Shown in pieces: positions 1 through 33,173 of a DNA stretch of 33,173 nt. Each line of letters opens with the position of its first letter. Within the stretch, counting starts at the first letter, position 1. The translations under genes were made by a program, and so were the position numbers. The DNA comes from Leptolyngbyaceae cyanobacterium M33_DOE_097 (GTDB lineage Bacteria > Cyanobacteriota > Cyanobacteriia > Leptolyngbyales > Leptolyngbyaceae), in NCBI GenBank assembly GCA_015296075.1, contig DVDV01000154.1:1-33173 (forward strand), in the 5' to 3' direction. The notes under the pieces are model-generated. The model was not told the DNA's origin and made no database searches. It saw only the letters and a list, made by a program, of their open reading frames with translations.

Positions 1-123
1 GAGAATGATTCTCATAAAAACGTCCGGTTTTAACGTTTATGAATGGCTGAAACCCGCATTCTGCCGTTTATAACATTGAGTGCACAAGTCTTTAGACACT
101 CTGGCTACAGTACAAATGTTTCA
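1..123. repeat. Left copy of 123-bp direct terminal repeat
   Basis: Bases 1-123 are identical to bases 33051-33173 at the other end of the window. The copy begins inside a Fur-like palindrome and ends inside the last codons of the truncated amidase gene. Such an overlap is what a circular molecule, or a de Bruijn graph contig that ends twice in one repeat, leaves behind. Nothing else in the repeat looks coding. Confidence 0.95.
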
Positions 124-1211
124 AAATGAGAATTGCTGGTTCCATACAAGCCGCTGAGAGTTGATAGAAAGGTATCTTCAAACGACACATCGACGATCGT
201 AGCCCCTAAACCACGCATGACCTCAAGCGCACTCTCGGTAAGTTGCGTAATTTCAGGGTCAACGCCATTTTCAAGCCCTAAATAATTGCGAACGATCCCA
301 ACTCGCGCGCCTTTGAGTGCTTCAGGGTCTAAGAACTGAGAGTAATCGGTGAAGAACTTGTCTGGCTGAACTTCTGGGGGCGCAATGGGTGTGAAAAGGG
401 TAGGATTGTTTGGATCAAACTCCGCGATCGCGCTGAGAGCCAGAGCTGCATCGGTCACGTTCCGCGCCATAGGGCCGATGCCATCGCGTGATAACACAAA
501 GGGAATAACGCCATCTAAGCTGACCAGGCCACGGGTGGGACGGATACACGCCAAAGCTTGAAATGAGCAAGGAGTGCGAATCGACCCGCCTGTGTCACTT
601 CCCATTGCGAAGACCGCAAAGTTAGCCCCGATCGCCGCACCTGAACCGCTACTAGAGCCTCCTGACGTGCGAAGAAAATTATAGGGATTCTTTGTCGCAC
701 CACCAATTGAACTGTAGCCTGAGCCAGAGATGGCAAATTCATCCATCTCGGCTTTCCCTAAGATGATTGCGCCTGCCTCACGAAACTTTTCAACAACAAA
801 TGCATCATCGGGTGGCAGCGAACCCGCTAAAGCGGCAGAACCGCCTGTTGTTGGCAAATCAAATGTATCGTAGTTATCTTTTAATAGAATCGGAATACCA
901 TGTAGCGGGCTACGTGGGCCTGTTGTTTTTCGCTCAAGATCCAAGGCTCTTGCCGTTTCTAGCGCTGCTGGGTTGAGGGTCAACACAGAATTAAGCACCG
1001 GGCCAGCATCGTCATAGGTGGCAATTCGATTTAAGTAAAGCTGCACCAGCTGTTCAGAACTCAAAATGCCAGCATCAAACGCCTGATTGATGTCTGTAAT
1101 CGTTGCTTCTTCTAGCTTAAACGTAGCTGCTTCGGCAAATTTAGGGGTGAAAGCAACAAACGCCGTTGGAATCGCAAAGCTAACAGCAATGTACTTAGCG
1201 CAAGTGAGCAA
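105..1211 (-). CDS. Exported amidase-signature hydrolase, C-terminally truncated
   Basis: Amidase-signature enzymes hydrolyse amide bonds with a Ser-cisSer-Lys triad. All three residues are visible: Lys111 (ILLKDNYDT), cis-Ser186 in the Gly/Ser-rich GGSSSGSG block and nucleophile Ser210 in DTGGSIRTP. Their spacing (75 and 24 residues) matches fatty acid amide hydrolase. The N-terminus (hydrophobic run, then AEA at about residue 27) looks like a cleavable signal peptide, suggesting periplasmic action. The start is a TTG, chosen because AAGGAG lies 8 bases upstream. Family members usually run to about 450-520 residues. This one stops at 368, just as it enters the terminal repeat, and no frame beyond the stop restores homology, so the last third is missing. 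Across the joined ends it would lie upstream of the cyclase and GntR genes. Substrate unknown; it may be non-functional. Confidence 0.85.
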   Translation of the reverse strand: MLTCAKYIAVSFAIPTAFVAFTPKFAEAATFKLEEATITDINQAFDAGILSSEQLVQLYLNRIATYDDAGPVLNSVLTLNPAALETARALDLERKTTGPRSPLHGIPILLKDNYDTFDLPTTGGSAALAGSLPPDDAFVVEKFREAGAIILGKAEMDEFAISGSGYSSIGGATKNPYNFLRTSGGSSSGSGAAIGANFAVFAMGSDTGGSIRTPCSFQALACIRPTRGLVSLDGVIPFVLSRDGIGPMARNVTDAALALSAIAEFDPNNPTLFTPIAPPEVQPDKFFTDYSQFLDPEALKGARVGIVRNYLGLENGVDPEITQLTESALEVMRGLGATIVDVSFEDTFLSTLSGLYGTSNSHFETFVL

Positions 1212-1219
1212 GACCTTAT

Positions 1220-1226
1220 CTCCTTT
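1220..1226 (-). promoter_or_regulatory. Strong ribosome binding site for the TTG-started amidase
   Basis: On the minus strand AAAGGAG lies 8 bases before a TTG codon. The match is good enough to decide the non-ATG start of the amidase gene, and that start also preserves a complete signal peptide. Confidence 0.6.
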
Positions 1227-1254
1227 AGCGAAGAAACAAAAGTGATCGGCTGTA

Positions 1255-1378
1255 ATACCAATTCTCTAAATCCCATTTACAGACCCTCGTAGGGGCGGTT
1301 CGCGTTCGCGTAGCGTCTCCATCGGAGACAACGCCCTTACAGATAATCATCTGTAGCCCAGTTTTGAAGAATTGGTAT
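1255..1378. mobile_element. MITE-like element with 11-bp terminal inverted repeats
   Basis: ATACCAATTCT at 1255-1265 is repeated perfectly in inverted orientation as AGAATTGGTAT at 1368-1378, enclosing a 124-bp non-coding element. The interior carries a GTAGGGGCGG...CGCCCTTAC arrangement and a 38-bp core (1299-1336) that recurs at 20930-20967. Size, inverted ends and absence of a transposase fit a miniature inverted-repeat element. No clear target duplication is visible. It lies 43 bases upstream of the amidase start, so it may have displaced that gene's promoter. Confidence 0.6.
1299..1336. repeat. 38-bp dispersed repeat, copy 1
   Basis: This stretch, beginning TTCGCGTTCGCGTAGCG and ending GGAGACAACGCCC, matches 20930-20967 with two mismatches. 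It lies inside the MITE-like element. Related GC-rich repeats built on CGCGTTCGCGTAGCG are common between genes in filamentous cyanobacteria. Confidence 0.7.
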
Positions 1379-1439
1379 AGGACTTTCCAGGCAAGCGATC
1401 GCGCAGCGAATCGCAACCGCGATCGCCCATTACCCAGAA

Positions 1440-1735
1440 CTAAACTTCTAATTTGATAGAACCTGCAACTTGGAGTGGGTTGCCCACTGGCGAGCCAAGG
1501 CCAATGCCTGAGCCGCCTTCACAAGCAAAACCCTCCGGCAGCATGGCCTAGCTAAGCTAGAACCATCCTACAGAAGCTCAGCTCTTTAAGCTGAATACGC
1601 CACTCCGTAAGGTTACCGTTTGAGCCAGTGATTGTTCCCAAGGGGGAAATCACTAACCTCAGGGCAAACTAGTAACTACGGATAACTATAGTGCGGCAGA
1701 CTCAGTATTAATACTGTTATTTTTATAACAAATAC
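1440..1735. other. Hairpin-rich intergenic block, possible structured RNA or transposon end
   Basis: No convincing gene is present, but the stretch is dense in complementary arms. AGTGGG/CCCACT closes a short loop at about 1473-1487. ATGG/CCAT encloses CTAGC-TAA-GCTAG near 1543-1566. TCAGCT pairs with AGCTGA near 1578-1594. AGTGAT/ATCACT encloses TTCCC/GGGAA near 1626-1654. It ends with the palindrome CAGTATTAATACTG (1703-1716) and a GTTAT-TTTT-ATAAC hairpin. A 34-codon open frame on the minus strand (1440-1544, Gly-rich) is too short to judge. Candidates are a non-coding RNA, a transposon-end RNA or a remnant element. I do not recognise the family. Confidence 0.35.
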
Positions 1736-1743
1736 TCGAATAA

Positions 1744-1986
1744 TTGCTGAGACAACCATTTAGGTGTGTAATATACTCCCTCGTAAATAATTTTCTGCGG
1801 ACGCTGTTACCCTTGCCGCCTCTCTATTTCACAAAACTTGCTACTCAAGAAGGATCTGGTCTAGGTATCTTTTTATCCCAGAGTATTAAAATTGGACAAA
1901 CTGAAATCGCGTTAATCCTAGTTGGTCGCTTCAACAGGTGTCTATTCGCCTTTAGACAGAGAGTTGACAACGTGCAAAACGGTTAA
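1744..1986 (+). pseudogene. Remnant of a sensor histidine kinase (C-terminal ATPase box)
   Basis: The 80-codon frame contains FTKLATQEGSGLGIFLSQSI. This closely follows the F-box and G2 box of histidine-kinase ATPase domains (family pattern LFTKFATKS..GTGLGLFISKSIV). About 18 residues later CLFAFRQRV sits where the family has ATFTFSLPV. The preceding residues LLPLPPLYFTK also fit the EILPKLFTK segment. Nothing upstream supplies the H box, N box or sensor, and the apparent start is arbitrary, so this is the last 60 or so residues of a lost kinase. Its end overlaps the 3' end of the dehydrogenase gene by four bases. Identification rests on motif reading only. Confidence 0.5.
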
Positions 1987-2771
1987 AAGCCATAGGCTAA
2001 GAAGCCGCCATCAACTGCTATACATTGACCTGTAATGTAACTAGCGGTTGGCAGACAGAGAAACGTCACTAGCCCTGCAATTTCTTCTGGTTCGCCCACT
2101 CGGCCTAACGGCGTGCGAGCGATAACAGCCTCTATCGTGTCAGAGTTACTTAACAGCGGTTCTGTTAAGGGGGTGCGAATAAACCAGGGTGCAACGGTAT
2201 TGACCCGAATACCATCACTCGCCCACTCGACCGCGAGGTTGCGCGTCAGTTGCGTTAGAGCGGCCTTTGTCATGCCATAGGGTGCGCCTGTGCGGACAGA
2301 AGTTAGCCCCGCAACCGACCCAATATTTACAATACTGGCTTGTGAACTGGCCTTTAAGAAAGGATAGGTAAGCTGACAGAGTTCAAAAACAGAGGTGAGA
2401 TTGGTTTGAAAGATAAAATCGTACTCTTCTGGCGTATACTCAATCGCCTTTTTGCGAATATTCGTACCCACATTATTTACAAGAATATCAAGCCTTCCAA
2501 ACGTCTCTTGAAGGAATTGCATAACCGCTTCTCGCCCCTCAAAAGTAGCGACATCCGCCCCTACACCGTAAGCTGGTAAGCCCTGCTGGTTCCAGATTTG
2601 GAGCTGTTGCTTGACTGCTTCTGCATCACGAGCAACGATCATGATTTCGGCACCAAACGCCAAAAAATCTTCAGCGATCGCCAGCCCAATTCCTTTAGTG
2701 GCACCTGTGATCAGAGCTTTCTTGCCAACCAGTGACCAGCGATCGCGGCTATTCGTGTTCCGTAATGTCAT
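1983..2771 (-). CDS. Short-chain dehydrogenase/reductase (tropinone reductase-like SDR)
   Basis: A classical SDR oxidoreductase of 262 residues, the usual length for the family. The NAD(P)-binding motif TGATKGIG is at residues 22-29, NNVG at 99-102, and the catalytic residues are Asn124, Ser152, Tyr165 and Lys169 (SVAG, then PYGMTKAAL). The stretch after Lys169 ([20 protein letters not shown]) resembles the tropinone-reductase-like subgroup. The C-terminus ends in the usual [10 protein letters not shown]. An Ala-Arg-Asp after the second strand suggests an NADPH preference, by inference. No operon partner is evident: the neighbours are a kinase remnant and a DUF2721 gene 126 bases upstream. 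Substrate cannot be told from sequence. Confidence 0.9.
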
Positions 2772-2897
2772 GCTTCAGCAACCATTGCGATGAAGAGTAA
2801 TATGTGGATCCCAATAGACTGTCTTAGCCAGCTTTCTCAATCGATTTTCTCAGATTATGCCTAAAAAAATTCAGGAAAGAGCTTTTTAGAGACTGTT

Positions 2898-3443
2898 TCA
2901 GTGCCGATGGGTAAAGTGAGAAGACTGACCGCGATCGCGGCGTTTAGGTGGCTTAATTTTGCATAAATCACAATCAACTTGTAGCTCAAACTGGATAAAG
3001 TCGTGGGCAGAACGCAGCTCATAAACAGTGAGAAACAAGCTCCAGCCTAAGATAAGCACACCAATCAAAAATACAGCCAGAACCAGGTAGGAAACCCACA
3101 AAAAAGTGAATGAAAGAGACGCTGCTACCAGCAACATATCCACAACAAAGACAAAGAGAGAAAGGTAGATTAACGTTAGAACATTGTGTAATATGTGATG
3201 ATGGTGCAGCAGTTTAGGAATCAGATGATCGAGATGTAGAATTCGCTCTTGCTCTAGTTGATCGTGGCTTGAGCGATCGCGCTTTAGATTAAAGCTCTCT
3301 TGATTGAATGAGCGAAATAGATTGTCAATTGCTGTGTAGCGAATCGTGATTCCGTTGAGCAAAATCGCGCAAGCAGAAATCATAACTGCCGGAACAATGA
3401 TTGCTCCGATTGCTCTGGTTGCCCCTTCTGGTGAAAGTATCAT
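2898..3443 (-). CDS. DUF2721 family membrane protein
   Basis: A 181-residue membrane protein beginning LSPEGATRAIGAIIVPAVMISACAIL, which I recognise as the start of the cyanobacterial DUF2721 family (split here as LSPEGATRAIGA and IIVPAVMISAC). Membrane spans are at about residues 9-30, 88-110 and 115-140. Between the first two is a charged, His-rich stretch including four consecutive His before the second span. The tail holds a CDLC pair and a basic KPPKRRDR patch. AGGATGGGTA before the ATG is a reasonable ribosome binding site. Function is unknown for the family. It stands alone. Confidence 0.8.
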   Translation of the reverse strand: MILSPEGATRAIGAIIVPAVMISACAILLNGITIRYTAIDNLFRSFNQESFNLKRDRSSHDQLEQERILHLDHLIPKLLHHHHILHNVLTLIYLSLFVFVVDMLLVAASLSFTFLWVSYLVLAVFLIGVLILGWSLFLTVYELRSAHDFIQFELQVDCDLCKIKPPKRRDRGQSSHFTHRH

Positions 3444-3866
3444 TACCCATCCTGCAACTAAGCGACTTGTGAAATTGAAATTAATGCAGCGAAGTAATTT
3501 TAACGAATAAGTCTATTTTTATGGACAACTTTATTCGCAACTTTTCCAGTTAAGTTATTGCTAGCTCCGATCGCTCCTGCCGTTTTCTTTCGATGCAAGC
3601 TTGACAAGCAGCTAAAAGCTAAAATCTTGTTTTCCTCGCTTAAATAACTTTGACAATTTCTTGAACGGCTGTTTGTCCCTTTGACGGAAAAATATTCGAT
3701 CTGATTTAATCCACGATCCTAATAATCACTTTTCAGTTGCCAACTTTTCTATAGAAACATTATAAAAAACAAATTCTTGAACCTTGCGGATAATATATTT
3801 GACTTGCGAAATAAGGGGTAACATAGTGCGAAGGCGTCCTAACTAGAACGATTGAGGAGCGTGCAA
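3444..3866. other. Divergent intergenic region
   Basis: This 423-bp AT-rich stretch lies between the divergent DUF2721 gene and the secreted Cys-rich protein gene. Apart from a candidate promoter near its right end I see no gene, RNA or repeat. Confidence 0.5.
3799..3827 (+). promoter_or_regulatory. Candidate sigma-70-type promoter for the small secreted protein
   Basis: TTGACT at 3799-3804 and CATAGT at 3822-3827 are 17 bases apart. This matches the -35 consensus at five of six positions and the -10 consensus at four of six. It lies about 40 bases before the ATG at 3867. Confidence 0.35.
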
Positions 3867-4295
3867 ATGAATCATCAAATGCTGTTGAAACTGACGGCTT
3901 TTCCGGCTTTGGCTAGCTCTCTATTGACAATGCTAGTCATGACCAGTGTTGGATTTGCAGCCGAGTCTAGGTCTGTGGTTTCAGCATCCTGTGATGCGCC
4001 GATTGACTCCAAACTGCAATCTTCTAAGATTCCGCACCTTAACTTGAGCCGTGGAATTTTGGTGGCTTCGCTTGATACCGAGCTGGAGCTTGACTTTACA
4101 GCGGCTGAGAGCGATGCAGCTGTGGCGTTGTTTGGCTGTGATTGCCCATCGTGCCTCAACGCTTTAGAAGTTGTTCGCCAGAGGGGGCCGCAAGACGGCA
4201 GCAAAGGCCATTGTTTTGCCACGATGCAAGAGCGTTTGTCTCCCAGTGAAGTGCGATCGGTATTAGATACCCTGGAAGCCAGCGAAAAAAATTAG
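3867..4295 (+). CDS. Small secreted protein with a C-x-C-x2-C motif
   Basis: A 142-residue protein I can describe but not name with certainty. Residues 1-32 form a signal peptide (hydrophobic core, then GFAAES). The mature part has a clustered GCDCPSCLNAL motif (Cys91, Cys93, Cys96) and a further GHC (Cys116), plus Cys42. This suggests a metal site or disulfides in the periplasm. The C-terminal LSPSEVRSVLDTLE is helical. The ATG at 3867 is preferred over the TTG at 3852 because GAGGAG sits 7 bases upstream. Similar small CxCxxC exported proteins are, to my recollection, conserved in cyanobacteria without assigned function. The gene converges on a gene remnant on the other strand, overlapping it by a few bases. 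Confidence 0.65.
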   Translation: MNHQMLLKLTAFPALASSLLTMLVMTSVGFAAESRSVVSASCDAPIDSKLQSSKIPHLNLSRGILVASLDTELELDFTAAESDAAVALFGCDCPSCLNALEVVRQRGPQDGSKGHCFATMQERLSPSEVRSVLDTLEASEKN

Positions 4296-4520
4296 GGGTA
4301 CAGATCTTTCAAAGTGTAATCTCGGCGCAGAGGGTCGGCATCTGGTAAAAAACTCTTGCAATTGTCCCAAAGATTGCTACCAATGCCGCGCCCGTACTGA
4401 TCACAGCAGTGCCTTCTAATTTCAAGAAGTAGCTGATACGGCGCGGAGAAAAAGGAGACTTTGAACGGATTGGATAGAACGTAACGCGAGCTGCCTAAGC
4501 GGAGGGCAGGGGTTAAACTG
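4292..4520 (-). pseudogene. C-terminal remnant of an unidentified protein gene
   Basis: On the minus strand an uninterrupted frame ends with TAA at 4294-4292. It reads like genuine protein, including SSRYVLSNPFKVSFFSAPY, LLLEIRRHCCDQYGRGIGSN and LWDNCKSFLPDADPLRRDYT. There is no ATG, GTG or TTG in the frame before the in-frame stop near 4568, so no start exists. The upstream part runs into the inverted-repeat element at 4527-4660, beyond which another gene already ends at 4712. I conclude that about 75 residues of the C-terminus of a larger gene survive. I do not recognise the family. The last bases overlap the convergent secreted-protein gene. Confidence 0.5.
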
Positions 4521-4526
4521 TTTGTC

Positions 4527-4660
4527 TGAATACTGGCTGCAATATTAAATCCGGTTCATTAACCATGACTTCAAGTTGCGTAGGGGTGGGTCTTGCTTCT
4601 ACACTTCTTGAGTCGGTGGATTCTGTCTGCTAAACCTGCCCGTACAAATATCAGTATTCA
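4527..4660. mobile_element. Possible MITE-like inverted-repeat element
   Basis: TGAATACTG at 4527-4535 is matched in inverted orientation by CAGTATTCA at 4652-4660. Inside, GTAGGGGTGGGT (about 4580) is answered by ACCTGCCCGTAC (about 4634-4645), the same design as the element at 1255-1378. The arms are short, so the element call is tentative. Its position exactly where the adjacent gene remnant loses coding character supports an insertion. Confidence 0.35.
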
Positions 4661-4711
4661 AGCGAATTTAATGTAAGTGCTAGTTTGGTTGCTAAATCAG
4701 TCTTTACCCGT

Positions 4712-5896
4712 TTAACTTTTGATTGAATCTTTGAAGGGCAAATTGATGTTGATATCATCAATTTCTTGTTGCTCCATTGAGTTAATTTCATCAATGTGCG
4801 TCGTGAAAATTTGCATCAAGCGAGGATTGTAAAAGCGATGTAGTGAGTAGTTGGGTGTCGCCGGAAAACCTCGACGCTTTTTATGCCGACCACCTGCCCC
4901 AGGGTCAAAAACTTGAATTCCTTGATTGATTGCCCATTCAATTGGGGTGTAATAACACGCATCAAAGTGCAGACAGTCAATTTCTTGAGCTGAACCCCAG
5001 TATCTACCATAGAGATTTTGCCCCTTTGTGAGACAAAACGACATCCCAACTGGATGGTGAGGGTTGCCTTCAGCGTAAGCCGCAACCAATACAACCCGGT
5101 GCGTATAGGTTGGGTAGAGTTGCTCAAAAAATCGCCTGGTTAAATATTTACTGCCCCACCAGCCAAATTTTTCACAGGTGTCGCTGTAATAGTCATACAT
5201 AAGTGAAAGCTGCGATCGCCCCAACGCTTCGCCTGTGATCACCCGCATTTCTAAGCCCGCTTGAGTTACGGCTTTGCGCTCGCGTTTGATATTGCGACGC
5301 TGGTTAGCATTAAAGCCAGCCAGATAATCGTCAAACGTTTGGTAGCCCTGGTTTTGCCAAATAAAGCTGTGGTGTAACCAGCTAACAAAGCCAAATTGCT
5401 CCATTTGCTTGCGCCACTCAGGGTCAACATAGAGAAAGTTGCACCCCGACAAATGGTTGCGATCGCAAAAGTGATCAATCGCATTCACCATTAACCCGGT
5501 CAACTCTTCTTCGTCTTCACCGGGTGCAATTAAAAAACGGTACCCTTCTGCCGGAGTAAAAGGCGACATCCCTAGCAGTTTAGGGTAGTAGTCAATTCCC
5601 AAGCGACTGGCCAGATCAGCCCACTGATGGTCAAATGTAAACTCGCCATAGCTGTGCCCTTTGACATAGAGCGGTGCCACCGCAACCAACGAGCGATCGC
5701 GCCATATCGTTAAGTGGCAGGGCATCCAACCAGATTTGGCCGTTGCACTACCTGATGTTTCCATATTGTTGAGCCATTCCCACTCCAAAAATGGAGTTGA
5801 TAGCGGAGCTGCTAAGGCATCCCACTCTGCTTGGGGAATTTCAGCCAATCGATGAATCCAGGCAACGGTATAGCGAGGTTTGAGTTGTTCTACCAT
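4712..5896 (-). CDS. GNAT/FemAB-like acyltransferase (COG3146-type)
   Basis: Reads as the GNAT-superfamily group once labelled peptidoglycan biosynthesis/recognition proteins (COG3146). Family hallmarks are PFLEWEWLNNMETSG near the N-terminus, LVAVAPLYVKGHSYGEF and FDHQWADL. Also visible are YDDYLAGF-type NQRRNIKRERKAV, then MSFCLTKGQNLYGRYWGS, LHFDACYY and QVFDPGAGGRHKKRRGF. It is cytoplasmic with no signal peptide. The frame is open to 6022, but the first 42 residues are Cys-rich and unlike the family, so the internal ATG at 5896 (394 residues) is preferred. No strong ribosome binding site distinguishes the two. The true acceptor is unknown; a cell-wall or cytoplasmic amine acceptor is inference. 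It stands alone on the minus strand. Confidence 0.8.
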   Translation of the reverse strand: MVEQLKPRYTVAWIHRLAEIPQAEWDALAAPLSTPFLEWEWLNNMETSGSATAKSGWMPCHLTIWRDRSLVAVAPLYVKGHSYGEFTFDHQWADLASRLGIDYYPKLLGMSPFTPAEGYRFLIAPGEDEEELTGLMVNAIDHFCDRNHLSGCNFLYVDPEWRKQMEQFGFVSWLHHSFIWQNQGYQTFDDYLAGFNANQRRNIKRERKAVTQAGLEMRVITGEALGRSQLSLMYDYYSDTCEKFGWWGSKYLTRRFFEQLYPTYTHRVVLVAAYAEGNPHHPVGMSFCLTKGQNLYGRYWGSAQEIDCLHFDACYYTPIEWAINQGIQVFDPGAGGRHKKRRGFPATPNYSLHRFYNPRLMQIFTTHIDEINSMEQQEIDDININLPFKDSIKS

Positions 5897-6254
5897 GAGA
5901 CACCAGCACCGAACTTCATATAGCGTAATACAGCAATCCTCAAAGCGGCAGAATTCTACCGAAGATTTCATTGGCGATTCAATTGATTTGTCACATTTGC
6001 AAGTCTGAACCCTCTCAATCATTGAGTTGGGTTCTCTGGCAATACTGGAAAAAGTTTGGACGGGTGTGGGGAGAAATGCTGCTCAGGGGCGCAGCCTCCA
6101 CATTTCCTTGAACCAAACTTTATGCGCGGGGCGATGTTTTCTGTGAGTAACGAGAAGGGTGGGCGAAATTGCGGTGCCAATCAAGTTTTTGCCCAAACAA
6201 AAATAGGGAAGCAAGTTGCTTCCCATAGCAAAAAATATTAATTGAACTGAAAAG
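5897..6254. other. Intergenic region with a terminator
   Basis: About 360 bases without a gene between the GNAT-like gene and the family 4 glycosyltransferase, both on the minus strand. It contains the glycosyltransferase terminator at 6196-6224. AAAGTTTGG near 6051 is matched by CCAAACTTT near 6113, a 9-bp inverted pair of unclear meaning. The plus-strand 61-codon frame spanning the terminator is not credible as a gene. Confidence 0.4.
6196..6224 (-). terminator. Rho-independent terminator of the glycosyltransferase gene
   Basis: GGGAAGC (6206-6212) and GCTTCCC (6218-6224) form a 7-bp stem with a 5-base loop. Read on the minus strand it is followed by TATTTTTGTTT. It lies about 30 bases beyond the glycosyltransferase stop codon, in the right orientation. 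Confidence 0.8.
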
Positions 6255-7514
6255 TTATGCTAGCTTCAGGTCTGGCTCTTGATTCAACAGCTGGATGTAG
6301 AGGTCACTGAGTTGTTGGGCTACACCTTGCCAGCTAAATTGTGCCTCAACCCGCGATCGCGCGTTCTGCCCCAGTTTTGCTGCCCATTCAGGATTATCGA
6401 GAATGCGGTCGATCGCGATTTGAAATGCATTTACATCTTTGGGGGGTGCCAAAAGTCCTGTTTCTTCTGGCGCAACCGTATATAGCAAGCCACCTACACT
6501 GCTACCCACAACCGGAGTGTGGCAGGCCATTGCTTCGATTGTGACTAAACCAAAGGGTTCGTAATGGCTGGGTACGACCACTACATCAGCCGCAGCATAG
6601 TAGGTCGGTAACACCTCACGCCCCAACCGACCGGGGAAATGAGTTAAGTCTGTAATCTCTAGCTCTTCAACAATTGCCTCAATGCGATCGCGTTCTGCCC
6701 CATCACTGTGACCCGGACGACTACCTCCGCCAATGATGAGCCGCAGCTTGCCACTCTCTTTTGCGTTTGATTGGGCAACCGCACGCACTAACGTCTCAAT
6801 ACCCTTGCGCGGATCAAAGCGTCCGACATACAAAACGACCTTTTCATCGGGTGCAATGCCCAAGGCGTGACGAGCTTCAGCTTTGCTGACGGTACCAAAG
6901 TGTTCAATGTCTGTACCACAAGGGATGATATCAATTGCACCGTGGGGCGACATCAGCGATCGCATGTGTTCTTTTTCTTGCGGGCTAGTGGCGATGATTC
7001 GCTCAGCCGTTTTGAGTACGGTTTTCTCGACTTCTAGCCGAGTACCAGCCACCATCGGAATCGGGGAAACATTTTGATATTTCACCGCTCCAAGTGAATG
7101 GTAAGTATGTAATTGAACAATGGGTTGGTAGCGTTTTAGCTCCATGCCAATTGCAGCCGAGATCCAATAGTTTGTATGAACAATAGGATGCTGAATTCCT
7201 TCTTCTTGTTGAAAGTGTTGCAAAGCCTGAACAAACTCAGGCACAAAGCCATAAATTTCATCGCGGGGCACAAAGGTCTCTGGGCCAGCTGTTAATCGAA
7301 TCGTGCGACACCCTTTGGCGTGTTCAACAATTTTGGGTTGATTAGCGTCTGCTTTACGGGTGAACATGTCCACCTGCCAACCCAGACCTGCTAGCGCTTC
7401 TCCAACCTGACGTACGTAAACATTTTGACCACCTGCTTCTTCTTTACCAATCTCAGCAGCAGGATCACCATGACACGAGATTAAAGCGATACGACCAGTT
7501 TGTTTGAGGAACAT
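6255..7514 (-). CDS. GT4-family glycosyltransferase (MshA/sucrose-synthase-like)
   Basis: A retaining GT-B glycosyltransferase of family 4, 419 residues. GGQNVYVRQVGEAL at residues 28-41 is the N-terminal loop found in MshA, sucrose synthase and sucrose-phosphate synthase relatives. HTNYW is at 113-117 and YVGRFDPRKGIE at 229-240 carries the Arg and Lys that bind the nucleotide-sugar diphosphate. HYEPFGLVTIEAM holds the E-x7-E pair (Glu319, Glu327). No signal peptide or membrane span is present, so it is cytosolic and would use UDP- or ADP-sugar. The acceptor is unknown. The nearby sucrose-phosphate synthase (11039) uses a related fold, so a role in sucrose or glucosylglycerate-type solutes is possible but only inferred. 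It has its own terminator. Confidence 0.88.
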   Translation of the reverse strand: MFLKQTGRIALISCHGDPAAEIGKEEAGGQNVYVRQVGEALAGLGWQVDMFTRKADANQPKIVEHAKGCRTIRLTAGPETFVPRDEIYGFVPEFVQALQHFQQEEGIQHPIVHTNYWISAAIGMELKRYQPIVQLHTYHSLGAVKYQNVSPIPMVAGTRLEVEKTVLKTAERIIATSPQEKEHMRSLMSPHGAIDIIPCGTDIEHFGTVSKAEARHALGIAPDEKVVLYVGRFDPRKGIETLVRAVAQSNAKESGKLRLIIGGGSRPGHSDGAERDRIEAIVEELEITDLTHFPGRLGREVLPTYYAAADVVVVPSHYEPFGLVTIEAMACHTPVVGSSVGGLLYTVAPEETGLLAPPKDVNAFQIAIDRILDNPEWAAKLGQNARSRVEAQFSWQGVAQQLSDLYIQLLNQEPDLKLA

Positions 7515-7657
7515 AGATGAGATGCAATTTGAACTCTACAAAATTGACGGAGATTAACCTGAAAACATTGACAGCAAGAAAAGCTTCTCTACAGCTCTAT
7601 ATAAACCCATAATAGAGATAGCAAAGCGAGATTGCATCATCCAATTGAAAGAACCTT

Positions 7658-7885
7658 ATGCGAAAAAAACTCAACAAAAAGGCTCATCAACAAGATGATG
7701 TTGATGCAGATCTAGATGGTTTGACTAAGTGCTAGCGATCGCTAATCGCAAACGGTTTTGCATGTTGCGACACAGCACTTAAAAGACAAAAGCGTAGATT
7801 GTAAAAACTTGATCACGCGCTCCAGGAACTACAAGCCGTGATTGAGTCGGAAAACCAACTGAAACAAACTTTAAGTGACACCTGA
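7658..7885 (+). pseudogene. Decayed small open frame
   Basis: An ATG at 7658 opens a 25-codon frame rich in Lys and Asp (MRKKLNKK, then DDVDADLDGL) that stops at 7735. Further on, in another frame, ALKRQKRRL, a TAA at 7802, then KLDHALQELQAVIESENQL read like an amphipathic coiled-coil protein. Read together, a frameshift and an in-frame stop break what may have been a protein of about 75 residues. The family is unknown. Confidence 0.25.
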
Positions 7886-8125
7886 CCTACTGAAAAAGCA
7901 ATCTCAGAAAATCCTCTGAATTACAACCACACACAGGGAAACACAGCTGAATCAGTAGAAATTAGATCTTCGTTAGCTATAACAGTAGTAGACGATTCAG
8001 ATAACTTATGATTTAGAACTGTAGCATAAGCTTTCACTCTTAATACAGAAAAATCCTTTAAAGATTTTTTAAAGATTGCATCTCTTTTGCAGATTGAGTA
8101 GAACTTTTTCACAGTCGATTGATAG

Positions 8126-8275
8126 ATTTGGTGGTTGAAATCGAGAGAAGGTGGGTTCTACGCCATCGGGTTTAAAGTTAGACGCAACGATGAGTCAAAG
8201 TCCTACAAAGTGCGCTCACGAACGAAACGAGCAGAAAGTATAAATATCTTCAAACCTGCCAGGGTAAAACAATAA
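8126..8275 (+). pseudogene. Protein-like fragment, unidentified
   Basis: An open stretch of 49 codons after a TAG at 8123 contains WWLKSREGGFYAIGFKVRR followed by NDESKSYKVRSRTKRAES. The composition is that of real protein rather than chance translation, but no good start or ribosome binding site exists and I do not recognise it. It is probably a gene remnant. Confidence 0.22.
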
Positions 8276-8479
8276 AACAAATTAATTGATTTGTGCGGGG
8301 AAGATGCTTGAAACGTTCGTCATGAGCGGATCTTTAAATCAATGCTTAGACTTTACTCAATCCATTCAATCGACAAATGCAAAAGACGTTTGAGTGTTTA
8401 GAAGCGACTTCTCACTCAAACCCAATGATTCAGAGCAAACAGCACGCTGGTTTTTTGCTAAAAAATTGCTCAATTAGCG

Positions 8480-10210
8480 CTAGTTTTCACTATTCAACAT
8501 AGGGGAACCTAATGTTTGATGCGGGTGCGATCGCCACAGCATTTCAATCTGATGAGCCGGCATCGTTAAATACAGCACATCGCCTGGATGCAGACAAACG
8601 TTTAGCAAATCCCAACCGTGAATGGTTTCGCAACGAGTAATGGCATAGAGGGGGACACAGTCGCAGTTGACCGCGATCGCTTCAACCTGCTGCCCACAAA
8701 AGGGGTGCCCCGGCGTGATCACTGTTGCTAACGCGACCCAGAGGCGATCGGCAGTCATCCCATTCCCTAAAATGCGGCCACCTAGTGCTGCTGCTGCAAA
8801 AGCGGGCGCAGCTACTTCTGTGGGGCTGAGCACGGCTTCAAAGTCAAACACGTGACGCGCCATTTGAGCAAACTTTGGATCCTGATAACGCACAATCACG
8901 TTAACTTTGGGCTTGATCCCCTTAGCATTCAATGCAATTTCAAGGTTGGCTGTGTCGTTGCTTGTAACCGCAAGCAAGGTTTGAGCCTGCTCAAAGTTCG
9001 CCGCCTTTAACGTCGCTGGGAGACTGGCATCGCCTATAATCACCGGAATTCTCAACGAGCGAACAGTACTGATAAAGCGGCAATTTGGATCCTGCTCAAT
9101 CACCACCACCTCATGCCCATAGCTGTGTAGTTGGTTCACGATCTGCATACCCACACCGCCCAAACCACAGACAATAAAATGACCGCGTTGAGGGATACGC
9201 GCAACCTCCCAAAAACGGTCAAACCGAGTTCCCAAAATGAAATCATTCAATAGGGCATAAGACAAGCCGATCACAGCCGCGCCTACCAACATGACTACAA
9301 TCGTAAATAACTTCAACGCATTGGATACATTTTGAACCGGAATCAGACTGTCTCCGGCTCCTGTAATCAGGCTTACGGCAAAGTAAAGGGCATCAATCGG
9401 TGAAGTTCTTAGTACTGAAGAGAAGTAGACAACCGTGCCAGCCAAAATTGTAATTAGCAGTAAAAATATGCTGATGAGCAGAGCGCGGCTGTTTTCTTTG
9501 AGATAGTGAAACGCTAAGCCCACCTTCATCAGATTTTGGCGGAAGCTACGCTTGTTAGAACGCACTCTCGGTTTTGTCCCCACAATTAAGCGATCGCCTA
9601 TTTGTAAGCGTTGCCCGTTGCGCGTTGCGGTGATCAGGTCAATTGAGTGGTTGGCAGGCAAGTAGTAGATCAGCATCCGGTTACGGTCTTCCCACAAATC
9701 ATTGAGCGGGCGGCCTAACCAGTGGTGGTCTTGATCAATCACCTCTTCGTGAATCGGCCAGGTCTGATTAAACAACTGAAGTTGGCCGATCGCATGATTG
9801 CCCAATGCCATAAACGTAAAGATTGGGGCTGACAGCGATGCCACACTCATGGTGATGTGGTCTGGCAAAGTATTATCGAGGCGATCGCCCAAACTGGTGT
9901 TAAATAAGCGATTGACAATCCGAATTCGAGGATTGAGGATACGAGCCTGCATCAAGGTGGCTAAATTAATGCCATCATCGCTACTAGCTAACACAATCGC
10001 TTGAGCATCCTGAATCCCCGCTGCAAGGAGTGTAGCGCTAGATTGCATGTCACCCAGAATGAAGTCAGCGTGCGTCTCACCCGACAGTGGGGTGTCATTA
10101 ATCCCGACGACATTCGCTCCGTGTTGCCGTAGCAGGCAAAAAATGCGATACCCCGTTGCGCCAAGACCACAGACGATAATACGTGATTTTAGATTGCGGG
10201 AAAAAGACAT
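8480..10210 (-). CDS. Two-RCK potassium channel-like NAD-binding membrane protein
   Basis: The layout is RCK/TrkA-N domain, two membrane spans with a re-entrant pore loop, then a second RCK. Numbering from the TTG at 10228, the first Rossmann motif is CGLGATG (residues 20-26) and the second CGLGGVG (354-360). Spans are at about 249-270 and 305-329, with the pore between. TrkA-C-like segments follow each RCK. RCK domains sense nucleotides or ions and gate K+ flux at the plasma membrane. Where K+ channels carry TVGYGD this protein reads ITGAGDS (residues 288-294), so selectivity is doubtful. The ATG at 10210 (576 residues) is preferred, with GGGG just upstream. The TTG 18 bases earlier has AAGGA too close. 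No partner genes. Confidence 0.82.
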   Translation of the reverse strand: MSFSRNLKSRIIVCGLGATGYRIFCLLRQHGANVVGINDTPLSGETHADFILGDMQSSATLLAAGIQDAQAIVLASSDDGINLATLMQARILNPRIRIVNRLFNTSLGDRLDNTLPDHITMSVASLSAPIFTFMALGNHAIGQLQLFNQTWPIHEEVIDQDHHWLGRPLNDLWEDRNRMLIYYLPANHSIDLITATRNGQRLQIGDRLIVGTKPRVRSNKRSFRQNLMKVGLAFHYLKENSRALLISIFLLLITILAGTVVYFSSVLRTSPIDALYFAVSLITGAGDSLIPVQNVSNALKLFTIVVMLVGAAVIGLSYALLNDFILGTRFDRFWEVARIPQRGHFIVCGLGGVGMQIVNQLHSYGHEVVVIEQDPNCRFISTVRSLRIPVIIGDASLPATLKAANFEQAQTLLAVTSNDTANLEIALNAKGIKPKVNVIVRYQDPKFAQMARHVFDFEAVLSPTEVAAPAFAAAALGGRILGNGMTADRLWVALATVITPGHPFCGQQVEAIAVNCDCVPLYAITRCETIHGWDLLNVCLHPGDVLYLTMPAHQIEMLWRSHPHQTLGSPMLNSEN

Positions 10211-10228
10211 GGGTGCCCCATCAATCAA

Positions 10229-11038
10229 TTTCCTTCATTGTTGATTGAGGCTTATTTCGGGTTTGTAGCTGAAGACACTATTCCGCTTTGAAACCGAGAG
10301 ATTGAAGCTGTTTTCGGCGATCGCAAAAGCTGCAACAGGAAGACTAACCCATTCGATAAATGGGCTGTAATTCTCAGCTTGATTGACGTAAATACACTCA
10401 TTAGTATACCCTTTCATTACTTGCTGAAACTAAAGTTTCTCTGATGTTGAAATAATTTGTGGACTCTCTTTTCCTGGTTCAGGGGTGTTGTTTGAAAGTC
10501 CAGTTAATTTCAATTACGTAGTTCAATGAATGCCCGTATGCGATCGCAAGTATGCTTCGGTCAGTGACCGAATTTTCTTTTATAACTCCTCCTACAGGAG
10601 CTTACGAATCAAGCAATTTCACAATAGCTTAGGATTGCCGAGCCAATCAGCCGATCTCAATTTGGGTGAATTTGTTAGTCAAAGAAAGTGAATGGTTTAT
10701 TAGCGAAAGCGATTTTGCAGTTCTTTAAATCTCATATGCTGCTACTCTAACGGTAACAGTTGTTCCTTGTTGGGTTTTGTCAGTTTCATGCACAGGTTTT
10801 TACCTGGAGGTCGCCACCATTTCATTACTTAAAACCAAGTACAACAAGTCATAAATTTGCAACGTAAACTCTGTATTTTAGCTACTTTGGTCTCAGGATC
10901 TTAATTAAAAGTGTTGCAAAATCGACCATTTAGCCTACAAGTTCATTTTTGATAAATTGGCCTGACTGCTTTAGGACAAACTTCTTCCAAATCGTGAATT
11001 GGATAAGCAGATAACAGCCAGTCGTGGAGGGATACTCA
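10229..11038. other. Intergenic region upstream of sucrose-phosphate synthase
   Basis: About 800 bases of AT-rich sequence between two divergently transcribed genes. No gene, RNA or clear repeat was found. It presumably holds the promoters of both the channel-like gene and sucrose-phosphate synthase, a gene often induced by salt in cyanobacteria, but I could not pick a convincing -35/-10 pair. Confidence 0.4.
11025..11031 (+). promoter_or_regulatory. Ribosome binding site setting the synthase start
   Basis: GGAGGGA ends 7 bases before the ATG at 11039. It would lie inside the coding frame if the upstream GTG at 11024 were used, so the ATG is the better start. Confidence 0.65.
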
Positions 11039-13240
11039 ATGTCAGACAAACCAGGGTTATATATCTTGCTGGTTAGTGTTCATGGCTTGATTCGGGGACA
11101 CAATCTGGAACTGGGACGCGATGCCGATACGGGTGGGCAGACAAAGTATGTGGTTGAGTTAGCCTGTGCCCTAGCCGAAAACCCAGACGTTGGGCGAGTT
11201 GACCTGGTGACGCGTTTAGTCAATGACCCAAAGGTTAGCTCTGATTATGCCCAGCCTGTTGAAGTGCTGTCAGATAAGGCTCAAATTATTCGTGTGCCCT
11301 GCGGGCCAAGACGTTATTTACGGAAGGAGGTACTCTGGCCTCACCTTGATACCTTTGCTGATGAGCTGCTCAAACATATTCGTAAAATTGGTCGAGTCCC
11401 CGATGTAATTCATACTCACTACGCTGATGCAGGTTATGTGGGTTGTCGCGTGGCAGGTTGGTTGGGGGTGCCTCTGGTCCATACAGGCCACTCTTTGGGC
11501 AGGGTCAAGTTGCAGCGCTTGCTGGATCAAGGCAGTAAATTGGAGGCGATCGAAGACCACTTTCACATCAGCGCCCGCATTGAGGCCGAAGAAACAACCC
11601 TTGGTAGCGCTGCTTTGGTGATTGCTAGCACGAATCAAGAGGTCGAGCAGCAATATAGCGTTTATGACCAGTATCAACCGAAGCGCATGGTTGTGATTCC
11701 ACCAGGGGTTACGCTAGAGCGGTTTTACCCAGCCCCGGCTGATTGGCAAGAGCCGCCCATTCGCCAAGAGCTAGCTCGATTTCTCAGGGATCCTAATAAG
11801 CCGATGATTACGGCGATCTCTCGTCCAGCCATTCGCAAGAACGTGAGCACTCTGATCAAAGCCTATGGCGAAAATCCAGAGTTGCAACGGTTAGCAAACC
11901 TGGTCTTAGTGCTGGGCAATCGCGATGATATTGGCACAATGGAGTCAGGCCCCAAGCAGGTGATGCTTGAAATTTTTCAACTGATCGATCGCTACGATCT
12001 TTATGGTCTTGTGGCTTATCCCAAACATCACACGGCTGATGATGTCCCTGATCTCTACCGTCTAACAGCCCAAACCAAGGGTGTGTTTATCAATCCTGCC
12101 TTGACCGAACCGTTTGGCCTCACCCTGATTGAAGCGGCAGCTACAGGTGCGCCGATCGTGGCGACAGCTGATGGTGGGCCACAAGATATCATCGGAGCTT
12201 GTCATAACGGGTTACTGGTTGATCCCTTAAATATTCGAGCTATTCAAACGGCACTGCGCACTGTGCTAACCGATGCAAATAAGTGGGAGCAGTGGTCGAG
12301 CAATGGTTTGGTGAATGTGCGTCTGCACTTCTCGTGGAAGAGCCATGTTGAACAGTACCTGGACAAGATTCGGCTGTGTTTGCCACGCAATGTGCAGTCT
12401 TTGCTGAGTCCATTGAGAGAAACGCTGGCCACCGAGTATCCTGACTGGAAAGTCCCTAGCACTAACCGCTTGCCCACCGCCGATCGCTTTTTAGTTTGCG
12501 AAATTGACAACACCTTGCTGGGAGATCAGGAAGCGTTAGAAAAGCTGATTGACCGCATTCATCAAGAAGGGCAGGGCACTGGGGTCGGCATTGCCACTGG
12601 GCGCAGTCTTAAAAGTGCGCTTGAAATGCTAGAAGAATGGCGGTTTCCGGTGCCTGACCTGCTGATTACCTCGACCGGAAGCGAAATCTACTACGGGCCT
12701 CAAATCGTCACCGATACGACTTGGCGAAAGCATATTGCCTATAACTGGCGACCTGACGCTATTCGCGCGGCTATGCAAGATTTGCCTGGGGTCGAGTTGC
12801 AACCATCAGAAGCTCAAGGTCTGTTTAAGATTAGCTATTTTATTGATGCAGATAAAGCACCCAGCTATCGCGAAATTATTCGCCACTTACGGCGACAACA
12901 GCTTTCTGTTAAAGGCATTTTTAGCCACAGTATGTACCTGGACTTGATCCCTATTCGCGCATCCAAGGGTGACGCGATTCGGTATGTTGCTTTGAAGTGG
13001 GGCTTGCCCGTTCAACGCTTTTTAGTGGCTGGGGCATCAGGAAATGATGAGTCGATGTTGGCTGGCAATACGCTGGCAGTCGTGGTTGGCAATCACAGCG
13101 AGGAACTGCAAAAACTCCGCAACTACCCACGCGTTTATTTTGCCAAAGGCTCGTACGCCTGGGGCATTTTAGAAGCGCTTGATCACTATGAATTCTTTAG
13201 CCACCCGGCTCGGACTGAGCGAGAAGTGTTAATGGTTTAA
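11039..13240 (+). CDS. sps: Sucrose-phosphate synthase with fused, probably inactive phosphatase domain
   Basis: Makes sucrose-6-phosphate from a nucleotide glucose and fructose-6-phosphate in the cytosol, the first step of sucrose synthesis and osmoprotection. The 733 residues match the two-domain cyanobacterial form. The N-terminal GT4 synthase has VSVHGLIRGHNLELGRDADT and GGQT near residues 13-34, SRPAIRKN, and EPFGLTLIE with the E-x7-E pair (Glu357, Glu365). From about residue 480 a HAD-type sucrose-phosphatase-like domain follows. Its nucleophile motif, DLDNT in active phosphatases, reads EIDNT (Glu488 for Asp), and GDSGND reads GASGND, so two key acidic residues are gone. The Synechocystis enzyme is likewise reported to carry a non-catalytic phosphatase-like domain. 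A separate sucrose phosphatase would be needed and is not in this window. Confidence 0.95.
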   Translation: MSDKPGLYILLVSVHGLIRGHNLELGRDADTGGQTKYVVELACALAENPDVGRVDLVTRLVNDPKVSSDYAQPVEVLSDKAQIIRVPCGPRRYLRKEVLWPHLDTFADELLKHIRKIGRVPDVIHTHYADAGYVGCRVAGWLGVPLVHTGHSLGRVKLQRLLDQGSKLEAIEDHFHISARIEAEETTLGSAALVIASTNQEVEQQYSVYDQYQPKRMVVIPPGVTLERFYPAPADWQEPPIRQELARFLRDPNKPMITAISRPAIRKNVSTLIKAYGENPELQRLANLVLVLGNRDDIGTMESGPKQVMLEIFQLIDRYDLYGLVAYPKHHTADDVPDLYRLTAQTKGVFINPALTEPFGLTLIEAAATGAPIVATADGGPQDIIGACHNGLLVDPLNIRAIQTALRTVLTDANKWEQWSSNGLVNVRLHFSWKSHVEQYLDKIRLCLPRNVQSLLSPLRETLATEYPDWKVPSTNRLPTADRFLVCEIDNTLLGDQEALEKLIDRIHQEGQGTGVGIATGRSLKSALEMLEEWRFPVPDLLITSTGSEIYYGPQIVTDTTWRKHIAYNWRPDAIRAAMQDLPGVELQPSEAQGLFKISYFIDADKAPSYREIIRHLRRQQLSVKGIFSHSMYLDLIPIRASKGDAIRYVALKWGLPVQRFLVAGASGNDESMLAGNTLAVVVGNHSEELQKLRNYPRVYFAKGSYAWGILEALDHYEFFSHPARTEREVLMV

Positions 13241-13837
13241 TCGAGCCACCTCGATCGCTCAGGTTCGCTAGCGCGTTGTGATCAGCCAGTGGAGAGTCTG
13301 CCGCGTGTCAGAGGCTTATATCAAACATGTAAATAATTTGGACTTTAGACTAAACGCGATTTTCCACTATACGTAAGGGCGAACAGCTGTTCTAAATATA
13401 GATGTAAGGGCGAATAGCCGTATAGCCTTGCGGCAATAGCCTTTGGCATGGCTTCGCTAGGGCTGCTCTAGTGCCCCTAAATATGGTGTATTTTTTGAAT
13501 TAGTCCAAACTCCAGAAATAATGCATGTGCAAGCGGATTTAATATCACGGCGGCTACAGCCTCCTCGCGATCGCCCTGAATCTAGGCTTTCTGTTGCCAT
13601 TTGCTCATCGCCTGGGGACTGGCAGCACAAGGTTGGCTGCTTTTAGGTTGTCAGGTGCGCCAATCTCGCGATCGCCCGGTATACTATGGCTTGCTGTTCA
13701 ACATCTACTCAATTCTTTCGTCTGTTTGACGAGCTGGAAGAGATTTTTTGAGAAGTTCTAAAAAGTTCTCGTGCCAACTCGCCGATCGCAGATCAGAATG
13801 TTTGGAAGGATTGCTCTGCTAGCAGGTTAATACCCCC
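13241..13837. other. Intergenic region with a possible inverted-repeat element
   Basis: About 600 bases between the synthase and the Ig-repeat amidase. It contains the repeat-rich element at 13337-13509. A 47-codon frame at 13587-13729 reads LLIAWGLAAQGWLLLGCQ and then VYYGLLFNIYSIL, hydrophobic and membrane-like, but with a stop just before it and no ATG. This could be another small gene remnant, though the evidence is weak. Confidence 0.35.
13337..13509. mobile_element. Possible small inverted-repeat element with internal direct repeats
   Basis: TTTGGACT at 13337-13344 is matched inversely by AGTCCAAA at 13502-13509. Inside, GTAAGGGCGAACAGCTGT (13373-13390) and GTAAGGGCGAATAGCCGT (13404-13421) are 18-bp direct repeats with two mismatches, 31 bases apart. 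The GTAAGGGCG theme is shared with the other MITE-like elements here. The ends are short, so the call is tentative. Confidence 0.35.
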
Positions 13838-15211
13838 ATGATCAAAATCACTCAAGCACCAACAGGCCCCGTTCAAGTTCAACAGCAGTTCACAATTCAA
13901 GGGATTGCGTCTGTCGAGCATGTTGGTAAAGCCTTAACTTTGGTGATTGATAATATCTATCGTAGCCAGGGACCCGTTGTTGCCGCCGATGGCTCATGGG
14001 AGGTTAACTTTATCTTTACCCAGGCGGGAGATCGCCGCATGCGAATCGAAGCAGGCGACGAAAGCACCGAAACAACTGTGCGTGTGACAGCTAGCGCGGT
14101 TCAACGCTGGGTGTCATTCACCAACCCGCCTCAGCAGGCCGAAACTCTACAAACCCTGGTGTTGCAAGGTGAAGCAGAAGGCTACTCGAACGGGGCGCAG
14201 TTGCTTCTACGGGCAGACGGTCTGTATGAATTAGCGCGACCCCAGGTGCAGATGGAGAAATGGCAAGCGGCGATCGGGTTTACCCAGGCTGGCAGAAGAA
14301 AGCTTGAAATTATTGGCACAGGGCAAGACCGGGCCGAGACATTTATCAACGTGGTCACAGCCCCACCCAAACCACCCAAACCGCCGCGCTTAAGCTTCAC
14401 GAACCCGCCCCAATCGGTTGTGGCTGATCGCGTCTTTGCTTTGCGGGGTAATGCAACCGACTACAACGACGGGGATCAGCTCGTTTTGCGGGCTGACCAG
14501 ATTTATGAATTGGCTCGTCCCAGAGTGCGCGATGGTAAGTGGGAAACGCCCGTTCTTTTAAGGGGAGCAGGTAAGCGAGTGATTGAAATTATTGGCTCTG
14601 AGCAAGACCGCGCCCAAATTACGATTACTGTGCAAGCGCCCCCCAGTAGCGAGTTTGTCGTATTGCCCCGGAGTAGCTGGACGAACGTGCCAACCCCATC
14701 GAACCTGGCGACCCTACAACCCAAGCGTATTACGCTGCATCACACCGCCTTGAGTGGTGCCCCCTCAGTGAATGCCTCGCAAGCGCAAGAGGCCGAGCGT
14801 ATGCGGTTGATCTACAACAGCCACGTTTATGGCAACGGTTGGGCAGATATTGGTTATCACTTTATTGTGATGCCGAGCGGTCGGGTGTACTCCGCAAGAG
14901 CTGAGCAGCGCCGGGGTGCCCACGATCAGATCAATGATGGGTTAGGTATTTCCTTTGATGGAATTTTTACCAGCGCCACCATCTCAAACCAGCAGTTTCA
15001 GGCGGCTGTGAATCTCTGCACTCAGTTAGCCAGACGCTACGGTTTTCGGAATGTGGTGAACCCGGTGCCCACCCCAACCACCTTTGGTACCCGTAACCTG
15101 CCTCTAATTTTGGGACACCGCGATCGCGTGGCAACCCAATGCCCCGGTACAGAGGGTGGCCGCACCATCCGGATGCCTGAAATTCGTCAGTCGGTGCAGG
15201 CTCGGCTTTAA
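13838..15211 (+). CDS. Peptidoglycan amidase (PGRP/amidase_2) with three Ig-like repeats
   Basis: Expected to cleave N-acetylmuramoyl-L-alanine bonds in peptidoglycan. The C-terminal domain (about residues 275-457) has the type-2 amidase/PGRP signature. The zinc ligands are His302 in ITLHHTA, His427 in LGHRDR and Cys435 in TQCPG, with the family's 8-residue His-Cys spacing, and GYHFIV carries the catalytic-region Tyr340. Before it lie three beta-sandwich-like repeats of about 90 residues (1-85, 90-173, 184-266). Repeats 2 and 3 share FTNPPQ, QLLLRAD/QLVLRAD, YELARPQV/YELARPRV and EIIG. A PPKPPKPP linker separates them. There is no signal peptide, which is odd for a wall enzyme, so it may need lysis, a non-classical route or a different start. 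Glycosyltransferase and YdcF-like genes follow on the same strand. Confidence 0.88.
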   Translation: MIKITQAPTGPVQVQQQFTIQGIASVEHVGKALTLVIDNIYRSQGPVVAADGSWEVNFIFTQAGDRRMRIEAGDESTETTVRVTASAVQRWVSFTNPPQQAETLQTLVLQGEAEGYSNGAQLLLRADGLYELARPQVQMEKWQAAIGFTQAGRRKLEIIGTGQDRAETFINVVTAPPKPPKPPRLSFTNPPQSVVADRVFALRGNATDYNDGDQLVLRADQIYELARPRVRDGKWETPVLLRGAGKRVIEIIGSEQDRAQITITVQAPPSSEFVVLPRSSWTNVPTPSNLATLQPKRITLHHTALSGAPSVNASQAQEAERMRLIYNSHVYGNGWADIGYHFIVMPSGRVYSARAEQRRGAHDQINDGLGISFDGIFTSATISNQQFQAAVNLCTQLARRYGFRNVVNPVPTPTTFGTRNLPLILGHRDRVATQCPGTEGGRTIRMPEIRQSVQARL

Positions 15212-15343
15212 CCAGTCAGATCACCTAACTCCATCTCGCGCATCAATTCAATTGGGTGCGTCAAATTGTCCTGAGAATTTGCGGTGCTGCCTGTAAAGAA
15301 AAGCAGAGGCGCTTGTAACCTGCCAACCGCAGATCAATTTGCT

Positions 15344-16480
15344 ATGAAAATTTTGTTTCTTGACCAGAGCGGTAAGCCAGGTGGGGCTGAGTTGTGCCTG
15401 CTCGACATCGCTAAGCACTACCGCGATCGCTGTTTGGTCGCCCTGTTTGCCGATGGTACGTTTCGGGAACAACTAGAGGCGAATCAAATTCCAGTCCAGG
15501 TTTTAACGACACAGGCGATTAACGTGCGCAAAGGCAGCAACATGCTGCAAGGGTTTATCGGGCTGGGGCAATTAGCCCCCGTGATTGTGAAAACAGTGCA
15601 ACTGGCGCGTTCGTTTGATGTGATCTATGCCAACACCCAAAAAGCTCTGGTTGTCGGTGCGATCGCCCATTTTGTCACCCATCGCCCCCTGGTTTACCAT
15701 CTGCACGACATTCTTTCGGCTGACCATTTCAGCTCGACAAATCAACGCCTGATTGTTTATCTCGCCAATCACTTCACTAAACTCGTGATTGCCAATTCGA
15801 AGGCCAGTGCTGAATCTTTTATTCAAGCAGGGGGCGATCCTAAAAAGGTCGAAATTATTTATAACGGATTCTCACCAGAACTGTATCAAAACCATCTTTC
15901 TGAAGTGCCAAAACTCCGGCAGGAGTTAGGCTCTGCCCAACAGTTTGTGGTTGGTCACTTTAGCCGCCTCTCACCCTGGAAAGGTCAACACATTCTCCTA
16001 GAAGCGTTACAACACTGTCCTGCCAATGTGGTTGCGTGGTTTGTAGGCGATGCCCTGTTTGGTGAGACTGCTTACAAACAGCAGCTTCAGCAACAGGTGG
16101 AGGATCTCGGCTTAGGCGATCGCGTCCGGTTTTTGGGGTTTCGCTTAGACGTGCCACAACTGATGGCTGCGTGTGATCTGGTTGCCCATACTTCAACCGC
16201 CCCTGAACCGTTTGGCCGTGTGATTGTCGAAGCCATGTTGTGCGGCACGCCGATCGTCGCCAGTGCGGCGGGTGGGGTCACCGAGCTAATTGAACCGGGA
16301 CAAACTGGTTGGCTCACGCCTCCAGGAGAGGCGCACAAATTAGCCGAAATCATACACCAGTGTTTAGCCGATCCTGACCGGGCCAGGGCGATCGCTCAAG
16401 CAGCTCAAACATCTGCCAGTCAGCGATTTCATTTAGACGCGGTGAATCAGCAGATCGATCGCGTACTGCAAGGAATCTGA
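15344..16480 (+). CDS. GT4-family glycosyltransferase (probable exopolysaccharide/lipid-linked glycan)
   Basis: A 378-residue family 4 glycosyltransferase. It begins MKILFLDQSGKPGGAE, a typical N-terminal strand and glycine loop. HFSRLSPWKGQ (residues 205-215) supplies the Arg and Lys phosphate binders. EPFGRVIVEAM holds Glu288 and Glu296, the E-x7-E pair. Frames open 60 bases further upstream, but the extra 20 residues are unlike the family, so the ATG at 15344 is used. It is soluble, perhaps membrane-associated. The next gene, 98 bases on, encodes a YdcF-like protein, and an HpsJ-like gene lies 3 kb on, so polysaccharide assembly is the likely context. Sugar and acceptor are unknown. Confidence 0.88.
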   Translation: MKILFLDQSGKPGGAELCLLDIAKHYRDRCLVALFADGTFREQLEANQIPVQVLTTQAINVRKGSNMLQGFIGLGQLAPVIVKTVQLARSFDVIYANTQKALVVGAIAHFVTHRPLVYHLHDILSADHFSSTNQRLIVYLANHFTKLVIANSKASAESFIQAGGDPKKVEIIYNGFSPELYQNHLSEVPKLRQELGSAQQFVVGHFSRLSPWKGQHILLEALQHCPANVVAWFVGDALFGETAYKQQLQQQVEDLGLGDRVRFLGFRLDVPQLMAACDLVAHTSTAPEPFGRVIVEAMLCGTPIVASAAGGVTELIEPGQTGWLTPPGEAHKLAEIIHQCLADPDRARAIAQAAQTSASQRFHLDAVNQQIDRVLQGI

Positions 16481-16578
16481 TCTCAACTTAAACACTTTTG
16501 CGCAAAACCTCTCTTGCCACTTCTTAACAACTTGCAATAAATTGGAGATGCATCTGACCCACAGCATCTACCCAATCT

Positions 16579-17388
16579 ATGTTGTTTTTAGTCTCGCTCC
16601 AGGTCTGGGGGCAGGCAAAGCTGGCTGTGCAAGATTGGTTTGCCAGTCCGCAGCGGGTGCTAGTTCCCTTACTGGCGATCGCTTGCATTACGTTTGCCTT
16701 TGGTACGCGATCGTGGCGGCCTCTGGTTTTGCGAACCACCTTGGGGATCGTGATTTCTTACCTGATACTGATCTCGCCCATTGGTGCAGCGCTAGCTGTC
16801 GAAGGCTTGAACCAGTTTTTGCCGGTTGATGATGGCAAACCTGTTGATGCCGTTGTTATTTTAGGGCGCGGAACGTTTTTAGAAGCCGAGCGGAGTCAAG
16901 CCGCTGCCCAATTTTGGCGACAGCAGCGATCGCCCCTAGTTTTAGCGACAGGGCATGGAGGTGAAGCGACTCGTCTGGTGCAACGCTTGCTGGCAGAGGG
17001 CATTCCACCCAGCGCTTTGATTGAAGAACCCTGTGCCCGCACAACTGAAGAAAATGCTTTGCTTTCGGCTCCTCTTTTACGGCAAAAAAAAGTCCAGCGC
17101 ATTCTCTTAATTACCGACAGTCCGCACATGTTGAGATCGCTGCTGACCTTTCAAAGTGTGGGATTTGATGTTGTTCCTTACCCGCTCTCGCTGCCCCACA
17201 ATCTGCCTTCAATTCATACCAGCTTATCTGCTTTGCGAGAGTATGCAGGGCTAGCAAGTTATGCCCTGGCAGGCCGCTTTCAACCCCGCGCAGGACAAAC
17301 TGCCAATTCTTCATTCAGTTCTCAGTCGCTCACAACAACTTGCCCAACCGACTCCCTCACGGCTGACGCCGTTAACCGCCCCAATTAA
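16579..17388 (+). CDS. YdcF-like DUF218 membrane-anchored protein
   Basis: The 269 residues fit the YdcF/ElyC/SanA family (DUF218). Membrane spans lie near residues 27-43 and 50-73. The DUF218 core follows with AVVILGRG (91-98), ATGHGGEA (123-130), EEPCARTTEENA (149-160), ILLITDSPHMLRS (175-187) and a terminal REYAGLASYAL. ElyC and SanA take part in envelope and lipid-carrier homeostasis in enterobacteria; the family's biochemical activity is uncertain. The core should face the periplasm. The C-terminal 35 residues are Ser/Thr-rich and unlike the family. Same strand as the preceding glycosyltransferase, so probably co-expressed. Confidence 0.82.
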   Translation: MLFLVSLQVWGQAKLAVQDWFASPQRVLVPLLAIACITFAFGTRSWRPLVLRTTLGIVISYLILISPIGAALAVEGLNQFLPVDDGKPVDAVVILGRGTFLEAERSQAAAQFWRQQRSPLVLATGHGGEATRLVQRLLAEGIPPSALIEEPCARTTEENALLSAPLLRQKKVQRILLITDSPHMLRSLLTFQSVGFDVVPYPLSLPHNLPSIHTSLSALREYAGLASYALAGRFQPRAGQTANSSFSSQSLTTTCPTDSLTADAVNRPN

Positions 17389-17875
17389 TTTGTAGAAAGA
17401 CTGCTGTGCCTGCGTTTGCGTCCGATTGAGAGAAAAGTTACTCAAATCTTCATCTCAAGCAGTGGCTAATCACTGTGTGAGTGAATACACTTATATTTAT
17501 AGCTAGTACTAAGTGGCCTAGGCTACTAAGAGGTAGAACGAGGTTTTCACGCTTACCTAAAATTTCTCTTTAGCTAGTTTATCTCAGTCAGTTTAGTAAG
17601 CGTCTTTAGAGGATCAAACTGGCGCAACAACTTCAACCTGCTGACGGTGCATTACCTGCCAACTCATTTAATCGACTCTGTGTAACTACCTGTAAAGGCT
17701 ATAGAAAGTGGGTCTTTACATACAGCAAGTTGATTTCACAAGGCAAAGCTTACCTACCTGATTATTTTCTTCCGTAACGTTTGATGTAGCTCTCCGGATT
17801 TCATCGGATTTGGGGGAAATGGCACAGGATGGGGCGCGATCGCTCAAATTAGGTTTCGTAACTGGGTAGCGTACT
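17389..17875. other. Intergenic region, nothing recognised
   Basis: About 490 bases between the YdcF-like gene and the PTPA-CTERM gene. I see no coding frame, RNA or strong repeat. GATTTCATCGGATTTGGGGG just before the next gene may belong to its leader. Confidence 0.4.
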
Positions 17876-18595
17876 ATGCACTACAAGGCTCTAGGTTTCA
17901 GCATTTTAACCGCTGCTTCTATCACTGCGGCTATCAACGCGATGACAACTTCTGCTGATGCGCTGACGTTCACCGAAACATCGGACGTGGGGCAATCACT
18001 TACCAATGCTGTCGATACCAGCAGTATTGGGGTTGTTGGGAATAACCCGATCGAAAATCTCACAACAATTCGCGGGACTTTAGTTGGCACAGCCGATCTC
18101 TTCAAAATTGTCGTCACAACTGGCTTTTTTACAGCTTCGACCCGCTATGAGGATGTCGGTATCGATGAGACAGTGATTGATACTCAACTATTTCTATTTG
18201 ATGCTAATGGTAAAGGGATAGTAGCAAATGACGATTTTGACTTTTTAACAACGCGGCGATCGCGGATTAAGGCTCAACTTGCGGCGGGTACCTACTACCT
18301 GGGGATTACAAAATTTAACTATGACCCCCGCGATCGCTTCGATAATTCAATTTTTTCTGATGCTTTTAGTGGGTTGGTTCCTGTGAACCCCCAAGCAGGC
18401 GCGTTAGACAATTGGCGTGGTACCGTTTTTAACCAACCGGGTAAGACAGAGCAAGAAGTGGATACCTCACGCACTTATGAAATCGCTTTAGGTATTCAAC
18501 CTGTCCCGACTCCGGCTCTAATACCAGGTTTGGTCACACTGTTCCTGGCGGTCAAACGGAAACATCAAACCACACCAAAAGATTCAGATTTTTAA
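17876..18595 (+). CDS. Exported protein with PTPA-CTERM sorting tail and PPC-like domain
   Basis: A signal peptide (residues 1-29) is followed by a beta-rich domain. ADLFKIVVT, IDTQLFLFDANGKGIVANDD and IKAQLAAGTYYLGIT resemble bacterial pre-peptidase C-terminal (PPC/DVUA0089-like) domains, in which a short-lived order of 'output variable, time-stamped noun' motifs such as LFLFDANG precedes GTYYL. The tail has VPTPALIPG (residues 210-218), a hydrophobic stretch and KRKH. This is the cyanobacterial PTPA-CTERM variant of PEP-CTERM, thought to be recognised by an exosortase-type enzyme. The protein is therefore expected at the cell surface or in the extracellular matrix. No exosortase is in this window. 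Context with glycosyltransferases fits a matrix protein, by inference. Confidence 0.82.
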   Translation: MHYKALGFSILTAASITAAINAMTTSADALTFTETSDVGQSLTNAVDTSSIGVVGNNPIENLTTIRGTLVGTADLFKIVVTTGFFTASTRYEDVGIDETVIDTQLFLFDANGKGIVANDDFDFLTTRRSRIKAQLAAGTYYLGITKFNYDPRDRFDNSIFSDAFSGLVPVNPQAGALDNWRGTVFNQPGKTEQEVDTSRTYEIALGIQPVPTPALIPGLVTLFLAVKRKHQTTPKDSDF

Positions 18596-19293
18596 ATTCA
18601 TAATGAAGAGCTTAAAACTTAATTGCCATTTTGCGTGTTGCTACTTAGGATGACGAAGGAATGCATCGCTTTCTTGGTACATTTGAATAGGGTGTTACTT
18701 CAGCAATTCGCTTCATCTACCAATTGTGCTTTAACAGTTCTTTGACTTCATTGCTGAAACTCTTTGAAGCTTTCTTGGTTCGCTGAAAGCAGTGGCTAAC
18801 ACTCTACCGCAGCGCGGTGAAGGCAAAAAAGTGGATTACTAAAAGATCATTTCACAGTCTGTGTAATGACTATAGTTTTACTTTTATTGCTTACAAAACT
18901 TTGAGCTTAGGCTCGTGGATTAAATGAAGTCGGGTAGTTTTTCGTCGAAAGGGGCAAACGATGGTTTGTTCATACGGGAAAATAGCGGAGTTATTTAATC
19001 TTTATTCCTTAGAGTGTTGCTCTTGTTAAATCCTAAGCTTAAGGAAAGATTGCTCTTTTGAAGTTTATTTCAATCAGAGTTTGTTCTTCTTTTAAGTAGT
19101 TTCTAATGAACAAAGCCAAAGACGATTTTAGATAAATTTCCTGATCAATTGATGTTGAGTGAGAGACTAAAAATCAGATTTCTTAGCGATCGCTGTTTTA
19201 GCTCCTTCTGTTTGACCCATTCAGGTTTGACAAATCAGCAATACCGTTTCTCAGCAAGCTTGATTTTTCCCGTAGTATGCCCAGGTAAAAAAT
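18596..19293. other. Intergenic region, nothing recognised
   Basis: About 700 AT-rich bases between the PTPA-CTERM gene and the HpsJ-like gene. No coding frame, RNA or repeat with support was found. The promoter of the HpsJ-like gene should lie at its right end. Confidence 0.4.
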
Positions 19294-19893
19294 ATGGCTA
19301 GTATTTCTAATCAAAATTTTGGTGTCTCTTATAACCCCAAAGGGTTATGCCGTATTGTTGGTTTTGCTTGCTTAGCAGGCTTTTTAGTAGACATGATTGT
19401 GCTGACCTTTCCACCTGCGTTGGGTAATGTCGAGTGGCGCGTCGGCTTTTTGCAACAACTGGGCGATCGCTCCATCATTTTGCTGCTGGGTTTAGCCCTG
19501 ATCATGTACAGCTGGATTGACATTCGCCCCTGGCGACGCAAGCTGGCTTTAGCGTGTTTAATCATCGGTGTTGTCTTTAATCTATCTTCGGTGCTGGCAA
19601 TTCGCGATAACTTAAAAGTGCAAGAGATGGCAATTACAAACATCAGTACTCAAGCCAGCCAGTTACAAACACAGATTCAAAAAGCGCAGGCTGATCCAAA
19701 AGCAAACCCAAACCTGACACCAGAGCGACTAGAGCAAGCGGCGCAGTTACTCAATTCGCAGGCCAATGCCTTAAAGCAAAATGCTAAAACCAGCGTGCTT
19801 AAAAATGGCATCTCTAGTGTCGGAAATTTGGTTGTCGTTGGGCTAGCGTTGATTGGTCTGGGTCAGTATGGGGCACGTCCACCCAAAAACTAG
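19294..19893 (+). CDS. HpsJ-family membrane protein (hormogonium polysaccharide-associated)
   Basis: The 199-residue protein has four membrane spans (about 19-40, 57-75, 83-104, 173-191). A charged coiled-coil segment (108-168, with repeated Gln/Leu heptads such as QLQTQIQKAQ and LEQAAQLLNSQANAL) lies between the third and fourth. The N-terminal half (GFLVDMIVL, VEWRVGFLQQLGDRSIILLL) matches my recollection of the HpsJ family, linked to hormogonium polysaccharide secretion and motility in filamentous cyanobacteria. The rest of an hps locus (pseudopilin-like HpsB-D) is absent, so this may be a stand-alone HpsJ homologue. AGG lies 8 bases before the ATG. The gene ends at a hairpin shared with the convergent exporter gene. 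Confidence 0.75.
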   Translation: MASISNQNFGVSYNPKGLCRIVGFACLAGFLVDMIVLTFPPALGNVEWRVGFLQQLGDRSIILLLGLALIMYSWIDIRPWRRKLALACLIIGVVFNLSSVLAIRDNLKVQEMAITNISTQASQLQTQIQKAQADPKANPNLTPERLEQAAQLLNSQANALKQNAKTSVLKNGISSVGNLVVVGLALIGLGQYGARPPKN

Positions 19894-19912
19894 ATACCCG
19901 GAATCTGGGTGG

Positions 19913-19942
19913 TAGGGATTTGGCATTGCTAAATCCCTGCTA
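19913..19942. terminator. Hairpin between convergent genes
   Basis: AGGGATTT (19914-19921) and AAATCCCT (19931-19938) form a perfect 8-bp stem with a 9-base loop. It lies between the stop codons of the convergent HpsJ-like (19893) and EamA (19954) genes. There is no T-run on either side, so it may be a weak bidirectional terminator or a transcript-end stabiliser. Confidence 0.5.
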
Positions 19943-19953
19943 TGAGATGACAG

Positions 19954-20817
19954 CTACCTGCAAATTCCTTGGTTTTTTCGCGGCGATCGCTGCCAAATCA
20001 CGAGAGCGATGCCACCTAACACCGCGATCGCGGCCAATCCTAATCGCAGGGTGATTGGCTCTCTTAAAAAGAAGACAGCGCCGATTGCCGTTATGATCGG
20101 CACACTGAGCTGCACAATCGAAGCCTGAGTTGCCTGCAAATGGGGCATAGCCTGATACCAGATGGTGTATCCCAACCCGGACGCGATCGCCCCTGAAGCA
20201 ATGGCATAGCCTGCCCCTACGTTGTCCCACGTAAAGGTTGGTAGTGTCATCACGCTCAGGGCGATCGCCAGGGGCACGGCTCGCAGAAAGTTTCCAGCCG
20301 TTGTGCCGCTGGGATCGTCTGTCCGTTGACCCCGCAGCGAATAAACGCCCCAGGCAATACCCGCACTTACCATCAGTAACGAGCTGAGCAATGGAGGTGT
20401 TGACAATCCAGGCAGTAACAAGCCAATCAGCCCAGCCAGAGCAATTACCCCACCGATCACCTGCGATCGCTGGAACCGTTCACCCGTCCACAATCCATAA
20501 CTGATCATTGTGATTTGAACGGCACCAAACAAGAGCAGTGCCCCAACTCCGGCTGGTAGACGCAGATACGCAACCGAAAAACCAGCCGCATAAACAAACA
20601 GGGCAAAAGCCGAACGCCAGTTACCTGGCTTATAAACGCGATCGCCCCGACTTATCAGGAGTACCCCCAACACCAGCGCACCAGAAATCAAACGCACTGA
20701 TGTAAAACTAACTGGGTCGATGTTTGTGTGTTTGAGGGCCATGCGACAGAGGAGGGAATTGCTCGCAAAAGCAAGCATTGCCAAAGTAGTGAGGGCGATC
20801 GGGCGGAGAGGAGACAT
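19954..20817 (-). CDS. EamA/DMT-family transporter
   Basis: A 287-residue integral membrane protein made of two EamA repeats, with about ten predicted spans, the standard length of the drug/metabolite transporter superfamily. The first repeat has the typical LAFASNSLLCRMAL start and FTSVRLISGALVL. The second shows ASGLGYTIWYQAMPHL, QASIVQLSVPIITAIGAVFFL and REPIT, all family hallmarks. It likely exports a small metabolite across the plasma membrane; the substrate cannot be deduced. GGAG lies 8 bases before the ATG. A strong hairpin (20850-20881) lies in its presumed leader. The protein ends with a short basic tail. Confidence 0.9.
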   Translation of the reverse strand: MSPLRPIALTTLAMLAFASNSLLCRMALKHTNIDPVSFTSVRLISGALVLGVLLISRGDRVYKPGNWRSAFALFVYAAGFSVAYLRLPAGVGALLLFGAVQITMISYGLWTGERFQRSQVIGGVIALAGLIGLLLPGLSTPPLLSSLLMVSAGIAWGVYSLRGQRTDDPSGTTAGNFLRAVPLAIALSVMTLPTFTWDNVGAGYAIASGAIASGLGYTIWYQAMPHLQATQASIVQLSVPIITAIGAVFFLREPITLRLGLAAIAVLGGIALVIWQRSPRKNQGICR

Positions 20818-20849
20818 TGCAGAACTCCATAACAGATGAATAGAGGAAT

Positions 20850-20881
20850 AGGTAGAATCGTTCGGCTGAACGGTTCTACCT
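20850..20881. promoter_or_regulatory. Long near-perfect hairpin upstream of the transporter gene
   Basis: AGGTAGAA-T-CGTTC pairs with GAACG-G-TTCTACCT across a GGCT loop. This gives a 14-bp stem with one T-G wobble at 20858/20873, 33 bases before the transporter start. It could be an operator for a dimeric repressor or a structured leader. There is no T-run, so it is not an ordinary terminator. Confidence 0.5.
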
Positions 20882-20929
20882 GAAGAAAACTGGCGCTGCT
20901 GAGCGGGTGGATGAATCCCGTGAGAGCGT

Positions 20930-20967
20930 TTCGCGTTCGCGTAGCGTCCCCATCGGAGACAACCCCC
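20930..20967. repeat. 38-bp dispersed repeat, copy 2
   Basis: Matches 1299-1336 with two mismatches (TTCGCGTTCGCGTAGCG, one change, then CCATCGGAGACAAC). Unlike copy 1 it is not enclosed by the ATACCAATTCT ends, so the 38-bp core may be the mobile or conserved unit. Confidence 0.7.
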
Positions 20968-21030
20968 CTAACTTGTGGATGCTGATTCAAAAATCATATC
21001 TGCACTCAGCAACGCCGAATTTGGCAATCC

Positions 21031-21660
21031 TTAGTTGGGCGAGGCGAACTTCGTATTGGGGTAATTTTTGGGGTCAAACCGCTTTCCATCGGGCATGGTC
21101 GCACCTTTGAGCGATTTTGCCTGTGCTAATTGCTCTAACTTAACTGTCGCACTTGAAAGGTCTGCTCCTGCAAAATTTGCATCCTTTAGGTTCGCCCCTC
21201 GCAAATCTGCCGATCGCAGGTTAGCTCCCTCAAAATCTGCTTCTGTCAGGTTAGTGTTTTCCAAATCGGCCCCGTAGAGGTAAGCCCGCATCAAAAATGC
21301 TTCCTTGAGGTCGGCTCGCTCTAACTCAGCGCTGCCGAGCTTACCTTGCATCAGTACCACGCCCCCCATTTTCGCGCTGCCGAGTTTAGCGTCTGTTAGA
21401 GTGGCACCAATCATCCTGGTTTTGACCAGGGAGGCTTCTCGTAAATCAGCATTGCTCAGGTCAGCCCCCGTTAGCTGAAAGCCCGACAAGTTTGCGCGAG
21501 AGAGGGGGGCACTTTGTAGGCTACACCGTTGGCATTCTTTTTTCTCCATCATGTAAGCGATATTCTCTTTAACCCGGGTGCTTTGAGCGGCCAGAGGTGC
21601 AGTAACACCGAAAGCTGCGATCGCGAGAGTGATTGTTGTTTGAATCGTTGAACGTTGCAT
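21031..21660 (-). CDS. Exported pentapeptide-repeat protein
   Basis: From the ATG at 21660 the protein has 209 residues: a signal peptide (1-26, ending PLAAQS), a KKECQRCSL segment with a Cys pair (43 and 46), then about 25 pentapeptide repeats of the A(D/N)Lxx type. ADLSNADLREASL and ADLRGANLKDANFAGADL are examples. Such repeats fold as a right-handed quadrilateral beta helix. The C-terminus (LKGATMPDGKRFDP) follows a common cyanobacterial ending. AAGGA lies 8 bases before this ATG, so the start 54 bases upstream is less likely. It is expected in the periplasm or thylakoid lumen. Function unknown. Another exported protein gene lies immediately upstream on the same strand. Confidence 0.85.
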   Translation of the reverse strand: MQRSTIQTTITLAIAAFGVTAPLAAQSTRVKENIAYMMEKKECQRCSLQSAPLSRANLSGFQLTGADLSNADLREASLVKTRMIGATLTDAKLGSAKMGGVVLMQGKLGSAELERADLKEAFLMRAYLYGADLENTNLTEADFEGANLRSADLRGANLKDANFAGADLSSATVKLEQLAQAKSLKGATMPDGKRFDPKNYPNTKFASPN

Positions 21661-21780
21661 TGGAAGATCCTTCAGGTAATAATTTTGGGTTGACAAAAAC
21701 GTATCTTTGTTCAAAAGCCAAATAGCTTTTGAAGTATCGGAAACACATCATAGAAGGGGCATTTGGGACTTACGAAAGCC

Positions 21781-22398
21781 CTAGCGAGCCTGAGCCGTCG
21801 ATTGAAGCTCTCGAAAGCTTTGGATTGCTTGTTGCAACTCAGCTTGATGCTGAGCAAAGGTCTTTGTTGGCCCACCTGCCAGAATGGTGTAATAAGAATT
21901 CGGTGTCTCAACGACAGTCGTTAACATCGTCAGGTCTACATCACCTAAACCAACGCCCTGAACTTTGTACTGCACAGCCGATTTGCCATTCACTTTTGTT
22001 GTACTCGTTCGCTCTACCTGAGCATTTTTGATGGTAGTTTTCAAACCCTCAACGGGTACCTTGGCAAATTGTTCAAGTGTCATACCGAGCAAGCTCTTGC
22101 GCGTTTTGGCATTCACGCTCAGATGTAGACTGTGAATTGGTTTTTTTGCCTTCATTTCAAACTTCTGAGCTGCCTCTGGTGTCAGAGCGTTTGCCCAGCC
22201 TTGAGCAAGCCGTACCTCCGTTTTTCCAGTAGAGCTAGCCAGGACTGTTTCTGCTGATTTTGAGTTTAGGACTTGGGCTACTTGCCCTTGTGAAACAGGT
22301 GCTTTAGAACGGTTTGCTTTAACGGCTGCTTTGGCAAAGGCAACCGACAGAACGATGACAGAGGTCACTGCGAGAGAGACTATTTGCTGACGCTTCAT
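21781..22398 (-). CDS. Exported protein of unknown function
   Basis: A 205-residue protein with a signal peptide (residues 1-25, MKRQQIVSLAVTSVIVLSV, then AFAKA). After a low-complexity stretch comes a domain with a TPEAAQKFEMKAKKPIHSLH segment, GMTLEQFAKV, SAVQYKVQGVG, a long hydrophobic strand and YYTILAGGPTKTF, and a helical QAELQQAIQSFREL end. That order of strands and terminal helix recalls PsbP/Mog1-like folds, but I cannot assign it. GGAAAG precedes the ATG. It lies 120 bases downstream of the diiron oxygenase gene and upstream of the pentapeptide-repeat gene, all on the minus strand. Confidence 0.6.
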   Translation of the reverse strand: MKRQQIVSLAVTSVIVLSVAFAKAAVKANRSKAPVSQGQVAQVLNSKSAETVLASSTGKTEVRLAQGWANALTPEAAQKFEMKAKKPIHSLHLSVNAKTRKSLLGMTLEQFAKVPVEGLKTTIKNAQVERTSTTKVNGKSAVQYKVQGVGLGDVDLTMLTTVVETPNSYYTILAGGPTKTFAQHQAELQQAIQSFRELQSTAQAR

Positions 22399-22517
22399 TG
22401 GGTTCTTTCCAGATCAAAAAAGTACAAAAATAGACAGTTGAGATGATGGTTCATGACAACCAAACACTCGCTAGATTGAAGCATGAGCGATCGCTCGGTT
22501 TTTGCGATCGCAACCGA

Positions 22518-23450
22518 CTAACAATACGCTTCGGCGACTGACATCAAGCGCGAATATTGAGCAGGGCTAACTTGCTTGAAGGTTTCCACAAAGTGGGAGT
22601 GGGTAATCCCAGAACCAATGAAAGTCCAGTGATAAGACTTTTCTTGGACAGCCTGAATTTCTTGGCGCTCGGTTTCCGTTAAGGTGCGTCCGATCGCTCT
22701 AGATAAGCTTTCGCTATCAAGTTGTACCTGAGCCATCAACCCACCATTCAGGAACTCAATCAACTTAAAGAAATCTTCTACCCCTGCATCGATTTCAGCC
22801 TGGTCTAATTGCTGTACCAGACGTTCTACCATTAATGTATCTAGCGTTGTGTGTTGTGCTTCTTCTAACCAATGGTTTCTTAGCAGGCTACAAAACTGCG
22901 GATCAAGGCTCTCAGTTGAGTTATCACGAATACTTGCCAGGTAATGATATTGAGTCATCCATTCAATATAAAGAATGATAAGTACGACACCCAGAGGATG
23001 ATGTTCTAGCACAGCGTGGGTAATATCTGAGATCGGGCCGATGCCATCGCAACGAGTACCGAAACCAATTTCAAATTCTTCGGCAAAGCGACGGAATAGA
23101 CGAATATGTTTGCTTTCTTCTTCCGCAAAGTGAAGTAGCGCTTGAGTGGCTGTAATGTCGCTCAGTCCTGTCGTTTTAACGTGATCGATTACACACGGCA
23201 CGATGAATTCTTCAACTAAACCGAATAGGTGGAGATAACTATTGCCACGAATTTGGTTAAGCAGAAGTTTTTCAGCTTCATTCAAGCATTGAATCTCGTT
23301 CACGCGAGCCAACACTTCTGGCATAAAACGCTTAGTAAAATCAAGCCGCTTGTTGCCACCAATGATATCTTCAATGTGCCAGTTCACCTTGTTCGCACGA
23401 CTGAGTGACTGTTCATAATTTTGATATGGATTGAGTACGAGCGTTGTCAT
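22518..23450 (-). CDS. AurF-like ferritin-fold diiron oxygenase
   Basis: The 310-residue helical protein carries the ligand set of ferritin-like diiron enzymes. Glu81 (GLVEEF) and Glu112-x2-His115 (AEEESKHIRLF) form the first half. Glu163 (YIEWM) and Glu197-x2-His200 (LEEAQHTTLD) form the second. The layout and length resemble AurF/CmlI-type N-oxygenases, which oxidise aryl amines, but the substrate here is unknown. It is cytosolic with no signal peptide. GGAG is placed 7 bases before the ATG. The gene starts 24 bases after a 51-residue membrane protein gene with a very strong ribosome binding site, so the two are probably co-transcribed. Other ferritin-fold oxidases cannot be excluded. Confidence 0.68.
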   Translation of the reverse strand: MTTLVLNPYQNYEQSLSRANKVNWHIEDIIGGNKRLDFTKRFMPEVLARVNEIQCLNEAEKLLLNQIRGNSYLHLFGLVEEFIVPCVIDHVKTTGLSDITATQALLHFAEEESKHIRLFRRFAEEFEIGFGTRCDGIGPISDITHAVLEHHPLGVVLIILYIEWMTQYHYLASIRDNSTESLDPQFCSLLRNHWLEEAQHTTLDTLMVERLVQQLDQAEIDAGVEDFFKLIEFLNGGLMAQVQLDSESLSRAIGRTLTETERQEIQAVQEKSYHWTFIGSGITHSHFVETFKQVSPAQYSRLMSVAEAYC

Positions 23451-23474
23451 AGTAATCTCCGTTGCACTTTGAAA

Positions 23475-23630
23475 TTAGTTACTCGCATAACTTGTTAACG
23501 CAGTTAAACGAGGATGAAATAAGTACTCGCTATAGTCAGCAAGTTGATCAAAACCCAGAAAACTGAAGGCAAGCTCAAGCACCATCCAAACAGATACTTT
23601 GACGATCAGTGTTTTCCACTTCACTTGCAT
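23475..23630 (-). CDS. 51-residue membrane protein co-transcribed with the diiron oxygenase
   Basis: A small gene with an unusually good ribosome binding site, GGGAGGTGA, 5-6 bases before the ATG at 23630. The frame is open further upstream, but this start is clearly best. The product has one membrane span (about residues 7-26, LIVKVSVWMVLELAFSFLG) followed by FDQLADYSEYLFHPR. The DLADYSEF-type motif after a single span recalls a set of small uncharacterised cyanobacterial proteins, from memory and unverified. It ends 24 bases before the diiron oxygenase start, suggesting an operon and perhaps membrane recruitment or regulation of the oxygenase. Confidence 0.6.
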   Translation of the reverse strand: MQVKWKTLIVKVSVWMVLELAFSFLGFDQLADYSEYLFHPRLTALTSYASN

Positions 23631-23856
23631 TTGGCTCACCTCCCAGCTCAAGGGATTTGCTCTAGCAAGAGGACAATGTTTAGTGAGTCTCAAACTTCAA
23701 TTTCAAATGAAAATGAATGGTTCTAATTTGAAGTTGAGGTATCAACCACCTGTCTTTTGCTGTTCTGTTATCAGGTTATTGGGGCAGGTGTCCTGAAACC
23801 GTCCACAAAGCATCCGCAAATCATTTGATGTCTGAAAAATAAGTGCAGCCTTGATT

Positions 23857-24381
23857 TCAGGTAGAAGACGGAGGCAGAATGAGCCGCGATCGCCAAATCC
23901 GAACGAAGGGTACGTTTGTTTTGCGATGAGCTTGGCGCACAATCTCGGTACTCGCTGCATTAAAAACACAGAGCGATCGCTGCCCATCGAGCGAAATAAA
24001 CGACCCCAATTGCTGAATATTGTGTTGCTGAAAGCAGGGCCTAGCTGCTTCTTTTGCAGTATCCCACTGCTCAGTTGTCAACGGTGTGCCACAGTCCACT
24101 TCTGACAGGATTGGAGTTTGACAACCAGAACTGGTAATTGCCTCTTGATTTTGCCACAGCTCGGCTCGCCAAACCAAATCAAAAGAGATCTCAGCCTGAC
24201 GGCATGCATCACGGACTAAATCGGCGTAGGCTGCATCAAATTCACAGATTGAGCGGGTTCCATCTACTGCAAAAAAAGAACGAACCCAGGTGATGCTACG
24301 CGCTACAAAGCAAGGGTGCAGAGTTGTATCAAACTCTTTGAGGGGTGGGTCATAGCTGCAATTGAGCAGGATGCGTGCCAT
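23857..24381 (-). CDS. Tandem DUF4242-type protein, second paralogue
   Basis: The 174 residues are two copies of a domain of about 80 residues. The conserved block appears twice: GTRSICEFDAAYADLVRDAC then FDLVWRAELW (residues 41-76), and GQRSLCVFNAASTEIVRQAH then FVRIWRSRLI (133-168). The pattern D-G-x-R-S-x-C-x-F-x-A, VR and VWxAxL is that of DUF4242 proteins, the group that includes the nickel-binding SCO4226. Each copy keeps the Cys of RSICxF. No signal peptide, so cytosolic. It starts 24 bases after its paralogue and shares its architecture, indicating gene duplication after domain duplication. Role unknown; coupling to the upstream ATPase regulator suggests a signalling or metal-sensing partner. 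Confidence 0.72.
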   Translation of the reverse strand: MARILLNCSYDPPLKEFDTTLHPCFVARSITWVRSFFAVDGTRSICEFDAAYADLVRDACRQAEISFDLVWRAELWQNQEAITSSGCQTPILSEVDCGTPLTTEQWDTAKEAARPCFQQHNIQQLGSFISLDGQRSLCVFNAASTEIVRQAHRKTNVPFVRIWRSRLILPPSST

Positions 24382-24405
24382 TACTTTTAAAAGTGAACGA
24401 GTGAG

Positions 24406-24948
24406 TCAATGGGGGCGAATCAAAGTTGCTTTCCAAATCTGCTGAAACGGCATATTAGTCGTACGGTAGAGCGATCGCACCGCCTCTGCACTGACAGCCG
24501 AAAATACGCAAATAGAATGATTTCCATCCAGCGAGACGACTGAGCAGAGGGATTGAATATTCATATTTTGAAAGTACCCTGCTGCCTGCTGTTTAGCGGC
24601 TTCATCCACGGCTCTCGTCACAGGTTGGGGGTAGTCTACTTCAGCTACTATCACCGAGCTGCCTTGAGGCCGATTGTTTAGCGCTTGATCAACCCACAGT
24701 TCTGCTGCCCAAACTCGCTGAAAGGGCATTCTGGCTTGTCGGCAGGCGGTTCGTACCAACTCCATTGCAGGGACTTCAAATACACAAATCGAGCGATCGC
24801 CATTCTCCGACACGAGCGAGTTGTGCCAATGCACCTGGCGTGATTCTAAGCAGTCGTCTAGCGAATGATTGACCACCATCCAGCGATCGAAGGTCATGGG
24901 GACTGGTAGCTCCGGCGAAAAGGTGCGTTCCAAAACAACCAGTTTCAT
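24406..24948 (-). CDS. Tandem DUF4242-type protein, first paralogue
   Basis: A 180-residue protein with two DUF4242-type domains. GDRSICVFEVPAMELVRTAC then FQRVWAAELW (50-85) and GNHSICVFSAVSAEAVRSLY then FQQIWKATLI (142-177) are the two conserved blocks. The N-terminus VVLERTFSPELPVP matches the family's usual first strand (V-E-R-x-F). Its ATG overlaps the stop of the ATPase regulator gene as ATGA (24945-24948), with AGAGG just upstream inside that gene, so translation is probably coupled. The second copy has His in place of the Arg before Ser. The paralogue follows 24 bases later. Metal binding is possible by analogy with SCO4226 but not shown here. Confidence 0.75.
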   Translation of the reverse strand: MKLVVLERTFSPELPVPMTFDRWMVVNHSLDDCLESRQVHWHNSLVSENGDRSICVFEVPAMELVRTACRQARMPFQRVWAAELWVDQALNNRPQGSSVIVAEVDYPQPVTRAVDEAAKQQAAGYFQNMNIQSLCSVVSLDGNHSICVFSAVSAEAVRSLYRTTNMPFQQIWKATLIRPH

Positions 24949-27900
24949 AGGGCAACCTCTGCAAGTTGAACTATTCGTTGTTGAGCGCGGGCACTCAGGG
25001 GCTGGTCTTTTAGACGTTTTTGAAGCTCAGTTAGATGCTGTTTTGGGCAGTCCACATTTCCCATTTGGCAACTTGCTTGAATAATGACTGACCAGGCCAG
25101 TGCAATTTCACTGGGGTTGCTAACCACCTGAGCCGCTTCCAGGGCTTCTTCAGCCCGCGCGATCGCCCGTTGCAAATCTCCCTGGTGCAAGTCCCACTCG
25201 GCGGCCAGCGTCTGGATATAAGCCAACATCCGAGGTGAATCAATCTGTTTGAGAATCTGGCACGATCGCTCCAGTTCGGTAGCGGCATTCGTTTCTTGCA
25301 GTAAATAGTGAATGGTTGCATCCAACGCAGCTGCATGGGGCGCTTCACTGCCTTCCCCCATTTGCGCCGACACCCGAATCAGCTCACTACAGTAATCGAG
25401 CGCAAGTGTAAGCTGCCCCGCCTCTAGCTCTAGCATGACTAGATTCATCAAGCAGGTACACTCACGCCAGTGGTCTTGGGCGACCTGGGCCATCTGCCAG
25501 CTTTGCCGCAGCAGCGATCGCCCCGCCTCGACCTGACCTTGATAGCGGTAGACGCAGCCCAACCCAAAGGGAATGTCAATCGCCTCTAAACCAAGGCGAT
25601 CAGCGATCGATTGAGCCTCCAGCAAAAGGGCTTCGGCACGGGTCATTTCGCGCCCTATCTCGGCTAAACAAGAGCCAGAGTGAGCCAGCATGTACATGGT
25701 TGTGGCAGGGCTAGCCTTTCTGCCTTGCTCCGCCGCCCGAAATGAATAGTGTTGTACTTCTGTCAATTTTCCGTGGTCATAACTCAATGCAATCAACGCT
25801 TCTAGCCCGGCGGCTTCTTCGTCTTTGAGTTGCAATGCGGCGGCTTCTTGAATCAGTTGGTGTAATTCTTGTTGTAAGCCAGCAACCTGATTTTTAGGCA
25901 CGCCTGCCCTAACGTACAGTTTCAGCAAGCCCAAGTGCAGCCCAATCCGAGATTTCGCTTCCAGGTACTGACAATGGCGCATTCCTCGTTGCGTCAGTTC
26001 AGCCGCTTCTGCGTAAGCAAACACCCTCAAGCAACGCTCAGCCGCTAATAAAGAAGCAGACGCCGCTAAGGTATGGTCGCTACCGAGATCGGCATGGTGT
26101 GCGACATCGTTGATCAATTGGGTGGTCGGTGAAGCAATCGCATGAAGGGCCTGCGCGATGTGGGTATGCACTAATTTGCGGCGTGGCTCGGAAAGCTGCT
26201 CGTAGGCAACCTGCCGCACGATGTCATGGGCAAAGTCATAGGAAGCTTCACCGTTGACCGTGTTGCCAGGACGAATAATGCCGTGTTGCTCAAGTTGCTC
26301 GATCGCCCCCAACAAGCGCGGCAAGGGCAGATCCATCACGCGAGCCAAAATCGTAGGGTTAAAATTTCGACCTAACGCAGCCGCCCACAACACTAAATCG
26401 CGGGTACCTTCGTCTAGCTGCACCAAGCGGCTTTGAATCAAGGTTTCTAACGTTTCCGGCGTGCCTCGATTAGAGGGGAGCTGAGTGCGGGCAATTTCAA
26501 GCGCAAACAGCGGATTGCCACCACTGTTTGCAAACACCTGATCGCCTCCAGCCTGACACCCAACCGCTTGCGCCAGCGCGATCGTCTGAGCCTGGTCGAG
26601 CGGTGCTAACGAGACAGTTTTGATCCGATGCTCCCGATGCAATACCTGAATTAATTTATACGCCGCTAGATTCGTCTCGATCTCGTGCTTACGGGTAGCA
26701 CAGGCAAACCAGATGGGCCGCTGCTGATGAAACAGGCGCACCACGTAGTGCAAAAAGGCGATCGACGTTTCATCAAGCCACTGAATGTCATCAAGCACAA
26801 CTAAGACGGGCGATGTTTGACTCAGTTGCACCATAAACTGCGCAGCCATATCGAACAGTCGTCCCCGGTTGAGGTTTGCGGATGAATCTGCATTTAACAC
26901 CAGCGATCGCAGTTCATCTAAAAATTCTGCTGCCCCGATCGCCTCAAAAGCATCAACCCAAATCCCATAAGGGCGTAGCATTTCGGCTTCAAATCCACGC
27001 CCCCAAAGGACGTAGCCCCCCGTCTGTTGAAACGTTCGCACCAGTTCTTCGAGCAGGCGGGTCTTACCAATGCCCGGTTCGCCAATCAAACAGAACACCT
27101 CTGTATCGACGCGATCGCGACAGGTTGTGAGCCATTCTTGCATTGCTTTCCACTCGGCTGCTCGCCCAATTAACGGCAACTCAGAAACTGATCGCGGAAA
27201 ATGGCTTGCCAACAGAAACTCAGACGTTGCAGGTTGAGGATGAATTGCCTCGCCACTGATGGAGGCGACTGCCGCACACTCAGCCACAGGTGGTGCATCC
27301 TCTAGCGTCAATAGTTCCTCATAGAGCTTACACGTTGTCGGGCTGGGGTTGACCCCCAACTCTTCCTGCAAGGTGGTCATGCATTGGTGATAAACCCGTA
27401 AGGCACTGGCGCGATCGCCCTCCTGCGCATGGAGCCGCATCAGGTGGCAATACGCAGGCTCATACAAGGGATCGATGCGCTGCAACTGTTGGGCATAAGC
27501 GATCGCCGCCCGGGTGCTGGTCTGCGTTGTAAGGTGAGTAATTAACGTATCTAGACCCGCGATCGCCTGTTGCCGGAGTTGCTCTCGGCAGGGCACAATC
27601 CAATCGTCGTAACAACTTGGCAGCAAATCCCCCTGATACAGCTTCACCGCTTGCTCAAGCGTCTGAATTTGGGCTGCTGAAACGGTTGCCAATGGCTGCT
27701 CGGTCAGTTGCATCCCGGCTTGAAACTCTGCAACATCTAACCCGCAGTCTTTGTTTAGCACCCACTGAATTGTTTTAGTCTCCACCCGAAGCCAGCGATC
27801 AATGTCAGGAATCGCTTGCTTTAGATCGTGCAAACGTCGCCGCAACCGTGCTTTTGCATCGCTATCTGTTGCTTCAGGCCAAAGCTTTACAGCAATTTGT

Positions 27901-28043
27901 TGCCGCGCTTGAGGTGTATCACGGTGCAGTAAGATAAACGCTAATAATGCCTGCAACCGTTCCGAATTAACCGCTGTAATCGGAACGTTGTTCGCAATTA
28001 GGCAAAATTCCCCAAATAGTCGAATATGGAGATTTGTAGACAC
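24945..28043 (-). CDS. AfsR/SARP-type regulator: winged helix, BTAD, AAA-like ATPase, TPR
   Basis: A 1032-residue STAND-type signalling ATPase. Residues 5-95 form an OmpR/SARP-like winged helix (LHIRLFGEF, LLAFILLHRDTPQARQQI, LWPEA, ARLRRRLHDLKQ). Residues 102-245 are the bacterial transcriptional activator domain (CYDDWIV, EPAYCHLMRLHAQEGDRASA, EELGVNPSPTT, then LYEELL). The ATPase begins near 285, with Walker A GEPGIGKT (321-328) and Walker B VLVVLDDI (413-420) followed by QWLDE. The rest, to 1032, is helical and TPR-like. There is no C-terminal LuxR helix-turn-helix. Such proteins activate transcription on ligand sensing and ATP binding. A perfect 12-bp inverted repeat overlaps its leader. 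It heads a coupled operon with two tandem DUF4242-type genes. Confidence 0.88.
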   Translation of the reverse strand: MSTNLHIRLFGEFCLIANNVPITAVNSERLQALLAFILLHRDTPQARQQIAVKLWPEATDSDAKARLRRRLHDLKQAIPDIDRWLRVETKTIQWVLNKDCGLDVAEFQAGMQLTEQPLATVSAAQIQTLEQAVKLYQGDLLPSCYDDWIVPCREQLRQQAIAGLDTLITHLTTQTSTRAAIAYAQQLQRIDPLYEPAYCHLMRLHAQEGDRASALRVYHQCMTTLQEELGVNPSPTTCKLYEELLTLEDAPPVAECAAVASISGEAIHPQPATSEFLLASHFPRSVSELPLIGRAAEWKAMQEWLTTCRDRVDTEVFCLIGEPGIGKTRLLEELVRTFQQTGGYVLWGRGFEAEMLRPYGIWVDAFEAIGAAEFLDELRSLVLNADSSANLNRGRLFDMAAQFMVQLSQTSPVLVVLDDIQWLDETSIAFLHYVVRLFHQQRPIWFACATRKHEIETNLAAYKLIQVLHREHRIKTVSLAPLDQAQTIALAQAVGCQAGGDQVFANSGGNPLFALEIARTQLPSNRGTPETLETLIQSRLVQLDEGTRDLVLWAAALGRNFNPTILARVMDLPLPRLLGAIEQLEQHGIIRPGNTVNGEASYDFAHDIVRQVAYEQLSEPRRKLVHTHIAQALHAIASPTTQLINDVAHHADLGSDHTLAASASLLAAERCLRVFAYAEAAELTQRGMRHCQYLEAKSRIGLHLGLLKLYVRAGVPKNQVAGLQQELHQLIQEAAALQLKDEEAAGLEALIALSYDHGKLTEVQHYSFRAAEQGRKASPATTMYMLAHSGSCLAEIGREMTRAEALLLEAQSIADRLGLEAIDIPFGLGCVYRYQGQVEAGRSLLRQSWQMAQVAQDHWRECTCLMNLVMLELEAGQLTLALDYCSELIRVSAQMGEGSEAPHAAALDATIHYLLQETNAATELERSCQILKQIDSPRMLAYIQTLAAEWDLHQGDLQRAIARAEEALEAAQVVSNPSEIALAWSVIIQASCQMGNVDCPKQHLTELQKRLKDQPLSARAQQRIVQLAEVAL

Positions 28044-28044
28044 A

Positions 28045-28085
28045 GAAGTTTAAATCGTTAAGATTACAGGTGAGATTTAAACTTC
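28045..28085. promoter_or_regulatory. Perfect 12-bp inverted repeat, candidate operator
   Basis: GAAGTTTAAATC (28045-28056) and GATTTAAACTTC (28074-28085) are perfect inverted copies with 17 bases between. They begin one base before the ATPase regulator start and end next to a minus-strand TATAAT (28092-28087). A dimeric regulator bound here would block or shape transcription. It could equally form a hairpin in the leader. Confidence 0.65.
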
Positions 28086-28086
28086 A

Positions 28087-28092
28087 ATTATA
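28087..28092 (-). promoter_or_regulatory. Candidate -10 element of the ATPase-DUF4242 operon
   Basis: TATAAT on the minus strand, exact to consensus, 44 bases before the start codon. The -35 position 17 bases upstream (GTGTGA) is poor, as expected for a promoter needing an activator. Confidence 0.35.
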
Positions 28093-28506
28093 GAATTTGA
28101 TCTTTTACGTCACACAATAGCGATCGAGAAACTTAAGCTTTTGGAGTAGAATACCCAATTTGGGTGACTCGCACTGTAAAGAAGTTTTAACAGTCTTTCT
28201 GTTTCAATCGGTGCTGCGTATAAATTGGCTATAAATGCTGACCTACACCGTTTTAATTAAAAAAGACCTAAAGATGAAATTAGAGAAAGACATCTAGAGC
28301 TGTTTATTTGTTTAGATTGAGATGAATTAAAATCCATCTGTTAAGAAAAAATAAGTAGTTCTATTTCAATTACAGGGATAATGTTTTTAACCTCTAAATA
28401 ATCATCATTCAAATGAACTACTACTGACTACTGCTTGTCGTCTACAGGTTGACTTGATTAAGTTCCAAGTCTACAAGCGAAAATTGTGCATCTACCGAAT
28501 AGAAAA

Positions 28507-31317
28507 ATGAGAGATTTGGGTTTATCTGGTGACAGCTTAACGGCTGCGACTTCGGGGCAGCAGCGCGTCAACGAGGTCTTTATCTCTTACTCAAGACGGG
28601 ATAAAGCCTTTGTTCAAAAATTAGACAACGCCTTCCGCGATGTTGATCAAGATCCTTGGATTGATTGGGATGATATTCAACCAGCAGAAGACTGGTGGGC
28701 ATCCATTCAACGAGGCATTGAGGGAGCCAGCACTTTTGTTTTCATCATTAGCCCAGACTCAGTTAGTTCAAAAGTCTGCTTTCAAGAAGTAGACTATGCG
28801 GTCAGCTTGAATAAGCGTCTGATCCCAGTGTTATTACGAGATGGTTTTGAGATGGACGCTATTCATCCCAAAGTTAGTGCCCATAACTGGATCTTTTTTC
28901 GTGAGACAGATGACTTTAACCATGCCTTTCAAACCTTATTAACCGCGATTGAAACTGATCTTGACTACGCTCGCGCTCATACTCGGTTACTGACTCGCGC
29001 GATCGAGTGGAAGCAAAAAGAAGAACATGAAAGTTTCTTATTAAGAGGTAAAGACTTAGAAGATGCAGAGCAATGGATCACCGATGCCGTTAATCAGAAA
29101 CCGACACCCACTCCCTTACAATGTGACTACATTAATACCAGTCGTAAGTTTGAAGCCTCAGAGCAAAAGGCTAAAATTCGATCGCAGCGAATTGCTTTAG
29201 GGTTGATTGGGGCAGGGTTTGTTGCGGCTCTTATTTCAGCGTTGGTTGCGATGCAACAGCGGCAGCAAGCCGAAACCGAACGCATCAACGCCGAAATTAA
29301 CTCACGCAGTTGGGCGATCGAAAGTTGGTTTGCCGCAGGTTTAGAGTTAGATGCTCTCACCGAAGGCGTTCGTATGGGGCAACAGATACAAGCGGCGGGC
29401 GATCGCGTTCAACCTGAAACACGCTTACGGGCGATCGCGGCTTTACGAGATGTCGTCGATCAGGCACATTTGCAAAATAGTCTGGGAGGTGAGGGCGCGT
29501 TTTATGCCGTGCAACTGAGTCCCGATGGTCAAACGCTGGCAGCTGCCAATAACGATGGCAAACTCTATCTGTGGAACCGCCAGGGTAAATTGCTGCGCAC
29601 TTTTGAAGGACATACAGGCAAAACTTACGACGTTCGCTTTAGCCCTGATGGTCAAATTCTTGCTTCTGCGGGTAGTGATGGCACGCTCCGGTTGTGGAAC
29701 CTCAACGGACAGAACTTAAAAACCATCAAAGGCCATACAGGTAAGGTGTTGAGTGTGGCGTTTAGCCCCGATGGCGAGCGGCTAGCCTCGGCTGGTGAAG
29801 ATAAAACAATTCGGCTGTGGAATCGTGCGGGACAAGCAATTGCCGCCTTTCAAGGTCATGGGGATGCGGTCAATGCGATTCAATTTAGTCCTGATCAGCA
29901 AACGCTGCTCTCTGGTAGTCGCGATCGCAGTGTCAAACTTTGGAGTCTTTCTGGTCAGGTGCGCAAGACCTTTAGCGGACATCGTGCCCCCGTTCAGACC
30001 GTTCGCATTAGCCCTGATGGCAAAGCAATGGCATCTGGTAGTGAAGATGGAATGGTGATTGTTTGGACGACGGATGGACGTTTAAAGCGCAACTTCAAAG
30101 CGCACCAAAAGCCAATCCGCAGCATTGAGTTTCATCCTGATAGTCAACGGTTTCTGACCGCAGGGGATGACACAGCGTTTAAACTCTGGAGCTTAGAAGG
30201 TGCGTTGTTGGAAACCTTCCAGGGGCATGGTAACTCCGTTTCTGGCATTGATTTCAGTGGAGATGGAGCGACGATCGCTTCTGCCAGTGGCGATCGCACC
30301 GTCAAACTCTGGCAAAGTGCCAATTTGCAATCCAAACAAATTAAACAGCACCAGGGAATTGTCAATGCGGTGGCTTTTAGTCCTGACGGTTCGTTGTTTG
30401 CTTCCGCCAGTGATGACAAAACCATTCAACTCTGGAGCTTGCCAGGAAAAGCTCTCAAGACGCTCACGAATGGCACCTATCCGTTTACGAGCTTACAATT
30501 TAGCCCTGACAGTCAATATCTACTAGCGGGTAGTCGTGATGGTAGGGTGGCACTCTGGCAAACGGATAGTCAAGCAATGAAACTGATTGGTCAACCGATA
30601 GCGTCTATTGAGCGCAACCGAACTGTCTGGCCTGTTGCCTTTAGTCCTGATGGTCGAGCGATCGCGACGACTCGTGCTGACTACTCCATTCAGCTTTGGG
30701 ATAGAGACGGTAAACCCTTGCGACAACTCAAAGGCCATCAAGCGGCCGTTCAACAAATTGCCTTTAGTCCAGACAATCAACTTATCGCTTCCGCAAGCCA
30801 GGATCAAACCGTTCGCCTCTGGAACTCCGTCGGTCAGCTCTTGCAGACTTTAACCGATCACACTGACGCTGTCTTGGATGTCAGCTTTAGCCCTGATGGT
30901 AATTACCTGGCCAGTTCGGCGGCTGATAACACGATTCGAGTGTGGCAGCGGGAGGGCGATCGCTTTCGCTTGTTGAATACGCTTGACGGCTACAGCAGCG
31001 CCATTACCAGCCTTGCGTTTAGCCCTGATAACCAGGTGTTAGCCAGCGGTGGCGCTGACCAAACGGTGCGCTTGTGGGACTTTATTAAAGGCAAACAGGT
31101 AAAGGTGATGCGTGGGCATGTTGCCGGGATCAGAGACATTGCTTTTAACCCTGGTGGGGATTTACTCGCCTCCGCGGGGGACGACAACCGCCTCATGCTG
31201 TGGGATTTTAATCTCGATCGCCTGATGCAAGAGGGATGCTTCTGGCTTAAGGATTATCTGGGAAATAGCCCCGAAGTTAAATCCAGCGATCGCCAACTCT
31301 GCAAAAACGTCTACTAA
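28507..31317 (+). CDS. TIR domain-transmembrane-WD40 protein with 14 WD repeats
   Basis: Numbering from the GTG at 28486: the TIR domain (30-155) has EVFISYSRRDKAFV, then IIEGAS-type FVFIISPDSV and VCFQEVDYA. Glu101 there lies where NADase TIRs keep their catalytic Glu. Next comes a linker (160-230, HTRLLTRAIEW and FLLRGKDLEDAEQWI) common in cyanobacterial TIR-WD40 proteins. One membrane span (235-256) follows, then a helical stretch and fourteen WD40 repeats (336-920), enough for two seven-bladed propellers. Most repeats read FSPDG...LASA..D.T.RLW. The TIR should be cytosolic; the span probably anchors the protein. The ATG at 28507 (936 residues) is preferred, though neither start has a ribosome binding site. 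Divergent from the ATPase operon. A sensing or immune role is inferred. Confidence 0.9.
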   Translation: MRDLGLSGDSLTAATSGQQRVNEVFISYSRRDKAFVQKLDNAFRDVDQDPWIDWDDIQPAEDWWASIQRGIEGASTFVFIISPDSVSSKVCFQEVDYAVSLNKRLIPVLLRDGFEMDAIHPKVSAHNWIFFRETDDFNHAFQTLLTAIETDLDYARAHTRLLTRAIEWKQKEEHESFLLRGKDLEDAEQWITDAVNQKPTPTPLQCDYINTSRKFEASEQKAKIRSQRIALGLIGAGFVAALISALVAMQQRQQAETERINAEINSRSWAIESWFAAGLELDALTEGVRMGQQIQAAGDRVQPETRLRAIAALRDVVDQAHLQNSLGGEGAFYAVQLSPDGQTLAAANNDGKLYLWNRQGKLLRTFEGHTGKTYDVRFSPDGQILASAGSDGTLRLWNLNGQNLKTIKGHTGKVLSVAFSPDGERLASAGEDKTIRLWNRAGQAIAAFQGHGDAVNAIQFSPDQQTLLSGSRDRSVKLWSLSGQVRKTFSGHRAPVQTVRISPDGKAMASGSEDGMVIVWTTDGRLKRNFKAHQKPIRSIEFHPDSQRFLTAGDDTAFKLWSLEGALLETFQGHGNSVSGIDFSGDGATIASASGDRTVKLWQSANLQSKQIKQHQGIVNAVAFSPDGSLFASASDDKTIQLWSLPGKALKTLTNGTYPFTSLQFSPDSQYLLAGSRDGRVALWQTDSQAMKLIGQPIASIERNRTVWPVAFSPDGRAIATTRADYSIQLWDRDGKPLRQLKGHQAAVQQIAFSPDNQLIASASQDQTVRLWNSVGQLLQTLTDHTDAVLDVSFSPDGNYLASSAADNTIRVWQREGDRFRLLNTLDGYSSAITSLAFSPDNQVLASGGADQTVRLWDFIKGKQVKVMRGHVAGIRDIAFNPGGDLLASAGDDNRLMLWDFNLDRLMQEGCFWLKDYLGNSPEVKSSDRQLCKNVY

Positions 31318-31342
31318 AATTCTCTTTTTGAAAATGTCAAAC

Positions 31343-32059
31343 TCAAGAAATGGATGGTATGCGGGTATTTAGAAGATCAATTAAGCCCAATGGTTTTCGA
31401 ATTGATGAACGAGCATTTAAAGCTTTTTCAATCCCATCCAAGTGGCGCATTGCGGCTGCAACAGCGGCGGTTTCATCACCGGACGAGATCGCATCTAAAA
31501 TTTCACCATGCTCGTCTTTCGTGCATATCGGCATACTCCGCACTTCGTAAAAAAAAGCAAGCGCCGTTTGGGGAACTAATTCTTTCAGGAACTTGGTGAG
31601 AAATTTGTTGCGACATAAATCGGCTAGTTGCATATGAAACTGCGCTGATAGCCGCGTCAACCTGGGAATGTCTTGTTTTTCGCACGCTTGCCGTTCCTCG
31701 GCGACGAGCTTCTTTAAGGCTGCAATTTGTTTGCGAGTAATGGTTTGGGTGACATCACGCACGATCGCCGCTTCGATCAAACGCCAGGCTTCATAGATTT
31801 GCCCAGCTTCCTCTAAGGACAAGCTAGCGACAAACGCCCCCCGGTTTGGTTCGAGCTTGACCAGGCGATCGTGGGCGAGCCGCTGTAGCACTTGCCGAAT
31901 GATGGTGCGGCTGACTCCGTAATGCTCTGCCAAAAGATTTTCACCCAGTTTTGTCTCAGGCGGAAGTTGCCGTTCAAGAATGGAGTTGTAAAGCTCTGTG
32001 TAAATCAGATCTTCGCTTGGTTTAGCTTTGGGTTGCCTTGGGGGCTGGGCAGCAGACAT
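31343..32059 (-). CDS. GntR-family transcriptional regulator, FCD type
   Basis: A 238-residue FadR-type regulator from the ATG at 32059; a TTG 45 bases upstream adds 15 atypical residues. The winged helix (residues 13-80) includes LIYTELYNSIL, LGENLLAEHYGVSRTIIRQV and LEPNRGAFV, the GntR signature. The all-helical FCD effector domain (85-215) retains three histidines at the metal-site positions: His142 (QFHMQLAD), His184 (DEHGEI) and His206 (MRHLDGI). FCD regulators usually respond to small organic acids and control adjacent catabolic genes. The neighbour upstream on the same strand, 174 bases away, encodes a cyclase-family hydrolase, the likely regulated gene. It converges with the TIR-WD40 gene. 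Confidence 0.88.
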   Translation of the reverse strand: MSAAQPPRQPKAKPSEDLIYTELYNSILERQLPPETKLGENLLAEHYGVSRTIIRQVLQRLAHDRLVKLEPNRGAFVASLSLEEAGQIYEAWRLIEAAIVRDVTQTITRKQIAALKKLVAEERQACEKQDIPRLTRLSAQFHMQLADLCRNKFLTKFLKELVPQTALAFFYEVRSMPICTKDEHGEILDAISSGDETAAVAAAMRHLDGIEKALNARSSIRKPLGLIDLLNTRIPSIS

Positions 32060-32233
32060 AAGCGCAGTAATCAGTGGCAGGAACTTTCGGCGATCTCGGG
32101 GCAAATGCAGTTTAATTCACAACGTAGCACCAGCACCAAAATGGAATAAACCTAAGTAGTGTGATGTTCTTTTGTAGCAATTCTACTTCATCTACTACTG
32201 AGAAAAAGCGCTATCTTTGCTCAATCAATCCAA

Positions 32234-32953
32234 TTACGGTATCAGTGCCAGGACTGAAAGTGGTGAGCCAGAGCCATTTTGCAGGCGTAAGATGCCAAGA
32301 ATGAGAGTGCTACCTCTGGGAGGTAATTGGTCTAAGTTTGCCAGATTTTCTAGCACAATACCCTGATTGGCTAACACTTGCTTATTGGTCGAGAAGGTGG
32401 TGTCTTGCCCAGAGTCCACTCCGTGAGTGTCGGTACCTACCCCTGCGATCGCCCGTTCTGCCAGCAAAAACCGTGTGCTGTCTGCCCCAAACCCAGGAAA
32501 GTGATAGCCTCCTTGGGCATCGCAATTGAGAAAGGCTTGGGGGTCATGCCAGCGGGCTTGCCAGTTGGTGTGGAGTAGCACAACGCTATTTTCTGGAATT
32601 TGGCCGTATTCCTGCTCCCAGGCCAAAATATCGTCGATGCTTAAGCAGTAGTCAGGGTTGGTCGCCGCTTGTGCTTGCAGGTCAATGGCGATCGCGGGCA
32701 CAATCAATGATTCGGGTCGGTAAGCATCAATTCCCACGGCATCTGCAAAAAAGCTGTTGGGGGCGTTGATGTGGGTACCGCTATGCTCGCCCATTGCAAA
32801 GCGCCGCAAATAGTAACCATCCGAATCAAGCTGCGCTACCGTTTCAAACTCAACAGATGGATCGCCTTGCCAAAGCGGTATTTGGGGATGAATGGGGTGA
32901 CTCAGGTCGATCACCTGACGGTAGGTGATGGTTTTAAGAAGCTCAGAAGGCAT
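32234..32953 (-). CDS. Cyclase-family (kynurenine formamidase-like) metal hydrolase with altered metal site
   Basis: A 239-residue protein of the cyclase family (PF04199), metal-dependent amide or lactone hydrolases related to bacterial kynurenine formamidase. It starts with VIDLSHPIHPQIPLWQGDP, the usual first block. The metal motif H-x-G-T-H-x-D-x-P-x-H reads HSGTHINAPNS (His57, His61, Asn63). Later GTDTHGVD and ENLANL (Glu202) are kept, but the His expected 12 residues before that Glu is Asn190. Two of five usual ligands are therefore Asn. This may define a subfamily rather than a dead enzyme, since the rest is intact. It lies just upstream of an FCD regulator gene, and the Fur-like site is about 100 bases upstream. 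Confidence 0.85.
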   Translation of the reverse strand: MPSELLKTITYRQVIDLSHPIHPQIPLWQGDPSVEFETVAQLDSDGYYLRRFAMGEHSGTHINAPNSFFADAVGIDAYRPESLIVPAIAIDLQAQAATNPDYCLSIDDILAWEQEYGQIPENSVVLLHTNWQARWHDPQAFLNCDAQGGYHFPGFGADSTRFLLAERAIAGVGTDTHGVDSGQDTTFSTNKQVLANQGIVLENLANLDQLPPRGSTLILGILRLQNGSGSPLSVLALIP

Positions 32954-33049
32954 TGCGTTGTGGGCGAAGGAGCTAGAACATTAATGAATTTTCCTCTTTA
33001 ACAGAAATCTCAGCAACCCACTAGCGGTAAAAACCAGCAATTCTCGATA

Positions 33050-33064
33050 TGAGAATGATTCTCA
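33050..33064. promoter_or_regulatory. Fur-box-like 7-1-7 palindrome
   Basis: TGAGAATGATTCTCA is a perfect 7-1-7 inverted repeat of the Fur type (core consensus TGATAATNATTATCA). A further TTCTC at 33041-33045 pairs with GAGAA at 33051-33055, giving overlapping half-sites as in extended Fur boxes. It lies 97 bases upstream of the cyclase start on the minus strand. The start of the window repeats its last 14 bases. Confidence 0.6.
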
Positions 33065-33173
33065 TAAAAACGTCCGGTTTTAACGTTTATGAATGGCTGA
33101 AACCCGCATTCTGCCGTTTATAACATTGAGTGCACAAGTCTTTAGACACTCTGGCTACAGTACAAATGTTTCA
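33051..33173. repeat. Right copy of 123-bp direct terminal repeat
   Basis: Identical to bases 1-123. The preceding 97 bases (32954-33050) hold the presumed cyclase promoter and the first base of the Fur-like site. If the two copies are one locus, the molecule closes to a circle of 33,050 bp. Confidence 0.95.

What the first reader, a model, noticed from the sequence alone, without database searches (positions are those of the whole stretch)
24406..28043. Coupled operon of an AfsR/SARP ATPase with two tandem-duplicated DUF4242-type proteins
Seen directly: the ATPase gene overlaps the next gene by ATGA, and the second paralogue follows after 24 bases. Both small proteins contain two copies of the same RS(I/L)CxF...VWxAxL block, so four copies descend from one domain by domain then gene duplication. 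Known: SARP/AfsR ATPases sense and activate; DUF4242 includes a nickel-binding protein. Inference: the DUF4242 pair is the sensor or output of the ATPase, an undescribed signalling module. The paired domains could form a pseudo-tetrameric ring of metal or small-molecule sites.
Basis: partly seen in the sequence, partly recalled or inferred. Interest (0 to 1): 0.75.

Follow-up and report, generated by a model that had tools for sequence, protein, structure and literature searches.

The report
Cyanobacterial gene switch with barrel-protein partner
A large ATP-driven gene activator in a cyanobacterium nearly always travels with a small barrel-shaped partner protein, which probably tells it when to act, and both sit next to a recognisable DNA landing site in front of the genes they are likely to switch on.

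Summary
The trio is real. A 1032-aa SARP(BTAD)-STAND(AAA_16)-TPR regulator overlaps, by ATGA, a two-domain PF14026 (ex-DUF4242) protein; a second copy follows 24 bases later. Linkage is strongly conserved: in 97 genomes, 14 of 16 homologous ATPase loci have PF14026 beside them, and the two without it have broken ATPases. Across phyla PF14026 also sits near STAND/TPR proteins with other outputs (LuxR, nucleotide cyclase, probably kinase) or is fused to cyclase or AraC domains, so it looks like the constant, input-side component. Beyond the finding, I located a SARP-type operator (three 11-bp direct repeats, 8 bp before a -10-like box) just after the trio, ahead of a diiron-oxidase-like gene. 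Equivalent arrays occur in 22 of 29 module loci and none of 215 other loci. In all 21 loci with both, the operator lies after the PF14026 gene, which thus belongs with the regulator, not the targets. AlphaFold gives one dimeric-type alpha/beta barrel per two-domain protein, not a pseudo-tetrameric ring. SCO4226's nickel ligand His76 is Trp here, so the nickel reading is not supported. Best reading: PF14026 is the ligand-binding regulatory partner of a MalT/AfsR-like activator. Physical contact, ligand and sign are inferred.

The parts
24945..28043 (-). SARP-STAND-TPR regulator, 1032 aa: SARP DNA-binding + BTAD (about 1-245), linker 248-289, STAND NTPase (about 290-605), TPR arm (about 607-1031)
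   Evidence: Pfam BTAD and AAA_16 over cut-off; Walker A, Walker B and GGNP residues invariant in 11 homologues; model pLDDT 79.2, pTM 0.49; 8k60 AfsR Z 21.6 over 245 residues, 1hz4 MalT TPR Z 22.2 over 353; best Foldseek hit 6mfv STAND-TPR, E 1.7e-13
24406..24948 (-). D1, two-domain PF14026 protein, 180 aa, start overlaps ATPase stop (ATGA)
   Evidence: PF14026 57.2 bits; AlphaFold pLDDT 94.4, pTM 0.88; 4oi6 (SCO4226) Z 8.0, rmsd 2.4 over 81 residues
23857..24381 (-). D2, second two-domain PF14026 protein, 174 aa, 24 bases after D1
   Evidence: PF14026 59.8 bits; orthologue after D1 in G017 C8 = L074
23783..23815 (-). Predicted SARP operator: GGATGCTTTGT GGACGGTTTCA GGACACCTGCC (three 11-bp units)
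   Evidence: PWM 34.7 bits (this site helped train the PWM); arrays in the same order in L064, L065, L074, L077, L108; exact degenerate pattern once in the own genome
23773..23778 (-). -10-like hexamer TAACCT, 8 bp after the last heptamer
   Evidence: TAnnnT at +8 or +9 after the last heptamer in 19 of 26 sites
23475..23630 (-). Small ORF, 51 aa, hydrophobic, between operator and diiron gene; possible first gene of the target transcript
   Evidence: similar 51-aa ORF in L077 (within 2260-2520, -); not seen in L064 and L065
22518..23450 (-). Predicted target: 310-aa ferritin-like diiron (AurF-like) oxidase
   Evidence: PF11583 19.2 bits, below its 29.6 cut-off, so the name is tentative; homologues near the module at 74-82% identity in L064, L065, L074, L077, L108 and 55% in L094

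Best explanation
The trio is the regulator half of a local activation circuit. The ATPase is a MalT/AfsR-type STAND activator: its SARP head binds three 11-bp direct repeats 8-9 bp before a -10 box and recruits RNA polymerase, its NTPase core switches from a closed ADP form to an open ATP form, and its TPR arm receives the signal. D1 and D2 each fold as one alpha/beta barrel and act as dedicated, co-translated regulatory partners: they bind a small ligand and dock on the TPR/NTPase part to gate the switch. The output in this genome is the adjacent diiron-oxidase-like gene. Shown: gene structure, families, conserved linkage, exchange of outputs around STAND-TPR plus PF14026, operator arrays, gene order. 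Inferred: DNA binding, physical contact, ligand binding, sign of control. I lean to the ligand-loaded barrel being the trigger (about 55:45 over a MalY-like restrainer).
For: Linkage: 14 of 16 ATPase loci in 97 genomes, 12 of 14 without the window's own genome. In three phylum samples all 7 full-length or contig-cut ATPases have PF14026 near, but 4 of these lie in genomes chosen as centres (own genome 2, G453, G454); the 3 independent ones are G019, G064 (also among the 97) and G973. Gene order is swapped in L098, L102, L103. Other outputs near PF14026: SAM-cyclase, LuxR, kinase-TPR; fusions to Guanylate_cyc and HTH_AraC. PF14026 loci against control windows: 36 of 85 against 1 of 74 with STAND, cyclase or SARP, p 4e-11. 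PF14026 subfamily follows partner type: 20 changes against 63.4 shuffled, 0 of 200 as low. Operators in 22 of 29 module loci, 0 of 215 other loci, at 11-bp spacing; -10-like box at fixed distance in 19 of 26 sites. Folds.
Against: No test of direct contact, ligand or DNA binding. Many PF14026 genes have no such neighbour (49 of 85 survey loci), and four cyanobacterial ones sit in a sulfonate-type transporter operon, so the family is not only a STAND partner; several LuxR-STAND neighbours are divergent or one gene away. G017 C8 keeps D1 and D2 with a broken ATPase, and L085 has PF14026 and operator with no ATPase nearby. One partial Pseudomonadota ATPase (G630 C13, 383 bits) has no PF14026 match on its contig. 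Seven of 29 module loci show no operator (L069, L070, L073, L078, L083, L091, L097), nor do L037 and L075 or the proteobacterial and gemmatimonad SARP-STAND loci, which were among the controls. Ten of the 22 operator loci trained the PWM.
Confidence: 0.6

Rival explanations
1. PF14026 proteins are the output: small metal-sequestering proteins whose synthesis the ATPase controls, as proposed for SCO4226.
For: SCO4226 binds nickel and its gene is nickel-induced (PMC4186839: abstract; Results part 1 and closing section); same fold; 49 of 85 survey PF14026 loci show no STAND, cyclase or SARP neighbour.
Against: In all 21 loci with both elements the operator lies after the PF14026 gene and reads away from it; nickel ligand His76 is Trp in 38 of 39; PF14026 is fused to cyclase and AraC outputs and pairs with cyclases, which cannot drive transcription directly.
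Confidence: 0.17
2. PF14026 proteins are enzymes (alpha/beta-barrel monooxygenase-like) in the same small pathway as the target genes; the ATPase senses the pathway's compound by itself.
For: The fold is shared with PenE monooxygenase, sulfur oxygenase reductase and HmoB; neighbours are methyltransferase, acetyltransferase, diiron oxidase, homocysteine S-methyltransferase.
Against: Neighbouring targets change between loci while the pair stays; fusion to output domains; subfamily tracks regulator type; overlap or close spacing with the regulator gene in most measured loci.
Confidence: 0.17
3. Linkage is incidental: neighbouring genes moved together with no functional tie.
For: Module loci are scattered (60 of 97 genomes have some ATPase match, but only 16 such loci), so mobility is likely; one is on a Nostoc plasmid.
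Against: Linkage holds in three phyla with gene order swapped, and signalling genes are near 36 of 85 PF14026 loci against 1 of 74 controls.
Confidence: 0.03

Closest known systems
Large SARPs and SARP-LALs (AfsR; PimR, SanG, FilR)
   Same: SARP domain + NTPase + C-terminal region; operators of direct repeats every 11 or 22 bp, the 3' repeat 8 bp from the -10 element (passages of PMC10936776, and PMC10972967)
   Different: Not an AfsR orthologue; cyanobacterial; AAA_16-type core; dedicated PF14026 partner, which does not appear in the passages I saw
MalT with its inhibitory partners MalY and MalK (and TPR-STAND PH0952)
   Same: STAND core plus MalT-like TPR arm; control of a STAND by separate proteins, MalY by blocking oligomerisation (PMC10427625 abstract; PMC6468293 abstract and section 26)
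   Different: MalT has a C-terminal LuxR output; its partners are metabolic enzymes or a transporter subunit, not PF14026 barrels, and are not translationally coupled to it (recalled)
SCO4226 (PF14026 founder, Streptomyces coelicolor)
   Same: Pfam family and domain fold; Cys51-equivalent (41 of 41) and Trp41-equivalent (40 of 41) kept
   Different: Two domains in one chain; Ni-1 ligand His76 is Trp; extra Cys in helix 1 (41 of 41 first domains); linked to a STAND regulator

Membership tests
PF14026 SCO4226-like | HMM score over the curated cut-off | tested here: met
   57.2 and 59.8 bits against 28.5
PF14026 SCO4226-like | ferredoxin-like fold as in 4oi3/4oi6 | tested here: met
   pLDDT 94.4; 4oi6 Z 8.0, rmsd 2.4, 81 of 81 residues aligned to domain 1; the tool calls Z near 8 middling
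SCO4226 nickel-binding protein | Ni-1 ligands Asp43 and His76 (Ser46 not tested) | tested here: not met
   His76 column is Trp in 38 of 39 ungapped first domains; the column two after Trp41, taken as Asp43, is Y/R/H/F/N/G in 41, never Asp
SCO4226 nickel-binding protein | binds nickel | not testable with these tools
   needs protein
SARP family (large) | N-terminal SARP DNA-binding domain + BTAD | tested here: met
   PF03704 87.1 bits; AfsR 8k60 Z 21.6 over 245 residues, 24% identity
SARP family (large) | operators of direct repeats every 11 or 22 bp, 3' repeat about 8 bp from -10 | tested here: met
   criterion; sequence layout only, binding untested
AfsR equivalog NF053617 | score over its cut-off | tested here: not met
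   42.1 against 1430 bits
STAND NTPases with TPR sensor | Walker A/B, GxP-type motif, C-terminal TPR arm | tested here: met
   motif residues invariant in the 11 sequences (motif names recalled); 6mfv best Foldseek hit; 1hz4 Z 22.2 over 353
STAND NTPases with TPR sensor | ligand- and ATP-driven oligomerisation | not testable with these tools
   needs biochemistry

The most novel reading that the evidence does not exclude
PF14026 is a general, exchangeable signal-input module for bacterial signal transducers: a free or fused alpha/beta barrel that feeds STAND-TPR proteins with SARP, LuxR, cyclase or kinase outputs, and cyclases or AraC proteins directly. The nickel function would be a side branch. 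The window holds a cyanobacterial version with its operator and target in place.
Probability: 0.5. Interest if true: 0.75.

Novelty: new variant of a known kind. Interest (0 to 1): 0.62.

Why it matters
What large SARPs and most bacterial STAND regulators sense is largely unknown (recalled). A co-encoded barrel partner shared by STANDs with different outputs would name the missing input component and give a family-wide handle for finding ligands. It re-reads PF14026, which Pfam names nickel-responsive, as a signalling domain. The operator gives a ready-made reporter in cyanobacteria: with trio, promoter and target in about 5.5 kb the model can be tested directly.

Tried and rejected
Nickel sensing was rejected as the default because the ligand His is Trp. 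The pseudo-tetrameric ring was rejected because one chain already forms the barrel. A profile of the double-domain proteins did not find SCO4226 in the PDB sequence set, nor did D1 alone; a single-domain relative did, E 0.0067. Homocysteine S-methyltransferase genes: no GGAAC-type array within 250 bases in 6, though arrays stand further upstream, ahead of other genes, in L068, L084, L085 and L087. Operator in front of the window's own ATPase: none at 20 bits or more. Genome-wide regulon: the loose pattern gave the window site plus one 2-mismatch hit, against 2 for the reversed-pattern control, so no further target is claimed. The excess at spacing 13 and part of that at 22 upstream of ATPases comes from local repeats in L070 (29 of 37 and 19 of 36) and was not used. 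The second own-genome locus (C351, L078) has no operator in its 8.3 kb. The divergent TIR-WD40 gene (first 330 aa), the GntR gene and the 21781-22398 gene have no match in 35 loci. Actinomycetota and Chloroflexota were not surveyed: no genome handle there. Of 34 plasmid hits six were opened; L110 carries no annotation and was not analysed.

One gemmatimonad PF14026 row below cut-off (G930, 22.9 bits) was dropped, leaving 37 of 38. The 85 survey loci include L098 and L099 of the two centre genomes, which were found through their PF14026 genes; without them 34 of 83. The 74 control windows come from long contigs of the same genomes. The 215 operator controls overlap in part and are mostly not cyanobacterial; the 29 cyanobacterial ones make 129 kb. 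Duplicate fetches of one contig (L086=L068, L090=L073, L092=L067) were left out of the 29; L037 and L075 were scanned only and have none (22 of 31 with them). Same-genome pairs are not independent: L093/L096, L085/L095, L065/L066, window/L078.
Full report
OBSERVATION. D1 and D2 each match PF14026 in two stretches (57.2 and 59.8 bits, cut-off 28.5); the ATPase matches BTAD and AAA_16 over cut-off. The interval given omits D2 (23857-24381).

LINKAGE, ATPASE TO PF14026. Among 97 genomes, the window's own included, I count 16 loci with the homologous ATPase, split genes counted once; 14 have PF14026 beside it on the same strand (12 of 14 without the own genome). The two without (G081 C144, G028 C67) carry a truncated ATPase and one split between two frames. 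One further broken ATPase (G017 C8) keeps D1 and D2. Phylum samples with the ATPase alignment: in 386 cyanobacterial genomes 4 loci over 900 bits, 4 of 4 with PF14026 adjacent, but 2 are the own genome's and the other two (G019, G064) are also among the 97; in 121 Gemmatimonadota 2 of 2 full-length, one of them the centre genome, itself found through PF14026; in 378 Pseudomonadota 1 of 1 full-length, again the centre genome. So only G019, G064 and G973 are independent there. Of two partial Pseudomonadota matches (421 and 383 bits) one has PF14026 about 2 kb away and one has no PF14026 match on its contig. The genome-collection scan, made with PF14026, gave 25 loci; 15 of 16 cyanobacterial and 5 of 9 other loci hold the ATPase. 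In Aquisalimonas and Nitrococcus a single-domain PF14026 gene lies 15-21 bases upstream of the ATPase instead of downstream. Distances vary: in five measured loci the genes overlap by 4 bases, while in L083 and L089 about 1.6 kb separates them. ATPase and PF14026 divergence correlate over 18 loci (r 0.80, 0 of 2000 permutations as high), which shows co-inheritance only.

LINKAGE, PF14026 TO SIGNALLING PROTEINS IN GENERAL. Plasmid records show PF14026 directly after a SARP-AAA_16 protein in Mesorhizobium and Nostoc, after SAM-Guanylate_cyc-AAA_16-TPR proteins in Rhizobium and Ruegeria, and after an AAA_16-TPR-LuxR protein in Deinococcus. Surveys added AAA_16-LuxR proteins (same strand in L235; one gene between in L230; divergent in L200, L217, L226) and a Ser/Thr kinase-TPR protein with a weak AAA_16 match directly upstream in L194, and single-ORF fusions PF14026-Guanylate_cyc and PF14026-AraC. 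Of 85 PF14026 loci (48 Pseudomonadota, 37 Gemmatimonadota), 36 hold a STAND, cyclase or SARP protein within the fetched stretch (mostly about 10 kb), against 1 of 74 windows taken elsewhere in the same genomes (p 4e-11). The domain models were partly built from these loci, so they may favour them. The other 49 loci have no such neighbour, and four cyanobacterial loci of another subfamily (L079-L082) belong to a sulfonate-type transporter operon. On a tree of first domains, partner type needs 20 changes against 63.4 when shuffled (near-copies inflate this, and few branches are resolved).

STRUCTURE. D1 is predicted with pLDDT 94.4. Both domains together align with single-chain alpha/beta-barrel proteins (ovorubin Z 11.8, sulfur oxygenase reductase Z 9.6, PenE Z 9.5), and the first domain with SCO4226 (4oi6, Z 8.0, rmsd 2.4 over 81). 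So one protein equals one SCO4226-type dimer. The ATPase model (pLDDT 79.2) matches AfsR's SARP part (8k60, Z 21.6 over 245) and MalT's TPR domain (1hz4, Z 22.2 over 353); the best Foldseek hit is the TPR-STAND PH0952 (6mfv, E 1.7e-13). No conclusion is drawn on relative domain placement (pTM 0.49).

RESIDUES. In ATPase-linked first domains a helix-1 Cys (41 of 41), the family-wide strand Cys (41 of 41) and a Trp (38 of 39 ungapped) are kept. The Trp stands where SCO4226 has the nickel ligand His76 (alignment; ligands from PMC4186839, Results part 1 read). In the other partner classes the first Cys is Val, Ile, Ala or similar. Second domains are looser (Cys 19 of 26, Cys 18 of 26, Trp 25 of 25 ungapped).

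OPERATOR AND TARGETS. Counting 7-base direct repeats upstream of genes linked to the module showed an excess at 11-bp spacing (methyltransferase set 62 against 2.8 expected, diiron set 22 against 1.6). The sites are three or four units of the type GGAACGCTTTG or GGACGGTTCCC. A two-matrix scan finds arrays of 20 bits or more in 22 of 29 module loci, in 0 of 215 other loci (1.47 Mb, overlapping in part; the 216th, L285, is the window site itself), and in no module locus at spacings 8, 9, 10, 12, 13 or 14 (two loci at 22). Ten loci trained the matrices, leaving 12 of 19 untrained. A TAnnnT box lies 8 or 9 bases after the last heptamer in 19 of 26 sites, a feature not used in training. This is the published SARP promoter layout: repeats every 11 or 22 bp, the 3' one 8 bp from -10 (passage of PMC10936776), and PimR has three heptamers with 4-base spacers (passage of PMC10972967). 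In all 21 loci that hold both, no operator reads into the PF14026 or ATPase gene; on their strand it always lies after PF14026. Predicted targets differ: diiron oxidase-like (window clade, L094), Rv2258c-like methyltransferase, GNAT, PPC-domain, FG-GAP and OsmC proteins, and some without a family. In the window the array is at 23783-23815(-), followed by a 51-aa ORF and the diiron gene 333 bases on.

MECHANISM. By analogy with MalT, which separate proteins hold in the resting state (PMC10427625 abstract; PMC6468293 abstract and section 26), I propose that PF14026 barrels are the ligand-bearing regulatory partners of the STAND switch. The argument: outputs change while STAND-TPR and PF14026 stay; PF14026 fuses to output domains; it is closely coupled to the regulator gene and lies outside the predicted target transcript. 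Contact, ligand and sign are not shown.

NOVELTY. Full-text searches for DUF4242 (3 papers), SCO4226 (6), PF14026 (10, nine with malaria titles and one on domain identification, none opened), a STAND/cyclase/SARP/LuxR combination (1) and SARP/BTAD/cyanobacteria (3) listed no paper that by title, start of abstract or the passages seen links PF14026 to STAND or SARP regulators. The library holds open-licence PMC papers only, so absence is not proof. The parts are known kinds; the partnership and the cyanobacterial SARP operators are new as far as searched.

Noticed in passing
28486-31317 (+): Divergent neighbour: a 943-aa protein with 14 WD40 stretches and an N-terminal region weakly matching TIR-bearing anti-phage models; its first 330 aa have no match in 35 module loci.
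   Followed up: partly
23475-23630 (-): A 51-aa hydrophobic ORF with a near twin in L077, between operator and diiron gene.
   Followed up: partly
L078 (own genome, contig C351) 5565-8182 (-): Second copy of the module in the same genome: ATPase cut by the contig end plus a single-domain PF14026 gene, no operator found.
   Followed up: partly
L079-L082: Another cyanobacterial two-domain PF14026 clade lies in an operon with NMT1-type ABC transporter genes and an acyl-CoA dehydrogenase-like gene; possible sulfonate link.
   Followed up: no
L097 1426-7932 (+): A 2168-aa ATPase relative in which a WD40 block sits between the SARP and STAND parts, still beside a PF14026 gene.
   Followed up: no
L108 8438-14554: On a Nostoc plasmid, genes of recurring sizes separate the module from its operator and diiron gene, yet both remain on one plasmid.
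   Followed up: no
L103 9586-10641 (+): Nitrococcus has a distant homologue (32%) of the cyanobacterial target methyltransferase directly after its ATPase, hinting at an old target link.
   Followed up: no
L237 4951-9503 (-): PF14026 protein overlapping the end of a 1319-aa protein that has no Pfam match at 0.001, with a SARP-STAND protein nearby.
   Followed up: no
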